Assembly: GCF_000299935.1 (NCBI RefSeq) | Contig: NZ_AMRL01000018.1 | Location: 1 to 64,000 of the forward strand | DNA from: Oceanibaculum indicum P24 | GTDB taxonomy: Bacteria > Pseudomonadota > Alphaproteobacteria > Oceanibaculales > Oceanibaculaceae | Length of the DNA: 64,000 bases | Reading direction: 5' to 3' | Part shown: piece by piece, positions 1-64,000 of the stretch | Layout of the letters: the number at the start of each line of letters is the position of its first letter | How positions within the stretch are numbered: the first letter of the stretch is position 1 | Position numbers and translations under genes: made by a program | The notes under the pieces: generated by a model | Seen by the model: only the letters and a program-made list of their open reading frames with translations | Told to the model about the DNA's origin: nothing | Database searches by the model: none

Positions 1-566
1 GGCAGGCCGGCGTGATCCGCCACTTCCAGCGCCATGTCGAGCGGCGCGATCGCCATCGGCCCGCTGGTGGTGCGGCCGACGCGCACCTTGATGCCGCGCA
101 CCAGATCGGCATGCTCACGCGCCGCCTTCAGGCATTCCGGCGAAGAGATCAGCCGTAGATTCTCGTTCTCGCCGAACATCACATTCAGCGAGAAGGCGAA
201 GATGCCGGGATAGGAGATGTTGATCAGCGGCACGATGCGGGTTTCCGACCGCTCGATCACATGCTTGCGGAAGCCCAGAATGTTGCCCGGCCCGGCCGAG
301 CCGGCATCGATCAGCGTGGTGCAGCCGGCCTGCCGCGCGTAGGAATCGGGATCGACGCCCAGCGAAGTGCCGCCGTAATAGACATGGGTGTGAAGATCGA
401 TCAGGCCGGGCGTGACGATCTTGCCGGAAACGTCGCGGACCTCCTTGCCTTGCAGCCCGTCGCCGACGGCGGCCACCTTGCCGCCCGTAAAGCCGACATC
501 GGTGACCTTGTCCAGCCCCTGCGCCGGATCGATCACCCGGCCGCCCTTCAGCACCAGATCGTGCAT
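1..566 (-). CDS. Amidohydrolase/deacetylase-family metallohydrolase (N-terminal part; runs off the window)
   Basis: The first about 188 residues of an amidohydrolase-superfamily enzyme are visible, starting MHDLVLKGGRVIDPAQG, followed by the metal-binding stretch TPGLIDLHTHVYYGG (H-x-H of strand 1). The C-terminal half lies beyond base 1. The ATG at 564-566 is preceded by an AGAGGGAC ribosome site. It begins 16 bp after the stop of the upstream D-serine dehydratase-like gene on the same strand, so the two are probably co-transcribed. Members of this family cleave amide or cyclic amide bonds, such as dihydroorotase-, D-aminoacylase- and EF_0837-type deacetylases. The substrate here is not readable. 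An N-acyl amino acid or related amide would fit the neighbours, which is inference. Confidence 0.8.
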   Translation of the reverse strand, partial: MHDLVLKGGRVIDPAQGLDKVTDVGFTGGKVAAVGDGLQGKEVRDVSGKIVTPGLIDLHTHVYYGGTSLGVDPDSYARQAGCTTLIDAGSAGPGNILGFRKHVIERSETRIVPLINISYPGIFAFSLNVMFGENENLRLISSPECLKAAREHADLVRGIKVRVGRTTSGPMAIAPLDMALEVADHAGL

Positions 567-582
567 TGCCCTGTCCCTCTTC

Positions 583-1668
583 TCAGCTCAGCCGACCGCG
601 CGCGGCCACCGGCAGCTCGCCCACGATCTCGTCCCCGCGCACGGTGACATAGCGGTCCACCATGTTGCACACGACGCAGACATGGTTCGGCACGATGCGC
701 ACCACCTCTCCCACGCCCGGCCGTTCGTTGCAGGCCGACAGGTCGAGGAAGCCGTGTTCTTCCGAGAATTTCGGGATGCGCGCCTGCGGATGGTCGAGGA
801 TCAACCCGTGCCCGTCCAGCCCCGGCATGGTCTCCACGGTCAGGGTCTTGGAGCCGGCATCGAGGATGCCGCGCTCAGGTGCCGCGCGGCTGACAACCGT
901 CGAATAGACGGTCAGCGCGCAATCCTCCAGCGTGGCCGCCCCGCAGGCCAGCATCATCCGGTCGTTGAAGATGCAGGTGCCGGCGCGGTGTTCGGTCGCC
1001 CCCTTGATCTTGCCGAGATTGACGAGGTTCGGCGTACCGCCGGAGGACACCACAGTGACCTCCAGCCCCATGTCGCGCACGCCTGCCGTGGCAGTGTCGA
1101 GGAAGGTCTGCGTCTCCGCCATCGCATCCTCGGGCGGATAGAGCATGAAGCCGGCGAAATTCAGCCCCTCGGCCTCCTTGATGGCGCGGGCGACGGCAAT
1201 CGCGTCCGCCGGGCTCTCGACGCCGGATCGCTTGCGCCCGGTATCGCATTCCACCACCACATCGAGCGGCTTGCCGGCCAGTGTGGCAGCCTTGGCGAGG
1301 TCTCCGACCACGATGGGGTTATCGGCGGCGACGCGCATGGTCACACGCTGCATCAGCTTCGCGAGGCGGCCCATCTTCTCCTCGCCCAGCAGATTGTAGC
1401 TGATGAAGATGTCGTCCTGCCCGCCATCGGCCATCACCTCGGCCTCGCCCAGCTTCTGGCAGGTGATGCCGGAAGCACCGGCCTTGCGCTGCAGTGCCGC
1501 CAACACCGGGCTCTTGTGGGTCTTAATGTGCGGCCGGTTGGCCACCCCCGCCTTGTCGCACAGCGCCTGCACGCGGGCGATGTTGCGCTCCACCACGTCG
1601 AGGTCGATGACCACCGCCGGGGTGGAATAGTTGAGGGCGATCTCCCGCTTCAGCTTTTCGATGTTCAT
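583..1668 (-). CDS. DSD1-family PLP enzyme, D-serine dehydratase-like / D-threonine aldolase-like
   Basis: This is a 361-residue alanine-racemase-fold PLP enzyme of the DSD1/D-threonine aldolase family. The N-terminal barrel carries RPHIKTHK, with the presumed PLP lysine at about residue 49. Near the C-terminus, PNHVCVV gives a metal pair His329-x-Cys331. In this family a His-x-Cys pair is typical of zinc D-serine dehydratases and related 3-hydroxy-D-amino-acid dehydratases, while metal-dependent D-threonine aldolases usually have His-x-Asp. A dehydratase (D-amino acid to 2-oxo acid plus ammonia) is therefore favoured over an aldolase, but not proven. Length is normal for the family. It is followed after 16 bp by an amidohydrolase gene and preceded by a palindrome pair and an amidase, in a region rich in D-amino-acid-related genes. 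Confidence 0.85.
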   Translation of the reverse strand: MNIEKLKREIALNYSTPAVVIDLDVVERNIARVQALCDKAGVANRPHIKTHKSPVLAALQRKAGASGITCQKLGEAEVMADGGQDDIFISYNLLGEEKMGRLAKLMQRVTMRVAADNPIVVGDLAKAATLAGKPLDVVVECDTGRKRSGVESPADAIAVARAIKEAEGLNFAGFMLYPPEDAMAETQTFLDTATAGVRDMGLEVTVVSSGGTPNLVNLGKIKGATEHRAGTCIFNDRMMLACGAATLEDCALTVYSTVVSRAAPERGILDAGSKTLTVETMPGLDGHGLILDHPQARIPKFSEEHGFLDLSACNERPGVGEVVRIVPNHVCVVCNMVDRYVTVRGDEIVGELPVAARGRLS

Positions 1669-1689
1669 GGCGATTCATCCTACTCGCAT

Positions 1690-1799
1690 GTCATTGCCGG
1701 GCTTGACCCGGCAATCCAGGCTGCATCGGCTTTTTCCCGTTATTCGATGTCAGAGGCTAGGCACCGCCCCTGGATGCCCGGGTCAAGCCCGGGCATGAC
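1690..1799. repeat. Inverted pair of palindromes (REPIN-like), copy A
   Basis: Two hairpins face each other. The left one is TTGCCGGG-CTTGA-CCCGGCAA after a GTCA edge. The right one is TGCCCGGG-TCAAG-CCCGGGCA before a TGAC edge. The inner edges are TCCAGG and CCTGGA, so the whole element is an inverted repeat with about 50 bp of non-conserved spacer. It sits between the amidase and D-serine dehydratase-like genes and may end or stabilise the transcript. Confidence 0.85.
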
Positions 1800-1807
1800 A
1801 ATCGTGT

Positions 1808-3298
1808 TTACGCACTCTCCGCCGGCGGGGCGGTGACGATGGATTTCAGCTCCGGCCGGGGATCGCGCAGCTTGGCCATATCCGGCTTCGGCCGGCCGAG
1901 GCCCGGAATGCCGGCAAAAGCCTGCTCCATGCCCTGCGCGATGTTCAGCAATTCCAGATCGCCGCGGAAGCGGCCGATGGCCTGCAGCCCGAACGGCATG
2001 CCCTGCGCATCGACGCCGCAGGGCAGCGAGATCGCCGGGTTGGTGGTCAGCGTGATGAAATAGGTCAGTGCCAGCCAGTGATAGTAGTTACGCAGCTTCT
2101 GGCCTTCGAGTTCCTGCAGGTAGAGCTGCGTCCAGGGGAAGGGCGAAACCGGCGTGGTCGGCGCCAGGATCAGGTCGTACTCCCTATAGAGCGCCTGGAA
2201 GCGGCGGAACAGGCTGGTCTGCTCGGTATGCGCCCAGGCCGCATCGGCCAGCGACATGGAGGCCGCCAGCTCGTAATTGGCGATGATGTTCGGCCCCAGC
2301 TTCTCGCGCTCGTTATTGTAGGAATGGTGATAACGCGCGAGGTAGCTCTGGCCGCGCACGACGTCGAAGCAGCGGTCCGCCTCGCCGAAATCGAACGTCA
2401 GTTCGTCGCAGCTTTTGAACAGATGCCCCATCGCCTTCATGCGGTCGCGCATCACCTGCTTGATCTCGGAAGAGACCGGGCACTGGCCGAAATCGACGCT
2501 CCAGGCGACGCGGAGCGTACCCAGATCGACCGGACGATAGGCGGCAATCTCCTTCGGATCGACCGGCTGGGACAGCGGATCGCGGTCATCCACCCCGACC
2601 TGGCTGGCGAACAGCAGGCGGGTATCGGCCACATTGCGGCCCATCGGCCCCAGCACCGAGATCGGCGTCCAGCCGAGGCCGCGCCCATCCATCGGCACCA
2701 GCCCCGGTGACGGGCGGAAGCCGACGATACCGCAGATCGCGGCGGGGATGCGCAAGCTACCGCCTGTGTCAGAGCCGGTGCAGATCGGCAGCATGTCGCA
2801 GGCCAGCGCCGCCGCCGAGCCGCCGGACGAGCCGCCGGCATTCAGGGTCGGGTTGAACGGGTTGCCGGTGGCGCCCCAGACCGGGTTGCGTGAATTGGCG
2901 CCGGCGCCAAACTCCGGCACGTTGGTCTTGGCGGTGACGATGGCGCCGCCCTTGCGGGCCAGCGCGATCTGCGCCGAGTCCTTCTTCGGCACATTGTCGC
3001 GGTAAAGCGGCGAACCGTGGGTGGTCAGCAGCCCCTCGGTATCCTGCAGATCCTTCACGCCCAGCGGCAGCCCGTGCAGCGGACCCAGCTCACCGCCCTT
3101 CAGCACCGCCGCCTCGGCGGCCTTTGCCTCCTCCCGCGCGCGCCTGTAGCCCTTGGCGGAGATCGCGTTCACCGCCGGATTCACCGCCTCGATACGATCG
3201 ATGCAGGCTTCCAGCAGTTCGACCGGGGAAACCTCCTTCGTGCCGATGCGGCGGCGCAGTTCGACGGCGGACAGGGACAACAGCGACTCGGCAGACAT
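1808..3298 (-). CDS. Amidase-signature-family amidase
   Basis: A 496-residue enzyme of the amidase signature family (Ser-cisSer-Lys triad). Visible landmarks are GVKDLQDTEG with the catalytic Lys near residue 80, the glycine/serine-rich signature NAGGSSGGSAAALA, and the downstream GSDTGGSLRIPAAICG with the nucleophile serine. Family members hydrolyse amides to acid plus ammonia. The specific substrate cannot be read. The start at 3296-3298 (MSAESLLSLSAVELRRR) is chosen because the longer reading frame upstream is low-complexity and runs back into the ABC transporter gene. It lies 23 bp downstream of the DppF-type gene, consistent with one operon: importer, then amidase. Confidence 0.9.
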   Translation of the reverse strand: MSAESLLSLSAVELRRRIGTKEVSPVELLEACIDRIEAVNPAVNAISAKGYRRAREEAKAAEAAVLKGGELGPLHGLPLGVKDLQDTEGLLTTHGSPLYRDNVPKKDSAQIALARKGGAIVTAKTNVPEFGAGANSRNPVWGATGNPFNPTLNAGGSSGGSAAALACDMLPICTGSDTGGSLRIPAAICGIVGFRPSPGLVPMDGRGLGWTPISVLGPMGRNVADTRLLFASQVGVDDRDPLSQPVDPKEIAAYRPVDLGTLRVAWSVDFGQCPVSSEIKQVMRDRMKAMGHLFKSCDELTFDFGEADRCFDVVRGQSYLARYHHSYNNEREKLGPNIIANYELAASMSLADAAWAHTEQTSLFRRFQALYREYDLILAPTTPVSPFPWTQLYLQELEGQKLRNYYHWLALTYFITLTTNPAISLPCGVDAQGMPFGLQAIGRFRGDLELLNIAQGMEQAFAGIPGLGRPKPDMAKLRDPRPELKSIVTAPPAESA

Positions 3299-3321
3299 GG
3301 AACGGTCTTTCAGTAAGGGGA

Positions 3322-4331
3322 TCAGACGGTGGGGGTAAGCGGGACGGGTTCGGCGCCGACCGGGCGGCGGATACAGGCGACCTGCTGGCCCGGCGCCACC
3401 TCCATCAGCACCGGATCGATCTGCCGGCATTCCGGGATGACATAGGGGCAGCGTGTGTGGAAATGGCAGCCGCTGGGCGGCTTGGCCGGGCTCGGTACAT
3501 CGCCCTGCAGGATCAGCCGGCTGGCGCGCTTCTTCTTCGGGTCAGGGATCGGCGCGGCCGACAACAGCGCCTCGGTATAGGGATGCAAGGGGCGCGTGAA
3601 CAAGGTGCGCTTGTCCGTCAGCTCCACCACCCGCCCCAGATACATCACCGCGATGCGGTGGCTGATATGGCGCATGACGGCCAGATCATGGCTGATGAAC
3701 AGATAGGCAAGCCGGTATTCCTCCTGCAGGTCGATCAGCAGGTTCAGCACCTGCGCCTGCACCGAGACATCGAGCGCGGAGACCGGCTCGTCGGCCACGA
3801 TCACATCGGGATTGACCGACAGCGCCTTGGCAATGCCGAGACGCTGGCGCTGGCCACCGGAAAATTCATGCGTGTATTTCCGCATGTTCTCCGGCCGCAG
3901 CCCGACGCGCTGGAACAGCTGCGCCACCCGCTCGTCCTTCTCCCGGCCCCGCGCGATGCCGTAATTCTCCAGCGGTTCGCCGACGATGGTGCCGGCCCGC
4001 AGGCGCGGATTCATCGAGGAATACGGGTCCTGGAATACGGTCTGGATGCGCCGCCGGTGTTCCCACATCTTCCCCTGGCTCAGATGCGTCACATCCGTCC
4101 CGCCCAGCAGGATTTCACCGGAGGTCGGCTCCAGCAGCTTCAGCACGGTCTTGCCGACGGTGGATTTGCCGCAGCCGGATTCGCCGACCACGCCCAGCGT
4201 CTCGCCGCGCTTCAGGCTGAAAGACACGCCATCCACCGCACGCACCGCGCCGACCTGGCGCTGCAACAGCCCGCCGAGGATCGGGAAATGCTTCACGAGG
4301 TTGCGGACTTCGAGGCTCGGCTGTTCGGAGC

Positions 4332-4335
<4 letters not shown>
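3322..4335 (-). CDS. dppF: Peptide/nickel-type ABC importer ATP-binding protein, OppF/DppF family
   Basis: A 337-residue ABC ATPase. The Walker A is [12 protein letters not shown], the signature is [16 protein letters not shown], the Walker B is [15 protein letters not shown], and an H-loop follows in LFISHDLAV. The C-terminal oligopeptide-transporter extension [14 protein letters not shown] is typical of OppF/DppF. It powers import together with the DppD-type ATPase immediately upstream, whose stop overlaps this start by 4 bp (ATGA), indicating translational coupling. It belongs with the DppC-type gene upstream and, in all likelihood, with the binding protein and DppB-type permease at 10.6-13.2 kb. 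Confidence 0.93.
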
Positions 4336-5329
<994 letters not shown>

Positions 5330-5333
<4 letters not shown>

Positions 5334-6220
5334 ATGCGCCTCGACAATCTCGGGTCCAGCCGGTCGCGCAGACCGTCGCCCAGCATGTTCACCGCCAGCA
5401 CGGTGAGGGTGAGGAAGGCGCCGGGGATCAGGATGCTCCAGGGCGCGATCTGGAAGAAGGTGCGGCCCTGCGAGATGATGTTGCCCCAGCTGGGGATTTC
5501 CGGCGGCACACCGGCGCCCAGGAAGGACAGCCCCGCCTCCACCAGCATGGCGGAGGCACAGACATAGGTTGCCTGCACGATCAGCGGCGCCATGGTGTTC
5601 GGCAATATGTGCTTCACCAGCAGCTTCGGCCCGCGCGTACCGCCCGATATCGCGCTCTCGATATAGGGCTGGCTGCGGATCGACAGCACGACCGAGCGTG
5701 TCAGTCGCACGATGCGCGGCACTTCGGGAATGACGATGGCAACCAGCACGATGCCGAGGCCCGGACGGGTCAGGGTGATCAGCGCGATCGCCAGCAGGAT
5801 GGAGGGGATCGACATGATGCCGTCCATGATCCGCATGACGATGGCATCCACCTTGCGGAAATAGCCACACAGCAGCCCCAGCGTCAGCCCGATTACGCTG
5901 GCGAAGGCAGCGACCGCCAGACCCACCACCAGCGAGACGCGGGCGCCATAGATGGTGCGGGAATAGACGTCGCGACCATACTGGTCGGTGCCGAACCACC
6001 AGCGCTCCGACGGCGGCTTCAGGCGCTGCGCGGGGTTCAGCTTCAGCGGATCGCCGGTGATCCAGGGCGCGATCACCGCCAGCACGATGAGGGTCAGCAG
6101 GATGCTCCCGCCGATGAAGATGGTGGGGTTGCGCCGGATCGCCGTGCGGGCGCGGGAGAGAAGACCGGGTGCCTCGGCGGCGCTGGCCGTGCCAGTGCCG
6201 CCCTCGGTGACCGCTGCCAT
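5330..6220 (-). CDS. dppC: Peptide/nickel-type ABC importer permease, DppC family
   Basis: A 296-residue inner-membrane permease. A first membrane segment ([20 protein letters not shown]) is followed by the DppC-typical periplasmic stretch with [19 protein letters not shown], then five further hydrophobic segments and the EAA loop [19 protein letters not shown]. It ends in [16 protein letters not shown]. The DppB partner normally lies next to DppC. Here it is 6 kb away on the other strand at 12287-13228. This gene is the first remaining importer gene after the AT-rich and palindrome-bearing interruption at 6.3-7.3 kb, so it may rely on read-through from the M81 peptidase genes or on its own promoter. 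Confidence 0.93.
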
Positions 6221-6329
6221 GCCCTCAGCCTCTCAAGGCGAAGGAGCGGCGTGGAGGCATTTTCACGGCAATTTCAATTGATTGTCCCATTCGCCTCACC
6301 CCGCCTCTGTTCATCAGCGCCGCCTTAGG

Positions 6330-6812
6330 GCAGCTTTATCTTGTAAAGTATGGTGACAAAAATCCGGTGGGGTCAACGGCGTAACTTCTCCTAGTCCACA
6401 GAGCAAAAATTAATTAGCATATCCACATGAACGCCGGACTAAACAAGACATATGAACCGCACAAGCCATGCCCACAGCTAAAGGCAGGCGAAATTTGTTT
6501 TGTAGTTGAGCAGTACAATGAAGGTAAAATTGAGCGTCTTTATCATGAACATGCCCCAAGGCGCAGGATGAGCCGCGATGCAATTGTTAGCACATTACGC
6601 TGCTTAAATGCCGCCACCACCAAAATGAGCTTAATTCAAATTATATCAGCACATCTAAACACTGCTGGAAAAAAGCCGGAAAGACATCCTGCCTTCAACA
6701 TCAGATCTGCATACATTGAACCTGGTGTGCAAAGATTATATTGCGGAACCAACACCGTATCTTGGGCAGATATTGTAATTAGTAAATCTCACTTCCGAAC
6801 ATAACAGTTACT
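6330..6812. other. AT-rich island between the importer genes and the GIY-YIG element
   Basis: About 480 bp is clearly AT-richer than the high-GC sequence on both sides, with runs such as ATTAATTAGCATATCC. It contains one open frame (6427-6804). The right edge coincides with the palindrome at 6815. The left edge is gradual near 6330. The composition suggests acquired DNA, or a relic trapped when the operon was split. Confidence 0.6.
6427..6804 (+). CDS. Hypothetical protein in AT-rich island
   Basis: A 125-residue frame beginning MNAGLNKTYEPHKPCPQ. I do not recognise a family. The composition looks protein-like: mixed charged and hydrophobic residues, no low-complexity runs, no membrane segment or signal peptide. 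No clear ribosome site precedes the ATG, so it may be leaderless, poorly expressed or a remnant. Its codon use is AT-biased, unlike all neighbours, which supports horizontal origin. It lies opposite in direction to the flanking importer operon and immediately upstream of the GIY-YIG element. Confidence 0.4.
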   Translation: MNAGLNKTYEPHKPCPQLKAGEICFVVEQYNEGKIERLYHEHAPRRRMSRDAIVSTLRCLNAATTKMSLIQIISAHLNTAGKKPERHPAFNIRSAYIEPGVQRLYCGTNTVSWADIVISKSHFRT

Positions 6813-6814
6813 TC

Positions 6815-7199
6815 GTCATGGTCGGGCTTGACCCGACCATCCATCCGGCGTTGCCGCAGGATGTATACGGATGCCCTATTACACCTACATCCTCGCCAGC
6901 AAACCGGGCGGCACGCTCTATATCGGCACGACCAACGACCTCATCCGCCGTATCCACGAGCATCGCGAAGCGGCCGTACCCGGCTTCACCAAACGCTATA
7001 AAATCCACCATCTCGTCTATTTCGAGGAACACGCCACCTCCGAGCAGGCGATCCGTCGGGAGAAACGTCTGAAGACCTGGTTGCGGATCTGGAAGGTGCA
7101 GTTGATTGAAACGGACAATCCGGACTGGAATGATCTGTATCCCTTACTGCTCTGAAGCTGCGCCTTCCGCTGTATGGTCGGGTCAAGCCCGACCATGAC
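6815..7199 (+). mobile_element. Candidate GIY-YIG nuclease element bounded by inverted palindromes
   Basis: The left end is GTCA followed by TGGTCGGG-CTTGA-CCCGACCA. The right end is TGGTCGGG-TCAAG-CCCGACCA followed by TGAC, an exact inverted copy of the left hairpin. Between them lies only the GIY-YIG gene 6871-7155. The other palindrome pairs in the window have the same layout with a short non-coding spacer instead of a gene. Reading this as an autonomous unit and the short pairs as its non-autonomous relatives is inference by analogy with RAYT/REPIN systems. No target-site duplication could be confirmed by eye. Confidence 0.45.
6871..7155 (+). CDS. Small GIY-YIG nuclease-domain protein (UPF0213/YhbQ type)
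   Basis: A 94-residue single-domain protein. The GIY-YIG landmarks are YTYILAS at residues 4-10 and TLYIGTT with the second motif at about 16-20. The catalytic-type arginine lies in LIRRIHEH and the metal-binding glutamate in AIRREKRLKTW. Length and layout match the COG2827/UPF0213 group, which has been linked to DNA nicking or repair functions. Its ATG lies only about 28 bp inside the left palindrome, so that hairpin could fall in the 5' untranslated region. The gene runs against the surrounding operon and is enclosed by inverted palindromes, suggesting it moves with, or acts on, these repeats. That is inference. Confidence 0.9.
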   Translation: MPYYTYILASKPGGTLYIGTTNDLIRRIHEHREAAVPGFTKRYKIHHLVYFEEHATSEQAIRREKRLKTWLRIWKVQLIETDNPDWNDLYPLLL

Positions 7200-7238
7200 G
7201 AGATATGTTGGAATGCAAGGAGCTTCCCATACTCCCTC

Positions 7239-7336
7239 GTCACCCTCGGGCTTGACCCGAGGGTCTAGGGGCGATGCCCTACCTGTGACGTCTCAACCCA
7301 CCGCGCCTGGATTGCCGGGTCAAGCCCGGCACTGAC
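7239..7336. repeat. Inverted pair of palindromes (REPIN-like), copy C
   Basis: The left hairpin is ACCCTCGGG-CTTGA-CCCGAGGGT after GTC. The right hairpin is TGCCGGG-TCAAG-CCCGGCA before CTGAC. The inner edges are TCTAGG and CCTGGA. It starts 39 bp from the end of the GIY-YIG element and stops 6 bp from the stop codon of the M81 peptidase gene, so it could act as that gene's 3' hairpin. Confidence 0.85.
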
Positions 7337-7342
7337 AGGGGA

Positions 7343-8812
7343 TTAAAAAATCAACCCTGGGCTGGTCTCCTTGTCGAGCGGCCAGATCGGGCGCTGCACC
7401 TTGGTGAAGGGAATCTTCTCATAGGTGCGGCTGAGCGGCGCATCGGATTCGATGTAGAGCACCTTCTTGGCAATGGGCCCGAAGGCGGCCATGAAGTGGT
7501 TGGTGGACTTCACCAGCAGGATTTTCTGCTCCGTCGGCTCGATGCCGACATTGCGGAACAGCTCCAGCCCCAGCGCCTGGGTACGGTTGGAGATCAGCAC
7601 CACTTTCACCCCGCCGATGCGGATAGCGGCACAATCGCCCAGCGGCACGGTGGTCGGGCCAAAGCTCTGCCGGCAGTCGCGGGCCAGCGCCGTGACCTCC
7701 ACCATGGCATCGATGGGCTGGCCGGAGGTCGGGCCGATCTTGCCGCCGAAGCGCAGGGGGAAGGTCGCCCCCAGACCGGCATCGAAGCACAGCCGAACGG
7801 CCAGCGGGTCCCAGATCGGGCCGACCGCGGCATCCTGCGCATCCTGCGCGATCAGCTCGCGCAAGATGCTGGTATTGTCGGAGGGCGCGCCGCCGCCGGC
7901 ATTATCCGCCGGATCGGCCATGACCACAGGTGCCACATTGGAGTCGATACCCTGCCTCACGCCGGAGGAAATCGAGTGATATTCCGGCATGGTCTTACCG
8001 CGCATGGAGACGAACTCCTCGCCCAGCTTTGTGGCCAGCGCATCGGCCTTCGCCTTGTCCCCATCCGCCACCACCAGGATGCGTCCCGACAGTTCCGGCA
8101 CGTCGCCATAGGGGAAGCAGTGCGCGGCGGAGACCGAGAGGATGCCGTCCTTGCCTTCCAGCGCGAACATGCGGTCCACGAAGCCGCGCATCAGCGGCAG
8201 TGTCGTTGGGTAGCTGCTGATCTGCCGGCAGTCATAGACCGACATGACCGGCTTCACCTCGCCGCGGATCGTGCGCAGCACCAAGTCCAGCAGGTCTTCC
8301 GCGCGGTCCTGCACGTCGGTATGCGGGAATTCCTTGTAGAGGATGACGATGTCGGCGTTCTTCATCCGCTTCAGCGTCAGGTGGCAGTGCGGGTCCAGCT
8401 CCACGCCGATCACGCAGTCCGGCCCGACGATGGCGCGGGCGCGCTCCAGAATATCGCCCTCCACATCGTCATAGCCGTGGGCGACCATCGCGCCATGCAG
8501 GCCGAACAGCACGCCGTCCAGCGGCAGCGCCGCCTTCAGCTGGTCCAGCACCTCGTCGCGCATGAACTCATAGGCATCGCGGTTCACCGTGCCGGCCGGG
8601 CTGGCGGCGAAGCAGCTGCCCTCGATCAGCGTATAGCCCTCCGCCTTGGCGCGCTTGCGGGCAACGAACAGCGGTGCGGTGCACATGCGCGGCGTGTCGT
8701 CGGGATGCTCGCCCGGACGCAGCCAGACGCTCTCCCGGAAGGCATCCAGGCTGGTCGGCAGCGGCGAAAAGGTGTTGGTCTCGGTGGCAATGGTCGCGGA
8801 GAACAGACGCAT
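7343..8812 (-). CDS. M81-family metallopeptidase (MlrC/microcystinase C-like), copy 1
   Basis: A 489-residue protein beginning MRLFSATIATETNTFSP, the usual N-terminus of MlrC-type proteins. The zinc-site segment reads ELDPHCHLT, followed by YKEFPHTD. A second domain carries DPADNAGGGAPSD, typical of the MlrC C-terminal domain. MlrC cleaves the linearised tetrapeptide of microcystin next to D-residues. Most homologues are uncharacterised. The start at 8812 has a GAGGAG ribosome site. It lies 23 bp downstream of a second, divergent M81 gene, and both precede the importer genes in the same direction. A role in cleaving imported unusual peptides or cyclic amides is plausible but unproven. Confidence 0.85.
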   Translation of the reverse strand: MRLFSATIATETNTFSPLPTSLDAFRESVWLRPGEHPDDTPRMCTAPLFVARKRAKAEGYTLIEGSCFAASPAGTVNRDAYEFMRDEVLDQLKAALPLDGVLFGLHGAMVAHGYDDVEGDILERARAIVGPDCVIGVELDPHCHLTLKRMKNADIVILYKEFPHTDVQDRAEDLLDLVLRTIRGEVKPVMSVYDCRQISSYPTTLPLMRGFVDRMFALEGKDGILSVSAAHCFPYGDVPELSGRILVVADGDKAKADALATKLGEEFVSMRGKTMPEYHSISSGVRQGIDSNVAPVVMADPADNAGGGAPSDNTSILRELIAQDAQDAAVGPIWDPLAVRLCFDAGLGATFPLRFGGKIGPTSGQPIDAMVEVTALARDCRQSFGPTTVPLGDCAAIRIGGVKVVLISNRTQALGLELFRNVGIEPTEQKILLVKSTNHFMAAFGPIAKKVLYIESDAPLSRTYEKIPFTKVQRPIWPLDKETSPGLIF

Positions 8813-8835
8813 GGAAGGCTCCTCAGGCGGCAGAC

Positions 8836-10368
8836 TCAGGCGGCGGGCGGGGTCCAGACGGTCTGCTCGTCCAGCGGATAGACAGGGCGCGGCAGGCGGG
8901 TCCAGTTGAAGTTGTGGAGTGCGGGCGAGGTCAGGCCGGGGCAATCCACCTCATAGATCCGGTCGGGCGTGAAGAACTCGTCGAAGCCGGCGCGGAAATG
9001 CCCCCGGCTCTTCACCACGAGGCAGCGCACCTTCGACAGATCGACACCGAACAGCTCCAGCTGCATCGGCTCCAGACATTGCTGGCGGTTGGTGATGACC
9101 ACGACCTGCACGCCGCCGACCTGCAGCAACGCCGCCGGCCCCAGATCGCAGGCCATGTCCTGATACATGCCGCGCCGCCCGACGAAGGGACCATCCGCCA
9201 GCGCCAGCACCTCCACCTCGGCGGTGAAGGGCTGCGAGAACTCGTTGCTCTCCCTGGAATTGAAGGTGGCGGTGAAGCGCGTCCCCTTGCCCAGCCGGTG
9301 CGCCTCGGCAGCCAATGCGGGGTCGAAGAACACGCCCAGCGCTGCGCCCTTCGCTCCCGCCTCGACCAGCGCCTTCAGGATATAGATAGTGTTGCCGCGC
9401 CCGCCGCCGCCCGGATTGTCGGCAACATCGGCCAGCAGAACCGGATCGCGCTTCCCCTCCCCGGCAGCGACGGCCAGTGCCACCGCGTCCTCCAGCGAGG
9501 TCATCGGCTTCTTGAAGCGCTCCTTCATCGCCCAGACCTTCTGCGCGATATCCAGCGCCAGCGCACGCGCCGCCGCGCGATTGCCATTGCGCGCCGTCAC
9601 CACGGGCGTGAAGCCGTTCTTCGGGCAGTCGGAGAAGGCGAAACCAGCCATCACCGAAACATTCATGATGTCACCGCCGACCTTGGACTGGCCGTAAGCG
9701 ATCACCTCGCCATAGGGATTGCCCGGCGCGGTCAGCAGCGCGATGGAGGGCGGCACCAACGGCAGCTTCACCATTTCGATGGCGGTCTTGCTGCCGGCCA
9801 GCAACTCGCGCAGATGCTTCGCCGCCTCGACGCCCCGGTCATAGATATCGGTGTGCGGATTCTTAAGATAGCCAACAAAAACCGACACATTATCAATCAT
9901 TTTGCGTGAAATATTCGCGTGCAGATCGAATACAGCGGCAATCGGCAGGTCCGGGCCGACAACGCTGCGGATCGCCTCGAACAGATCGCCGTCCGGATCG
10001 TCGCTGCCGGTCGCCAGCGCCGCACCGTGCGAGGAAATGAAGATGCCGTCGAGCGGCCCGGCCTTGCGCAGCCCATCCAGGATGTCGGCAACGAATTCCT
10101 CGAAATAGGCCTGATCGACCGGTCCGCCCGGCTGCGCCAGCGCGACGCGCAGCGGCACCGGCGTCCAGGGGCCGGTGCGGTCCATCTCCGCGAAGAAGCC
10201 CGGAAGGTCCGGCAGGGTGATGGAGTTCTCCGAGCGTGACTGGCGGACGATCTCCTCGCCGCTGATGTCGGTATCCTCCGCGAAATCCGCCGCCGTCGAG
10301 ACCGGGGAAAAACGGTTGCATTCGATGGCGAAGCCCAGAAGGGCGATACGCGGGTTTTCTGTCGGCAC
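8836..10368 (-). CDS. M81-family metallopeptidase (MlrC-like), copy 2
   Basis: A 510-residue M81 protein starting MPTENPRIALLGFAIECNRFSP. The zinc-site region is VFDLHANISRKM and then LKNPHTD, differing from the DPHCH version in the neighbouring copy. The C-terminal domain has DVADNPGGGGRGN. It is the first gene leftward of the divergent promoter region shared with the importer binding protein. The two tandem M81 proteins are far from identical, so they probably act on different substrates or as an old duplicate pair. The catalytic role is assigned by family only. Confidence 0.84.
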   Translation of the reverse strand: MPTENPRIALLGFAIECNRFSPVSTAADFAEDTDISGEEIVRQSRSENSITLPDLPGFFAEMDRTGPWTPVPLRVALAQPGGPVDQAYFEEFVADILDGLRKAGPLDGIFISSHGAALATGSDDPDGDLFEAIRSVVGPDLPIAAVFDLHANISRKMIDNVSVFVGYLKNPHTDIYDRGVEAAKHLRELLAGSKTAIEMVKLPLVPPSIALLTAPGNPYGEVIAYGQSKVGGDIMNVSVMAGFAFSDCPKNGFTPVVTARNGNRAAARALALDIAQKVWAMKERFKKPMTSLEDAVALAVAAGEGKRDPVLLADVADNPGGGGRGNTIYILKALVEAGAKGAALGVFFDPALAAEAHRLGKGTRFTATFNSRESNEFSQPFTAEVEVLALADGPFVGRRGMYQDMACDLGPAALLQVGGVQVVVITNRQQCLEPMQLELFGVDLSKVRCLVVKSRGHFRAGFDEFFTPDRIYEVDCPGLTSPALHNFNWTRLPRPVYPLDEQTVWTPPAA

Positions 10369-10586
10369 GGGCTGGCTTTCCTAAGGATGGCGGGTCGTAA
10401 CCGCAGCGGACGCCGCGGACAATTTTCTTATGCAAACCCGGCGGCTAACGCAGGTCAACGAACCGATTTGCAGATCAGCGTTCTATTTTGTTGCGCCCCT
10501 GTTTTGCGGACAGCATAGTAAATTAGTCATATTGACAGACAAGTAAGCAAAATATCGATTGAACAGGGATTCCGGAGGGGATGGCG
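10369..10586. promoter_or_regulatory. Divergent promoter region between M81 genes and importer binding protein
   Basis: This 218-bp region is AT-richer toward the right. A TTGACA at 10532-10537 with TATCGA at 10553-10558 (15-bp gap) is a weak sigma-70-like candidate for the rightward gene. The ribosome site GGAGG at 10574-10578 is 2 nt from the first ATG (10581) but 8 nt from the second (10587), so the second is preferred. No clear operator was recognised. Confidence 0.4.
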
Positions 10587-12185
10587 ATGACACGATCTTC
10601 CTTTAAACGCATTCTGCTGGGTGGTGCTTCCGCCCTGCTCCTGGCCGGCGTGGCCGTCCTTCCCGCCAAGGCGGAATCGGTGCTGCGCGCCTCCATGCAT
10701 GCCGACGTGCGTACGCTCGACCCGCACTGGACGACGCAGACCATTGCCGGCATCCACGGTATGCTGGTCTATGACACGCTGTTCGGCGTGGACGAGGATC
10801 TGGTGCCGCACCCCCAGATGGTCGGCGACTACAAGATCAGCGACGACGGGCTGAAGTACAGCTTCACCCTGCGCGACGGGCTGAAATGGCATGACGGTAC
10901 TCCGGTCACCACGAAGGACGTGATCGCCTCGCTGAAGCGCTGGGGCGGCAAGGACCAGGCGGCCCGCGCCATGATGAGCTACGTCACCGCGCTGGAAGCG
11001 GTGGACGACAAGACCTTCACCATGACGCTGTCCAAGCCCTACGGGCTGGTGCTCGACACGCTGGGCAAGACCGGCACCATGGTGCCGGTGATCATGCGGG
11101 AGCAGGACGCCAAGACCGAGGGCAATGCCCAGGTGACGGAAGCCGTCGGCTCCGGCCCCTTCATGATGCTGAAGGACCAGTGGGTGCCGGGCAGCAAGAC
11201 GGTCTATGCGAAGAACCCGAACTATGTGCCACGCAAGGAAAAGCCCTCCGTCTTCTCCGGCGCGAAAATCCCGAAGGTGGACAAGGTCGAGCTGCTGTGG
11301 ATCGCCGATGCGCAGACCCGCATGCAGGCGCTGATCGCCGGCGAGATCGATTTCCTGGAACAGCCCTCGGTCGATTTCATCCCGATCCTGGAAGGCGATT
11401 CCAACATCAAGGTCATCAATACCGGCAGTGTGGACAGCCACTGGGGCACGATCCGCATCAACCACCTGCATCCGCCGTTCGACAAGCCGGAGGCGCGGCA
11501 GGCGATGTACCGAGTGGTCAAGCAGCTGGACTTCCTGCAGACCATCGTCGGCAACGAGAAATATTACCGCGAGTGCTACAGCTTCATCACCTGTGGTACG
11601 CCCTATTCGAACGATAGCGGTAAGGAGATGATCGCCGACTACAATCCGAAGAAGGCGCTCGAGCTGATGAAGGCCGCCGGCTACAACAACGAGCCGATCT
11701 ATGTGCTGGCCGCCACCGACCACCACACCATCACCCCGGCCGCGCAGGTGCTGCTGACCAGCATGCGCGAGGCGGGTCTGAACGTGAACGCGGTGTCCAT
11801 CGACTGGGGCTCCGTCGTTGCCCGCCGGGCCAAGCGCGAGAAGCCCGAGGATGGCGGCTGGAACATCTTCGTCACCACCTCCTCTGGCGTTGGCTCGCTG
11901 AATCCGGCGCTGAATACCTGGATCGGCGCCGGCTGCGACAAGGCCAATGTCGGCTGGCCCTGCGACGAGGAGCTGGAAAAGCTGCGCGCCGAATTCGCCT
12001 TCGCCAAGACGGTGGATGAGCGCAAGGCAATGGCGAAGAAGATCCAGGAGCGCGCGGCCTATGTCGTGCCCTACATCAACTTTGGCCAGTGGACCCAGCC
12101 GCTCGCCTACCGGTCCGACAAGATCGACGGCATCGTTCCGGTCACCGGCCTGACGGTGTTCTGGAATATCGAAAAGAAGGGCTGA
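10587..12185 (+). CDS. dppA: ABC importer substrate-binding protein, family 5 (peptide/nickel type)
   Basis: A 532-residue family 5 solute-binding protein. The N-terminus (MTRSSFKRILLGGASALLLAGVAVLPAKA) is a signal peptide with a probable cleavage site after AKA. The mature part shows ASMHADVRTLDPHWTTQ and the family motif YSFTLRDGLKWHDGTPVTTKDV, and ends in TPFWNIEKKG-like sequence. It delivers a peptide or similar solute to the membrane permeases. It is followed by a strong terminator-like hairpin and then the DppB-type gene, so it is probably expressed more than the permease, as is common for binding proteins. The rest of the importer (C, D, F) is on the other strand at 3.3-6.2 kb. Confidence 0.92.
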   Translation: MTRSSFKRILLGGASALLLAGVAVLPAKAESVLRASMHADVRTLDPHWTTQTIAGIHGMLVYDTLFGVDEDLVPHPQMVGDYKISDDGLKYSFTLRDGLKWHDGTPVTTKDVIASLKRWGGKDQAARAMMSYVTALEAVDDKTFTMTLSKPYGLVLDTLGKTGTMVPVIMREQDAKTEGNAQVTEAVGSGPFMMLKDQWVPGSKTVYAKNPNYVPRKEKPSVFSGAKIPKVDKVELLWIADAQTRMQALIAGEIDFLEQPSVDFIPILEGDSNIKVINTGSVDSHWGTIRINHLHPPFDKPEARQAMYRVVKQLDFLQTIVGNEKYYRECYSFITCGTPYSNDSGKEMIADYNPKKALELMKAAGYNNEPIYVLAATDHHTITPAAQVLLTSMREAGLNVNAVSIDWGSVVARRAKREKPEDGGWNIFVTTSSGVGSLNPALNTWIGAGCDKANVGWPCDEELEKLRAEFAFAKTVDERKAMAKKIQERAAYVVPYINFGQWTQPLAYRSDKIDGIVPVTGLTVFWNIEKKG

Positions 12186-12200
12186 TCCCCTTCTCTCCTT

Positions 12201-12250
12201 CCGGTGGCTGCCTGCAGGGAAAAGCCCGGGGCAGCCACCGGTTCTGTTTT
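12201..12250 (+). terminator. Terminator/attenuator between binding protein and permease genes
   Basis: An intrinsic terminator with arms CCGGTGGCTGCC (12201-12212) and GGCAGCCACCGG (12230-12241) pairing perfectly over 12 bp, followed by the T-rich run TTCTGTTTT. It lies 16 bp after the binding-protein stop. Read-through would be needed for the downstream permease unless that has its own promoter. Confidence 0.85.
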
Positions 12251-12286
12251 CCCGGTTTTGTGTTTCCGAAGCGTCTGGATGCCCGG

Positions 12287-13228
12287 ATGACCGCCTATCT
12301 CCTCCGCCGGCTGTTCGCCACCCTTCCCGTCATGGCCGTCGTGGCGGTTTTCGTGTTCATGCTGCTGCGCCTGGCGCCGGGCGATCCCGCGGCGCTGATC
12401 GCCGGCGACGACGCGACCCTGGCCGATATCGAGGCGATCCGTGCCAAGCTGGGGCTCGACCTGCCGATCTGGGAGCAGTTCATCCTCTGGCTTTCCGATA
12501 TTCTTCAGGGCGATCTCGGTGTGTCGATCTTCTCCAACCTGCCGGTCACCACGCTGATCGCGCAGCGGTTGGAGCCGACGCTGATGCTGATGCTGGCGAC
12601 GCTGTTCGTCGCCGTCACGCTGGCGATCCCGCTTGGCGTTCTGGCCGCCTGGAAGGCCCGCACCATCATCGACCGGCTGGTCATGGTGATCTCCGTGCTG
12701 GGCTTCGCCATTCCCGTCTTCCTGGCCGGATATGTGCTGATCTATGTGTTCTCGATCCAGCTGCGCTGGCTGCCCGTGCAGGGCTACAAGCCGCTGGCGC
12801 AGGGGCTGTGGCCCTGCATCCAGAGCCTGATCCTGCCGGCAGTGGCACTGGGCACCACCTATATGGCGCTGATCGCACGCATCACCCGCGCCTCCATGCT
12901 GGACGTGCTGGCGCAGGATTATATCCGCACCGCCAACGCCAAGGGGCTGGCGACACAGCGCGTGCTGCTGCTGCATGCGCTGAAGAACGCCTCCGTACCC
13001 ATCGTGACGGTTATCGGCATCGGTATCGCACTGCTGATCAGCGGCGTCGTCATCACCGAGACCGTGTTCAACATCCCCGGCCTGGGGCGGCTGACCGTCG
13101 ATGCTGTGCTGAAGCGCGACTATCCCATCGTGCAGGGGCTGATCCTGGTGTTCGCCGGGACCAAGGTGCTGATCAATCTGGCGATCGACATGTCCTACGC
13201 CTTCCTCGACCCGCGCATCCGGTATTAG
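12287..13228 (+). CDS. dppB: Peptide/nickel-type ABC importer permease, DppB family
   Basis: A 313-residue permease starting MTAYLLRRLFATLPVMAVV. It has the typical first membrane segment, the LGLDLPIWEQFILWLSDILQGDLG periplasmic region (key residues LGLD and GDLG), five more membrane segments and the C-terminal YAFLDPRIRY ending of DppB. No DppC follows. Instead there is a palindrome pair and then a gene on the other strand. The DppC, DppD and DppF genes at 3.3-6.2 kb are the obvious partners because each component occurs once in this locus. Confidence 0.92.
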   Translation: MTAYLLRRLFATLPVMAVVAVFVFMLLRLAPGDPAALIAGDDATLADIEAIRAKLGLDLPIWEQFILWLSDILQGDLGVSIFSNLPVTTLIAQRLEPTLMLMLATLFVAVTLAIPLGVLAAWKARTIIDRLVMVISVLGFAIPVFLAGYVLIYVFSIQLRWLPVQGYKPLAQGLWPCIQSLILPAVALGTTYMALIARITRASMLDVLAQDYIRTANAKGLATQRVLLLHALKNASVPIVTVIGIGIALLISGVVITETVFNIPGLGRLTVDAVLKRDYPIVQGLILVFAGTKVLINLAIDMSYAFLDPRIRY

Positions 13229-13266
13229 CGGGTTTCCAAGCACGACTGTTTGGATTTCACTCTTCC

Positions 13267-13365
13267 GTCACCCCCGCACTTGTTGCGGGGGGCCAGGGTT
13301 CAGCCAGCTGGATCGCTGCCAAGGCTAGCTGAAGCCTGGATTCCCGGGACAAGCCCGGGAATGAC
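13267..13365. repeat. Inverted pair of palindromes (REPIN-like), copy D with CTTGT loop
   Basis: The left hairpin is CCCCCGCA-CTTGT-TGCGGGGG after GTCA. The right hairpin is TTCCCGGG-ACAAG-CCCGGGAA before TGAC. The inner edges are CCAGG and CCTGGA. Both loops carry T instead of A at the last position, unlike the other copies, so the two halves appear to belong to one sub-family. It separates two convergent genes. Confidence 0.85.
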
Positions 13366-13388
13366 AGGATGATGAGTAACGCACCGCC

Positions 13389-14414
13389 TCAGGCGATGCC
13401 GGGGCGGTCGGAGAGCGTTTCCTCGAAGGCGCCGGTATAGCCGAACAGCCCGACCGAGCCGCCGGTGTGCAGGAACACGACGTTCTCGCCCTTCTTGAAA
13501 TGGCCCTTGCGGATCAGGTCGATCAGGCCGGCCATGCCCTTGCCGGAATAGACCGGGTCAAGGATGATCCCCTCCATCTCGGCGGTCAGGCGCAGCGCCT
13601 CCAGCATGCTCTCGGTCGGGATGCCATAGCCCTGCCCGACATAGTCGGCATTGGCCTTCACAGACTGCCGCGCGACAGCGCCCGGAATGCCCAGATGCGC
13701 CGCCGTCTTCTCGACCAGCGCGAAGACATTCTCCTCCTGCTTTTCCTTAGGTGCGCGTACCGAGATGCCCAGTACCGGAATGCCGGAGCGGATCGCCTCC
13801 AGCCCGGTCACAAGGCCGGCCTGGGTACCGGCACTGCCGGTCGCATGCACCAGATGGTCGATGCGCAGCCCCATCTCATTCGCCTGCGCCACCAGCTCGA
13901 TGGCGCAGTTCACATAGCCCAGCGCACCGACCGGGTTGGAGCCGCCGCCGGGGATGATGTAGGGCTTCTTCCCCGCCGCCTTCAGCTCCTCTGCCTTCTT
14001 CGCCATTGCCGCGTTCATGTCGGTGCCGCCGGGGCAGTCGGACAGATAGGCGCCGAACAGCCGGTCAAGGAAGACATTGCCGGATTTCAGATATTCGCCC
14101 GGTGCCTCGTCAATCCGGTGTTCCAGGATGATGTGGCAGGCCATGCCGAGGCGCGCGGCTGCAGCCGCGGTCTGGCGCGCATGGTTGGACTGGACGGCAC
14201 CCTGGGTGATGACGGTATCAGCCCCCTGCGCCAGCGCGTCGGCCATCAGATATTCCAGCTTGCGCGTCTTGTTACCGCCCGAGGCAAGGCCGGTACAGTC
14301 GTCGCGCTTGATCCACAGATTGGGGCCGCCGAGATGCTGCGACAGCCGCTCCATCGGCTCCAGCGGCGTCGGCAGATGGGCGAAGCGGTGGCGGGGAAAG
14401 CGGGCGAGGTTCAT
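13389..14414 (-). CDS. D-cysteine desulfhydrase-like / ACC-deaminase-family PLP enzyme
   Basis: A 341-residue fold-type II PLP enzyme. The PLP lysine lies in [14 protein letters not shown] (near residue 50). The substrate region is [20 protein letters not shown] and the phosphate loop is [12 protein letters not shown]. This matches D-cysteine desulfhydrase (D-cysteine to pyruvate, ammonia and sulfide). Close relatives include ACC deaminase and L-cysteate sulfo-lyase (CuyA), which cannot be excluded. Its ATG overlaps the stop of the upstream Asp/Glu-type racemase by 4 bp, so racemisation and elimination are probably coupled steps. This pairing would let the cell use both enantiomers of the substrate. 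Confidence 0.85.
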
Positions 14415-15181
14415 GCGGCGTTTCCTGTCGGTTTCTTGTTATCGGTAAAGGCGGGAAGCGGCTGCAGCCGCTTGGCGATTCTGACCGTGAGATCGGCCAG
14501 GGCAAGCGAGGAATCGATGAAGGGCAGCGAAAGATCGTCTGGCCCCAGAACCAGCGGCACCTCGGTACAGCCGGCGACGATGGCGTCCGCCCCCTGCTCC
14601 GCCAGTCCCTCGGCGAGGCTGCGCATGGCGGCACGGATATCAGCGCCGCGCTCGCCCGCCTTGATGCGGTAGAGCAATTCCATGAAACGGGCCTGCGCCG
14701 CATCGTCGAAGCCGACAGGCCGATAGCCGGCGCGTTCCAGCGAAGTCTCGTACAATCGCGCCGCGCGCGTACCCTCGGTCGCCAGCACGCCGACGGTGCG
14801 GGCTTCAGGCGCCTGCCGGCGCAGCGCCTCCAGCGTGGCATCGAGGATGGACAGGAACGGCAGATCGGTTGCCGCGCGGATATCGGCCTCCCAGTGGTGC
14901 GCGGTGTTGCAGGCCATCACCAGCAGGTCGGCCCCGGCGGCATCGAGACGGCGCGCCATGGCGGCAAGGTCGGGAGCGGGAGACGGGCCGGTGCCGGCCA
15001 CCGCACGGTTGCGGTTCGGCACCTTGGGATTGCAATCGACCAGCAGATGCAGGTGCTCCTGGTCGGTCGATGCGCCAGTCAGCGCCGTGGTGCGTTCCAG
15101 CAGCTTCGCCATGAAGTCCAGCGTCGCCTCGGGCCCCAGCCCGCCCAGCACGCCGACCACCCGGTCGGTTTTATCGCTCAT
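14411..15181 (-). CDS. Aspartate/glutamate racemase family protein
   Basis: A 256-residue cofactor-independent racemase-family protein. It begins [17 protein letters not shown], a classic aspartate racemase start. It has both catalytic cysteines, in MACNTAHHW and [10 protein letters not shown]. Such enzymes invert the alpha carbon by two-base chemistry. The 4-bp overlap with the downstream D-cysteine desulfhydrase-like gene suggests that it supplies that enzyme's substrate enantiomer (for example cysteine, cysteate or aspartate; not readable). It is the first gene of a two-gene leftward operon. The 199 bp between it and the divergent MFS gene showed no clear promoter. Confidence 0.88.
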
Positions 15182-15380
15182 CCCGCTCTCTCCCTTGGCA
15201 CCGCTCTCAGGCGGCTTTTGCCGTCACTATACACGCCGGCCCGAAGCGTTGGCACCTGCAAGCGCCTATCCTCCGGCCCGACTTTATCGCAGGGCCGCAC
15301 TGCGCACGCCGGGGCTGCGCATCGGGCCTTCCGATGGCTAGAGTATTGGCTCAACAGGCACAGGCAGACCGGAACCCTTC

Positions 15381-16640
15381 ATGACCGACCCGCACGCCAT
15401 ACCGGTCCGCGCGACGATGACGCTGCTGCCCATGCTGGCGGCCATCACCATCGTCAGCCAGTTCTTCCGTACCTCGCTGGGCGTCATCGCGCCGGAACTG
15501 ATCCAGGATCTGTCGCTGTCGCCAGCGATGCTCGGCCTGGCCAATGGCAGCTTCTACATCGCGCTGTTCGTGGCGCAGATTCCGGTCGGCATCCTGTTCG
15601 ACCGCATCGGCACGCGGCGCACCGTTGCCTGGCTGACAGGCATCGCCGTTGCCGGTGCGCTGTTGCACGCCGTGGCGCGCAATGGCGAGGAGCTGGTGGC
15701 CGCCCGCCTGCTGCTGGGGCTGGGCTGCGGCGGCAGCTTCATGGGAGCGGTCATGCTGTCCTCGCGCTGGTTTGGCGGCGACCGGCTGAGCATGGTGCTG
15801 AGCTGGGTATTCTCGCTGAGCCAGATCGGTACGCTGCTGGCCGCCACGCCGCTTGCCGCCTCCGCAGACCTGTTTGGCTGGCGCTGGACCTTCGCTGGCA
15901 CGGCCATCGTCACCGGCCTTACCGGTGCCGTGTTCTACCTGCTGGTCCGCGACGATCCACCGGGCCGCCCGGCCCCGCCGCCCAGCAAGGACGGGTTTGG
16001 CGATATCCTGCGTGGGCTGATGGCGGTCTGGAAGACGCCGCATCTCAGCCGCATCCTCGCCGTCCATACCTTCGCCTATGCCAGCCAGTCGACCGTTCTG
16101 GGCCTGTGGGGCGGCCCCTACCTGCATGACATCCATGGGCTGGATGCGGTGGGACGCGGCAATGTGCTGCTGGCGATGGGGGCGGCGCAGATCGCCGGCA
16201 TCCTGAGCTTCGGGCCGCTCGACCGGGTCTTCAACACACGCAAATGGCTGGTCGCGGCAGGCGCCGCCGGCACCATCGCCGTGCTGCTGGCGCTGGCCTT
16301 GCTGAAATCCCCACCGGCCTGGTTCGCCATCTCCCTGCTGGTACTGCTGTGCTTCGTGACCACCTACTCGCTGGTCATCGTCGCGCATGGCCGCAGCCTG
16401 TTCCCGGACCATCTGGCCGGGCGCGGCATCACCACGGTGAACCTGGCGCAGGTGTTCGGCTGCGCCTTCCTGCCGGTGGCGACCGGCGCCATCGTGAATG
16501 CCTTCCCCAATACCAGCGCCGGCTACACGGAGGATGCCTACCGCCTCGCCTTTGGATTTATCGCCCTGTGCCTGGCACTGGGCTGCGCCTGGTATCTGGG
16601 CGGGCCGGATTCCAAACCGAAGCGGTTAACCAAGCGCTGA
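15381..16640 (+). CDS. Major facilitator superfamily transporter
   Basis: A 419-residue integral membrane protein with about 12 hydrophobic segments. The MFS loop 2-3 motif is PVGILFDRIGTRRT, and GLGCGGSFMGAVML matches the motif in helix 4. Such proteins move small solutes using the proton gradient. The direction and substrate are not visible. It is divergent from the racemase/desulfhydrase pair, so it may carry a related amino acid, but this is inference. Its last 15 bases overlap the 3' end of the convergent RND pump gene. Confidence 0.9.
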   Translation: MTDPHAIPVRATMTLLPMLAAITIVSQFFRTSLGVIAPELIQDLSLSPAMLGLANGSFYIALFVAQIPVGILFDRIGTRRTVAWLTGIAVAGALLHAVARNGEELVAARLLLGLGCGGSFMGAVMLSSRWFGGDRLSMVLSWVFSLSQIGTLLAATPLAASADLFGWRWTFAGTAIVTGLTGAVFYLLVRDDPPGRPAPPPSKDGFGDILRGLMAVWKTPHLSRILAVHTFAYASQSTVLGLWGGPYLHDIHGLDAVGRGNVLLAMGAAQIAGILSFGPLDRVFNTRKWLVAAGAAGTIAVLLALALLKSPPAWFAISLLVLLCFVTTYSLVIVAHGRSLFPDHLAGRGITTVNLAQVFGCAFLPVATGAIVNAFPNTSAGYTEDAYRLAFGFIALCLALGCAWYLGGPDSKPKRLTKR

Positions 16641-19600
16641 GGCCTTGCGCCGTTCCCCCCAGCCCAGCACGAACACCATCAGGCAGGGCAGGAAAGTCAG
16701 CGTCACGATGGTCGCGCCCAGGATACCGAACAGCACAATGGCGCCGACTCCCCGGTAGAGTTCGGTCCCCTCACCCGGCAGCAGCACAAGCGGCGCCAGC
16801 CCGCAGATCGTGGTGATGGTTGACATGGCAATCGGCCGCAGGCGCGACGCGACAGCCTCGCGGATGGCGTCCCTGATCCCGCGCCCCTCCTTGCGGATCA
16901 GTTCCATGGCCTGATGCACGATCAGGATCGGGTTGTTCACCACCGTTCCCATCAGAATCAGGAAGCCAAGCATGGAGATCATGTCGAAGGGCTGGCGGAT
17001 TTCGGCCAGACCAACGCTCGGCAGCCATCCCCCCACGACATTCATTAGCCACAGCCCGACGATACCGCCGGCAATGCCCAGCGGAATCGTCGCCATGATC
17101 AGCAGAGGATACCCCCAATGAGTGAAGATGGCCACCAGCAGCAGATAGACGATCACGATGGCCACGACATAATTGCCGGACAGCGCCTCCTGCGTGGCGG
17201 CAAGCTGGTCGCTGGCGCCGGAGATATCGATGCGGATGTCAGCCGGTACCGCGCCGCTGTCGCGCAGATGCTGCACCAGTTCCTGGCGGACCAGCGCCAC
17301 GCCGGATTCCAGCGGCACATCGTCGGGCGGGATCACGTTCAGGGTGAGGGTGCGGCGTCCGTTCAGCCGGCGGATGATGTTGGTATCGACGGTCTCCACG
17401 ATCCGCGCCACGGAAGACAGCGGCACGACAGCGCCTTGCGGTGTCCGGATCGGCAAAGTCCCGATCCCGTCCAGCGGCACGCGCTGCCCTTCCCCGCTGT
17501 AGAAATAGATGTCGATCTTATCGTCATCCTGGAAGAACTCGCCGACATAGGCGCCATCGGTCAGCGCTGAGACCATGAAGCCGATATCCTGCCCGTTCAG
17601 CCCCAGCTCGGCCGCACGCCGCCAGTCCGGGCGGACCTCGATCAGCGGCTGGGAGAGCGACAGGGTGGATGGCTGTGCCTGAATGCGCGGATTGTCGAAT
17701 ATTTCCCCGGCACGGCGGTAGGCGGCCAGCGCCACCTCATACACCGCCTGCAGCGACGGTCCGGAGATATCCAGATTGATGCTGCGCGTGCCGCCATCAT
17801 TGCTGGTGATGATCGAGCCTTGCGTGGCGAAGGCGCGCATGCCCGGATATTCTCGATACTTTCTGGCAATGGCTTCGCTCAGCGCATCGATCTGCGCCGG
17901 ATCGACGCTCTCGGCGATGATGCGGATCTGCTGCGCCTCGATCCGCATGTTGATGTAGCGCATCGCCGGTACCGGCACCTCGCCCGCCGCGAATCGCGCC
18001 GGGTCATCATCCACGAAGGGCAGGAAATAGGCCTCCAGCTCCCGGCCAATCTCCGACATGGCTGACAGGTTATAGCCCGGCGGCGCATTCATCACCGCGA
18101 AGGTCTTGGGCTCCTCGCCTTCGGGAAGATATTCTGCCGCCGGCGTCAGCCCGACGATCACGAAAGCGCAGAGCGCCACTGTGCCGGCAAGGCAGCCCAG
18201 CCTTCGGGCGGGCGTGGCGATCAGCGCCTGAACGCCGTCGGCGATACGTTCGTCCAGCTTCTTCCGGGCCGGACCGTCCTTTCCCGCTTTGCCGCCCGGC
18301 GCGGCGCCGATGAAATCGATGCGGGCGGCGGCGGTCGGCACCAGCGTGACCGCAACCAGCATGGAAGCCAGAATCGAGGCGGAGATGGCGATGGCGATGT
18401 CGGAATAGATCTGCCCGGCTTCCTCCTCGATGAACAGGATCGGGACAAAGACCAGGATCGTGGTCAGGGTGGAGGCAACCACCGCCGGCCAGACCTTGCG
18501 GACGCCTTCGATGGCCGCCCGCATGCGGTCCAGCCCCTTGCGGCGGTGGAGATCGATGCTTTCCAGCACAACGATGCTGTTGTCCAGGGTCATCCCAATG
18601 GCGAAGGCGACACCGGCGAGCGAGATCACATTGACCGTGCGCCCGGCCAGCAGCAGGCCTAGGAAAGCAGCGACCGTACAGAGCGGGATGCCCATGACGC
18701 CGACCAGCGTCGCCTTGCCGGACCGCAGGAACAGGAACATCACGGCAGTCGCCAGCACGGCGCCGATGCCCAGATTGATCCAGACATTGCGCACCGATGC
18801 CTCGACATAGCGCACATCGTCGGACAACAACGTCATCTGCATGCCGGCGGGACGCAGCACCTCCGCATTCACCTCGTCGATGGTTTCCAGCATTGCGCGC
18901 TTGATGTCGATGACATTGGAGCCGCTCTCGCGCCGCACCGACAGGCTGACCACCGGTTGCCCGTTCACGAAGGATTCGGTGCGCTGCTTGGCATGGCCCA
19001 GCCTGATCTCGCCGAGATCCTTCAGCCGGACCAGCGCATCGCCGCGCCGCACGACAATGAGGTCGCCGAGCGCTTCCAGATCGTCGAACCGCCCTATGGT
19101 GCGCAGCAGAAAGCGCCGTTTCCCGCTTTCCAGCTCGCCGCCGGATGTGTCCCTGTTGCGCTGCGCCAGTGCCTCCCGGACATCCAGGACGGTCAGGTCA
19201 CGTTCGGCAAGGCGGGCCGGGTCGAGCAATATCTGCACCTGGCGTTCAGCACCGCCATAGACATTGACGCGCGACACCCCAGTCACCGCCTCCATGCGCG
19301 GGCGCACGGTATCGTCGAGGAAATCCTCCATCATGATCATGTTCAGGCCGCGCGGATTGCCCGGCAGCGGCGTGACATTGAAAAACATGAAGGAATTGGC
19401 GGAGAAGGAAGTGGCGTAGATGCGCGGCTGATCGACATTCTCCGGATAGGACGGCACCTGGCTTAGCGCGTTGTTCACCTGGATCAGCTTCTCGGTGATA
19501 TCCACGTCGAAGGCGAATTCCAGCTCGATCTCCGCCTCGCCGGTGCTGGCCGTCGCGACCAGCCGTTCCAGGCTGGGAATGCTGCGCAGATACTGTTCCT

Positions 19601-19793
19601 GCTCGATCAGGATTTCCTTCTCGATATCCTGCGGCGTCGCCCCCGGCCAGTCCGTCCGGACCGAGATGGTGCGCACATCGAGATCGGGAATCATCTGTAC
19701 CGGTATGCGCGTCGCGGCAACGACGCCCAGCACGCCGAGCACCAGGACCGTGACGGTCATCAGCGTGCCACGGCGAATGATGGCTTCGAACAC
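16626..19793 (-). CDS. RND-family efflux pump inner-membrane subunit (HAE/AcrB-like)
   Basis: A 1055-residue RND transporter of normal length. The start MFEAIIRRGTLMTVTVLVLG gives the first helix, followed by the large periplasmic porter domain. The helix 4 region has FAIGMTLDNSIVVLESI: the proton-relay position that is Asp-Asp in AcrB is Asp-Asn here, as in many other RND proteins. A second set of helices follows after about residue 530. It works with the periplasmic adaptor encoded 14 bp upstream. No outer-membrane TolC partner is adjacent, so one encoded elsewhere is presumed. The substrate is unknown. Confidence 0.92.
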   Translation of the reverse strand: MFEAIIRRGTLMTVTVLVLGVLGVVAATRIPVQMIPDLDVRTISVRTDWPGATPQDIEKEILIEQEQYLRSIPSLERLVATASTGEAEIELEFAFDVDITEKLIQVNNALSQVPSYPENVDQPRIYATSFSANSFMFFNVTPLPGNPRGLNMIMMEDFLDDTVRPRMEAVTGVSRVNVYGGAERQVQILLDPARLAERDLTVLDVREALAQRNRDTSGGELESGKRRFLLRTIGRFDDLEALGDLIVVRRGDALVRLKDLGEIRLGHAKQRTESFVNGQPVVSLSVRRESGSNVIDIKRAMLETIDEVNAEVLRPAGMQMTLLSDDVRYVEASVRNVWINLGIGAVLATAVMFLFLRSGKATLVGVMGIPLCTVAAFLGLLLAGRTVNVISLAGVAFAIGMTLDNSIVVLESIDLHRRKGLDRMRAAIEGVRKVWPAVVASTLTTILVFVPILFIEEEAGQIYSDIAIAISASILASMLVAVTLVPTAAARIDFIGAAPGGKAGKDGPARKKLDERIADGVQALIATPARRLGCLAGTVALCAFVIVGLTPAAEYLPEGEEPKTFAVMNAPPGYNLSAMSEIGRELEAYFLPFVDDDPARFAAGEVPVPAMRYINMRIEAQQIRIIAESVDPAQIDALSEAIARKYREYPGMRAFATQGSIITSNDGGTRSINLDISGPSLQAVYEVALAAYRRAGEIFDNPRIQAQPSTLSLSQPLIEVRPDWRRAAELGLNGQDIGFMVSALTDGAYVGEFFQDDDKIDIYFYSGEGQRVPLDGIGTLPIRTPQGAVVPLSSVARIVETVDTNIIRRLNGRRTLTLNVIPPDDVPLESGVALVRQELVQHLRDSGAVPADIRIDISGASDQLAATQEALSGNYVVAIVIVYLLLVAIFTHWGYPLLIMATIPLGIAGGIVGLWLMNVVGGWLPSVGLAEIRQPFDMISMLGFLILMGTVVNNPILIVHQAMELIRKEGRGIRDAIREAVASRLRPIAMSTITTICGLAPLVLLPGEGTELYRGVGAIVLFGILGATIVTLTFLPCLMVFVLGWGERRKASALG

Positions 19794-19807
19794 GATGCCT
19801 CCCCCGG

Positions 19808-20893
19808 TCAGCTGTCGGAACGGATGGTGACGGCCTGCCCCTCGCGCAGGGACTCATTGCCGCGGGTGACAATCTCCATCCCGGCCTCCAGCCCGGAGAG
19901 CACCTGAATACTGCCATTCACCGTGATGCCCGGCCTGATCAGCCGTTCGGAAACGCGGATCTCGCCATTCGTACGCTCGACGATCCAGACCGCCACCCGC
20001 CCGTCGGGAAAGCGGACCAGGGCATCGCGCGGGACGATGATGTCCCGGGTGCCGGTGTCGAGCCGGAGAATAGCCTGCGCGGACATGCCCGGAACCACGC
20101 GGTGGCTGGCCGCATCGAAGGCAACACGCATGATGGCGGCACGGCTTTCCGGATCGCTGACCGGGATGAGCGCCTGGACGCTTCCCACGATGTTCTGATC
20201 CGGCAGGGCATCGAAGCGAACCGTCGCCTGCATGTCCGGAGCGATGCGCGGGAAAACCTCCTGCGGCACCCGTACATCCAGGAACAATTGCCCGGCATCG
20301 ACCATTTCCAGCACGGCCGTGCCGGGGCTCAGCCATTCGCCGACATTCGCCATACGGCGCGACACGATTCCGGCATAGGGCGCGACCAGCCTGTGCCGGG
20401 CAAGGCGTGCCAGCTGGAAGGCTTCTTCCGCCTGCAGGCGCTCCATCTCGGCCTTCGCGATCCGCACGGCAGCGGCGCGGGCCTCGACCTCGTTCTCCGG
20501 GATGCCCCGGCGCTGGACCAGCGCCTCGCCGACACGCAGCTGACGGCGCGCCTCGTCATAGGCCGCCCTTGCCGCCCGCGTCGCCGCGGCAAGACGATCC
20601 AGTGTCAGATGTTCCAGTTCGGTATCCATCTCCAGCAGCACGGCGCCGGCTTCGACGCGGTCGCCGATATCGGCATGCACCGCGGTCACAAGCCCGGCCA
20701 CCGCGACCGACAGGGCCGAATGCCTGGGCGCCGTCACCGTGCCGGTCAGCGGCACCGTCTCGACAATCGGCTCCACCGTCACTCTTGCCGTCGTAACGAT
20801 GGCGTCCTGGGCAAGAGCCTGCGGCATTGCCAGCCACAGGAAAGCTGTTGCCACTATCGGGGCGGCTAGTCTGTGCGTCACATATCCGGGCAA
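19808..20893 (-). CDS. RND efflux periplasmic adaptor (membrane fusion protein)
   Basis: A 361-residue adaptor with an N-terminal signal sequence (LAAPIVATAFLWLAMPQALAQ). The lipoyl-like half-motif GLVTAVHADIGDRVEAGAVLLEMD is followed by an alpha-helical hairpin (ATRAARAAYDEARRQL onward) and the returning half-motif RHRLVAPYAGIVSRR. Beta-barrel and membrane-proximal domains end in LREGQAVTIRSDS. It links the RND pump 14 bp downstream to an outer-membrane channel. It is the first gene of the two-gene operon. No regulator gene is adjacent. Confidence 0.9.
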   Translation of the reverse strand: MPGYVTHRLAAPIVATAFLWLAMPQALAQDAIVTTARVTVEPIVETVPLTGTVTAPRHSALSVAVAGLVTAVHADIGDRVEAGAVLLEMDTELEHLTLDRLAAATRAARAAYDEARRQLRVGEALVQRRGIPENEVEARAAAVRIAKAEMERLQAEEAFQLARLARHRLVAPYAGIVSRRMANVGEWLSPGTAVLEMVDAGQLFLDVRVPQEVFPRIAPDMQATVRFDALPDQNIVGSVQALIPVSDPESRAAIMRVAFDAASHRVVPGMSAQAILRLDTGTRDIIVPRDALVRFPDGRVAVWIVERTNGEIRVSERLIRPGITVNGSIQVLSGLEAGMEIVTRGNESLREGQAVTIRSDS

Positions 20894-21046
20894 AGCAAAT
20901 ACCTCTCGGCGATCGGGTCACATCGTCGGGTATGTGTGAGAGTAAGTCGCATCTGGCAGAAGTCACCTTCTCATCCGCAATGCCATCAAAGAAGAGGACA
21001 AGAAAGCGCCCGGATGCGGCACGGCGCCAGCTCGCTGCTCGGTGAA

Positions 21047-21733
21047 TCACTCCTCGGTGAACCCACGGGCCTTCAGCATCTCGTCCACCCAGCGCCGGTC
21101 CCAGGTGCCGGATTCGATCTGCCGCAGGATTTCCGCCTCCTTCGCCTGCTGTGCCTCGGCCAATCCGATGATCGACCCGGCCTCGGCTCGCGGCACCGCC
21201 AGCACGCCATCGGCATCGCCAATGACGATATCGCCGGAGTGAACCACCATGCCGCCGATGCTGAGCGGAACGCCGATCTCCCCCGGCCCGTCCTTGTACG
21301 GGCCGCGATGGGTGACGCCGGTGGCGAAGATCGGGAAATTGCCACCGCGGAAGGCGTCCAGATCGCGGATCGCCCCGTTAATGACGAAACCGGCGACACC
21401 GCGGACCTGCGCGTGGCGGGCAATCAGTTCGCCGACCACAGCACTGGTGGTATCGCCGCCGGCATCGACGACAATCACATCGCCCCGTTCCGCGACATCG
21501 ATAGCCTTGTGGATCACCAGATTATCCCCCGGCCTTGTCAGCACCGTCAGCGCCGCCCCGGCCAGCCCGCCGCTTCCCCCTTCACAGGCGTGCATTGGCC
21601 GTAGATCGGCACCGCCGGCGAACATGCGGTTCATATTGTCGCTGACGATGGCGACGGGCACCGCCGCGAAACGATCCACCAGCGCGCGATCCGCGCGGAC
21701 ATGGCCGCGCACCCATCTGAAACCAACCGGCAT
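21047..21733 (-). CDS. RraA-like / 4-hydroxy-4-methyl-2-oxoglutarate aldolase family protein
   Basis: A 228-residue protein of the RraA/HMG-aldolase family. The recognisable core is GDVIVVDAGGD followed by INGAIRDLDAF, holding the Arg-Asp pair that in the aldolases binds substrate and metal. Enzymatic members cleave 4-hydroxy-4-methyl- or 4-carboxy-2-oxoadipate-type compounds at the end of aromatic ring-fission pathways. Others (RraA) inhibit RNase E, and several are annotated as dimethylmenaquinone methyltransferase-like by old convention. I chose the ATG at 21733 because GGAGGG lies at the right distance. It is divergent from the metallo-beta-lactamase-fold gene. Confidence 0.85.
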   Translation of the reverse strand: MPVGFRWVRGHVRADRALVDRFAAVPVAIVSDNMNRMFAGGADLRPMHACEGGSGGLAGAALTVLTRPGDNLVIHKAIDVAERGDVIVVDAGGDTTSAVVGELIARHAQVRGVAGFVINGAIRDLDAFRGGNFPIFATGVTHRGPYKDGPGEIGVPLSIGGMVVHSGDIVIGDADGVLAVPRAEAGSIIGLAEAQQAKEAEILRQIESGTWDRRWVDEMLKARGFTEE

Positions 21734-21850
21734 GGATATCCCTCCCTCTCTAGGCCTGGCAAAGGCTACACGCGCGAACCGCGCCAAGAAACCGGCTTGT
21801 CGAGCCACGGCTTTCCTCGAACAATGCTGAAAAATTCCTGGAGGAACCCC

Positions 21851-22726
21851 ATGCAGCTTACCCTTCTCGGCACCGGATGCCCGGTTGTCAGTCTGGAACG
21901 CTACGGACCGGCGCAGCTGATCCGGACACCGGACGCGGCCGTGCTGGTCGATTGCGGTTCCGGCGTCACCCAGCGGCTGGTGGCGGCGGGCTGCCCCGGC
22001 AAGCTGCTGGATGCGGTGCTGCTGACGCATCTCCATTCCGACCATCTGGTCGATCTCTACCAGCTCATCATCTCATCCTGGCATCAGGGGCGAGAGCGCC
22101 CACAGCGCATCTTCGGGCCGAAGGGGACGCGGCGCTATGTCGAGGGGTTGATGGCACTGTGGGAGCCGGAGCGCCGGCAGCGCATCGCCCATGAGGCAAG
22201 GCCATCCACCATCGGACTTGAGGTCGAGGTCACGGAAATATCGGATGGCTGGGCGGAACGCTTCGGCAGCTTGCGGGCTACCGGCTTCGCGGTCAATCAC
22301 CGGCCGGTCGAACATGCCTTCGGCTTCGCGTTCGAGAGCGGCGGCAGGAAGCTGGTGCTGTCCGGTGATACCCGCCCCTGCCCGGCGCTGGAAGCACAGG
22401 CGAAGGGCGCCGACCTGCTGGTGAACGAGGTGTTCATCCATCGCGAGATGCCGGTGATCGCGGGTGTGCGCTCCGCCGAGACGGTGGCGAATGTCGGCGC
22501 CTACCACACACTGTCCACCGAGGTTGGCAAGATGGCGCAGCGCGCTGGCGCGAAACGTCTGGCGCTGACGCATTTCGTCCCGCCCGCCTGTGACCGCGAG
22601 GCGCTGCTGGCCGAGGTCCGTGCCGACTATGGCGGACCAGTCATCATCGGCGAGGATCTGATGCGCTTCGACCTGACAGCGGAAACCCTGACCTATGGCC
22701 AGGCGACCCTGTCGCTGCCCTCCTGA
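21851..22726 (+). CDS. Metallo-beta-lactamase-fold hydrolase (RNase Z/arylsulfatase-like group)
   Basis: A 291-residue MBL-fold protein. It starts MQLTLLGTGCPVVSLERYGPAQ. The zinc motif is LTHLHSDHLVDL (H-x-H-x-D-H), with further ligands in VLSGDTRPC and the terminal LTHFVPP. This layout is that of RNase Z-like and related hydrolases, which include many uncharacterised phosphodiesterases and lactonases. At under 300 residues it is close to RNase Z but may not process tRNA. The ATG at 21851 follows CTGGAGGAACCCC. It stands alone and rightward, with an FNR-type palindrome downstream belonging to the next gene. Confidence 0.85.
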   Translation: MQLTLLGTGCPVVSLERYGPAQLIRTPDAAVLVDCGSGVTQRLVAAGCPGKLLDAVLLTHLHSDHLVDLYQLIISSWHQGRERPQRIFGPKGTRRYVEGLMALWEPERRQRIAHEARPSTIGLEVEVTEISDGWAERFGSLRATGFAVNHRPVEHAFGFAFESGGRKLVLSGDTRPCPALEAQAKGADLLVNEVFIHREMPVIAGVRSAETVANVGAYHTLSTEVGKMAQRAGAKRLALTHFVPPACDREALLAEVRADYGGPVIIGEDLMRFDLTAETLTYGQATLSLPS

Positions 22727-22796
22727 AGACTGGCATTTTAAGCACTTACTTCATTAAGTCTTTCTTAGCACCCCACTGCCATACTCTGCCGCTCAG

Positions 22797-22824
22797 GGAC
22801 GCGTTGATCCAAATCAACGCGTCC
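22797..22824 (+). promoter_or_regulatory. Perfect FNR/FixK-type box inside a 12-bp perfect palindrome
   Basis: TTGAT-CCAA-ATCAA at 22804-22817 matches the FNR/FixK consensus exactly. The symmetry extends outward with GGACGCG and CGCGTCC, giving a 12-bp perfect inverted repeat around a 4-nt centre. It lies 20 bp before the start at 22844, so it could be an activator site near a start point, a repressor site, or a hairpin in the leader RNA. Confidence 0.75.
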
Positions 22825-22843
22825 GGCGTATCAGGCAGCAAGT

Positions 22844-23140
22844 ATGTATGCACAGATGAAAAACTTTCTTCCTGCTCTGGGTCTCGCTTTGCTCGGCACG
22901 GTCGCCATCGCCTGGATGGCACTGGCGCCGACGGAAGGCGCGTCCGTTGCCGTGGTTTTTCCCCCGGGGACGGAACGGGAAGACATGCTGTTGCGCGTAT
23001 CGCAGGCCGGCTGGCTGCCGGTTTCCTATCTGAATGGAAACACCATGCTGGCCGCCCCTTCCGATACACCCCGTTCGCTTCTCGCCAACGGTGCCTTGCT
23101 GGTTCTTAACGCCGACGGTGCACGCGGCTGTAGCCTTTAG
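22844..23140 (+). CDS. Small membrane-anchored protein upstream of chemoreceptor
   Basis: A 98-residue protein. One hydrophobic segment (residues about 9-28, LPALGLALLGTVAIAWMALA) is followed by a probably periplasmic tail with AVVFPPGTEREDMLLRVSQAGW and a terminal GCSL. I do not recognise a characterised family. An alternative start is the ATG at 22856 (MKNFLPAL). It is only 12 bp upstream of the methyl-accepting chemotaxis gene and downstream of a perfect FNR-type box, so both may respond to oxygen. A role as a partner of the receptor is possible but speculative. Confidence 0.7.
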   Translation: MYAQMKNFLPALGLALLGTVAIAWMALAPTEGASVAVVFPPGTEREDMLLRVSQAGWLPVSYLNGNTMLAAPSDTPRSLLANGALLVLNADGARGCSL

Positions 23141-23152
23141 GAAACAAAGATC

Positions 23153-24613
23153 ATGAACGATTTGATCGCGCTTCGCCACAACATGGCGAAGTTCTCCCTG
23201 ATCCTGCTCTGGGCCCACCTGCCCCTGATGCTGGCCGTCGGCTATGGCGTCGGGCTGGCAAACACCGTGACCGCCAGCATCATCATTGCGGGCGCCGCCC
23301 TCATCGCCACCCTGGCTTCGATCCGCGATCTCGCCCATGCCAGCGCGCGTTACACCATTGGCGTGGCGCTTGTCATCATCGTCTCGGCCTTTGTCTATGC
23401 CTTCGCTGGCCATCCCTGGCAGATCGACCTGCACATGTATTATTTTGCGGGCCTCGCCATTGTCGCCGGCTTCTGCTGCTGGCCGACCATCCTGCTGACG
23501 GCGGGCGTGGTCGCCGTGCACCATCTGGTGCTGAACTTCGCCCTGCCCGCCGCGGTCTTCCCCGATGGCGGCAGCCTTGCCCGCGTCATCCTGCACGCCG
23601 TCATCGTCGTGCTGGAAACCGGCGTGCTGATCTGGCTGACCAGCAATCTGGTGAAAGCGCTGTTCACCTCGGAAAGTGCCGTCAATGCCGCCAAGGAGGC
23701 GCAGGCCGAAACCGAACGCCTGTCCCTGGCGCGGGAACGCGACCAGGCGGCAACGGCGGAACAGCGCCGGGCCGAAATGATGAAGATCGCCAGCGAGTTC
23801 GAGCAGGGCGTCGGCCGGATTGCGGCCAATCTGAAGCAGGCATCGGAAAAGGCCCGGACCGAGTCCGACCGTCTGGCGGAAACCGCCGCCTCGACGCAGA
23901 GCGAGACTGATGAGGCCGCCGGCTCGGCCGAAGAAGCCGCGAATGGCGTGCAGAGCGTGGCCACGGCCTCCGAGGAGCTGAGCGCCTCGATCAGCGAGAT
24001 CAGCCGGCAGGTAAACCAGGCAACCCAGCTGACCGACTCCGCCGGCCAGGATGCCCGGACCGCGAGCAAGACCGTTGAGGATCTGGCGCAGAGTGCCGAA
24101 CAGATCGGCGCGGTACTGGTGCTGATCCAGGAAATCGCGGAGCAGACCAACCTGCTGGCGCTGAATGCGACCATCGAGGCCGCACGCGCCGGCGAGGCCG
24201 GCAAGGGCTTCGCCGTGGTTGCCTCGGAAGTGAAATCGCTGGCCAACCAGACCGGCGAGGCCACCGACAATATCCGCAAGCAGATCGGCGAGATCCAGGA
24301 AGCGACTCGCCTGGCCGTGCAGGCTATCGGTCAGGTCACCGGTGCTGTCTCCAACATCGACGGTGTGACCTCCACCATCGCCTCCGCCGTGCATGAGCAG
24401 AGCGCGGCCACCAGCGAGATTTCCGGTGCGGCACAGAAGGTGGCGCAGAGCGTCTCCAACACGGCGGCCAATATTCAGCACCTGCAATCCTCGGCCAGCC
24501 GCACCAATGCGGTTTCGATGAGCATGCAGGATGTCGCAACGGGCCTGCGTGACGAGGTCGGCAAGCTGGAGCAGGGGATCGCCAGTTTCCTCGACAATCT
24601 GCGCCGCGCCTGA
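23153..24613 (+). CDS. Methyl-accepting chemotaxis protein with multi-helix membrane sensor
   Basis: A 486-residue chemoreceptor. The N-terminal 165 residues hold about six hydrophobic segments with short loops and no large periplasmic sensor domain. A coiled-coil linker follows from about residue 175 ([19 protein letters not shown]). The signalling hairpin tip is [21 protein letters not shown], then [15 protein letters not shown]. It signals through CheW and CheA. The lack of a ligand-binding domain suggests that it senses the membrane or energy state rather than a solute, which would fit the FNR-type box upstream of its operon. No che genes are nearby. Confidence 0.92.
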
Positions 24614-24633
24614 TTGACGTCCCTGTTCCCGGT

Positions 24634-24695
24634 CCGGGCAGGATTCACCCCTCCGGGCGCATGAGGGGTTGAATCCGCCCGGATCACTTTTTAGA
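24634..24695 (+). terminator. Terminator after chemoreceptor gene
   Basis: Two near-complementary arms (about 24634-24652 and 24664-24682, with CCGGGC...GGATTC against GAATCC...CCCGG) form a long stem with small bulges. An A/T-rich tail ATCACTTTTTA follows. This fits an intrinsic terminator for the FNR-box operon. Confidence 0.7.
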
Positions 24696-24728
24696 TGTTA
24701 TAAAATTTTGAATAACACGCGGATAATC

Positions 24729-25481
24729 ATGTCAACGGGATGCCAGGGCTGCAAAACGCAGCCTGAAGATTCGTTCGATTTCACCATGGCCTTCCAGCCG
24801 ATCCTGGATGCCAGCCATGAGGAGATCTATGCGCATGAGGCGTTGGTGCGCGGCATGAATGGCGAGTCGGCAGGAAAGATTCTGGGCCAGGTCACCGAGA
24901 AAAACCGCTACTGGTTCGACCAGCAATGCCGGGTGAAGGCCATCGAGCTGGCAGCCCAGCTTGGTCTGGGGCCGAAACAGCGCCTGTCGATCAACTTCCT
25001 GCCCAACGCCGTGTACCAGCCGACGGCCTGCATCCGCATGACGGTGGAAACCGCCCGGAAAGTCGGCCTGCCGCTCGATCGGATTATCTTTGAGGTTACG
25101 GAAGGCGAGCAGGTTGTCGAACACGACAAGCTTGTCGCCATCATCCGTGCCTACAAGGAATTCGGCCTGCTGACCGCAATTGACGATTTCGGCGCCGGCT
25201 ATTCCGGCCTGAATCTGCTGGCCGACTTCCAGCCCGACATCATCAAGCTCGACATGGCGCTGACCCGAAACATCGACAGCGACCGGGTGCGCCGCTCCAT
25301 CGTGGCCGGCATCCTGACGGTCTGCCGCGAGCTGGACATCATGGTCATCGCCGAGGGCATCGAGACGCCGGAGGAATATGCGACGCTGCGGGAGATGGGT
25401 GTGCGTCATTTCCAGGGCTATCTGTTCGCCCGGCCTGTGTTCCGGGACTTCGCGCGGGAGATCGTCTTTCCCGGAGTTTGA
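24729..25481 (+). CDS. EAL-domain protein (predicted cyclic-di-GMP phosphodiesterase) with N-terminal Cys pair
   Basis: A 250-residue protein that is almost entirely one EAL domain. Catalytic landmarks appear intact: EALVRG in place of the canonical EAL start, INFLPNAV, FEVTEGEQ, TAIDDFGAGYSGLNLL, IKLDMAL, AEGIET and QGYLFARP. It should hydrolyse c-di-GMP to pGpG in the cytoplasm. The N-terminus MSTGCQGCKTQPED has a C-x2-C pair plus nothing else, which might bind metal or act in redox sensing (inference). No GGDEF, PAS or membrane segment is present. I chose the ATG at 24729 because the longer frame crosses the preceding terminator. Confidence 0.9.
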   Translation: MSTGCQGCKTQPEDSFDFTMAFQPILDASHEEIYAHEALVRGMNGESAGKILGQVTEKNRYWFDQQCRVKAIELAAQLGLGPKQRLSINFLPNAVYQPTACIRMTVETARKVGLPLDRIIFEVTEGEQVVEHDKLVAIIRAYKEFGLLTAIDDFGAGYSGLNLLADFQPDIIKLDMALTRNIDSDRVRRSIVAGILTVCRELDIMVIAEGIETPEEYATLREMGVRHFQGYLFARPVFRDFAREIVFPGV

Positions 25482-25491
25482 TCCTGCCGGT

Positions 25492-25505
25492 TTGACATAG
25501 ATCAT
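25492..25505 (+). promoter_or_regulatory. Near-consensus FNR/FixK-type box
   Basis: TTGAC-ATAG-ATCAT matches the TTGAY-N4-RTCAA consensus except for the last base. It lies 73 bp before the ydcH-like gene at 25578, a suitable distance for an FNR- or FixK-activated promoter. Confidence 0.5.
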
Positions 25506-25577
25506 GGTGCCGCATCCGGCGGGCGCTAGGCTGGTTCCGTCGCCAGTAATGGCCAAACGAAATGCCTGGAGTCATGA

Positions 25578-25817
25578 ATGTCTCACGTTCCGCACGAACT
25601 CGCCGAGGAATTCCCGGAATACAAGGAGAAGATGCATACGCTGAAGCAGGAAAGCGCGCATTTTGCACGTCTCAGCGATGAGTATCATGAGGTGAACCGT
25701 GCCATCCATCGCATGCAGGAACGCATCGAGCCGGTCTCCGAGGATGTCGAGGAAGAAATGCGCAAGAAGCGCCTCGCCCTGAAGGACGAGATTGCGGCCA
25801 TCCTGAAAAGCGCCTGA
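25578..25817 (+). CDS. YdcH/DUF465 family small protein
   Basis: A 79-residue, highly charged helical protein (MSHVPHELAEEFPEYKEKMH through RKKRLALKDEIAAILK). It matches the DUF465/YdcH family, which is widespread in Proteobacteria and of unknown function. The whole chain is predicted coiled coil. An FNR-type box lies upstream and a strong terminator follows 22 bp after the stop, so it forms a single-gene transcript. Low-oxygen control is inferred from the box only. Confidence 0.88.
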   Translation: MSHVPHELAEEFPEYKEKMHTLKQESAHFARLSDEYHEVNRAIHRMQERIEPVSEDVEEEMRKKRLALKDEIAAILKSA

Positions 25818-25839
25818 GCCTTTCAGGCATGGACAGACC

Positions 25840-25866
25840 AAAGGGGGCAAAGCCCCCTTTTCTTTT
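25840..25866 (+). terminator. Terminator after ydcH-like gene
   Basis: A perfect 9-bp stem AAAGGGGGC / GCCCCCTTT with a 3-nt loop is followed by TCTTTT. It is a textbook intrinsic terminator. Confidence 0.9.
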
Positions 25867-25915
25867 GCCCGATCCTGACCGATGGTTTCCCGCCTTTTAC
25901 GGGAGACCCCTGACG

Positions 25916-26953
25916 ATGACCCATCCGCGCCGCGCCCGCGATCTCGGCATAGCCCCCGGCACGCTGCCGACTGGTCCGCTGAACGCCATCACCGACGTCG
26001 CCGGTGTGCGCGTCGGCCATGTGACGGTGCGCGAGGGCGAGCGCATCCGCACCGGCGTGACGGCGATCCTGCCGCATGGCGGCAATCCGTTTCAGGACAA
26101 GGTGCCGGCGGGCCTCGCCGTGTTCAATGGCTACGGCAAGCTGGCTGGCGCCACACAGCTGGTCGAGCTCGGCGAGATCGAGACGCCGATCCTGCTGACC
26201 AACACGCTGGCGGTCGGCCGCGCCATCGAAGCGGTGAACCGCTGGACCCTGGCACAGAAGGGCAATGAGCGTGTTGCCTCGCTGAATGCCATGGTGGGGG
26301 AGACCAATGACAGCCGTCTGAACGATATCCGCCAGCCCTTCCCTACCGTGGAACAGATGATAAACGCCATTGAGAGCGCCTCGGACGGCCCGGTCGCCGA
26401 GGGTGCCGTGGGTGCCGGTGCGGGCACTGTCGCGTTCGGTCACAAGGGCGGCATCGGCACCAGCTCGCGCGTGCTGTCCGGCAAGGATGGCGGCTACACG
26501 GTCGGTGTTCTGGTGCAGTCGAACTATGGCGGCGATCTGCGACTCGATGGGCAGAGTGTCAAGAATTTCAAAACCCTGCAGGCCGATGTTGACGGCTCGA
26601 TCATGATGATCCTGGCAACCGATGCACCGCTGTCCGACCGCAATCTGCGACGTCTGGCGATGCGCTGCCATGGCGGGTTGGCCCGCACCGGGGCGGCGCT
26701 CAGCAACGGGTCCGGTGACTATGCCATCGCCTTCTCCACGGCAGAGGCGGTGCGCCGCACCCCAGACCGCCGCGCCGCCGCCAGCCCGATCCTCGACCTG
26801 CCGAACGACAAGATTTCTCCCCTCTTCCTCGCCGCCATCAAGGCGACGGAGGAAGCCATCCTGAATTCGCTGCTTATGGCGGAGACCGTGGAGGGCTGGG
26901 ACACCGCCAGGGCGAAGCCGAACCGGGTCAAGGCCTTGCGGCTGGGCAATTGA
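25916..26953 (+). CDS. P1-family (S58) aminopeptidase, DmpA/BapA-like
   Basis: A 345-residue member of the DmpA/BapA N-terminal-nucleophile peptidases. It has the family start ARDLGIAPGTLPTGPLNAITDVAGVRVGH (key residues ITDV and VRVGH). The predicted self-cleavage site lies in the sequence DGSIMMILATDAPL, where the Gly-Ser bond is cut to expose the nucleophilic serine (near residue 225-230), followed by RNLRRLAMR. Characterised relatives release D-amino acids or beta-amino acids from peptide N-termini. The start at 25916 is chosen since the longer frame overlaps the terminator. It stands alone. It adds to the D-amino-acid theme of the window, though at some distance. Confidence 0.88.
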   Translation: MTHPRRARDLGIAPGTLPTGPLNAITDVAGVRVGHVTVREGERIRTGVTAILPHGGNPFQDKVPAGLAVFNGYGKLAGATQLVELGEIETPILLTNTLAVGRAIEAVNRWTLAQKGNERVASLNAMVGETNDSRLNDIRQPFPTVEQMINAIESASDGPVAEGAVGAGAGTVAFGHKGGIGTSSRVLSGKDGGYTVGVLVQSNYGGDLRLDGQSVKNFKTLQADVDGSIMMILATDAPLSDRNLRRLAMRCHGGLARTGAALSNGSGDYAIAFSTAEAVRRTPDRRAAASPILDLPNDKISPLFLAAIKATEEAILNSLLMAETVEGWDTARAKPNRVKALRLGN

Positions 26954-26976
26954 GAACCAGCTTCCTGTTCCATGCA

Positions 26977-27036
26977 ATGCGGCGCGGCGTCATTAGCGGG
27001 TGACGAAAGACCTGCCTGTCGGTCTATCATGCCGCC
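26977..27036 (+). promoter_or_regulatory. Two ATGCSGC-type motifs upstream of molybdenum hydroxylase gene
   Basis: ATGCGGC at 26977-26983 and ATGCCGCC at 27029-27036 lie before the gene at 27070. The same core recurs before the MarR gene, the second large subunit and the Rieske operon. It may be an operator for the MarR protein. The motif is short and GC-rich, so chance is a real alternative. Confidence 0.3.
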
Positions 27037-27069
27037 AAATCGAAGAACCCCATCGGGAGAAGACGGACC

Positions 27070-29421
27070 ATGAACCTGCCTCTCGGCACCCGACAGGACG
27101 ATGTGGCTATCGGCCATTCCGTGAAGCGCAAGGAAGACCCGAAGCTGCTGCGCGGCGAAGGTCGCTACAGCGACGATATCCGCCTGCCCGGCCAGGCCTA
27201 TGCCGTAATGGTGCGCAGCCAGCACGCGCACGGCACCATCCTGTCCATCGATACCGAAGAAGCCCGCAGCATGCCGGGCGTGCTGGGCATCTATACCGGC
27301 AAAGATCTGGAAGCCGCCGGCTTCGGTGGGCTGAAATGCCTGGTCAGCATCCCCTCGCGCGATGGCGGCGGCATCAAGCAGACGCCGCGCCCGGCCCTGG
27401 CCATGGACAAGGTGCGCTATCTGGGCGACCCGGTGGCCTTCGTGGTGGCGGAGACGCCAGCCCAGGCGCGCGACGCAGCGGAATCCGTCTATGTCGATAT
27501 CGACTCGCTTCCGGCGGTGACTGACGCCAAAGCGGCGCTGGAGGTCGGTGCACCCGTTCTCTATGACGAAGTGCCGGGTAATCTGGCGCTGGACTTCCAG
27601 TATGGCGACAGCGCCAAGGTGGAGGCTGCCTTCGCCTCGGCAGCGCATGTCGTGCGCATGGACATGGCGAACACGCGCGTCGTGGTGAATGCGATGGAGC
27701 CGCGCTCGGCCCTCGCCGAATACGATGCCGATGCCGGCAAATGGACGCTGCATGCCGGCAGCCAGGGCGCCTTCCCTCTGCGCAACCAGATCGCCCGCGA
27801 CATCCTGAAGGTCGAACCGGAGAAGCTGCGTATCCTGACTGGCAATGTCGGCGGCTCCTTCGGCATGAAGGCGGCGGCCTATCCGGAATATCCCTGCGTG
27901 CTGTACGCTGCGCGCGAACTGGGCCGGCCGGTGAAATGGACCGCTGACCGCTCCGAGAGCTTCCTGTCGGACCAGCATGGCCGCGACCATCAGGTGACGG
28001 CGGCGCTGGCGCTTGACAAGGAGGGCCGGTTCCTGGCGCTGAAGATCGACGTGGCAGCCAATCTCGGCGCCTATATCTCCTCGGTCGGGCCGCTGCCGGG
28101 CAGCATGAACATCGTGAAGAATTCGGTCAGCCTGTACAAATTCCCGCTGATCGAGGTGAACAGCCGCTGCGTGCTGACCAACACCACGCCGATCGGCGCC
28201 TATCGCGGGGCCGGCCGCCCGGAATCCAACTATTTCGTCGAACGGCTGATCGACACCGCCGCCGCCGAGATGGGGCTGGACAAGCTGGCACTGCGCCGGC
28301 TGAACCATATCCAGCCCGACGAGATGCCCTATCAGGCGGCTTCCGGGAACAGCTATGACAGCGGCGAGTTCACCGCCCTGATGGACAAGGCGCTGGAAGT
28401 CTCCGACTGGCAGGGCTTCGCCGCCCGCAAGGCCGAGTCGGAAAAGCGCGGCAAGCTGCGCGGCATCGGCATCGGCGACTATCTGGAAGTCACCGCCCCG
28501 CCGGCCAAGGAGATGGGCGGCATCCGCTTCGAGGCCGATGGCGGCGTCACCATCATCACCGGCACCATGGATTACGGCCAGGGCCACGCCACGCCCTTCG
28601 CGCAGGTGCTGGCGCAGAAGCTGGGCATCCCGTTCGAGAAGATCGGCCTGCTGCAGGGCGACAGCGACCAGCTGATCGCCGGCGGCGGCACCGGCGGCTC
28701 GAAGTCGCTGATGGCCAGCGGGGCCGCCATTCTGGAAGCCGCCGACAAGGTCATCGAGAAGGGCCGGGAGATCGCCGCGGCGGCGTTGGAGGCCGCCCCC
28801 GCGGATATCGAATTCGCCGATGGCCGCTTCACCATCGCCGGCACCGACCGCTCCGTCTCGATCATGGAGCTGTCCGGCAGGCTGCAGCGCAAGGAAATCC
28901 CGCTGGGTGGCGCGCCGGACAGTCTGGATGTCAGCCACATCTATGATGCGGCGCCCTCCGCCTTCCCCAATGGCTGCCATGTCGCGGAAGTCGAGATCGA
29001 CCCGGAAACCGGCGTGGTCGAGGTAGTGAAATACACCGCCATCAACGATTTCGGCACGGTGGTGAACCCCATGCTGGTCGAAGGCCAGGTGCATGGCGGC
29101 GTGGCGCAGGGGCTCGGCCAAATCCTGATGGAAACCACGATCTATGATGAGGGCGGTCAGTTGCTGAACGGCTCCTTCATGGATTACGCCATGCCGCGCG
29201 CCGACAACATGCCGGACATCGTGCAGGCCTATCATTCGGTGCCGGCGACGACGAACCCGCTGGGTGCGAAGGGCTGCGGCGAGGCCGGCTGTGCCGGCTC
29301 CATGCCGTCAATCATGAACGCCATCGTCGATGCGCTGTCGCCCTACGGGATCAGGCACATTGACATGCCGGCAACGCCGTTCCGGGTCTGGCAGGCGATT
29401 CAGGCGGCTAAGGCCGCCTAA
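27070..29421 (+). CDS. Molybdenum hydroxylase large subunit (CoxL/XdhB-like, AYRGAGR type)
   Basis: A 783-residue molybdopterin-binding subunit of the xanthine dehydrogenase/aldehyde oxidase family. It begins IGHSVKRKEDPKLLRGEGRYSDDI. The loop over the active site reads AYRGAGR at about residues 377-383, the sequence linked to form II CoxL-like proteins, not the AYRCSFR of true CO dehydrogenase. A conserved glutamate-containing end, GAKGCGEAGCAG, is present. It probably hydroxylates an aldehyde, purine or N-heteroaromatic compound. It runs rightward alone and overlaps the convergent small-subunit gene by 4 bp. No second small or FAD subunit is present, so it may share those of the opposite operon. 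Confidence 0.9.
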   Translation: MNLPLGTRQDDVAIGHSVKRKEDPKLLRGEGRYSDDIRLPGQAYAVMVRSQHAHGTILSIDTEEARSMPGVLGIYTGKDLEAAGFGGLKCLVSIPSRDGGGIKQTPRPALAMDKVRYLGDPVAFVVAETPAQARDAAESVYVDIDSLPAVTDAKAALEVGAPVLYDEVPGNLALDFQYGDSAKVEAAFASAAHVVRMDMANTRVVVNAMEPRSALAEYDADAGKWTLHAGSQGAFPLRNQIARDILKVEPEKLRILTGNVGGSFGMKAAAYPEYPCVLYAARELGRPVKWTADRSESFLSDQHGRDHQVTAALALDKEGRFLALKIDVAANLGAYISSVGPLPGSMNIVKNSVSLYKFPLIEVNSRCVLTNTTPIGAYRGAGRPESNYFVERLIDTAAAEMGLDKLALRRLNHIQPDEMPYQAASGNSYDSGEFTALMDKALEVSDWQGFAARKAESEKRGKLRGIGIGDYLEVTAPPAKEMGGIRFEADGGVTIITGTMDYGQGHATPFAQVLAQKLGIPFEKIGLLQGDSDQLIAGGGTGGSKSLMASGAAILEAADKVIEKGREIAAAALEAAPADIEFADGRFTIAGTDRSVSIMELSGRLQRKEIPLGGAPDSLDVSHIYDAAPSAFPNGCHVAEVEIDPETGVVEVVKYTAINDFGTVVNPMLVEGQVHGGVAQGLGQILMETTIYDEGGQLLNGSFMDYAMPRADNMPDIVQAYHSVPATTNPLGAKGCGEAGCAGSMPSIMNAIVDALSPYGIRHIDMPATPFRVWQAIQAAKAA

Positions 29422-30548
29422 CCGCCAAACAGACGGCGCAGTCGGTCACGCAACACCTGCCAGATCAGGCTGGCGAGGTTCAGCTCCGCCTTTGCGGGTG
29501 CCTGGGCCTCGCCGCCGGTCAGCATGGCGGTAAGGTTAGCGGCGAAAGTCTCGGTCATGCGCCGCGCGAAGTCGGTGACAAGCGCGGAGCGGCCGAACTG
29601 CGCCAGCGGGCCGGTCAGCTTGTAGCGCACCGTGACATCGATGCGCGTGCCCTCGCCCTCCGCCAGCACCGTGTAGGCGATCTCACCCGCGGCCGAGGAA
29701 CCGCCTTTGGCGTCGCGCCCCCTGCCCTTCACCGTACCGGTGCGGGATGAGTCGTCGCGGGCGACCTCGCCCTCGCCGGCGAAGCTGGCCTTGATCGGCC
29801 CGAAGCTGACAGTCAGCGAACCGGTCACGCGGCCGCCTTCCACCGTATCGACTGATGCGCCGGGCAGGCAGGCGGCCATGCGGCGGATGTCACCCAGCGC
29901 CGCCCAGACCTGATCGGCAGGCGCCGGCACCGTCACCTGCTGCGTCAGAACGGAGAACCCGTCGCCAGAGGTGCTGAAATCCATCGGTGCGGCTGCCGGC
30001 GCAACTGGCGCTGACTCGACAGCAACAGAAGCGGCAGCCGTTTCCGCGCGCGCCTCGAAGGACCAGTTCTGCGGCTGCGGCTGGCGGCCCTTCGCCACCT
30101 GCCGTATCGCCCCGACGATGCCGACATAGCCGGTACAGCGGCAGATATTCCCCGACAGTTCCCGCCGGATCGTCTCCTCATCCACATCGCCCAGCCGGGT
30201 GACGATGTCGCGTGCCGTCACCAGCATGCCCGGCGTGCAGTAGCCGCACTGCAGCGCATGATGCGCGGCGAAGGCCTCGCGCAGTTCCGCCATCACCGCG
30301 TCACCGTCGAAGCCCTCGACCGTGCGGATGTCGTCGCCATTGCAGGATACCGCGAAGGTCAGGCAGGAGCGCTGCGGCATGCCATCGACCAGCACGGTGC
30401 AGGCGCCGCACACACCCTGCTCGCAGCCCAGATGCGTGCCGGTCAGGCCGAGTTCGCCGCGCAGGAAATCCGCCAGATGGGTGCGCGGTTCCGCCTGTCC
30501 GCTGACCTTGCGGCCATTGACGGTCAGCTCGATGGGGTGCGCGGTCAT
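29418..30548 (-). CDS. Fused [2Fe-2S] small subunit and CoxG-like SRPBCC protein of molybdenum hydroxylase
   Basis: A 376-residue fusion. Residues about 1-160 form a CoxS-type subunit with CEQGVCGACTVLVDG for the plant-type cluster, and CGYCTPGM and CRCTGYVG for the second cluster. A linker rich in Ala/Pro spans about 165-200. The C-terminal part is a CoxG-like SRPBCC domain (VTVPAPADQVWAALGDIRRMAACLPGA). In CO dehydrogenase systems CoxG is a separate membrane-anchoring factor. The hydrophobic tail LASLIWQVLRDRLRRLFGG could anchor the enzyme. It overlaps the FAD-subunit gene upstream by 4 bp. Confidence 0.9.
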   Translation of the reverse strand: MTAHPIELTVNGRKVSGQAEPRTHLADFLRGELGLTGTHLGCEQGVCGACTVLVDGMPQRSCLTFAVSCNGDDIRTVEGFDGDAVMAELREAFAAHHALQCGYCTPGMLVTARDIVTRLGDVDEETIRRELSGNICRCTGYVGIVGAIRQVAKGRQPQPQNWSFEARAETAAASVAVESAPVAPAAAPMDFSTSGDGFSVLTQQVTVPAPADQVWAALGDIRRMAACLPGASVDTVEGGRVTGSLTVSFGPIKASFAGEGEVARDDSSRTGTVKGRGRDAKGGSSAAGEIAYTVLAEGEGTRIDVTVRYKLTGPLAQFGRSALVTDFARRMTETFAANLTAMLTGGEAQAPAKAELNLASLIWQVLRDRLRRLFGG

Positions 30549-31336
30549 TGCTGAGCCTCCGCAAGGGCTTCAAGGGCGCGGCGGACAGCGATCCTGTGCA
30601 GCTGCCGCGCCGAAGGTGGCCGATCCGACAGGCGCTCATCGATCTCGGCGGCGGCGGCTTCGGCGTCGCACGCCTCCAGCAGCAGCGGCGTGACCTCGAC
30701 CGCGCCGCACACCAGCCGGAACACGCCGCGTTCCGGGTCGCTGACCACGGCACCGGTGGCCTTGGCGAATTCACCCGTCTTGCGGCAGATCTTGTAATAG
30801 CCCCAGCGCGCCGAGGCGGACAGGCGCGGCACCGACACGCCGGTGATCAGCTCGCCCGGCTGCAATATTGTCGTGAAACCGCCAAGCATGAAGCGTTCGA
30901 CCGGCCAGGCGGTCTCGCCCTTCTTCCCCCGCACGATCACCCGCGCATCCAGCGCCATCAGCGTGGACACCCAGTCCGCCGCCGGGTCGGCATGGGCGAG
31001 GCTGCCGCCGATGGTACCGCGGTTGCGCACCGCGCGGTAGGCGATACCGCCCGCGACATGGCGCAGCATCCCGTTCGTGCCGTCCGGCACCGCGCCATCC
31101 TCGAAGGCCGCATGCGGCAGAGCAGCACCGTAACGGATGGCGTCGGGAGTCTCGGACACCGCGAGCAAATCCGGCTGGCGGCGGATATCGACCAGCGACG
31201 CCGGCCGCGCGAGGCGCAGATTCAGCATCGGCGTCAGCGACTGACCGCCGGCGATGGGCTTGGCCTCGTCCGACAGGGCGCTGAGAGCGGCGGACAGATC
31301 GGCGGGCTTGGTATAGTCGAAGGCGGCAGGTTTCAT
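30545..31336 (-). CDS. Molybdenum hydroxylase FAD-binding subunit (CoxM-like)
   Basis: A 263-residue FAD subunit of the CoxM family. FAD motifs are AGGQSLTPMLNLRLARP near residue 32 and TIGGSLAHADPAAD near residue 110, both diagnostic. The CO_deh_flav_C region follows. It passes electrons from the [2Fe-2S] subunit to an acceptor. It overlaps both neighbours by 4 bp (ATGA), placing large subunit, FAD subunit and iron-sulfur/CoxG fusion in a tight leftward operon. Length is slightly below the usual 270-290 residues. Confidence 0.92.
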   Translation of the reverse strand: MKPAAFDYTKPADLSAALSALSDEAKPIAGGQSLTPMLNLRLARPASLVDIRRQPDLLAVSETPDAIRYGAALPHAAFEDGAVPDGTNGMLRHVAGGIAYRAVRNRGTIGGSLAHADPAADWVSTLMALDARVIVRGKKGETAWPVERFMLGGFTTILQPGELITGVSVPRLSASARWGYYKICRKTGEFAKATGAVVSDPERGVFRLVCGAVEVTPLLLEACDAEAAAAEIDERLSDRPPSARQLHRIAVRRALEALAEAQQ

Positions 31337-33693
31337 TCGGCGGCCTGCTTGGTTTGCGCGGCGAAGATGGCGTCGAGGATGCGCTCCGGCGTGGCCGGTA
31401 TCTGGCCGATCTCCGCCCCATATTCCTTCAGCGCATCGTTGATCGCGTTCACGATGGCCCCGGCAGGCGCAATGGCCCCGCCCTCGCCCACGCCCTTGAT
31501 GCCATGCGCCGAATAGGGCGACAGCGTCTCCATATGGCCGATGCGGAAGCCGGGCAGCTCGGTCGGGCCGGGCAGCAGGTAATCGATCAGCGTCGAAGCC
31601 AAAGGCTGGCCGGCGGAATCATAGGGGCTTTCCTCGAACAAAGCCGTGCCGATGCCCTGCGCCGCCCCGCCATAGGCCTGGCCCTCGACGATCATCGGGT
31701 TCACCATCTGCCCGCAATCCTCAACGATCACATAATCCAGGATGTCGACCATGCCGGTCTCGGCATCGAGCGCGACCAGCGCCGCATGCGTGGCATAGGA
31801 GAACACGCCGCTGTCGACATCCGGCTTATAGCCCTGCGTGACTTCCAGCCCGTTGGTGTCGATATCGTCCGGTAGCGTCTCGGGCCTCAGATACCAGGCC
31901 TTGCCGACATCGGCGAAGGACAGGCTGGCCTCCCCGGCATGGATGCGGCCATCGCGGAACGCCACATCCTCCGGCTTGCATTGCAGCAGATGCGCGGCCA
32001 GCCGCTTCACCCGGCCGGCCAGCTCGGTCGCCGATTTCGACACCGCACCGCCGGCCATGACAATGCCGCGCGAGGCATAGGCGCCGGTCGAATAGGGCGT
32101 GCTGGCGGTATCGCCCAGCTTCACCGCGATATCCTTCAGGGGGATGCCGAGCGCCTGGTTGGCGACCTGCGCCAGCGTGGTTTCCAGCCCCTGCCCGATG
32201 GTGTGGATGCCGGCACGGACCTCCAGCGTGCCGTCGGCCAGCAGCTTCACCGTCGCCTGCTCGAACCCCGGCACCAGCGGCAACCCCCAGGCGGCGAACA
32301 CCTTGGTGCCATGCGCCGACTGCTCGGTATAGGTGGCGAAGCCGACGCCGATACGCCGGCCGTCCGGCTCCCGCCCCTTCTGGCGTTCGCGGATGGCGTC
32401 CAGCGCGATCATCTCCCGCGCCTTGGCCAGGCTGCCGGGATAATCGCCGGAATCGTAATGCTTGTTGGTGACGTTGGTGTAGGGCATCTGCGCCGCCTGC
32501 ACCAGATTCTCGGCCCGCACATCCACCGGCTCCCGCCCGACGGCGCGGGCAATCGCGTCGATGGTCAGCTCGATGGCGAAGCACACGCCGGGCCGTGCCA
32601 CGCCGCGATAGGGCGCAAAGGGCGGCTTGTTGGTCGCCACCGAATAGGTCCGTGCCCGATAGGCCCGGAAATCGTAGGGCCCCGGCAGATTGCCCCCGGC
32701 CTGCGCCGCCTCCAGACAGGCCGAGAAGGGCCAGACCGAATAGGCGCCGATATCGACATTGATCTCCGCATCCAGCCCCAGCAGCCGGCCGCGCTCGTCA
32801 GCATAGGCGGTGACCTTGTAGTGATGCTGGCGGGCATTGGCCCCGGCCACCAGATGCTCGCGCCGGTCCTCGACCCAGCGATAGGCGCCCTTGCGGGTCA
32901 TGGCGAGCCAGGCGACGGCTACCTCCTCCGGCTGCAGCAGGCATTTATAGCCGAAGCCGCCGCCGACATCGGGCGGGCTCACACGCACACGCGACTGGTC
33001 GAGCCCCAGACACTCCGACAGGCCGGTGCGGATCAGGTGCGGCACCTGGGTCGAGGTGATGACGACCAGCTGGTCGGCCTGAAAATCCCAGTAGGCGACC
33101 AGGCCCTTGCCCTCCATCGGGTGCATGCATTGCCGGGCGGTTTTGTATTCCCGCACCACCTTCACCGGGGCGGTCTTCGCCACCTCCTCGATACCGCTGT
33201 CGAAATCGGTGACGAGGCAGAGATTGTCGCCCCACTCCTCATGCACCAGCGGGGCATCCTTCGCCTTGCCCAGTTCGCTTTCGGTCACCGCCGGCAGTTC
33301 GTCGAAATCGACGGAGACCAGCTCCGCCAGATCCTCCGCCTCGGCCCGGCTGGGGGCAACGCACAGGGCAATGCCCTCGCCGACATAGCGCACCTTCTCA
33401 TGCGCCAGCGGATAATAGGAGGACAGCTTGTAGCCCGGCAGGCTGGACCGGGTGACGATGGGCTGGACGCCTGCCATGTCGGACCAGAAGAACACCTGAT
33501 CCTCTCGCCCCTGCGGCTTGGCGAGGCTACGGAGTCGGGCATGCGCGACGGGGCTGCGCAGGAAGGCGACCTCCAGCATCCCCGGCAGCTGGATATCGCC
33601 GACAAACCGCCCACGCCCCATCAGGTGGCGGGCATCCTCCTTGCGGCGGACACGGGCGCCGATCCCCTCTCCCTCAACCGTTGAAGCCGCCAT
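31333..33693 (-). CDS. Molybdenum hydroxylase large subunit (second copy, PYRGVAR type)
   Basis: A 786-residue molybdopterin-binding subunit, first gene of a three-gene operon. It starts GIGARVRRKEDARHLMGRGRFVGD. The active-site loop reads PYRGVAR at about residue 361-367, differing from both the CO dehydrogenase loop and the AYRGAGR loop of the other large subunit. The C-terminal motif GIKGVGEGGAIAP contains the catalytic-type glutamate. It likely hydroxylates a carbonyl or heteroaromatic substrate at the Mo centre using water. Substrate is unknown. A MarR gene is divergent from it, with several repeated motifs in the 204-bp gap. Confidence 0.9.
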   Translation of the reverse strand: MAASTVEGEGIGARVRRKEDARHLMGRGRFVGDIQLPGMLEVAFLRSPVAHARLRSLAKPQGREDQVFFWSDMAGVQPIVTRSSLPGYKLSSYYPLAHEKVRYVGEGIALCVAPSRAEAEDLAELVSVDFDELPAVTESELGKAKDAPLVHEEWGDNLCLVTDFDSGIEEVAKTAPVKVVREYKTARQCMHPMEGKGLVAYWDFQADQLVVITSTQVPHLIRTGLSECLGLDQSRVRVSPPDVGGGFGYKCLLQPEEVAVAWLAMTRKGAYRWVEDRREHLVAGANARQHHYKVTAYADERGRLLGLDAEINVDIGAYSVWPFSACLEAAQAGGNLPGPYDFRAYRARTYSVATNKPPFAPYRGVARPGVCFAIELTIDAIARAVGREPVDVRAENLVQAAQMPYTNVTNKHYDSGDYPGSLAKAREMIALDAIRERQKGREPDGRRIGVGFATYTEQSAHGTKVFAAWGLPLVPGFEQATVKLLADGTLEVRAGIHTIGQGLETTLAQVANQALGIPLKDIAVKLGDTASTPYSTGAYASRGIVMAGGAVSKSATELAGRVKRLAAHLLQCKPEDVAFRDGRIHAGEASLSFADVGKAWYLRPETLPDDIDTNGLEVTQGYKPDVDSGVFSYATHAALVALDAETGMVDILDYVIVEDCGQMVNPMIVEGQAYGGAAQGIGTALFEESPYDSAGQPLASTLIDYLLPGPTELPGFRIGHMETLSPYSAHGIKGVGEGGAIAPAGAIVNAINDALKEYGAEIGQIPATPERILDAIFAAQTKQAAE

Positions 33694-33717
33694 CCGTCAC
33701 CTGCCTGTCTCTTCTGA

Positions 33718-33887
33718 TTATGCGGTATGCTGACTTTTATCCAGGGGCCTGTCAATCGAGCGGCGAAGCGCCGCAGGCGGCTTTTTGAATAGCCAAACCA
33801 AGGATTAGACCGCATTATCGGACCCAAGAATCAGTCTCAAGGCAAGTAATGCGGCATCGGAAATTCCAATGGAATGCCGCCTATCGG
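33718..33887. promoter_or_regulatory. Divergent regulatory region with repeated ATGCGGYAT-like motifs
   Basis: Four copies of a related motif lie between the large-subunit and MarR genes: TTATGCGGTATGC (33718), inverted ACCGCATTAT (33809), TAATGCGGCATCGG (33847) and inverted GAATGCCGCCTATCGG (33872). Four copies in 170 bp of otherwise ordinary sequence suggest operator sites for the MarR regulator controlling itself and the operon. Confidence 0.5.
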
Positions 33888-33897
33888 GAGAAACCGC

Positions 33898-34422
33898 ATG
33901 GCGGTCGAAAAGAAACTGGCATCAGAGGCGCCGCAGGCCGAGGGCAATGAGGACAGCCTCATCATGTCGCGCATGCCGCTCTGGGCGCGGCCGGGCTATC
34001 TCGTACGCCGGCTGCACCAGATCCATTACGCACTGTTCTTCGAGGAATGCGCTGCCTTCGACATCACGCCGGTGCAGTACGGGCTGCTGACCACGCTGGC
34101 GCAGAATCCCGACATGGACCAGAACTCGCTGGGCCGCGAACTCGGCATCGACCGCACCAATGTGGCCGATGTGCTGAACCGGCTGGCCAAGCGCGGGCTC
34201 GTCGCGCGCGAGCGCAGCAAGACCGACCGCCGTATGGTGCTGTGGCGGCTTACGACCGAGGGCGAGAAGATCACCGGGGAAATGTACGAGGCGATGCAGC
34301 GCGCCCAGATGAAGCTGATGGAGCCGCTGCGGCCGGAGGAGCGTAACGCCTTCGTCACCATGCTGATGCGGCTTGTGGACGGCAACAACCATCTGGGCCG
34401 CACGATTTTCCGGCCGAGCTGA
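33898..34422 (+). CDS. MarR-family transcriptional regulator
   Basis: A 174-residue winged-helix regulator. The central region shows DITPVQYGLLTTLAQNPDMDQNSLGRELGIDRTNVADVLNRLAKRGLV, a helix-turn-helix with recognition helix near RTNVADVLNRL, then the wing RERSKTDRRMVLWRLT. MarR proteins usually repress catabolic or efflux genes and release DNA upon binding an aromatic ligand. It is divergent from the molybdenum hydroxylase operon. ATG at 33898 has GGGAGAAACC upstream. Motifs in its own leader recur before the Rieske operon, hinting at a shared aromatic-degradation regulon. Confidence 0.92.
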   Translation: MAVEKKLASEAPQAEGNEDSLIMSRMPLWARPGYLVRRLHQIHYALFFEECAAFDITPVQYGLLTTLAQNPDMDQNSLGRELGIDRTNVADVLNRLAKRGLVARERSKTDRRMVLWRLTTEGEKITGEMYEAMQRAQMKLMEPLRPEERNAFVTMLMRLVDGNNHLGRTIFRPS

Positions 34423-34459
34423 GGGCTAAAGCCAGGAATATAGATATACTTTCTGTTTC

Positions 34460-34536
34460 GTCATGGTCGGACTTGATCCGCCCATCCAGCGAACGGCACC
34501 GTCGCTCTGGACCCTCGGGTCAAGCCCGAGGGTGAC
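34460..34536. repeat. Inverted pair of palindromes (REPIN-like), copy E
   Basis: The left half TGGTCGGA-CTTGA-TCCGCCCA carries one mismatch in the stem. The right half ACCCTCGGG-TCAAG-CCCGAGGGT is perfect. Outer edges are GTCA and GTGAC, and inner edges TCCAG and CTGGA. It lies between the convergent MarR and oxygenase beta-subunit genes and may end both transcripts. Confidence 0.85.
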
Positions 34537-34555
34537 GAAGTAAGAAATTGTGACC

Positions 34556-35080
34556 TCACACCGGATAGACAACCGAATTGTCGATCAGCAGATTGTCGTA
34601 CACCGTGCGGCGTTCCTTCAGCTTCAGCGCGCCGCCGGTCCGCACGAACACATCGTAATAGGTGCCGATCTGATGCAGTGTCGGCTCCGGCCGGTCGAAC
34701 AGCGTCTGCAGCAGGATGTAGTTCGATGTGGCGACGATCTCGCCGTTCGCGCGGGTCTCGACCACCCGGCAATTCGAAATGAAATGCCGCATGTAGCGCG
34801 GCGCGAACATCGCCGTCTTCTCGATGGCGAAGATGCGGTCGCGCAGCATGCCCTTGCCCTCGCAATAGATCAGCCCGACCGGCAGGCCGCTGGCAAAATT
34901 CTCCCGCGCGGTGATGACGTAGAGCGCATCCTCCGCAAACAGCTCCGGCCAGTCCGAGAGCGGGCCATTATCCAGCACATCCGCATAGGCGGCGTTGAAC
35001 TCCTCGATCTCCTGGCGCAACAGCAGCCGGTCGATCAGCGCGTCAGACGCGGCGGGGTTTTTCAGCGAAGTCACGGTCAT
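34556..35080 (-). CDS. Aromatic-ring-hydroxylating oxygenase beta subunit
   Basis: A 174-residue small subunit with the NTF2/cystatin-like fold of ring-hydroxylating oxygenases. The start LLLRQEIEEFNAAYADVLDNGPLSDWPELFAEDALY is typical (key residues EEFN and FAEDA). The central region is RYMRHFISNCRV. It has a structural role in an alpha3-beta3 complex with the alpha domain encoded 11 bp upstream. I chose the ATG at 35080 for its GGAGCAACGAC leader. It closes the oxygenase operon and is followed by a palindrome pair. Confidence 0.92.
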   Translation of the reverse strand: MTVTSLKNPAASDALIDRLLLRQEIEEFNAAYADVLDNGPLSDWPELFAEDALYVITARENFASGLPVGLIYCEGKGMLRDRIFAIEKTAMFAPRYMRHFISNCRVVETRANGEIVATSNYILLQTLFDRPEPTLHQIGTYYDVFVRTGGALKLKERRTVYDNLLIDNSVVYPV

Positions 35081-35091
35081 GTCGTTGCTCC

Positions 35092-37938
35092 TCAAACCCC
35101 GATGACATCGCGCCAGTGCTTGTACATGGCGCGGATCGCGGATTCCGAAATCAGCGTGTCGGCGGTTCCGGTCGCCGTGCCGGGGTCGAGCGCCACCAGA
35201 TGCTCGCCGCCCGGCACATGCTTCATGCCGTCCTGCACGAACTTCATCGCCTCATTATCCTCCAGCCCCAGGAAGCCGGCCGGCCCCATCAGATTGCCCT
35301 GGCGCAGCCGGTGACGGGTCATCTCCTCGTCATCGCCCTCGAAGCCGAACATGGTCCAGATCATGGTGAACTGGTTCGGCCCTTCCGGCACGATATGGCG
35401 CACGCCCAGCGTGTTCATCTCGCGCTGCACGATCAGGTTCGGCCAGATGGTGGACATGGTGACCGACCAGGGCGAATCGAACTCCGGCACGAAATCCATG
35501 AAGCGCGGCTCTTCCAGCTGCATGCCTTCCTTGTAGGCGCGCATCTCCTTCTTGGCGTCGGCGCTCACATTCTTGCCGTCCGACTTGGCGGAGCACATGG
35601 CGCCGTGCCGTCCGCTGGCATCGCACAGCATCTGCGACTTGTTGCCGGCAACCAGCAGCCCGAAGGTGACCAGGAAGGTGTGCAGCAGCGTCGCGTGATA
35701 CGGGTCCTTCAGATTCTCGTGATAGAGCTTCCAGTTGCCCGGCAGCGTGTTGCGGTAATAGCCCAGCACCACCAGCTTGCGGCCATCGAAGGTGGCGTCG
35801 AATTCGCGCGTCATTTCCGGCCCGAGATAGACGTCGAACGGCTCCATATCCTCGGCATAGGAGGCGAAGATCACCCCGCCGCGCGTGGTGACGGAAAGCT
35901 TACGCGGATGATGGTCGGCGGGGTCGAAATCCGCCGGCATGCCGCCCTTGCCATCGACGCCGCGGCGGAACGGGACACCCGCCAGATTGCCCTTAAGGTC
36001 ATAGGACCATTGATGATAAGGGCAGACGAATTCCTGCACATTGCCGCGCAGTTCGCGGCAGAACTCGGCAGCGCGGTGCGAGCAGCGATTCTCGAAGACA
36101 TTGATGCCGCCTTCCTCGTCGCGTGACACCACCACCGGCACCGGACCGACGAAGGAGCGGGTGAAGTCGCCCGGATTGGGAATTTCGGCTTCCAGCCCGA
36201 CATAGTTCCAGGTGCGGCCCTTGAAGATCTTCTCGACCTCCAGCCCGTAGATATGATCGTCGGTATAGACCCAGTCGGGCACGCGGTTCAGGCCTTCGGC
36301 CGGCCAGACAAACTGCTTCGCCTGAGGGGCAGCCTGCTCCGGCAGGCTCTCCAGCGCACGTTCATAGCCCATGGAACTCTCCTCCTCCTGCTGGTCCAGC
36401 CAGCGCAATCCCCGCAGACCCTCGGCGACATCAGCCCCGGTCTCCAACCGCCGCCGCGCAATGCGGAAGGTCTCCGCATCGCCGAAGATGATGGCGCTGG
36501 CGATGGCACCGTCGCGCTCTGTCAGATAGACCGATTCCGGCTGGCCGATCCCGCCCTGCACCGCCACCCGGTCGCCGGCCTGCGGAATGCCGGCCATCTG
36601 GATATTGAGGCCAAACTGCTCGGTCCAGAACCAGGGCAAGGGCGGCTTCTCCGCCGGCTTTCCCAGCATGGCGCGCGCGGCGGCGCGGCCCTGTGCCTCC
36701 GCATTGGCCCAGCTTTCCAGGCGGATACGCGCACCGGCAACCGCTTCGGGATAGAGCGCGCAATCACCCGCCGCGAAGATATCGGCATCCGAGGTGCGGC
36801 AGGCCGTGTCGATAACGATGCCGCCCGATTGCACGGACAGGCCGGCCTGTTCCGCCAGCTCCGTATTGGCGATGGCGCCGATGCCGGCGACGACTAGATC
36901 GGCGGTCAGATCGCCGCCATCGGCGAAGGCCAGCGTCGTCCCCGCACCGTTGCGGCGGATCGCCTCGATCTTCGTGTCCAGCCGAAAGGCAACGCCCTTC
37001 GATTCGGCCAGCTTCTGGAAAGCTTGCCCCAGCGCCGGCGGCAGGATGCGCGACATCAGCGCCGGCTCACGCTCGATCACCGTGACGTCCAGCCCCTTCT
37101 CGCGCGCGACCGAGGCAATCTCCAGCCCGATGAAGCCGCCGCCGATCAGCGCCAGGCTGCGCGCCCGCGACAGGGCCGTACCGATGGCCTGTGCGTCCTC
37201 CAGCGTGCGCAGATAGAGCACGCCATCGCCGCTTCCGTCTGGCAGCGTCCGCGCCCGCGCACCGGTGGCAATCAGCAACCGATCATAGGGCAACGTCTCG
37301 CCGGTCGAGAGCGTCACCGATTTCGCCTTGCGGTCGATGGTGCTGGCGCGCGTACCGGTGCGCAGATCGACGTCTAGCACATCGAACTCGGCCGGCTTCA
37401 GCACGGCGCAATCGGCGGCACCGGCCTTGCCCAGCAGCACCTCCTTGGACAGCGGCGGCCGTTCGTAGGGGCGATGCCCCTCCTCCGCGATCATGACGAT
37501 ACGGCCGGTGAAGCCCTCGCCGCGCAGATGCTGCGCCGTGCGGCAGCCGGCCTGACCGCCGCCGATAATGACGAAACTCCGGTGATCCTGTGACAGCCCT
37601 GCCTTCGGTGCCTCAACTTCAACGGCGGGCGCCTCCAGATCGACGAAGATGTCGTCGCCCTCGCGCTTCACCTGATAGGTGGCGAGCCGTCCGGTGACCG
37701 GGGCGCATTGTGCCTTGCCGGTGCGGATATCGAACTGGCCCTGATGCAGCGGGCATTCGATGCAGCCATCCTCGACATAGCCCTCCGACAGGAAGGCGAA
37801 CTGGTGGGTGCAGATATTGTGGGTGGCATACACCACGCCATCGAGCAGATAGAGGGCGACCGCTGTGCCGGCGACATCGACGCCGATGACACCGCCTTCC
37901 TTCAGATCGTCGAATGACGCTGCGCGCAGCCAGCCCAT
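35092..37938 (-). CDS. Single-ORF Rieske ferredoxin - ferredoxin reductase - ring-hydroxylating oxygenase alpha subunit
   Basis: One frame of about 948 residues joins three proteins that are normally separate. Residues 1-105 are a Rieske ferredoxin (CTHQF and CIECPLH). Residues 120-510 are a BphA4-like reductase with VIIGGGQAGC, ALIGGGFIGLE and AAGDCALYPE. Residues 523-948 are an oxygenase alpha subunit with NRCSHRAAEFC and VCPYHQWSYD for the cluster, and NLKDPYHATLLH for the iron (D-x2-H-x4-H). The last part resembles salicylate 5-hydroxylase-type large subunits. No stop separates reductase and alpha part, but a strong ribosome site precedes Met523, so a free alpha subunit is probable as well. 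An assembly error that removed a stop codon is an alternative. The start at 37938 is uncertain. Confidence 0.85.
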   Translation of the reverse strand: MGWLRAASFDDLKEGGVIGVDVAGTAVALYLLDGVVYATHNICTHQFAFLSEGYVEDGCIECPLHQGQFDIRTGKAQCAPVTGRLATYQVKREGDDIFVDLEAPAVEVEAPKAGLSQDHRSFVIIGGGQAGCRTAQHLRGEGFTGRIVMIAEEGHRPYERPPLSKEVLLGKAGAADCAVLKPAEFDVLDVDLRTGTRASTIDRKAKSVTLSTGETLPYDRLLIATGARARTLPDGSGDGVLYLRTLEDAQAIGTALSRARSLALIGGGFIGLEIASVAREKGLDVTVIEREPALMSRILPPALGQAFQKLAESKGVAFRLDTKIEAIRRNGAGTTLAFADGGDLTADLVVAGIGAIANTELAEQAGLSVQSGGIVIDTACRTSDADIFAAGDCALYPEAVAGARIRLESWANAEAQGRAAARAMLGKPAEKPPLPWFWTEQFGLNIQMAGIPQAGDRVAVQGGIGQPESVYLTERDGAIASAIIFGDAETFRIARRRLETGADVAEGLRGLRWLDQQEEESSMGYERALESLPEQAAPQAKQFVWPAEGLNRVPDWVYTDDHIYGLEVEKIFKGRTWNYVGLEAEIPNPGDFTRSFVGPVPVVVSRDEEGGINVFENRCSHRAAEFCRELRGNVQEFVCPYHQWSYDLKGNLAGVPFRRGVDGKGGMPADFDPADHHPRKLSVTTRGGVIFASYAEDMEPFDVYLGPEMTREFDATFDGRKLVVLGYYRNTLPGNWKLYHENLKDPYHATLLHTFLVTFGLLVAGNKSQMLCDASGRHGAMCSAKSDGKNVSADAKKEMRAYKEGMQLEEPRFMDFVPEFDSPWSVTMSTIWPNLIVQREMNTLGVRHIVPEGPNQFTMIWTMFGFEGDDEEMTRHRLRQGNLMGPAGFLGLEDNEAMKFVQDGMKHVPGGEHLVALDPGTATGTADTLISESAIRAMYKHWRDVIGV
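36370..36388 (-). promoter_or_regulatory. Internal Shine-Dalgarno and in-frame ATG for the oxygenase alpha subunit
   Basis: GGAGGAGGAGAG occupies 36377-36388 and an in-frame ATG follows at 36370-36372. The distance is near optimal. It encodes Glu-Glu-Glu-Ser within the long frame, directly at the domain boundary. Starting here gives 426 residues, the usual length of a free alpha subunit. Confidence 0.75.
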
Positions 37939-37972
37939 CTCTTCAAGCCCGTCCTGCCGTGACAATAAGATC

Positions 37973-38019
37973 AGTATGCCGCCTATTTTTGGTCCCATCA
38001 AGCGGCGCATGCGGCACGG
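37973..38019. promoter_or_regulatory. ATGCCGCCTAT motif and related copy upstream of the Rieske operon
   Basis: ATGCCGCCTAT at about 37976-37986 is identical to the 11-base core before the MarR gene (33874-33884). A second copy, CATGCGGCAC, lies at 38009-38018. Both sit between the Rieske operon and the divergent monooxygenase-like gene, which suggests shared control. Confidence 0.45.
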
Positions 38020-38089
38020 TCTTTACGCCACAAATATATTCAGTGTACCGTCCTATTTAACGCGACACCGACCAGCAGGAGGCATCAGC

Positions 38090-38461
38090 ATGGCCCAGGA
38101 ACCCCTGGCGACGAAGGGCAATTTCCTTCACATCTACGATTTCCGCATCAAGCCGGGCACCGAGGCCGAATTCATCCGGCTGTTCGAGGAATTCGACTAT
38201 TCCGACGGCAATCCGATGCACAAGAGCTGGGCCCAGGTGAAGGACGGCGTGCTGTGCCGCGACACAGAGGACCCGTTGCGCTTCTTCCTGATCGCCGAAT
38301 GGTCGGACATCAAGGAACATGCGGCGATCCGCAAGATCCTGGCGGAAGAGATCAAGCCGGAATTCATCAAGTTCATCGAGGGCGGCAAGTTCATCCCGAA
38401 ATATGTCGAGGTCGTCTCCTCCACGCCCGAGGAAATCCTGAACAAGGCGGCGGGGGAGTAG
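38090..38461 (+). CDS. Antibiotic-biosynthesis-monooxygenase-like (ABM-fold) small protein
   Basis: A 123-residue protein with a probable dimeric alpha-beta barrel (ABM) fold. FLHIYDFRIKPGTEAEFIRLFEEF and the later FFLIAEWSDIKEHAAIRKIL match strands and helices of that group. ABM proteins include quinol monooxygenases and small accessory enzymes of aromatic degradation. Activity here is unproven. ATG at 38090 is preceded by AGGAGGCATCAGC. It is divergent from the Rieske operon and shares its control region, so it may act on the hydroxylated product. Confidence 0.7.
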   Translation: MAQEPLATKGNFLHIYDFRIKPGTEAEFIRLFEEFDYSDGNPMHKSWAQVKDGVLCRDTEDPLRFFLIAEWSDIKEHAAIRKILAEEIKPEFIKFIEGGKFIPKYVEVVSSTPEEILNKAAGE

Positions 38462-38490
38462 GCATAGCGCTTTCTTATTGCCAGCAATGT

Positions 38491-38622
38491 CCTTCGAGAC
38501 GCGCACACCCAAGAAGGGCGCGCGCTCCTCAGGACGAGGTCATTGTTGGAATACTGACGGCGCCACCTGGTGACCTCATGCTGAGGAGGCGTCCAAGCCC
38601 GTCTTGGACGCCGTCTCGAAGC
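38491..38622. repeat. Inverted pair of a second palindrome family
   Basis: The outer left edge is CTTCGAGACG and the inner left edge CTCCTCAGGACGAGGTC. The right half repeats these inverted: GACCTCATGCTGAGGAG and CGTCTCGAAG. The right half contains a perfect hairpin GGCGTCCAAG-CCCGT-CTTGGACGCC. The left hairpin is imperfect. Layout matches the first family but the sequence is unrelated. Confidence 0.8.
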
Positions 38623-38658
38623 ATAGGGCGGCGTGTCCACCCCATCACAGCCTTCCTC

Positions 38659-39063
38659 TCACAGCGTCGAGTAGGTCGCCCGGCCGATGGCGAGCAGCAC
38701 GCCGGCCTCGTTGAACACATCGACATCGGCGATACCCACGCTCTTGCCGTTGCGGCGAACCTTCGCCACAGCGACCAGGTCGGTGTCGATGGCCGGGCGC
38801 AGGTAATCTACGCGGAAATTCACCGTCGGCAGCGGCTTGCCGACCAGATAGGCCAGTGCGAAGTCGCCGACCGTGTCGATGACGGCGGCGATCGGTCCGC
38901 CATGCCACTGGCCGGTACCTGCCTCGCGCGCCATTTCCGGCCGCATTGGCGCACGCACCGTCAGCTCCTGCGTGGCGGTATCCAGCTTCACCACCTTCAG
39001 CCCCAGGAAGGCGATGAAGGGAGAGGAATCGAAGATCGCCTGGATATCGGTGTCATTCATCAT
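38659..39063 (-). CDS. PaaI-family hotdog-fold thioesterase
   Basis: A 134-residue hotdog protein. The signature is QWHGGPIAAVIDTVGDFALAYL, where the HGG and the following acidic residue mark the PaaI/YdiI thioesterase group, and TVNFRVDYLRPAIDTDLVAVAKV is the second strand set. It should hydrolyse an acyl- or aryl-CoA. The start ATGATG at 39058-39063 overlaps the DadA stop (ATGA), so it is translationally coupled to the D-amino-acid dehydrogenase. The functional link between the two is not obvious. Confidence 0.85.
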   Translation of the reverse strand: MMNDTDIQAIFDSSPFIAFLGLKVVKLDTATQELTVRAPMRPEMAREAGTGQWHGGPIAAVIDTVGDFALAYLVGKPLPTVNFRVDYLRPAIDTDLVAVAKVRRNGKSVGIADVDVFNEAGVLLAIGRATYSTL

Positions 39064-40307
39064 GGCATCACCCGCATGCCGGTCAGATCGAGGGCCGGCA
39101 CCTTTCCGGCGATGAGGTCGGCGGTCACCCGCGCCGAGCCCGGCGCCATGGTCCAGCCGATATGGCCATGGCCGGTATTGAACCACATGTTGCGGTAGCG
39201 CCCGGCGCCGAAGATCGGCGTACCCTCCGGCGTCATCGGCCTGAGGCCCGCCCAGTAGAAGGGCTGCGAATAATCCGCCCCGTCCGGATAGATATCCTGC
39301 ACCGCCTTAAGCATGTGGGTGTAGTCGGAGGGCTGGTGGCTCTTGTTATAGCCGGCGAATTCCGCCGTCGCCGTGACCCTCATCCGGTCGCCGAAGCGCG
39401 CATAGGCAACCAGATTATCCTCGTCCACCCCGCCCACCGTCGGCGGGTTGTTGCGGCCGCCAATCGGCATCGTCACCGAATAGCCCTTGATCGGATAGAT
39501 CGGCAGCGTCACGCCCAGCTGCTTTGAGAGGCGCGGGCCGAATACGCCCAGGCTGAACACGAAACCATCCGCCTCGATGCGGCCGGTCGAGGTGCGCACG
39601 GCGGTAACCTTGTCACCCTCGGTGTCGAAGCCCTGGATCTCGCTGCCAAAGACGAACTTCACCCCCTGGGCCTCGCAATATTTCGCCAGATTCTGGGTGA
39701 ACACCCGGGCATCGCCGCTCTCGTCCGAAGGGCAGTAGATGGCACCGGCGAATTTATGCTTCACCGGCTCCAGCGCAGGGTCGATCTTCGCCGCCTCGTC
39801 CGGCGTGATGGCGCGCAGTTCCAGCCCCTCCTCGCTGAGGATGCGGGTGTTGGCGCTGCCGCGCGCGAAGCTCTCCGGCGTGCGGTAGAGATAGAGCAGA
39901 CCGCCAGTTACGCCGTGATACTCGATCTTCGTTTCGGCAGCGATACGGTGTAACTGCTCTTGCGAGTACATGCACAGCCGCACCTTGCGCTTGGTGTTGA
40001 TGCGGGTCTTCTCCGCCGTGCAGTTCTGCAGGAATTTCAACGACCAGAGCCAGAGATTCGGGTCAAGGCTGGGCTTGAAGCGCAACGCCTGCCCTTCCTG
40101 GAACAGTGACTTCAGCAGAATCTTCGGCGCCTTGGGCGAGGCCCAGGTATAGGCATGCCCTGGCGAGAACAGGCCGGCATTGGCAAAGCTGGTTTCCGAC
40201 GCCGGCTCGTCCAGCCGGTCGATGACCGTCACCTCATGCCCATCCTTCATCAGCTCATAAGCTGTCGAGACGCCGATGACGCCCGCGCCCAGTACCGCTA
40301 TCCGCAT
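39060..40307 (-). CDS. dadA: D-amino acid dehydrogenase (DadA family, FAD-dependent)
   Basis: A 415-residue DAO-family flavoprotein. The dinucleotide motif is MRIAVLGAGVIGVSTAYEL at the N-terminus. The segment ASETSFANAGLFSPGHAYTW is typical of DadA. The C-terminal FAD region is FNTGHGHIGWTMAPGSA, closely resembling DadA. It oxidises D-amino acids to 2-oxo acids at the membrane and feeds electrons to the quinone pool. It leads a two-gene operon with a thioesterase and is divergent from a GntR regulator, which probably controls it. Small differences from E. coli DadA leave the precise substrate open. Confidence 0.9.
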   Translation of the reverse strand: MRIAVLGAGVIGVSTAYELMKDGHEVTVIDRLDEPASETSFANAGLFSPGHAYTWASPKAPKILLKSLFQEGQALRFKPSLDPNLWLWSLKFLQNCTAEKTRINTKRKVRLCMYSQEQLHRIAAETKIEYHGVTGGLLYLYRTPESFARGSANTRILSEEGLELRAITPDEAAKIDPALEPVKHKFAGAIYCPSDESGDARVFTQNLAKYCEAQGVKFVFGSEIQGFDTEGDKVTAVRTSTGRIEADGFVFSLGVFGPRLSKQLGVTLPIYPIKGYSVTMPIGGRNNPPTVGGVDEDNLVAYARFGDRMRVTATAEFAGYNKSHQPSDYTHMLKAVQDIYPDGADYSQPFYWAGLRPMTPEGTPIFGAGRYRNMWFNTGHGHIGWTMAPGSARVTADLIAGKVPALDLTGMRVMP

Positions 40308-40400
40308 AAGCCTTCCCTCGCCTCTTCTTTTCTCGTTCGGTCACAGATTGTTCCGGCCCGCCTTTGCACTACCTCGGATGGGCGGGCACAAGACAGTCTT

Positions 40401-40420
40401 GTCGACACAAGTGTATCCAT
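40401..40420. promoter_or_regulatory. Candidate GntR operator between dadA and gntR genes
   Basis: AAGTGTATCCAT at 40409-40420 has an 11-base match, inverted, to TGGATACACTT at 44336-44346 upstream of the TRAP genes. GTCGACAC lies alongside. FCD-type GntR proteins often bind sites of this size. The 179-bp gap holds both promoters. Confidence 0.45.
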
Positions 40421-40486
40421 CCATGCATTATTGAACTTGAGTGCGGGACGGTCTATAGGGAGCGCCCGAATTTTGGAGGAAGCGCA

Positions 40487-41215
40487 ATGAACAACCGGAT
40501 CGGCGGCAATCCGGACTTTTCTTCCGCCCCGCTGAAGAGCATCCGGGCGGCCGACAGCGTTAATCGCGTCTATCAGGAAATCAAGGAACTGGCCGTCGAA
40601 TACCGGTTCCGGCCCGGCCAGAAGGTGAACGAGGTCGATCTGGCCGAGAAGCTGGGTGTCAGCCGCACGCCGGTCCGTGAGGCGCTGAACCGGCTGGTGC
40701 GCGACGGCTTCATGAGCTTCGTCCCGAACAAGGGTTTCTTCGCGCGCGAACTGTCCGCCGACACGGTGCGCCAGCTTTACGAACTGCGCGCGGCAATTGA
40801 GTGCGCCGCCTACAAGCTGGCCTGCACCCGCGCGACCGACCGCGAGATCGAGGACGCGGTGCGCCCGTGGGAAATCGCGACGGACCCGGCGACCGGTTTT
40901 TCGCAGACCCGGATGGCGGAGGCGGACGAAGCGTTCCACATGGCGGTGGCACGGCTGTCCAAGAACCCCGAGATGATTGACGCGCTGGAGCGGATCAATG
41001 CGCGCATCCGCTTCTTCCGCCGCACCGACATGGAAACCCAGCCGCGCCGCCAGGAAACCTTCGGCCAGCATGCCCGTATCATCGAGCATCTGCGCCGGCG
41101 CGAACCGGAGGCCGGCGCGCCGATCCTGGAACAGCATGTGACCCTGAGCTCCGCTCACGCGATCCTCGTCACCAAGGAGGTTATCGCCCGCATCTTCCTC
41201 GGCCCCGCTGCCTGA
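40487..41215 (+). CDS. GntR-family transcriptional regulator, FCD (FadR-like) subgroup
   Basis: A 242-residue regulator. The N-terminal winged helix contains RPGQKVNEVDLAEKLGVSRTPVREALNRLVRDGFMSF, with the GntR recognition helix SRTPVREALNRL. The C-terminal all-helical FCD domain has LYELRAAIECAAYKLA and ADEAFHMAVARLSKN, including metal-binding His positions. It likely senses a carboxylate or amino acid. ATG at 40487 has TTGGAGGA upstream. Flanked by dadA (divergent) and the TRAP genes (convergent), it is the probable regulator of both, supported by a shared motif. Confidence 0.92.
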   Translation: MNNRIGGNPDFSSAPLKSIRAADSVNRVYQEIKELAVEYRFRPGQKVNEVDLAEKLGVSRTPVREALNRLVRDGFMSFVPNKGFFARELSADTVRQLYELRAAIECAAYKLACTRATDREIEDAVRPWEIATDPATGFSQTRMAEADEAFHMAVARLSKNPEMIDALERINARIRFFRRTDMETQPRRQETFGQHARIIEHLRRREPEAGAPILEQHVTLSSAHAILVTKEVIARIFLGPAA

Positions 41216-41239
41216 CTCTCCCCTCGCCCCCAACTGGCC

Positions 41240-42559
41240 CTATCGCAGCACCACCGGCAGCCACAGCGCCAGCGATGGCCAGAAATAGACCAGCACACCG
41301 GTCAGCAGCTGGCAGGCGACGAAGGGGATCACGCCTTTGTACATCTCTATCGTCCGGAAATCCGGCGGGGCGATGCCACGCAGATAGAAGATCGACGGCG
41401 CCATCGGCGGGGTAACGTAGGATGTCTGGATCATCACGATCACCAGGATCGCGAACCACAGCGGATCGATCCCTGCCGGTGCCAGGAACGGCATGAACAG
41501 CGGGATGCAGATCAGCACGACCGATACCCAGTCCAGCAGCGCGCCCATCACGAAGACGATGCCGAGGAACAGCAGCAGCAGGCCGGTCGGGCCGAAATCC
41601 AGCGCCCGCACCAGGTCGGTCACCAGCATGCCGCCGCCCTGCAGGCGGAAGACGCTGGTGAACATGGTGCCGCCGACGACGATCAGCAGGATCATCGAGG
41701 TGATGACCACCGTCTTGTAAGCAGCGCCCCAAAGCCCCTTCCAGGTGAAGTCCCGGTAGATGACGTTCAGCAGCACGGCCCCCGCAGCACCGACAGCGGC
41801 AGCCTCGGTGACTGCCGCGATGCCGGCCAGGATAGAGCCGACGACGGCGCAGATCAGCAGCAGCGGCGGAATCAGCGCGGTGACCGTCAGCTTCAGCTTC
41901 TCGGACAGCGGCATGTCGAATTCGCTGGGGTCGATCCGCGGTGCAGCCTGTGGACGGATCGTGCAGTAGAGCAGAATCCAGAGGATGAACAGCGCCACCA
42001 TGATGCCGCTCGGGATGATCACGGCCGCCAGCACGTCGCCAACCGGAATCTGCGCCACCGAGGCGTAGATGATGACGACGATGGAGGGCGGGATCATCGT
42101 GCCCAGAGAGCCGCCGGCGCAGATCGTGCCGGAGATCAGCGACTTTTCGTATTTGTTGGCGACCATGGCCGGGATCGCCAGCAGGCCGACCATGACCTCG
42201 ACCGCGCCGACGATGCCGGTGCCGGCGGCAAACACCGCGCACATGCTCATGGCGGCCAGCGCCAGCCCGCCTGGCAGGCGGCCCAGCCACAGCTTCATCA
42301 CCTCGAACACGCGGCGGCCGATGCCGGAATTCTCCAGCACCGCGCCCATGAAGACGAACAGCGGCACGGCGGCCAGCGCGTAGTTGTTCGCCACGCTGCC
42401 GACGAAGCGATAGAGCTGCAGCCCGGCCAGCTCAACGCCGAAGAAGGGAATGGAGAAGGCAACCGCGATCACGATCAGGCTGAGCGATACAGGCATGCCC
42501 AGGAAGATCAGGACGAAGGCAGCCGGGAACATCCAGGCCGCAAGTGGCATGGCGGACAT
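41240..42559 (-). CDS. dctM: TRAP transporter large permease (DctM)
   Basis: A 439-residue DctM subunit with about 12-13 hydrophobic segments. It starts PAAFVLIFLGMPVSLSLIVIA and contains the family landmarks SLGTMIPPSIVVIIYASVAQIPVGD and PPMAPSIFYLRGIAP. It uses the sodium or proton gradient for high-affinity uptake of organic acids or similar solutes. It is the last gene of the dctP-dctQ-dctM set, 12 bp after dctQ. Confidence 0.93.
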   Translation of the reverse strand: MSAMPLAAWMFPAAFVLIFLGMPVSLSLIVIAVAFSIPFFGVELAGLQLYRFVGSVANNYALAAVPLFVFMGAVLENSGIGRRVFEVMKLWLGRLPGGLALAAMSMCAVFAAGTGIVGAVEVMVGLLAIPAMVANKYEKSLISGTICAGGSLGTMIPPSIVVIIYASVAQIPVGDVLAAVIIPSGIMVALFILWILLYCTIRPQAAPRIDPSEFDMPLSEKLKLTVTALIPPLLLICAVVGSILAGIAAVTEAAAVGAAGAVLLNVIYRDFTWKGLWGAAYKTVVITSMILLIVVGGTMFTSVFRLQGGGMLVTDLVRALDFGPTGLLLLFLGIVFVMGALLDWVSVVLICIPLFMPFLAPAGIDPLWFAILVIVMIQTSYVTPPMAPSIFYLRGIAPPDFRTIEMYKGVIPFVACQLLTGVLVYFWPSLALWLPVVLR

Positions 42560-42571
42560 ATTCCGGCCCCC

Positions 42572-43060
42572 TCAGTGTTGCGATGATTGTTCGGCCGGCG
42601 CGAGCACGCGCGCCAGGACCTGAAGCCACAGGGCGGACAGCCCGACGGCCAGCATCAGCCGGAACGGCCAGATCTTGGGCTGCCAGGGGCTGACCGTCTC
42701 GACCTCCCCGCTGACCCAGGCCTTCCAGAATTCGCCCCAGCCGGCATAGGTCACCAGGCTGAGGGCCGGCAGGATAAGACACAGATAGACGGCGATCTCG
42801 ATAACCCGGAACCAACGTTCGGGGATCGCCTTGGAGAAGATATCGATGGAGACATGCTGGTTCAGCCGCAGGGTCATGGCCATCGCCAGGACGAAAACCG
42901 CGCCATTCAGCATGTAGGAAACGTCAAAGGCCCAGACCGTCGGCGCATGGAAGGCATAGCGCGAAATCACCTCGAACATGGTGACGACCACCAGTCCGAA
43001 TGAGGCCAGAACGGCCGCAGCGCAGCAAACGCTGGAAATCCGCCCGATCAATCGAGTCAT
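42572..43060 (-). CDS. dctQ: TRAP transporter small permease (DctQ)
   Basis: A 162-residue protein with four membrane segments (first AAVLASFGLVVVTMFEVISRY). The pattern ISRYAFHAPTVWAFDVSYML and MTLRLNQHVSIDIFSKAIPERW is typical of DctQ. It forms the membrane complex with DctM. A hairpin terminator lies between dctP and this gene. Confidence 0.92.
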   Translation of the reverse strand: MTRLIGRISSVCCAAAVLASFGLVVVTMFEVISRYAFHAPTVWAFDVSYMLNGAVFVLAMAMTLRLNQHVSIDIFSKAIPERWFRVIEIAVYLCLILPALSLVTYAGWGEFWKAWVSGEVETVSPWQPKIWPFRLMLAVGLSALWLQVLARVLAPAEQSSQH

Positions 43061-43110
43061 GAAGCATCCAGGGTAAACGGCAAATCAACGGCAGAAAACC
43101 GCCGGCAAGG

Positions 43111-43144
43111 AAAAGGGCGGCGGCCCGCAACCGGCCCGCCGCCC
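43111..43144 (-). terminator. Terminator/attenuator between dctP and dctQ
   Basis: Arms GGGCGGCGGCCC (43115-43126) and GGCCCGCCGCCC (43133-43144) pair over at least nine bases. On the leftward transcript the stem is followed by TTTTCCTT. It probably lowers permease expression relative to the binding protein, as also seen for the ABC importer. Confidence 0.75.
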
Positions 43145-43152
43145 GCCTTTCG

Positions 43153-44244
43153 TCAGTCCACCGCCCGATAGACGGCGTTCTCTGCCCAATCGTCGTAGAA
43201 GGCGTAGTAGGAATCCGTGACCTTCTTCATCCACGGATCGCCCTTCGCCGTCTGCTCCTCGGCCTTCTTCATGGCCCACTTGCGGCCGGCCTCGCGCAGT
43301 TCCACGGCAAGGGACGGATCGGGGGTGATGATCTCGGCCTTGCTCTTGCGCATCTCTTTCATCGCCTTCATGTCCTCGACGGTCCAGGAGAACAGCGTCT
43401 CAGGCGTCGAGGCGCGGGCCGCCGTCTCGATCATGAACTTCACATCATCCGGCAGGGCGTCCCACTTCGCGACCGGCATGATCAGCTCGAACAGGAAGCA
43501 GTTGGTGTGCGGGGCCGGCATGATGATGTAGGGGGCGGCGTTCTGGAAGCCCATCTTGATGTTCTCGGCCGGGCTCGACCATTCGATAACATCGACGCCC
43601 TTGCGCTCCAGCATGGTGTAGATTTCGCTGCCCGATACGGTGGTCGCGGCGCCGCCGAAATACTCGTTCAGGATCTGCGCCCAGGCGCCCGCGGTGCGGA
43701 ACTTCAGGCCCTTCAGATCGGCCGAGGTCCTGATCGGCACATGCGAATGCCAGATCTCGTTCGGCCCGATGCTCAGCGGAATCGAATGCAGCTTCATCGT
43801 CGCGCGGCGATGCTCGGCCAGCAGTTCCTGGCCACCGCCCTTGTACAGCCAGTGCATCATCATCTCTGGCGGCATGCCGCCGACATGGCCACCGTAGAAG
43901 GTGTTCACCGGGTCGCGGTTGACGATGTAGAGCGGCGTCATCTGGCCGGCATCGGCGATGCCATCCTCGACCGTCTTGTAGGCCTCCAGCGGCGGCGACA
44001 GCACGCCCCCCGGGAAAGGCTGGAACTCGATCCTGCCGCCGCTCAGCTTCTTGATCCGCTCCGCGAAGGGCAGAATCGTCAGTGTATAGAACATTGACGT
44101 TTCGCCGGCGAAGTGATTCAGGCGGAATTTGTAGCTTTGCTGCGCCTTGGCGACCGACGGCGCGGCGATGATGCCAGCGCCAGCCGCGCCGGCGACAGCG
44201 GCCCCGGAGCCAACATTCTTCAGAAAGTTTCTACGGCTTGTCAT
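43153..44244 (-). CDS. dctP: TRAP transporter substrate-binding protein (DctP)
   Basis: A 363-residue binding protein. The N-terminus MTSRRNFLKNVGSGAAVAGAAGAG is a twin-arginine (Tat) signal, then SVAKAQQSYKFRLNH. Family landmarks are GGRIEFQPFPGGVLSPP and LKGLKFRTAGAWAQIL, where the arginine usually binds the ligand carboxylate. It catches the solute in the periplasm for DctQM. ATG at 44244 is preceded by GAGGAGTGCATCACG. It is divergent from a racemase and ATC hydrolase pair, which suggests an imported thiazoline or amino acid-like ligand; that is inference. Confidence 0.92.
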   Translation of the reverse strand: MTSRRNFLKNVGSGAAVAGAAGAGIIAAPSVAKAQQSYKFRLNHFAGETSMFYTLTILPFAERIKKLSGGRIEFQPFPGGVLSPPLEAYKTVEDGIADAGQMTPLYIVNRDPVNTFYGGHVGGMPPEMMMHWLYKGGGQELLAEHRRATMKLHSIPLSIGPNEIWHSHVPIRTSADLKGLKFRTAGAWAQILNEYFGGAATTVSGSEIYTMLERKGVDVIEWSSPAENIKMGFQNAAPYIIMPAPHTNCFLFELIMPVAKWDALPDDVKFMIETAARASTPETLFSWTVEDMKAMKEMRKSKAEIITPDPSLAVELREAGRKWAMKKAEEQTAKGDPWMKKVTDSYYAFYDDWAENAVYRAVD

Positions 44245-44323
44245 CGTGATGCACTCCTCTGTTGGGCGGGAGATTCCAGCCATCCGGCCCGACCATTCGG
44301 CCTTGTATGAGCCCCACCTCAAC

Positions 44324-44346
44324 TGTATCGTGATGTGGATACACTT
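44324..44346. promoter_or_regulatory. Candidate operator between dctP and racemase genes
   Basis: An inverted pair TGTATC-N8-GATACA (44324-44343) overlaps the TGGATACACTT copy (44336-44346) shared with the dadA/gntR region. It lies centrally in the divergent gap, fitting a repressor site for the GntR protein. Confidence 0.5.
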
Positions 44347-44396
44347 TTGCGTCAAACACAAAACGCGCGAAAAACGGGCAGATTGAGGTGAATCGC

Positions 44397-45212
44397 ATGA
44401 CGCTGCACATGGAATCGGCAATTGACGAACAATCGGGCGGTACACTGATTAATTTGGAGCACCTCCCCTTCGCCACTGATTCTGGGATCGGGGCGCGGGC
44501 CGCCATCGGCCTGCTGGTCCTGGAAACCGATCAGACCATCGAAGATGAGTTCCGGGCGATCTGGCCGCGCGACGGCGTGGCGCTCTATGCGGCACGGCTG
44601 CACAACGACGTCATGATCACCCCGGAAACCCTGATGGCGATGAAGGCGGAAATACCGCCGGCAGCGAAGCTGCTGCCCTTCATGACCGACTTCAAGGTCG
44701 TTGCCTTCGCCTGCACCTCCGGCGCGCTGGTGATCGGCGAGGACAAGGTTGCGGAACTGATCCACAGCGTGAAGCCCGGCGTGAAGGTGACCGATCCGGT
44801 GACGGCCGCGCGGGCAGCGATATCCTCGATGGGTGTGAAGCGCGTGGCGCTGCTGACGCCGTACCTGAAGGAAATCAACGAACGGCTGCGCAACAGCCTG
44901 ATCGAGCGCGGCCTGAACATCCCGGTGATGGGCAGCTTCAACGAGGCCGACGACGACATCGTGGCACGCATGACGCCGGAGTCGATCCGCGACGCCATCG
45001 TGAAGCTGGGCTCCCTGCCCGATTGCGATGGCGTGTTCGTCTCCTGCACCTCCCTGCGGGTCGCCAAGATCGCCGAGGAGGCCGAGGCGCTGATCGGCAA
45101 GCCGGTCACCTCCTCCAACCATGCGCTGGCCTGGCACATGCTGCGGCTGGCCGGCATCGAGGACGAGATACCCGGCTTCGGCCGCCTGTTCCGCACGCCG
45201 CTGAAGGGCTGA
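44397..45212 (+). CDS. Asp/Glu racemase / maleate isomerase-family protein
   Basis: A 271-residue member of the aspartate/glutamate racemase superfamily, nearer to the maleate isomerase and arylmalonate decarboxylase branch. The two catalytic cysteines lie in FACTSGALVIG and VSCTSLRVAKI. The ATG at 44397 is preferred over the GTG at 44388 because GAGG at 44385 is at proper distance. It is followed after 3 bp by an ATC hydrolase. Known 2-amino-thiazoline-4-carboxylate pathways pair a racemase with an L-ATC hydrolase, so an ATC racemase role is an attractive inference. Maleate isomerase or EutA-like roles are alternatives. Confidence 0.82.
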   Translation: MTLHMESAIDEQSGGTLINLEHLPFATDSGIGARAAIGLLVLETDQTIEDEFRAIWPRDGVALYAARLHNDVMITPETLMAMKAEIPPAAKLLPFMTDFKVVAFACTSGALVIGEDKVAELIHSVKPGVKVTDPVTAARAAISSMGVKRVALLTPYLKEINERLRNSLIERGLNIPVMGSFNEADDDIVARMTPESIRDAIVKLGSLPDCDGVFVSCTSLRVAKIAEEAEALIGKPVTSSNHALAWHMLRLAGIEDEIPGFGRLFRTPLKG

Positions 45213-45215
45213 GGC

Positions 45216-45695
45216 ATGTCGCAGAACCTGCCGATCATCCAGCGCCGCCGGATCGAGGCGGAAATCCTGAAGCAGGTCTATGAGACCGCGAAGGAACGGC
45301 TCGGCGTAGCGGAGGCACAGACCCTGATTGGCGAATCGGTGCGCCGCGCCTCCATCGCCCAGGCCCAGCAATTCGCCGCCAGCGAGCCGGAGGGCACCAG
45401 CCTGGAAAGCTTCATCCGGCTGTTCGACCTGTGGACCGCCGAGGATGCGCTGACCGTCGAGGTGAAGCATGCCGACGCCGAACGCTTCGAGTTCAACGTC
45501 GTGCGCTGCCGCTATGCCGAGATGTACAAGGATATGGGGCTGGGAGACATCGGCCATCTGCTGTCCTGCCAGCGCGATGGCACCTTCTGCGAGGGCTATG
45601 ACCCCGACATCAGGTTCGAACGGACGCAGACCCTGATGCAGGGCGCCAGCCATTGCGACTTCCGCTACGCCTACAAGCCCACTGATAAGTCCTGA
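45216..45695 (+). CDS. L-2-amino-thiazoline-4-carboxylic acid hydrolase family protein, copy 1
   Basis: A 159-residue protein of the ATC hydrolase family. Diagnostic stretches are FNVVRCRYAEMYKDMGL, LLSCQRDGTFCEGYDP and TLMQGASHCDFRY, with four conserved cysteines. The characterised enzyme opens the thiazoline ring of L-ATC to N-carbamoyl-L-cysteine. The gene sits directly after a racemase and opposite a TRAP transporter. The family is wider than its one known reaction, so the actual ring substrate may differ. A second copy is at 50980-51459. Confidence 0.85.
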   Translation: MSQNLPIIQRRRIEAEILKQVYETAKERLGVAEAQTLIGESVRRASIAQAQQFAASEPEGTSLESFIRLFDLWTAEDALTVEVKHADAERFEFNVVRCRYAEMYKDMGLGDIGHLLSCQRDGTFCEGYDPDIRFERTQTLMQGASHCDFRYAYKPTDKS

Positions 45696-45735
45696 ACACG
45701 CCTCCCCAAAACACGCGACCACAAGGAAGAAGAAC

Positions 45736-46746
45736 GTGAAAGCCATTCTCTACAGCGCCCATGGCGGACTCGACCAGATCAGCCATGGCGACTATCCGAC
45801 TCCGACCGTCGGTCCTGACGAGTGCCTGCTGAAGGTGAAGGCGGTCGCGCTGAATGGCTTCGATCCGATGATCCTGAAGGGTATCCCGGGCCTGAAGACG
45901 CCCTTTCCGATGATTCCGGGCGGCGATATCGCCGGTGAGGTCGTCGATGTCGGCGCCAATGTGCCGGGCGGCAAGTTCCGGCCCGGTGACAGGGTGCAGG
46001 TCGTCCCCTTCCAGCCCGGCATCGGCCAGATGGGCGAGACGCTGCGCGGCGGTGCCTGCGACTATATTGCCGTCGATGCCAAGTTCCTGCTGCAGATCCC
46101 CGAGGGCGTCAGCTACGAGCAGGCGGCCTCCCTGCCCATCGCCTATGGCACGGCGCGCCGCATGATGATGGTGCGCGGCCAGGTGAAGGAAGGCGAGAAG
46201 GTGCTGGTGCTGGGCGCCACCGGCGGTGTGGGCACCGGCGCGGTACAGCTGGCCAAGATGGCGGGCGCTTATGTGATCGCCTGCGCCAGCTCCGCCGAGA
46301 AGTGCGAGAAGCTGAAGGAAATCGGCGCCGACGAGACTATCGACACCTCGCAGGAGGATTTTGTCGCCGCCATCCATGAACGCCACGGCAAGCCGCGCAT
46401 CTGGGGCGGCGGCGGCGTGAATGTGGTGGTGAACTATATTGGCGGCGACACCTGGACCAAGAGCCTGAAAGTCATGTGCCGCTTCGGCCGCATGCTGGTC
46501 TGCGGCGCCACCACAGGCTACGACCCGAAGGAGGATATCCGTTACATCTGGTCCTACGAACAGTCGATTGTCGGCTCCAATGCCTGGACGCCGGAAGACC
46601 AGGTTGCGCTGATGGAAATGGTGCGCGACGGCACGCTCGCCCCGGTGATCGACCGGGTGCTGCCGCTGACGGAGGCCAATTTCAAGGAAGGGCTGCAGGC
46701 GCTGATCGACCGCAAGGTGTTCGGCAAAGTGGTGTTCGTTCCGTAA
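45736..46746 (+). CDS. Zinc-less MDR-family quinone oxidoreductase
   Basis: A 336-residue medium-chain dehydrogenase/reductase. The N-terminal GroES-like domain has ALNGFDPMILKGIPG and PGGDIAGEVVDVGANV. The Rossmann domain has VLVLGATGGVGTGAVQLAKMAGAYVIA and ADETIDT. Zinc ligands of alcohol dehydrogenases are not present, so a NADPH-dependent quinone or enone reductase is most likely. It follows the ATC hydrolase by 40 bp in the same direction and may be in its operon. The physiological substrate is unknown. Confidence 0.88.
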   Translation: MKAILYSAHGGLDQISHGDYPTPTVGPDECLLKVKAVALNGFDPMILKGIPGLKTPFPMIPGGDIAGEVVDVGANVPGGKFRPGDRVQVVPFQPGIGQMGETLRGGACDYIAVDAKFLLQIPEGVSYEQAASLPIAYGTARRMMMVRGQVKEGEKVLVLGATGGVGTGAVQLAKMAGAYVIACASSAEKCEKLKEIGADETIDTSQEDFVAAIHERHGKPRIWGGGGVNVVVNYIGGDTWTKSLKVMCRFGRMLVCGATTGYDPKEDIRYIWSYEQSIVGSNAWTPEDQVALMEMVRDGTLAPVIDRVLPLTEANFKEGLQALIDRKVFGKVVFVP

Positions 46747-46759
46747 CGGGCAGCAATCG

Positions 46760-48286
46760 ATGACCGGTATTCCAAATCTTGGCGCCATCCTCTCCCCCGA
46801 CGCCGATCCTGACCGTACCGTCCTGTGGGATTATGCGGCCGGCGATCCGCCGCGCGCCTGGAGCGCCGGGGAACTGGATGGGCTGGCCAACGGGCTGGCG
46901 CGCGGCCTTTTGAAACGAGGGCTGAAGCGCGGCGATTCCATCGCCGTGCTGGCGGCCAACCGGGCGGAGTTCGTGGCGCTGTATTTCGGCGCCATGCGGG
47001 CCGGCATCGTCGTGGTGCCGGTCAACTGGAAGCTGGCCGCCGAAACCGTGGCGCTGATCGTCGAGGATGCAGAGGCGAAGCTGATCTTCGTCGATGAGGA
47101 CCGCGCCCGCCTCGCCCCCGCCGGCGTGCCCCGCATCCTGTTCGGCAGCGCTGACTGGGAGGCCCTGCCCGATCCCGGTGCGTTTGAGCCCATCACCCCG
47201 GAACCGGACGAGCCTGCGCAGATCCTCTACACCTCCGGCTCCACCGGACGGCCCAAGGGCGTGCCGCTCAGCCATCGCGGCCAGCACTGGATGGTGCAGG
47301 TGGTCAGCAAGGGCGACAACAGCCAGCACCGGCTGATCGTCGCCGCACCCATGTATCACATGAATGCGCTGTTCAACCTGAAGTTCGCCTTCCTGAACCG
47401 CGCGCAGGTGATCCTGCAGCCGGTCTTCACGGCGGAAAGCTATGTGAAGGCCATTATCGATCATCAGGCGACCTGGCTGACCTGCGTGCCGACCATGATG
47501 GCGATGGTGGCGAATCATCTGGGCGACGGGCCGCGCCCGGCGGAATTCGACGGGGTGACGCGGCTGTTCATGGGGTCCTCTCCCTACTCCCAGGCGCTGG
47601 TGGACCGGGTGCGGGCGCTGTTCCCGAACGCCCGGATCACCAATGGCTATGGCACGACGGAGGCCGGTGCCGCCGTCTATGGTCCGCACCCGGACGGCAT
47701 CCCGACGCCGGACGAGGCGCTGGGTTATCCGATTCCCGAGGGCGAGACACGGCTGGTCGCGCGCGACGGCAGCGTGGTGGACGGTGTCGGCGAAGGCATC
47801 CTGCAGATGCGCAACCCGGCGACCATGCAGGGCTATCGCCACATGCCGGAAAAGACGGCGACTGCCCTGCGCGATGGCGGCTGGTATCACAGCGGCGATG
47901 TGGTGCGGCGCGACGAGAACGGCTTCCATTATTTCGTTGGGCGCGAGGACGACATGTTCGTCTGCGGCGGCGAGAATATCTGGCCGGCCGAGGTGGAGCG
48001 CCTGCTGGAATCGCATCCCGCGATCAGCCAGGCCGTCGTGGTCCCCGTACCGGACGACGTCAAGCAGAAGCTGCCTGTTGCCTTCGTCACCCTGCGCGAG
48101 GGCGAAAGCCTGTCGGAAGAGGCCGTGAAACAATGGACCATCGAACGCGGCCCCGCCTATCAGCATCCGCGCCATGTGTTCTTCGTGCCGGCGATCCCGC
48201 TGGCCGGCACCAACAAGATCGACCGCAACGGGCTGACACGGCAGGCGGCTGAGCTCGCGGCGGCGCGGAATTCTAGCCGAACTTGA
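46760..48286 (+). CDS. AMP-dependent acyl-CoA synthetase
   Basis: A 508-residue ANL-superfamily ligase. Motifs are YTSGSTGRPKGVPLSH (P-loop), GYGTTEAGAA (A5), WYHSGDVVRRDENGF (A7), GREDDMFVCGGENIWPAEVE (A8) and a terminal GTNKIDRNGL with the catalytic Lys. It forms an acyl-adenylate and then the CoA thioester. The chain-length or aromatic specificity is not readable. It begins 13 bp after the quinone oxidoreductase, so the two probably share a transcript. Its 3' end overlaps the convergent dehydratase gene by 14 bp. Confidence 0.92.
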   Translation: MTGIPNLGAILSPDADPDRTVLWDYAAGDPPRAWSAGELDGLANGLARGLLKRGLKRGDSIAVLAANRAEFVALYFGAMRAGIVVVPVNWKLAAETVALIVEDAEAKLIFVDEDRARLAPAGVPRILFGSADWEALPDPGAFEPITPEPDEPAQILYTSGSTGRPKGVPLSHRGQHWMVQVVSKGDNSQHRLIVAAPMYHMNALFNLKFAFLNRAQVILQPVFTAESYVKAIIDHQATWLTCVPTMMAMVANHLGDGPRPAEFDGVTRLFMGSSPYSQALVDRVRALFPNARITNGYGTTEAGAAVYGPHPDGIPTPDEALGYPIPEGETRLVARDGSVVDGVGEGILQMRNPATMQGYRHMPEKTATALRDGGWYHSGDVVRRDENGFHYFVGREDDMFVCGGENIWPAEVERLLESHPAISQAVVVPVPDDVKQKLPVAFVTLREGESLSEEAVKQWTIERGPAYQHPRHVFFVPAIPLAGTNKIDRNGLTRQAAELAAARNSSRT

Positions 48287-49229
48287 CCGCCGTAGTGTTC
48301 GCGCCGCAGACCAGCACCGCCACCTTCTCGCCGGCCCGCGGAACATAGCGGCCAGACAGCAGCGCGGCGAAGGCGGCGGCTCCGCCCGGCTCCGTTACCA
48401 CACGAACGGAATCCCATAACGCCTTCTGCGCGTTCAGAATATCGTCATCGCTGACCAGCACCGATTGCGCCACATGATCGCGCGCCAGCGGGAACATCAG
48501 GTCGCCCACCTGGCGGGGGGCGAGGGAGTCGGCGGCGATGCTGCCGGCCTCCGCCTCGACCGGATGGCCCGCCGCCAGCGCCTTGTTCAGTGTCGGCGCC
48601 CCTTCCGGCTCCACCGCGACGATCCGCACCCTGCCGCGATACCAGGCACAGAGGCCACCGATCAGCCCGCCACCGCCGACCGCGACCAGCAGCGTGTCGA
48701 TATCCGGCAGATCCTGCTCGATCTCCGCCCCCAGCGTGCCCTGCCCCAGCAGCGTCGTCGGCTGGTCGTAGGCATGGACCGGCAGCGCACCGCTTTCCTT
48801 CACGAACAGTTCGCTGGCCGCCAGCGCATCGGCATAGCGCTGCCCTCCGATCTCCAGCCTGGCGCCGTAGGAGCGGATGCGCTCCGCCTTGGCCGGGCTG
48901 GTGATCTCCGGCACGAAGATGGTGGCCGGCACGCCCCGCTTCATTGCCGCATAGGCAACAGCGGCACCGTGATTGCCGCCCGAGGCCGCGACCACGCCGG
49001 CGGCAGGAATGTCCTGCGTCATCAGGCTGGTGAAGGCACCGCGCGCCTTGAAGGACCCGCTATGCTGCAGTTGCTCCAGCTTCAGATCGACAGGGCGGGA
49101 CGCGGCACCGAAATCCGCCATATCGACGCGTAGCACTGGCGTGTGGCGAACATGCGGTCGGATCAGCCGCAGCGCCTCGCCGATCTTTTCAGGCGACAGG
49201 GCGGCGGGGATATCGGCGATGGCGGACAT
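48273..49229 (-). CDS. Threonine/serine dehydratase-family PLP enzyme
   Basis: A 318-residue fold-type II PLP enzyme. The lysine motif is LQHSGSFKARGAFTSLM. The glycine loop is LLVAVGGGGLIGGLCAWY, and ASGGNHGAAVAYAAM holds the substrate Asn. It is near catabolic threonine dehydratase or hydroxyectoine-cluster type enzymes, without an ACT domain, so not the feedback-controlled biosynthetic form. It would produce 2-oxo acid plus ammonia. It stands alone, leftward, 96 bp from the sensor kinase gene. Confidence 0.9.
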   Translation of the reverse strand: MSAIADIPAALSPEKIGEALRLIRPHVRHTPVLRVDMADFGAASRPVDLKLEQLQHSGSFKARGAFTSLMTQDIPAAGVVAASGGNHGAAVAYAAMKRGVPATIFVPEITSPAKAERIRSYGARLEIGGQRYADALAASELFVKESGALPVHAYDQPTTLLGQGTLGAEIEQDLPDIDTLLVAVGGGGLIGGLCAWYRGRVRIVAVEPEGAPTLNKALAAGHPVEAEAGSIAADSLAPRQVGDLMFPLARDHVAQSVLVSDDDILNAQKALWDSVRVVTEPGGAAAFAALLSGRYVPRAGEKVAVLVCGANTTAVKFG

Positions 49230-49325
49230 GGCTGGCTCTGATGTGTCGGGCAGGAAAGACAGCTCTTTTTCGCACGGACGCGTCTTTGCTGGCCAGAGCC
49301 GATAAGGAAAAACTGTCTTTTGCAG

Positions 49326-50894
49326 CTATTGCGCCGCCTGCTTCTGCACCACCCGACCGGCAGGCAGCCAGGCGATGGCGCAGGTGCCCTCGCCCACAAT
49401 GCTGCGCAGCTCGATGCGCCCGCCATGCAGCTCCATGAAACGCTGGGCGAGCGACAGGCCCAGACCGAGACCGTGGCTGTTCAGGCCGCTATCCTCCAGC
49501 TGGACGAAGGGCTGCATGACTGACCGCAGCTTTTCCGGCGGGATACCCTCACCAAGGTCGGTGACGCGCAGGCCAAGGGCACCATCTGGTGCCACCTCGA
49601 AATCGACAGTGACCGGCAGGTCCGATGGCGAGTATTTCAGGGCATTCGAGATCAGGTTGGTGAGCACCTGGCGCAACAGCCTCGTATCGACATCGACGAT
49701 CATATCGAAGGCACTGCTGACCTGTATTCTCCCTTCATTGGCACCACCGCCGAAGGCACGGGCGCAATAGCCGATGATATCGGCCAGGGCCGCCGGTTCC
49801 GTGGTCAGCTTGAAATCGCGATGATCCATCCGGCTGAGTTCGAGCACATCATTGATGATGCCCAGCAGATGCGTCCCGGAATCGAGGATGTAGGAGGTGT
49901 ATTCCTTGTATCGGTCATTGCCGAGCGGCCCGAAACTCTCCGCTCGTAAAATCTCCGAAAAGCCGATGATTGCGTTCAGCGGCGTGCGCAGTTCGTGGCT
50001 CATATGCGACAGGAAGATCGATTTTGCCTGATTGGCGGCTTCCGCCTGTTGCTTCTGTTCGATCAGCGCTTGTTCTACACCCTGCTGGTGCCGCACTTCG
50101 CGCTCAAGGTCACGCTGCGCCTGGACTGCGCGGGCCATGGCGCCGATCTCGTCGCGGCGCTCGGTGCCTTCCACCTTCTGCGGCTCTGCGCCCGGCACCC
50201 GCCTGGCGACGGTATCGGTCACCTTCTTCAGCGGCAGTATGATGCCATAGCCAGACACCGCATAGGCCAGCAGGATCGACAGGGCAATGCCGATGGTGGA
50301 GGTCGCCGCAATCAGGAAGAATGCCTTGTCATACTGCTGTTCTCTCAGCGCATTCAGCCGCACAACCTGTTCAGTGTTATAGGCTGCCTCCTGCGCCATC
50401 AGCACGTTGAAGGCCTGTCGCGTGCTGCGGTTGTCATAATTGTCGCCCATGACACGGGCCAACGCCGGATCGACTTCCATTCCGGTCCGCGCCAGCTCGC
50501 GCCGGAAGGCGATGAATTCCCTGGCGGCCCGGTCCAGTTCATTGAAGGCGGCAATTCTTGACGGTTCGATCAGCAGGCGCCAGTCGCCCATATTCTGCTC
50601 GATCTCTGTAACCAGCGCCTGAATGCCGATAGCAAACTGCCGTGCTGAATCGGTGGTGTCGGACATATAGACACCGCGCGAATCCATGACCGTGGCATAG
50701 ACCAGCGCATTGGTTCTCTCGCCCAGGATGGCGCGCTGCTTCGCCTGCTGCGCCTGCTTCACGATAGTGTTGTAACTGTCGAGGGTGGATAGGGTGATGA
50801 TCGCAATGATGATCGAGGCGGCCAGCTGCACGCCAACCACCAGGAAGATTTTCGTTGCGATTCCCATCCGGCCCAGCAGGCCAACAACATCCAT
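49326..50894 (-). CDS. Membrane sensor histidine kinase (orphan)
   Basis: A 522-residue kinase. A first membrane helix spans about 14-36 (IFLVVGVQLAASIIIAIITL) and a second about 192-214 (FFLIAATSTIGIALSILLAY). Between them is a helical periplasmic sensor domain resembling the four-helix type. A HAMP region follows. The dimerisation helix has FLSHMSHELRTPLNAIIGFSEIL with the phospho-histidine at residue 300. The ATPase domain shows NLISNALKYSP, DLGEGIPP and GLGLGLSLAQRF. No response regulator lies next to it, so partner and signal are unknown. Confidence 0.9.
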   Translation of the reverse strand: MDVVGLLGRMGIATKIFLVVGVQLAASIIIAIITLSTLDSYNTIVKQAQQAKQRAILGERTNALVYATVMDSRGVYMSDTTDSARQFAIGIQALVTEIEQNMGDWRLLIEPSRIAAFNELDRAAREFIAFRRELARTGMEVDPALARVMGDNYDNRSTRQAFNVLMAQEAAYNTEQVVRLNALREQQYDKAFFLIAATSTIGIALSILLAYAVSGYGIILPLKKVTDTVARRVPGAEPQKVEGTERRDEIGAMARAVQAQRDLEREVRHQQGVEQALIEQKQQAEAANQAKSIFLSHMSHELRTPLNAIIGFSEILRAESFGPLGNDRYKEYTSYILDSGTHLLGIINDVLELSRMDHRDFKLTTEPAALADIIGYCARAFGGGANEGRIQVSSAFDMIVDVDTRLLRQVLTNLISNALKYSPSDLPVTVDFEVAPDGALGLRVTDLGEGIPPEKLRSVMQPFVQLEDSGLNSHGLGLGLSLAQRFMELHGGRIELRSIVGEGTCAIAWLPAGRVVQKQAAQ

Positions 50895-50979
50895 GAGACG
50901 ATTCCCGTCCGTTTTAGGGACGAGGCTAGGCCGGATTTAGTTAAAAACTTATAAAGGACCGTCAGTTTTTCCGACAGCG

Positions 50980-51459
50980 TCAGCTTTTCCGGTAGCGGAA
51001 CCGGAAATCGCAATGGCTGGCGCCCTGCATCACCGTCTGGGTGCGGGTCATCTCGATCTTCGGGTCATAGCCCTCGCACAGCGCGCCGTCGCGCTGGCAG
51101 GACAGCAGGTGGCCGATAGGGCCCAGGCCCATCTCGTGATACATCTCGGCATATGCGCAGCGGCGAATGTTAAAGTCGAATTTCTCGGCTGACTGTTCCA
51201 GCAGCTCGAAATTATAGGCACCGCCTTCCTTCCAGCGCTCGAACAGCACGGCGAAGCTTTCCAGGCTGGTACCCCCCTTCTCCTCCGCCGCAAATTCCCG
51301 CCCGCTGTCCCGCGCCGCCTGGCGGATCGCCTTGCCCAGCAACTCCTGCGCTTTCTCCCGGCCCAGCTCGCGCTCCAGTGTCTCATAGATCGGCTTCACG
51401 ATGCCGGCTTCGATGCGGCGCTGTTCCAGGATGGTGAGCTTCGGTCGGGACTCGGTCAT
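50980..51459 (-). CDS. L-2-amino-thiazoline-4-carboxylic acid hydrolase family protein, copy 2
   Basis: A 159-residue protein of the ATC hydrolase family, with FNIRRCAYAEMYHEMGL, LLSCQRDGALCEGYDP and TVMQGASHCDFRF. It has the same length as copy 1 (45216-45695), and the C-terminal half is strongly conserved while the N-terminal half is more divergent. The frame extends upstream, but the ATG at 51459 gives the family-type start MTESRPKLTILEQRRIEAG. It lies alone between the orphan kinase and a CoA-transferase operon on the other strand. Two paralogues in about 6 kb suggest related substrates. Confidence 0.83.
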   Translation of the reverse strand: MTESRPKLTILEQRRIEAGIVKPIYETLERELGREKAQELLGKAIRQAARDSGREFAAEEKGGTSLESFAVLFERWKEGGAYNFELLEQSAEKFDFNIRRCAYAEMYHEMGLGPIGHLLSCQRDGALCEGYDPKIEMTRTQTVMQGASHCDFRFRYRKS

Positions 51460-51616
51460 GTCATTCCTATCCGCAGGGTTGCTTTCGGTAAGCGGCATTG
51501 TCCGGTGAGCCGCCCGCCCTGTGCAAGACCGCATGTCGAATCGTATGGACAGGCCGGGATGGCGAGCGGCTATGCTTGCCGCGCACGATAATCCGGAAAG
51601 CGGGAGGAACAACCAA

Positions 51617-52837
51617 GTGCCAGGCGTCCTGAGCAATCTGCGCGTCGTCGAGGTATCGGCCTATGTCGCGGCCCCGCTGGGGGGCATGACGCTGGCCCAG
51701 CTCGGTGCCGATCTTATCCAGATCAGCCCGAAATCCGGGCGCATCGACTATAACCGCTGGCCGCAGACCGACGATGGCAAGAGCCTGTACTGGGCCGGGC
51801 TGAACAAGGCCAAGCGCTCCATCCGGATCGACCTCGCCCGTCCCGAGGGGCAGGAACTGGCGGCCGCCCTTATCGCCGGAAAAGAAGGCGATGGCGGCGG
51901 CATCCTGATGACCAACCTGCCCTCGCGCGGCTGGATGTCCTATGAGGCGCTGAAGCAGCGCCGCGACGATCTCATCATGCTGAAGCTGACCGGCAATTAC
52001 GATGGCTCGGCGGCGGTCGATTACACGGTGAACTGCGCCAGCGGCTTCCCGATGGTGACCGGCGACGGCACCCAGCCGATCAACCACGCCATCCCGGTCT
52101 GGGATATCGCCACTGGCCTCTACCTCGCCACCGGTACGCTGGCCGCCGTGCAGCATCGCCTGGCGACCGGCAAGGGCCAGGAAGTCTCCATCGCGCTCTC
52201 CGACGTCATGCTGGCAACGGTAGGCAATCTCGGTTACATCGCCGAGGTGCAGATGACCGGCCGGCAGCGCCCGGCCATAGGCAACCATCTCTATGGCGGG
52301 TTCGGGCGGGATTTTGCAACAAAGGATGGCCGCGCCGTCATGGTCGCCGCCTTCTCCGACCGGCAATGGCAGAGCCTGCTGCGGGCCACCGGCACCGAGG
52401 AGCGCATGCCGCATGTCGCCGCCGCGATGGGCGTGGACCTTGCCGACGAGGCTGGGCGCTATGCCGCACGAGACGCCATTGCCGCCGTGCTGGCGCCCTG
52501 GTTCGCGGCGCGGACGCTGGCCGATATCCGCCAGGCCTTCGAGGGCAGCGGCGTGCTGTGGGGGCCGTTCCAGGATTTCCGTCAGCTGGTCGCGGAGGAT
52601 GTACGCTGCTCGACCGCCAATCCGTTGTTTCGCGAGGCAGAACAGCCAGGCATCGGCACCTACCTGACACCGCATATCCCGCTGTCTTTCGGTGCCGCCC
52701 CGCATGGCAATATCGTGCCGGCCCCGGCGCTTGGCCAGCACAGCGAGGCGGTGCTGGCCGATGTGCTGGGCCTGTCCTCCGGCGAGATCGGCAGGCTGTT
52801 CGACAGCGGCCTCGTCGTCGGGCCGGACCGGGAGTGA
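51617..52837 (+). CDS. Family III CoA-transferase (CaiB/BaiF type)
   Basis: A 406-residue family III CoA-transferase. It starts VPGVLSNLRVVEVSAYVAAPLGGMTLAQLGADLIQIS, with the family's conserved N-terminal strand and helix. GKSLYWAGLNKAKRSIRIDL follows. The catalytic aspartate is expected in the region near VWDIATGLYLATG. It moves CoA between a thioester and a carboxylic acid. The GTG start at 51617 is favoured by GGGAGGAACAACCAA; the upstream ATG codons lack such a site. It overlaps or abuts the amidohydrolase gene downstream. Confidence 0.88.
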   Translation: MPGVLSNLRVVEVSAYVAAPLGGMTLAQLGADLIQISPKSGRIDYNRWPQTDDGKSLYWAGLNKAKRSIRIDLARPEGQELAAALIAGKEGDGGGILMTNLPSRGWMSYEALKQRRDDLIMLKLTGNYDGSAAVDYTVNCASGFPMVTGDGTQPINHAIPVWDIATGLYLATGTLAAVQHRLATGKGQEVSIALSDVMLATVGNLGYIAEVQMTGRQRPAIGNHLYGGFGRDFATKDGRAVMVAAFSDRQWQSLLRATGTEERMPHVAAAMGVDLADEAGRYAARDAIAAVLAPWFAARTLADIRQAFEGSGVLWGPFQDFRQLVAEDVRCSTANPLFREAEQPGIGTYLTPHIPLSFGAAPHGNIVPAPALGQHSEAVLADVLGLSSGEIGRLFDSGLVVGPDRE

Positions 52838-52842
52838 CGGCG

Positions 52843-54480
52843 ATGATCACCATCTTCGAGGCGCGCAAGATCCTGACCATGAACCCGGCCCGCCCGCTGG
52901 CCACCCATGTCGCGGTGCGCGACGGGCGCATCCTCGGCGCCGGCAAGCTGGAGGAGTTGACCGGCTGGGGCGAGCACAGGATCGACCGGCAATTCGCCGA
53001 CAAGGTGCTGATGCCGGGGCTGGTCGAGGGGCACAGCCATATCTCCGAGGGTGTGTTCTGGCAGTCGGTCTATTGCGGCTATTTCGACCGCATGGACCCG
53101 GACGGGAAAATCTGGCCGGGCCTGAAGAGCGTCGATTCCGTGCTGGAACGGCTGCGCGAGGCAGAGAGCAAACTGGACGACCCGGCAAAGCCGCTGACCG
53201 GCTGGGCGCTGGACCCGATCTATTTCGGCAGCGCACGCATCGGCCGGGCCGATCTCGACAAGGTCTCGACCGACCGCCCCATCGCGGTGATGCATGCCAG
53301 TGGCCATATCCTCAGCGTGAACAGCAAGGCGCTGGAGCTGGCCGGATTCCTGCGCACCGGCATCAATCATCAGGGCGTGCCGCTGGATGCGGAAGGCCTG
53401 CCGACCGGCGAGTTGAAGGGGCCGGAGGCGATGATGCCGGTCGGCCGCCATTCAGGATTCGACCGCGAAGCCCAGGCCGGCGACGAGACCGGCCTGCGGC
53501 AGTTCGCCCGGCTGTGCGTGCGCAAAGGGGTGACCACCGCCACCGACCTTGCCAATCTGCTGCCCGACAATGCGGTGGCGATGATGCGCCGCGTCACCGG
53601 CGAGGACCGGTTCCCGGCGCGCATCGTCTCCTTCCGGCGCTTCGTCGGCATGACGCCGGCGGCGCTGATCGACCGCGCGCTGGAGCTGAAGAAGCAGAGC
53701 ACCGACCGGCTGCGGCTGGGCGGCATCAAGCTGTTCGCCGATGGCTCGATCCAGGGCTTCTCCGCCCGGCTGCGATGGCCTGGCTATTATAATGGCCAGC
53801 CGAATGGCCTGTGGTACGTGACGCCGGAACATCTGGCCGAGGCGCTGGAACTGGCGCTGGCCAACGACATCCTGGCGCATATCCACACCAATGGCGACGA
53901 GGCGACGGAACTGATGCTGGACACGCTGGAGGCCGTGCTGCGCCACCAGCCTGGCCCCGACCATCGTTTTACGTTGCAGCATTGCCAGCTGGCCGATGCC
54001 GCGCAGTTCCGCCGCATGAAAAAACTCGGCCTGTGCGCCAACCTGTTCCCCAACCATCATTTCTACTGGGGCGACCAGCATTACGCGATCACCGTCGGGC
54101 CGGAACGGGCGGAACGCATGAATGCCTGCGCCACCGCGCTGGCGACCGGCGTGCCGCTGGCGATTCATTCCGATGCGCCGGTCACGCCTCTGGGGCCGCT
54201 CTTCACCGCCTGGGCGGCGGTCAACCGGATCACCGCGAGCGGGCGCGTGCTGGGCGAATCCGAACGCATCTCCGTCGCCGATGCGCTGCGCACCATCACG
54301 CTGGGCGCGGCCTATACGCTGAAGCTGGATGGCGAGGTCGGCTCCATCGAGACCGGCAAGCGCGCCGATTTCGCGGTGCTGGAGGACGACCCGACGGAGA
54401 TCGCACCGGAGGCGCTGAAGGATGTCCGGGTCTGGGGCACGGTGCAGGATGGCCGGGTCTTCGCCGCCGCCGACATCTGA
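52843..54480 (+). CDS. Amidohydrolase family 3 (YtcJ-like) metal-dependent hydrolase
   Basis: A 545-residue amidohydrolase of the YtcJ/N-substituted formamide deformylase group. The metal motif is LMPGLVEGHSHISEG (H-x-H). Further ligands appear in HIHTNGDEATELML and IHSDAPVTPLGPLF. The C-terminal beta-sandwich motif is GSIETGKRADFAVLEDDPTE. It cleaves an amide or related bond. Substrate is unknown. The ATG at 52843 has GGGAG eight bases upstream. It lies between a CoA-transferase and a CobW-type GTPase in a three-gene operon. Confidence 0.88.
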   Translation: MITIFEARKILTMNPARPLATHVAVRDGRILGAGKLEELTGWGEHRIDRQFADKVLMPGLVEGHSHISEGVFWQSVYCGYFDRMDPDGKIWPGLKSVDSVLERLREAESKLDDPAKPLTGWALDPIYFGSARIGRADLDKVSTDRPIAVMHASGHILSVNSKALELAGFLRTGINHQGVPLDAEGLPTGELKGPEAMMPVGRHSGFDREAQAGDETGLRQFARLCVRKGVTTATDLANLLPDNAVAMMRRVTGEDRFPARIVSFRRFVGMTPAALIDRALELKKQSTDRLRLGGIKLFADGSIQGFSARLRWPGYYNGQPNGLWYVTPEHLAEALELALANDILAHIHTNGDEATELMLDTLEAVLRHQPGPDHRFTLQHCQLADAAQFRRMKKLGLCANLFPNHHFYWGDQHYAITVGPERAERMNACATALATGVPLAIHSDAPVTPLGPLFTAWAAVNRITASGRVLGESERISVADALRTITLGAAYTLKLDGEVGSIETGKRADFAVLEDDPTEIAPEALKDVRVWGTVQDGRVFAAADI

Positions 54481-54484
54481 GGCG

Positions 54485-55399
54485 ATGGCGCCGCTTCCCG
54501 TAACCGTCATCGGCGGCTATCTGGGCGCCGGCAAGACGACGCTGGTGAACCATCTGCTGCGCCATCCGGAAGGACGGCGGCTGGCCGTGCTGGTGAACGA
54601 ATTCGGTGACCTTCCCATCGATGCCGACCTGATCGAACGCCGCGACGAGGACATGATCGCCATTGCCGGCGGCTGTGTCTGCTGCAGCTATGGCAGCGAT
54701 CTGATCGAGGCGCTGGAGCGCATGCTGATCCTTGATCCGCGCCCGGACCATCTGCTGATCGAGGCCAGCGGCGTTGCCCTGCCCGGCGGCATTGCCAGTT
54801 CCCTGACGCTGCTCATGGGCTATCGGCTGGATGCGGTGCTGGTGCTGGCCGATGCCGAGACGATCCGTGCCCGCGCGACCGACCGTTATCTAGGCGATAC
54901 AATCGCCCGGCAGCTCGCCGAAGCCGATCTCGTGCTGCTGAACAAGGCCGATCTCGTTTTGCCGGACGATCTTGCGGAAACCGTACGCTGGCTGGAGGGG
55001 GCCAGCCCGCACGCGCGCATCGTCACCACGACGAACGCGGCTGTCTCCACGGGCATTGCCCTGGGCCTCGCGGCGATGCGCCCGCCGCAGCGCGATCATG
55101 CCCACTCACACGACAGCGCCGGTTATGACACGGACAGCTTCCCAGTGACGGAGCCGGTACAGGCGGAAGAACTGGCGCGCGCACTGGCCGACCCGGCATT
55201 ATGCCTGCTGCGCGCCAAGGGCTTCGTCGCTGCTGCCGATGGGACGCTGCACACGATCCAGACCGTCGCGCGGCGCTGGAGTGTCTCCCCAGCACCCGCC
55301 GGCCTTGCGGGGCCGGGGCGGCTGGTCGCCATCGCCCTGCCCGGCCAGCTTGACCGCGACGCCATCCGCCGCGCTATCGAGGCGGCCAGCACCACCTGA
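54485..55399 (+). CDS. CobW/COG0523-family GTPase (putative metal chaperone)
   Basis: A 304-residue G3E GTPase. Motifs are GGYLGAGKTTLVNHLL (Walker A), GGCVCCSYGSDL (the C-x-C-C metal site), IEASGVALP and NKADLVLPDD. A histidine-containing stretch HAHSHD precedes the CobW C-terminal domain. Members deliver zinc or other metals to enzymes using GTP. It begins 4 bp after the amidohydrolase gene, a metal-dependent enzyme, so it may load that enzyme's metal. This pairing is inference from position. Confidence 0.9.
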   Translation: MAPLPVTVIGGYLGAGKTTLVNHLLRHPEGRRLAVLVNEFGDLPIDADLIERRDEDMIAIAGGCVCCSYGSDLIEALERMLILDPRPDHLLIEASGVALPGGIASSLTLLMGYRLDAVLVLADAETIRARATDRYLGDTIARQLAEADLVLLNKADLVLPDDLAETVRWLEGASPHARIVTTTNAAVSTGIALGLAAMRPPQRDHAHSHDSAGYDTDSFPVTEPVQAEELARALADPALCLLRAKGFVAAADGTLHTIQTVARRWSVSPAPAGLAGPGRLVAIALPGQLDRDAIRRAIEAASTT

Positions 55400-55402
55400 C
55401 CA

Positions 55403-55909
55403 TCATTTCACCTCGACCCCGTCGGAGTGGTACATGATCGACAGGATCATCAGCAGATCGACCGTCACCCCATCGGCGGCAAAGGGCAGGATCATGTTCT
55501 GCACGAACCGGTGTTCCCGGTCATGGACGAAGGCGACCCGGCCAAAGCGATAGGTCGCGCGGCCCGTCTCAACCGCCGCCATGTAGCGGCTGGCGATATC
55601 CGGCCGCGTGCGGAAGGCGTCGTGAACCTCGTCAAGCCAGCGACCCGTCGGGTCCATGCCCAGCGTTTCCACCTCCATGGTGCCGGCCAGCCGGTAACGG
55701 AAGCGCGGGCCGGGCTGGACCACGTCCAGCATCCAGACACGCGGCATGATGCGCGCGATATCCAGCGGATCGAAGTGCTGGCGGCCCGGCAGCTGGCCCG
55801 GCGGGGTGATCTCCCGCCAGTAATCGTGAAAGCGGCTTATATCCGGGTGCCAGTGCGTCCGGTCGGTACTGGCATCGACAAACACCCAACCATCGGTGAG
55901 CCCTTCCAT
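55403..55909 (-). CDS. PAS_5-family single-domain protein
   Basis: A 168-residue protein resembling the PAS_5 family common in Alphaproteobacteria. Recognisable pieces are PGRQHFDPLDIARIMPRVWMLDV, RFRYRLAGTMEVETLGMDPTGRWLDEV and REHRFVQNMILPFAADG. No output domain, membrane segment or signal peptide is present, so it is a free-standing sensor-like domain of unknown partner. It converges on the CobW gene with 3 bp between stops. The region upstream is AT-rich with repeats. Confidence 0.8.
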   Translation of the reverse strand: MEGLTDGWVFVDASTDRTHWHPDISRFHDYWREITPPGQLPGRQHFDPLDIARIMPRVWMLDVVQPGPRFRYRLAGTMEVETLGMDPTGRWLDEVHDAFRTRPDIASRYMAAVETGRATYRFGRVAFVHDREHRFVQNMILPFAADGVTVDLLMILSIMYHSDGVEVK

Positions 55910-55920
55910 GAAACCTCCCC

Positions 55921-56010
55921 CGGTATTTTTAGAAATTCTAATACCGAAAAAGGTTTATGGAAAGTTAACTAATAATTCTTCCAAAATACCGAAAAGGTTT
56001 TCGGAAATTA
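55921..56010. promoter_or_regulatory. AT-rich promoter region with direct and inverted repeats
   Basis: AATACCGAAAAAGGTTT at 55940 and AATACCGAAAAGGTTTT at 55985 are direct repeats 45 bp apart. CGGTAT at 55921 and ATACCG at 55941 form an imperfect inverted pair around TAGAAATTCTA. The region probably holds the PAS_5 gene promoter and operator sites. Confidence 0.5.
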
Positions 56011-56042
56011 TTATTCACGATTGTACCTGTCTATAAGGTACA

Positions 56043-56162
56043 TCAGGATATATCAGGGTTTTCTTTCTTACGGTCTTCTTCCATCAGCTCGAACCACATC
56101 GCGTTCAGGATGGCGAAGGCCGCGGCAAGCGGCAGGCCCAGCACCCAGGCGAAATACCACAT
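56043..56162 (-). CDS. cydX: Cytochrome bd oxidase small subunit CydX
   Basis: A 39-residue single-helix protein reading MWYFAWVLGLPLAAAFAILN and then AMWFELMEEDRKKENPDIS. The MWYFAWVLG start and the following acidic WFE are the hallmarks of CydX (YbgT). It stabilises the cytochrome bd complex and its haem groups in the inner membrane. It begins 12 bp after the cydB stop on the same strand. It is too short to be caught by most gene finders, hence easily missed. Confidence 0.92.
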   Translation of the reverse strand: MWYFAWVLGLPLAAAFAILNAMWFELMEEDRKKENPDIS

Positions 56163-56174
56163 CGCGTTCTCTCC

Positions 56175-57329
56175 TCAGTAAGCCGTATCCTGGCTGTCCT
56201 CGATGTCCTTGGCGGTCACCTTGCCCCACAGCACTTTGTACACCCAGCTGGTATAGGCCAGGATCAGCGGCAGGAAGATCGCCGTCGCCACCAGCATGTT
56301 GAACAGGGTGGAATGGCTCGACCCCGAATCCCAGACCGTCAGGCTGGAGCGCGGATCGATGGAGCTTGGCAGGATGAACGGAAACATCGACAGGCCGACC
56401 GTCGAGATGATCCCGACCACGCTGAGCTTCGAGAACAGGAAGGTCGAGATTTCCCGCCCGCGCAGCAGGCCCAGCAAGGCGCCCAGCGCCCCAAGGAAGC
56501 CCATCGCCGGGGCGATCAGCATCCAGGGATAGATGGCGTAATTGGCAAACCACAGGCCTGGCTCCACCGCCACTTCCTTGCGCAGCGGGTTGCTTGCCAT
56601 GTCCGGCGTGATGCCGGCTGTGATGCGGTAGCCGTCGATGCCGAGCCATATCCACACACCGCCCAGCGCGAACAGCACGATCACCGCCGCCGCCGCCAGC
56701 ACGCCATAGTCGCGTGCCCGCCGGGCGACCATGCCCGTGGCTTTCAGCCCCAGCCAGGCACCGCCATGCATCACCAGCATCGCGACGCTGAGCACGCCGC
56801 ACAGCAGCGCAAACGGGTTCAGCAGGCCGAAGAAGCCGCCCTCATAGAACGGCCGCAGCTCGTCGCTCAGCCGGAAAGGCACGCCCTGCAGCACATTGCC
56901 GACGGCCACACCGAACACCAGCGCCGGCACGAAGCCGCCGATGAACAGCGCCCAGTCCCACATCTCCCGCCAGCGCGGGTCGTCCCGCTTGGAGCGGTAT
57001 TTGAAGCCGACCGGCCGCAGGATCAGCGCCGCCAGGATCAGGAACATGGCAATGTAGAAGCCGGAGAAGCTGACGGCATAGAGCGGTGGCCAGGCGGCGA
57101 AGATCGCCCCGCCCCCCAGGATGAACCACACCTGATTGCCTTCCCACACCGGGGCAATGGTGTTGATCGCGATACGCCGCTCCATATCGGTCCGCGCAGC
57201 GAAGGGCAGCAGCGTGCCCACCCCCATGTCGAAACCGTCGGTAACGGCGAAGCCGATCAACAGCACGCCCAGCAGTACCCACCAGATCAGCTTCAGCGTG
57301 TCATAGTCGATGAATTCGTGAAGGATCAT
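56175..57329 (-). CDS. cydB: Cytochrome bd ubiquinol oxidase subunit II
   Basis: A 384-residue subunit with about eight membrane segments. It starts DYDTLKLIWWVLLGVLLIGFAVTDGFDMGVG, the conserved CydB opening, and has VWEGNQVWFILGGGAIFAAWP. It pairs with CydA to form the high-affinity quinol oxidase used at low oxygen. It begins 5 bp after cydA. It ends next to cydX. Confidence 0.95.
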   Translation of the reverse strand: MILHEFIDYDTLKLIWWVLLGVLLIGFAVTDGFDMGVGTLLPFAARTDMERRIAINTIAPVWEGNQVWFILGGGAIFAAWPPLYAVSFSGFYIAMFLILAALILRPVGFKYRSKRDDPRWREMWDWALFIGGFVPALVFGVAVGNVLQGVPFRLSDELRPFYEGGFFGLLNPFALLCGVLSVAMLVMHGGAWLGLKATGMVARRARDYGVLAAAAVIVLFALGGVWIWLGIDGYRITAGITPDMASNPLRKEVAVEPGLWFANYAIYPWMLIAPAMGFLGALGALLGLLRGREISTFLFSKLSVVGIISTVGLSMFPFILPSSIDPRSSLTVWDSGSSHSTLFNMLVATAIFLPLILAYTSWVYKVLWGKVTAKDIEDSQDTAY

Positions 57330-57334
57330 GGTCT

Positions 57335-58927
57335 TTACTCCGCCGGTGCCGGAACGGGAGAGAGTGTGGGGCGGCGCTGCATGCCCTCGGCATCCAGCGG
57401 GCCGTCAGGCTGCGGTCCTTTGCGGATGTACTTCACCAGCAGCATCACCTCGACCACCGCGAGCACGGAATAGAACAGGACGAACCCTGCCAGCGTGAAC
57501 AGTACCTGCCCGATGCCGAGCTGCGAGACCGCATAGGCGGTCGGCAGCATGCCCTCGATCACCCAGGGCTGGCGGCCATATTCGGCGACGAACCAGCCAA
57601 GCTCGGCGGCGACCCAGGGCAAGGGTATCGAATAGACCGCGACCCACAGCAGCCAGCGGCGTCTTTCCAGCTGATGCTTGGTGGCGAGATAGAAGAAGGT
57701 CGCCGTCAGCAGGATGAAGAAGAAACCCAGCCCGACCATGATGCGGAACGACCAGAACAGCGGGAACACCGCCGGCACCGTATCCCAGGCGGCCTGTTCG
57801 ATCTGTTCCGGTGTCGCCGCCGCCGGGTCATCGACATAGCGTTTCAGCAGATAGGCATAGCCGAGATTACGACCATTCTCCTCAAACTGCGCGGCAATCG
57901 CCGGATGTGTCTCGCCCGGCGGATTGCTGCGGATCTCGTTCAGCGCGGTATAGGCCAGGATGCCGCTGCGCACGCGGCGTTCGGATTCCTGCACCAGCTC
58001 CTCGATGCCCGGCACCTCGCGGGTGAGCGACCGGGTGGAGATCAGGCCCAGCACATAGGGCACATGGATCGCGTAATGCGTTTCGCGCGCTTCCTGGTCC
58101 GGGAAGCCGATGATGGTGAACCCCGCCGGCGCCGGCTCGGTCCGCCACATCCCTTCCATCGCAGCCAGCTTCATGCGCTGGTGCTGGGTGGCGGCATAGC
58201 CGCTCTCATCGCCCAGCACCACGACACTCAGCGCCGAGGCTAGGCCGAAGCTGGCCGCCACCGCCATCGACCGCCTGGCAAGTGCGACATGCCGGCCCTG
58301 CAGCAAATAGAGCGCGCTGACGCCCAGCACAAATATCGAGGCGGTGACATAGCCGGCGGAGACGGTGTGCACGAACTTCGCCTGCGCCACCTCGTTGAAC
58401 AGCACCTCGTAGAAGCTGACGATCTCCATCCGCATGGTCTCCGGATTGAAGGCAGCACCCACCGGATTCTGCATCCAGCCATTGGCGATCAGAATCCACA
58501 GCGCCGAGAAGTTAGAGCCGATGGCGACCGCCCAGGTGGACATCAGATGCTGGCGCTTCGACAGCTTCTCCCAGCCGAAGAAGAATAGCCCGACGAAGGT
58601 CGCCTCCAGGAAGAAGGCCATCAGCCCTTCGATAGCCAGCGGGGCGCCGAACACATCGCCGACATAATGGCTGAAATAGCTCCAGTTCATACCGAACTGA
58701 AACTCCATGGTGATACCGGTTGCCACGCCGAGCACGAAATTGATGCCGAACAGGGTGCCCCAGAACTTCGTCATCTGCCGCCAGATTGGCCGGTCCGTCA
58801 TGACATAAACGGTTTCCATGATGGCGAGGAGGATCGACAGACCGATCGTCAGCGGGACGAACAGGAAATGGTACATCGCTGTCATGGCGAACTGCAGGCG
58901 AGACAGCGCAACGATATCAAGTTCCAT
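57335..58927 (-). CDS. cydA: Cytochrome bd ubiquinol oxidase subunit I
   Basis: A 530-residue subunit. The haem b595 ligand lies in QFAMTAMYHFLFVPLTIGLS (His near residue 18-19). The Q-loop region and the conserved GWFVAEYGRQPWVIEG are present, and length fits the long-Q-loop type. It oxidises ubiquinol and reduces oxygen to water. The operon order here is cydD-cydC-cydA-cydB-cydX. A 107-bp gap before cydA might contain its own promoter; I saw no FNR-type box in it. Confidence 0.95.
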   Translation of the reverse strand: MELDIVALSRLQFAMTAMYHFLFVPLTIGLSILLAIMETVYVMTDRPIWRQMTKFWGTLFGINFVLGVATGITMEFQFGMNWSYFSHYVGDVFGAPLAIEGLMAFFLEATFVGLFFFGWEKLSKRQHLMSTWAVAIGSNFSALWILIANGWMQNPVGAAFNPETMRMEIVSFYEVLFNEVAQAKFVHTVSAGYVTASIFVLGVSALYLLQGRHVALARRSMAVAASFGLASALSVVVLGDESGYAATQHQRMKLAAMEGMWRTEPAPAGFTIIGFPDQEARETHYAIHVPYVLGLISTRSLTREVPGIEELVQESERRVRSGILAYTALNEIRSNPPGETHPAIAAQFEENGRNLGYAYLLKRYVDDPAAATPEQIEQAAWDTVPAVFPLFWSFRIMVGLGFFFILLTATFFYLATKHQLERRRWLLWVAVYSIPLPWVAAELGWFVAEYGRQPWVIEGMLPTAYAVSQLGIGQVLFTLAGFVLFYSVLAVVEVMLLVKYIRKGPQPDGPLDAEGMQRRPTLSPVPAPAE

Positions 58928-59034
58928 GGCGGACCTATCTGTGTAGCTTTGCAGATTACATGGACGATTTTTCCCTGAAAGCCCATGCGACCGTTTCGCC
59001 CTGGGACATTTTGTCCAGTCCGGTTAGCGTCCTG

Positions 59035-60687
59035 TCAGCTTGCCATATCGAGGCGCAGGAGACGACCGGCTTTGGCCGCCTCTTCCGGGCGGTGGGTTGC
59101 CAGCAGCACGATCCTGCCGGCCGCCGCAGCGAGAATATCGTCCAGGACGGCAGCCGCCATCGGCCGGTCCAGCCCTTCCGTCGGCTCGTCCAGCAGCCAG
59201 ATCGCCGGGTCCGTGAGGATCAGCCGGGCCAGCGCCAGCCGGCGCCGCTCGCCGCCTGACAGGCCGCTGCCCTCATCCCCCAGCACAGTTTCCAGCCCCA
59301 GCGGCAGGCGCCGCACGGCCGGTTCCAGCCCGGCGCGGCGCAGCGCATCCCAAAGTACCGCATCGTCGGCATCGGGGCTGGCAAGGCGCAGATTGCCGGC
59401 GATGGAATCGCGGAACAGCTCGGTGCGCTGTCCCAGAAGCCCGACCGTCCGCCGTAAATCCGGTTGCGCGATGCTGTCGAGCGGCTGCCCGCCGATCAGG
59501 ATGTGTCCTGCACTTGGCGCATGCATGCCGGCGACCAGCCCCAGCAGCGTCGATTTCCCCGACCCGCTGGGGCCAACCAGCGCCACGATCTCGCCAGGGT
59601 TGATGTCCGCGGTGATACCCTCCAGCACCGGGCGGCGGTCGGGCGCGTAGCGGAACGCCAGCCCCTCCAGCCGCAGCGGCCCCTCCGGCACCAAGCCGGA
59701 AGATACCGGCTGCTGGTCACCCTCCTTCGTATAGGGTCCGACGCGCCGGGCCGCCAGGATGGTACGCCCCAGTTCGAGCAGGCCGCGCCGCAACAGGCCG
59801 AGTGCCTCCGTCGCGCCCAGCACCAGCAGCAGGATCATCGCCAGCAGCGCGCCATCTATCACGCCATCGCGCAGCAGCACGGCACCGCGCCACAGGGCGA
59901 AGGCCAGCGCCGACTGCCCGGCGACGAACAGGCTGGCCCCCGCCAGACTCTCCCGCCGGCTGATATCCAGCGCGGCCGATTCGGCCATGGCGTGCGCTTT
60001 GGCGATGCCGTCCCGCTGCGCCGCCAGCCTGCCAGCCATCGCCAGCTCCACCTGTCCGCGCGACAGATCGACCGTGCGCAGGCGCAAGGCCCGCTCGCCC
60101 GCGTTCAGACGGCGCGCGGCACGCCGGGTCGCATAGCCCTGCAGCGCAGGCAACAGGATGCCGGCCAGGCCGAGCAGCGCCCCGCCCCCCAGCGCCAGCC
60201 AAGGATCGAATATCAGCAGCAGCCCGACCAAGGCGACAATAACTGTCAGCGCGGTCAGCAGCGGCACGGCCAGGCGCAGATAAAGCGCGTCCAGCAGGTC
60301 GATATCGCCGGTCAGCCGCTGCAGGAAATCGCCACCCCGTATCTGCGCCAGCTGGGCAAAGTCCCGTGACAGGAGATTGGCAAACACGGTCACCCGCAAA
60401 TTCGCCAGGAAGCGGAGTGTCGCCTCATGCGTCGCCAGCCGCTCGCCATAGCGCCCGGCGGTGCGCAGGATGGCGAGAAAGCGGATGCCGGCGCTGGGGC
60501 TGAAGAAGTTGAAGGCGAGGCCCAGCCCCGCCGCCCCGGCCAGCGCGGTGGCGGCGATGAACCAGCCGGCCAGCGCCAGCAGGCCGATACCGGCGACAAG
60601 GCTGACGATGGCCAGCGCGAGGCCGATCAAGAACCACAGCCGGTCCTTGCGCCAGAACAACCCCAATATCGCGCGCAGCGCCCTCAC
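59035..60687 (-). CDS. cydC: Cytochrome bd assembly ABC transporter CydC
   Basis: A 550-residue half-transporter: six membrane helices in about residues 1-310, then an ATPase domain with GPSGSGKSTLLGLVAG, signature GLSGGERRRLALARL and Walker B AIWLLDEPTEGLD. The heterodimer CydDC exports cysteine or glutathione to the periplasm, needed for assembly of cytochrome bd. The start overlaps the cydD stop by 4 bp. It is followed by cydA, confirming the assignment. Confidence 0.92.
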   Translation of the reverse strand: MRALRAILGLFWRKDRLWFLIGLALAIVSLVAGIGLLALAGWFIAATALAGAAGLGLAFNFFSPSAGIRFLAILRTAGRYGERLATHEATLRFLANLRVTVFANLLSRDFAQLAQIRGGDFLQRLTGDIDLLDALYLRLAVPLLTALTVIVALVGLLLIFDPWLALGGGALLGLAGILLPALQGYATRRAARRLNAGERALRLRTVDLSRGQVELAMAGRLAAQRDGIAKAHAMAESAALDISRRESLAGASLFVAGQSALAFALWRGAVLLRDGVIDGALLAMILLLVLGATEALGLLRRGLLELGRTILAARRVGPYTKEGDQQPVSSGLVPEGPLRLEGLAFRYAPDRRPVLEGITADINPGEIVALVGPSGSGKSTLLGLVAGMHAPSAGHILIGGQPLDSIAQPDLRRTVGLLGQRTELFRDSIAGNLRLASPDADDAVLWDALRRAGLEPAVRRLPLGLETVLGDEGSGLSGGERRRLALARLILTDPAIWLLDEPTEGLDRPMAAAVLDDILAAAAGRIVLLATHRPEEAAKAGRLLRLDMAS

Positions 60688-62357
60688 GGATGCAGCCTCA
60701 CGATCCGGTCGCAGCGCGCGGCCAGCGCCTCGTCATGGGTGGCAAGGATGAGCGTGCGCCCCTCGGCCAGCCGGAACAGCCCGTCCGCCACAGCCTGGGC
60801 GGTTTCCGCATCCAGATGCGCTGTCGGCTCATCGGCCAGGATAATGTCCGCCCCACGCAGCGCGGCACGGGCGACTGCCAGCCTTTGCCCCTCCCCGCCG
60901 GAGATGCCCTGCCCGGCTTCCCCCAGCAAGGTGGCATCTCCACGCGGCAGCCGCGCCACCACAGACTCGGCCGAGGCAAGCTGCAGAGCGTCGGCAATCT
61001 CACCCAGAGCACGATCCGGATGCCCCAGCGTCAGATTCCGGCGCAGGCTGCCATGCAGGAAGTAAGGCCGCTGCCCGACCCAGGCCAGCCGCGCCCGCCA
61101 ACCATCGGCGGTCTCGTCGGTCAGCGCCTGCCCGGCGACCTCCACGCTCCCGGCATCGGCGCGCAGCAATCCGGCGATGAGTGCCAGAATCGTGGACTTG
61201 CCCGACCCGCTGGGCCCGACCAGCGCCAGCTTTTCGCCGGACGGGATATCAAGGTCGAGCCCTGCCAGCACCGGGCGGGTGCCGTCATAGCCGAATCGCG
61301 CACCGGTCAGACGGATGCGTGCCGGACCGTTCAGGGGCACCGCCGCCGCGCCCTCGCCCAGCAGCGCCGGCCTGTCGGATTCCAGAATGCCGGCAATTGC
61401 CTTGCCAGCAGCCTCGGCGGTGGCGCGGTCGTGATAGCTGGCGGCGAATTCCCGCATCGGCAGAAAAAAATCCGGTGCCAGCAGCAGGATGAACAGGCCC
61501 TCGGCCAGCGTCAGCGGCGCATCATAGGCGCCGAACTGCAGATAGCCCAGCAGGCTGAAGCCGACATAGACCGCCACCAGCGCCACGCCGACGGCCGCAA
61601 ACAGCTCCAGCACTGCCGAGGACAGGAAGGCCAGCCGCAGCACCCGCATGGTGCCGATGCGTAAGGCCTGCGCGGCCTGCTCCAGACGGGCAAGCGCCTG
61701 ACCGCCCGCCCCCAGCAGACGGATTGTGGTCAGCCCCTGCAGCCGGTCCAGCAGATAGGCATTCATCGTACCCAGTTCGGAGAGCTGCCGCTCGCTGGCG
61801 ATCCGCACCCGCTGGCCGATCAACGCCATGAAGATCGGGATCAGTGGCCCCGCCAGAAGCAAGGCGATAGACGCCGCCCAGGACACCGGCAGCACCGCCA
61901 GCGCGATGATGGCCGGCACCAGCATCACCTTCAGCCGGGAGGGCTGATAGCGCGTCAGCCAGGGACCGAGCGCCGCCACATGGTCGGTCAGCGTCGCGGC
62001 GGCCTGGCCCGTCGCCACGCGGCCGGTATCAAAGGGCGACTGCCGCGCCAGCGCGCTGGCCAGTGCGTCGCGCAGCCGGCCCTGCACCCGCAGCGAAGAG
62101 CGATCCGCCAGCCGCGTGGCCTGCATCACCAGCAGGCCGCGCAGCAGGGCGATGGCCAGAAAGCCGGCCAGGTAGAACGGCAGATCATCCGCCCCGCTGG
62201 TGGCGAAGACCAACCCGTCAATCGCCATGGCGAGCAGGGCCGCCGCCGGAATCCACAGCAGTGCCGCCAGCACCTCCATGCGGGCCGCCCGGCGGGCGCC
62301 GGCTCCTTCCGCCCCGACGAGTTGATCCAGATGGGTGCGCTTCGGCCTGTCGCTCAT
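60684..62357 (-). CDS. cydD: Cytochrome bd assembly ABC transporter CydD
   Basis: A 557-residue half-transporter with an N-terminal membrane domain (helix start VLAALLWIPAAALLAMAIDG) and an ATPase domain with GPSGSGKSTILALIAG, signature GISGGEGQRLAVARA and Walker B IILADEPTAHLD. It is the first gene of the cyd operon. Only 46 bp separate it from the stop of the sulfatase gene upstream, so read-through from that gene or a promoter within it may drive the operon. Confidence 0.92.
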   Translation of the reverse strand: MSDRPKRTHLDQLVGAEGAGARRAARMEVLAALLWIPAAALLAMAIDGLVFATSGADDLPFYLAGFLAIALLRGLLVMQATRLADRSSLRVQGRLRDALASALARQSPFDTGRVATGQAAATLTDHVAALGPWLTRYQPSRLKVMLVPAIIALAVLPVSWAASIALLLAGPLIPIFMALIGQRVRIASERQLSELGTMNAYLLDRLQGLTTIRLLGAGGQALARLEQAAQALRIGTMRVLRLAFLSSAVLELFAAVGVALVAVYVGFSLLGYLQFGAYDAPLTLAEGLFILLLAPDFFLPMREFAASYHDRATAEAAGKAIAGILESDRPALLGEGAAAVPLNGPARIRLTGARFGYDGTRPVLAGLDLDIPSGEKLALVGPSGSGKSTILALIAGLLRADAGSVEVAGQALTDETADGWRARLAWVGQRPYFLHGSLRRNLTLGHPDRALGEIADALQLASAESVVARLPRGDATLLGEAGQGISGGEGQRLAVARAALRGADIILADEPTAHLDAETAQAVADGLFRLAEGRTLILATHDEALAARCDRIVRLHP

Positions 62358-62403
62358 CCCCTTGTTATAGCGGACTTGCCGCCGTCGAACAGGGCAGTGA
62401 GGC

Positions 62404-63945
62404 TTACAGTCGCAGCATCAGCCCTTCCGGTGTGGCGGCATAGCCGGTCAGCGTGCGTTCGGCATGGGTCAGCCGCCAGTTCAGCATGCGCTGGGCGTAG
62501 TCCCGTACGGTTGCCGCATGGGCCGGGTCCTCGGCCAGATTGTGGAACTGGCCGGGGTCGCTCTTCAGGTCGAACAGCAGCGGCGGCAGGGCCGCGAAAT
62601 GGACGTACTTCCAGTTCTCGTCCTGCACCACGGCCAGCGCGCACTGGTCCATGGTCAGGCCCAGCGGTTCTTCCGGCTTGGAATAGAAGACATTGCGGAA
62701 ATCGAACTCGTAATGCACCTCGCGCCGCCAGGTGTCCGGCGCCCCGCCGTCGCGCAGGAAGGGCAGCAGCGAGTGACCGTCACAGGCGCGCGGGCAGTCC
62801 TGGCCGATCCACTCCAGCACCGTCGGCATCAGATCGACCGATTCGGTGAACTGCCGGACAATCTGGCCGCGCGTGCCATTGGCGCTGGCATCCGGGTCGC
62901 GCACGATCATCGGGATGTGGAAGCTGCCATCGAAATAGCCGAGCTTGCCCAGCAGGTGATGGTCGCCCAGCTGCTCGCCATGGTCGCAGGTCAGGATGAT
63001 CAGCGTATCGTCCCACTGGCCGCTGTCCTTCAGATGCTGGAACACGCGGCCGAGATGGACGTCGATCTCCTCCATCAGCCCGTAATAGCTGGCGCGCATC
63101 TGGCGCACCTCGCCCTCGTCCATGTCCGCACCCAGCCCCTCACCATTCTCGAAGAAGCTCTTGCGCTTCACGCTTTCCAGATAGAAGCGCAGCATCGGGT
63201 GCTGTTTCGCCTCCTCCTCCACGCTGGCGGCACGCACCGGCGGCGGGCAGTCGGCAGGGTCGAACATGTCGTGATAGGGTGCAGGCGCCGCGAAGGGCGG
63301 ATGCGGGCGCCAATAGCCCAGATGCAGGAACCAGGGCTTCTTGTTGGCGCCGCGGATATAGTCGAGGCCGCGGTCGGTGAACCACACCGTATCCGACAGC
63401 TCCGCCGGAATGCGGCTGGGCTTCCGGGTGGCACCGATCTCGCCCGGCGCCAGATCCTGCGGCAGCCAGATATCCCAGGGATTGTCCGGCAGCTTGTAGC
63501 CGTTCGCCGCCACCCAGGAGAAATAGGCCTCCATCTTCAGCCCCCAGGAGCCTACCGGACGCCAGCCATCCATCAGATCGCCCAGCACCTTGAAGCGCGG
63601 ATCCTCCGCCGCGACCTCGCGCGGGTCCGGCGTGGTGGTGGTGTAGCCGACGATGGCCGGGTCATAGCCCTTCTTGCGCGCCTCCTTGGCGACGTTGGTG
63701 TGGCGCGCATCCAGCGGGATGGTGTTCTGCACCGCCCGGTGGTTCATCATGTAGAGGCCGGTCAGCAGGCTGGCCCGCGCCGGACCGCAGGGCACGGCCT
63801 GGGTATAGTGCCGGGCGAAGGTGACCCCCTCCGCCGCCAGTGCCGCGATGTTCGGGGTCTTGATGAGGGGATGGCCCAGCATCGGCAGGGTGTCGCCACG
63901 CCACTGATCGACGACGATCAACAGCACATTCTTGCGCTTGCTCAT
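62404..63945 (-). CDS. Sulfatase-superfamily hydrolase, phosphonate monoester hydrolase-like
   Basis: A 513-residue alkaline-phosphatase-superfamily enzyme. Metal residues appear in VVDQWRGDTLPMLG. The formylglycine site is VPCGPARASLLTG, Cys53 of a C-x-P-x-R motif. Later metal ligands lie in TCDHGEQLGDHHLLGK. The CGPAR form and length of about 514 residues match phosphonate monoester hydrolases/phosphodiesterases, known for broad sulfate and phosphate ester activity. An arylsulfatase is the alternative. It requires a formylglycine-generating enzyme, not visible here. It starts 13 bp after a DppC-type permease gene, which suggests linkage to a second peptide-type importer. Confidence 0.88.
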   Translation of the reverse strand: MSKRKNVLLIVVDQWRGDTLPMLGHPLIKTPNIAALAAEGVTFARHYTQAVPCGPARASLLTGLYMMNHRAVQNTIPLDARHTNVAKEARKKGYDPAIVGYTTTTPDPREVAAEDPRFKVLGDLMDGWRPVGSWGLKMEAYFSWVAANGYKLPDNPWDIWLPQDLAPGEIGATRKPSRIPAELSDTVWFTDRGLDYIRGANKKPWFLHLGYWRPHPPFAAPAPYHDMFDPADCPPPVRAASVEEEAKQHPMLRFYLESVKRKSFFENGEGLGADMDEGEVRQMRASYYGLMEEIDVHLGRVFQHLKDSGQWDDTLIILTCDHGEQLGDHHLLGKLGYFDGSFHIPMIVRDPDASANGTRGQIVRQFTESVDLMPTVLEWIGQDCPRACDGHSLLPFLRDGGAPDTWRREVHYEFDFRNVFYSKPEEPLGLTMDQCALAVVQDENWKYVHFAALPPLLFDLKSDPGQFHNLAEDPAHAATVRDYAQRMLNWRLTHAERTLTGYAATPEGLMLRL

Positions 63946-63958
63946 GTTTGCCTCAGGT

Positions 63959-64000
63959 TCAACGCAGGGTCGGGTCCAACCGGTCGCGCAGCCAGTCGCC
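63959..64000 (-). CDS. C-terminal 13 codons of a DppC-type ABC permease
   Basis: The leftward frame GDWLRDRLDPTLR ends in a stop at 63959-63961. It closely resembles the end of the DppC-type protein at 5330-6220 ([13 protein letters not shown]). The rest lies beyond the window. It indicates a second peptide-type importer operon that runs into the sulfatase gene. Confidence 0.7.
   Translation of the reverse strand, partial: GDWLRDRLDPTLR

Follow-up and report, generated by a model that had tools for sequence, protein, structure and literature searches.

The window analysed here, a 64,000-nucleotide stretch of the Oceanibaculum indicum P24 genome (contig NZ_AMRL01000018.1, positions 1 to 64,000), carries on its minus strand a single stop-free frame (37938 to 35092) encoding a protein of 948 aa (103.1 kDa). 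ORF and Pfam analyses identified a Rieske ferredoxin, a ferredoxin-NAD reductase and a Rieske oxygenase alpha subunit within this one gene. With its upstream extension, the open frame spanned positions 35092 to 38010 of the minus strand (972 aa in the ORF listing), and the ATG at 37938 is the probable start of the fused gene, giving 948 residues. On the plus strand, stop codons were present in the corresponding frame. In the 972-aa numbering, the order of the Pfam domains was Rieske (27-112), Pyr_redox_2 (146-441) and Reductase_C (460-529), followed in the C-terminal part by a second Rieske match and Ring_hydroxyl_A (752-970).

In the 948-residue protein, the Rieske-type ferredoxin domain (residues 1-100; 37639-37938, minus strand; Pfam Rieske) had as its nearest solved structure the naphthalene dioxygenase ferredoxin (2qpz), and its Rieske ligands (C43, H45, C62 and H65) were kept in 100% of the 46 fusions described below. 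It was followed by a flexible linker without an internal start (linker 1; residues 101-120; 37579-37638, minus strand; low pLDDT at 107-116) and by a glutathione-reductase-type ferredoxin-NAD reductase domain (residues 121-505; 36424-37578, minus strand; PF07992 and PF14759). The latter possessed FAD and NAD Rossmann motifs at residues 126 and 266 and a C-terminal Reductase_C domain, the nearest solved structures being putidaredoxin reductase (1q1r), 1d7y/BphA4 and 3ef6/TodA. A second linker, between reductase and oxygenase (linker 2; residues 506-544; 36307-36423, minus strand), was predicted to be disordered on the basis of pLDDT.

The oxygenase alpha subunit (35092-36372, minus strand) was recognized by Pfam, by ligand conservation and by its top PDB match, salicylate 5-hydroxylase NagGH (7c8z). 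The Rieske ligands of its CxH...CxxH motif (C619, H621, C639 and H642) and its iron motif (D745-x2-H748-x4-H753) were invariant across the 46 fusions. D894 was invariant as well, and is likely the third iron ligand, as inferred from alignment with biphenyl dioxygenase. The nearest named NCBIfam families, anthranilate dioxygenase AndA and phenylpropionate dioxygenase Hca components, all remained under the cut-off. Overall, with a Rieske motif, an iron motif and an adjacent beta gene, the gene meets the criteria for an alpha3beta3-type Rieske non-heme iron oxygenase, the third aspartate ligand being inferred. The covalent joining of all electron-transfer domains to the catalytic subunit is inferred from sequence alone.

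The beta subunit gene (34556-35080, minus strand; 174 aa; Pfam Ring_hydroxyl_B; PDB relatives 3eby and 7c8z_B) began at ATG 35080, 11 bases after the alpha stop, with its own Shine-Dalgarno sequence (GAGGAG), and a beta homologue adjoined all 46 fusions. As this separate gene lies directly downstream, the fused chain comprises the electron chain and the alpha subunit, not the whole enzyme.

Further downstream were located a MarR-type regulator, a homologue of the MarR gene found in pic clusters (33874-34422, plus strand; Pfam and neighbourhood comparison) and the three subunits of a PicA-like molybdenum hydroxylase, all on the minus strand: the large subunit (31333-33693; Pfam and neighbourhood comparison), the FAD subunit (30545-31336; homology) and the [2Fe-2S] subunit (29418-30548; homology). 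In this last protein, a CoxG domain was fused at the C-terminus of the same chain. A second molybdenum hydroxylase large subunit (27070-29421, plus strand; 783 aa) was convergent to this first cluster, with no obvious small subunits beside it. On the other side of the fused gene, a divergent neighbour (38090-38461, plus strand) encoded a small ABM-like protein conserved beside one group of these oxygenases. This protein, of about 123 aa, was a conserved neighbour of 22 fusions and also of many separate oxygenases; its gene and the picD-picG genes did not occur together in the fused loci checked. It may mark a different downstream pathway.

A scan of bacterial genomes with the window protein as query yielded 80 loci. 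In total, 46 genes, from about 43 distinct genomes, had ferredoxin, reductase and oxygenase in one stop-free frame. This set includes the window gene, three further genomes of the genus and one Paracoccus seriniphilus plasmid gene (L106), and a few of its members are probably copies from the same genome. The fusion was also present on finished replicons (the chromosome of Xanthobacter sp. YC-JY1, L040, and the Paracoccus seriniphilus plasmid), and its carriers included Bradyrhizobium, Xanthobacter, Azospirillum, Roseomonas, Tistlia and Ferrovibrio, as well as, outside Alphaproteobacteria, the gammaproteobacterial Alloalcanivorax and one Saccharospirillum bin. The lowest whole-protein identity to the window protein in the aligned set was 57%. 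Two metagenome records titled Mesoflavibacter and Flavobacteriales (L029, CP051228.1; L077, NHFY01000066.1) contained genes grouping with proteobacterial relatives, and these bins are likely misnamed or contaminated. The scan was biased toward near relatives and gives no frequency estimate. Among 399 evenly drawn Pseudomonadota whole genomes (own genome excluded), two matched at the threshold, both with full-length open frames (985 and 956 aa); the fusion is a sparse but widely spread trait.

Across the 46 fusions, 252 residues were invariant, including all eight Rieske ligands and the Asp-x2-His-x4-His motif. Within the genus, dN/dS was low in all three parts (0.10-0.19 for the ferredoxin, 0.15-0.24 for the reductase and 0.08-0.14 for alpha), linker 2 having higher values than the domains. 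None of the 46 fused genes had a stop codon at the junction, which was open in all four genomes of the genus. These results bear on the initial annotation, which had placed the three components in one uninterrupted frame at 35092-37938 (without stating the strand, which is minus), with a junction near 36372 and intact cluster and iron ligands indicating a gene that was not decayed. All of these claims held, the junction ATG lying at 36372-36370. It had also proposed a search for homologues with the same fusion, which returned the 46 genes (window included), and had named a junction stop codon or frameshift in close homologues as a refutation; none was found. Artefact or gene decay was ruled out by the 46 open fused genes and the invariant ligands.

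The origin of the fusion was inspected in a tree of the alpha subunit (a quick tree with midpoint root, from which L106 was left out). All the fusions fell within one clade of 59 rows (SH-aLRT 100), and the rows just outside it included loci with separate, neighbouring genes for the three components (L058, L062, L064, L067 and L093). The split relatives nearest to the fused clade had the picB1-B4 layout of the picolinate pathway. In Variovorax (L109), three CDSs (among them the reductase at 9330-10583 and the oxygenase from 10611) were followed by beta, an amidohydrolase and a 2,5-dihydroxypyridine dioxygenase, while in Caballeronia SBC2 the ferredoxin, reductase and alpha were in the same frame, parted by stops. 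A single fusion event by stop loss is the simplest and likely reading; the fusion presumably became fixed a single time, in an ancestor, and has been retained by many Alphaproteobacteria and by some Gammaproteobacteria. Inside the fused clade, six genes lacked the reductase, with the ferredoxin still joined to alpha, and eight consisted of alpha alone, without ferredoxin and reductase in the gene; most of these fourteen came from metagenome bins. Since such relatives exist within the clade, the tether is not indispensable. The six reductase-less relatives (L045, L046, L047, L048, L050 and L054), in which the ferredoxin is directly fused to the oxygenase, were all from metagenome bins, and four of them formed one clade within the fused clade.

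At the reductase-oxygenase junction, which reads caggaggaggagagttccATG in the window, an internal Shine-Dalgarno sequence (AGGAGGAGGAG; 36379-36389, minus strand; anti-SD energy -12.1 kcal/mol) was located 5' of an in-frame ATG (36370-36372, minus strand; residue 523 of 948). Initiation at this ATG would yield a free alpha subunit (426 aa, 48.0 kDa). A junction ATG was present in 39 of the 46 full fusions, and in-frame in 43 of 51 fused genes when reductase-less forms were counted (45 with and 6 without reductase). As seven full fusions had no junction ATG, a free alpha product cannot be universal. The junction ATGs had a median anti-SD energy of -8.1 kcal/mol, compared to -2.5 kcal/mol for 1047 other internal ATGs of the same fused genes (p = 3e-21), and a pairing of -6 was reached by 86% of the former but only 9% of the latter.

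When the seven codons preceding the ATG were replaced by synonymous ones, sampled according to the codon usage of the gene in question, the observed junction pairing was stronger than that of the recoded sequences in 36 of 39 full fusions (p = 1e-5 on 21 clade means), whereas the same test at 909 control ATGs showed no excess (+0.35 kcal/mol). Moreover, the linker peptides before the junction ATG were wholly different among clades (EEESS-M, LRRGT-M, GRGDET-M, SEISA-M), so that conservation of a single peptide does not account for the start signal. The ferredoxin-reductase linker, taken as a control, had an ATG in only 11 of 46 fusions, with weak ribosome-binding energies (-5.6 at best), and an internal start at this position is unsupported. 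In the reductase-less fused forms, the strong junction signal was mostly absent. A sigma-70 promoter scan around the junction returned one coding-strand match only, downstream of the beta gene and at chance level. Some caution is needed with the junction signal, as the clades are related to one another, the better of two ATGs was taken where both were present, and there are no translation data; part of the signal may also have been inherited from the split operon.

Although expression, assembly and activity are inferred, the gene most likely gives rise to two products that co-assemble with beta: the covalent electron chain of 103 kDa and a free alpha subunit of 48 kDa. In the Paracoccus seriniphilus gene table, the fused gene was begun at an internal ATG (L106, 10567-11814) and labelled as alpha subunit only, with the fused frame open upstream of the annotated start. 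Such trimming of gene calls may help to explain how the fusion could be overlooked.

AlphaFold2 predicted a confident reductase and confident parts of alpha, joined by a low-confidence stretch (residues 517-557; pLDDT <50). As the pTM was 0.49, the model was used for domain boundaries and linker disorder only, the placement of the domains relative to each other being uncertain. The low-confidence linker predicted by the model would fit tethered domains that are mobile. The usual docking site of Rieske ferredoxins is the boundary between alpha and beta (PMC9361823). A relaxed docking lysine (K117 in CumDO) was considered as a sign of tethering and rejected, with lysine present in 29 of 46 fusions and variable in separate forms too; as the residue varies in both, the sequence is silent on whether docking has changed.

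Overall, the most likely reading is a natural PicB-type fusion that has a covalent electron chain and, in the majority of its members, a conserved start within the gene. The fusion itself, its conservation, the ligands, the single clade and the start signal are shown, the remainder being inferred. In the proposed mechanism, NADH would reduce the FAD of the reductase domain, and electrons would move on from FAD through the tethered Rieske ferredoxin and the Rieske cluster of alpha, finally reaching the mononuclear non-heme iron. Alpha and the separate beta protein would together form an alpha3beta3 complex. The internal ribosome-binding site and ATG carried by most members would also yield free alpha, and the complexes would mix fused and plain alpha, leaving the electron-carrier domains substoichiometric to the active sites. 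That both products are expressed, that they assemble together, that electrons flow within the chain and that NADH drives self-sufficient turnover are all inferences, without any expression, proteomic or biochemical data. A bolder reading, a self-sufficient Rieske oxygenase whose donor-to-active-site ratio is set by translation from one gene, is favoured by a modest margin. The initial annotation had suggested a covalent electron chain to the oxygenase, which is supported by the sequence, the electron flow being inferred. Two additions are needed: the three components do not make a complete enzyme, as a separate beta subunit follows, and the product of about 48 kDa, proposed as the alternative to one of about 100 kDa, is probably made as well, from the conserved internal start.

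The substrate is inferred from gene context. In pic clusters, picolinate is the substrate of PicA and 6-hydroxypicolinate that of PicB (PMC10142695). A PicA-like molybdenum hydroxylase and a PicR-type MarR gene adjoin the window fusion; among the 46 fusions, a MarR homologue was found nearby in 33 and a molybdenum hydroxylase large subunit in 22. Maleate isomerase was present at thirteen fused loci, most of which carried other pic genes too, and in Paracoccus seriniphilus the fused gene is part of a complete pic cluster. In this cluster, a gene annotated as 'leucyl aminopeptidase' (L106, 2243-3274) matched 2,5-dihydroxypyridine dioxygenase. The window alpha fell in a clade including pic-cluster genes (Azospirillum L012/L014, L015 and L022), and PicB orthology was judged by this clade membership, without a characterised PicB sequence for direct comparison. 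The Paracoccus gene was not part of the tree, but matches in architecture and context.

No 2,5-dihydroxypyridine dioxygenase was found in three Oceanibaculum genomes, in a search that did detect its positive controls, and PicC had only a weak match. The canonical pic pathway thus seems not to continue here. No PicC-G homologues were found near the window gene, PicE, PicF and PicG being covered in this neighbourhood only. The gene belongs to a separate group of fusions with an ABM-like neighbour and without maleate isomerase or the pic genes that accompany it elsewhere. The enzyme is therefore regarded as PicB-like, and its probable substrate, at about even odds, is a hydroxylated pyridine carboxylate, which the adjacent molybdenum hydroxylase would make.

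Among the rival explanations, the one that survives best concerns the substrate only: instead of a pyridine hydroxylase, the enzyme could be an aromatic-acid oxygenase, of the salicylate 5-hydroxylase type or another. In its favour are the best solved relative (NagGH), the absence of a detectable 2,5-dihydroxypyridine dioxygenase in the three Oceanibaculum genomes and the different neighbour, the ABM-like protein, that marks the window group. Against it, pic clusters contain homologues of both the neighbouring molybdenum hydroxylase, with its three subunits, and the MarR gene, and related fusions occur within complete pic clusters. On balance it is credible but not the favoured option.

According to a second rival, the 103 kDa fusion is the sole product, and the junction Shine-Dalgarno sequence and ATG are a nonworking relic of the split-operon start. 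The oxygenase gene does start at the same place in split relatives such as Variovorax, and seven full fusions have no junction ATG. However, the signal persists over 21 clades with wholly different linker peptides, the pairing exceeds the synonymous-recoding expectation, and no start survives in the ferredoxin-reductase linker, although its origin is the same. This explanation is unlikely. Less probable still is proteolysis of the translated fusion, in which a cut in the disordered linker would separate ferredoxin-reductase from alpha and leave an ordinary multi-component enzyme. Although the linker is predicted to be disordered and varies in length and sequence, it has no visible conserved cleavage motif; cleavage would leave the conserved ribosome-binding site unexplained, and stop codons would serve equally, as they do in the split relatives. 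Finally, a sequencing or assembly error, or a recent stop loss in one strain, has no supporting evidence and is all but excluded by the 46 fused genes in independent assemblies, finished replicons and all four genus genomes included.

Returning to the preferred reading of a natural PicB-type fusion, its parts are all known, and the covalent arrangement and predicted dual products are new as far as could be found in the open-access literature. A 2025 review in Biochemistry stated that no self-sufficient Rieske oxygenase had been identified and discussed engineered fusions only (PMC12445004), and no described natural Rieske oxygenase fusion was found in the open-access literature searched (subscription papers and preprints excluded). 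Rieske oxygenases are wanted as biocatalysts, and their separate redox partners limit coupling and use. The roughly 43 natural, evolution-tested fusions, with their varied linkers and reductase-less forms, offer working designs. Simple one-to-one fusions may be poor for a reason that the internal start hints at, namely that the fused subunit is apparently diluted with free alpha in nature, and the family makes it testable how many electron-donor domains are needed per alpha3beta3 oxygenase.

The closest known system is PicB, the 6-hydroxypicolinate monooxygenase of Alcaligenes faecalis JQ135 and Bordetella (picB1B2B3B4), which has the same four functions as the window system. PicB is encoded by four genes, whereas the first three are in one frame in the window; the pic-type clusters contain split homologues (ferredoxin, reductase, alpha and beta in Variovorax L109) with PicA and a MarR gene nearby. 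The downstream 2,5-dihydroxypyridine genes of the PicB pathway were not found in the Oceanibaculum genomes searched. NagGH (7c8z) is the closest solved oxygenase for the window alpha (449 bits, 44% identity in structural alignment) and the second closest solved relative for beta. The substrate of NagGH is salicylate, and its ferredoxin and reductase are separate proteins. NagAa and NagAb are named in PMC6559018.

Class IIB systems (biphenyl, toluene and cumene dioxygenases) also combine a glutathione-reductase-type flavoprotein reductase, a Rieske ferredoxin and an alpha/beta oxygenase. Their components are separate, transiently docking proteins (PMC9361823), whereas those of the window are covalently linked and do not meet the separate-polypeptide criterion. 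Engineered Rieske oxygenase fusions (Runda, Miao and Schmidt 2024, cited in PMC12445004) likewise have covalently linked redox partners, but are artificial; attenuated activity and coupling have been noted for fused Rieske systems (reviewed in PMC12445004). The self-sufficient P450s CYP102 and CYP116B carry the oxygenase and its reductase chain in one polypeptide. These enzymes, also discussed in PMC12445004, use haem and are complete in one chain, whereas the window enzyme has non-heme iron, needs a separate beta subunit and has a predicted internal start.
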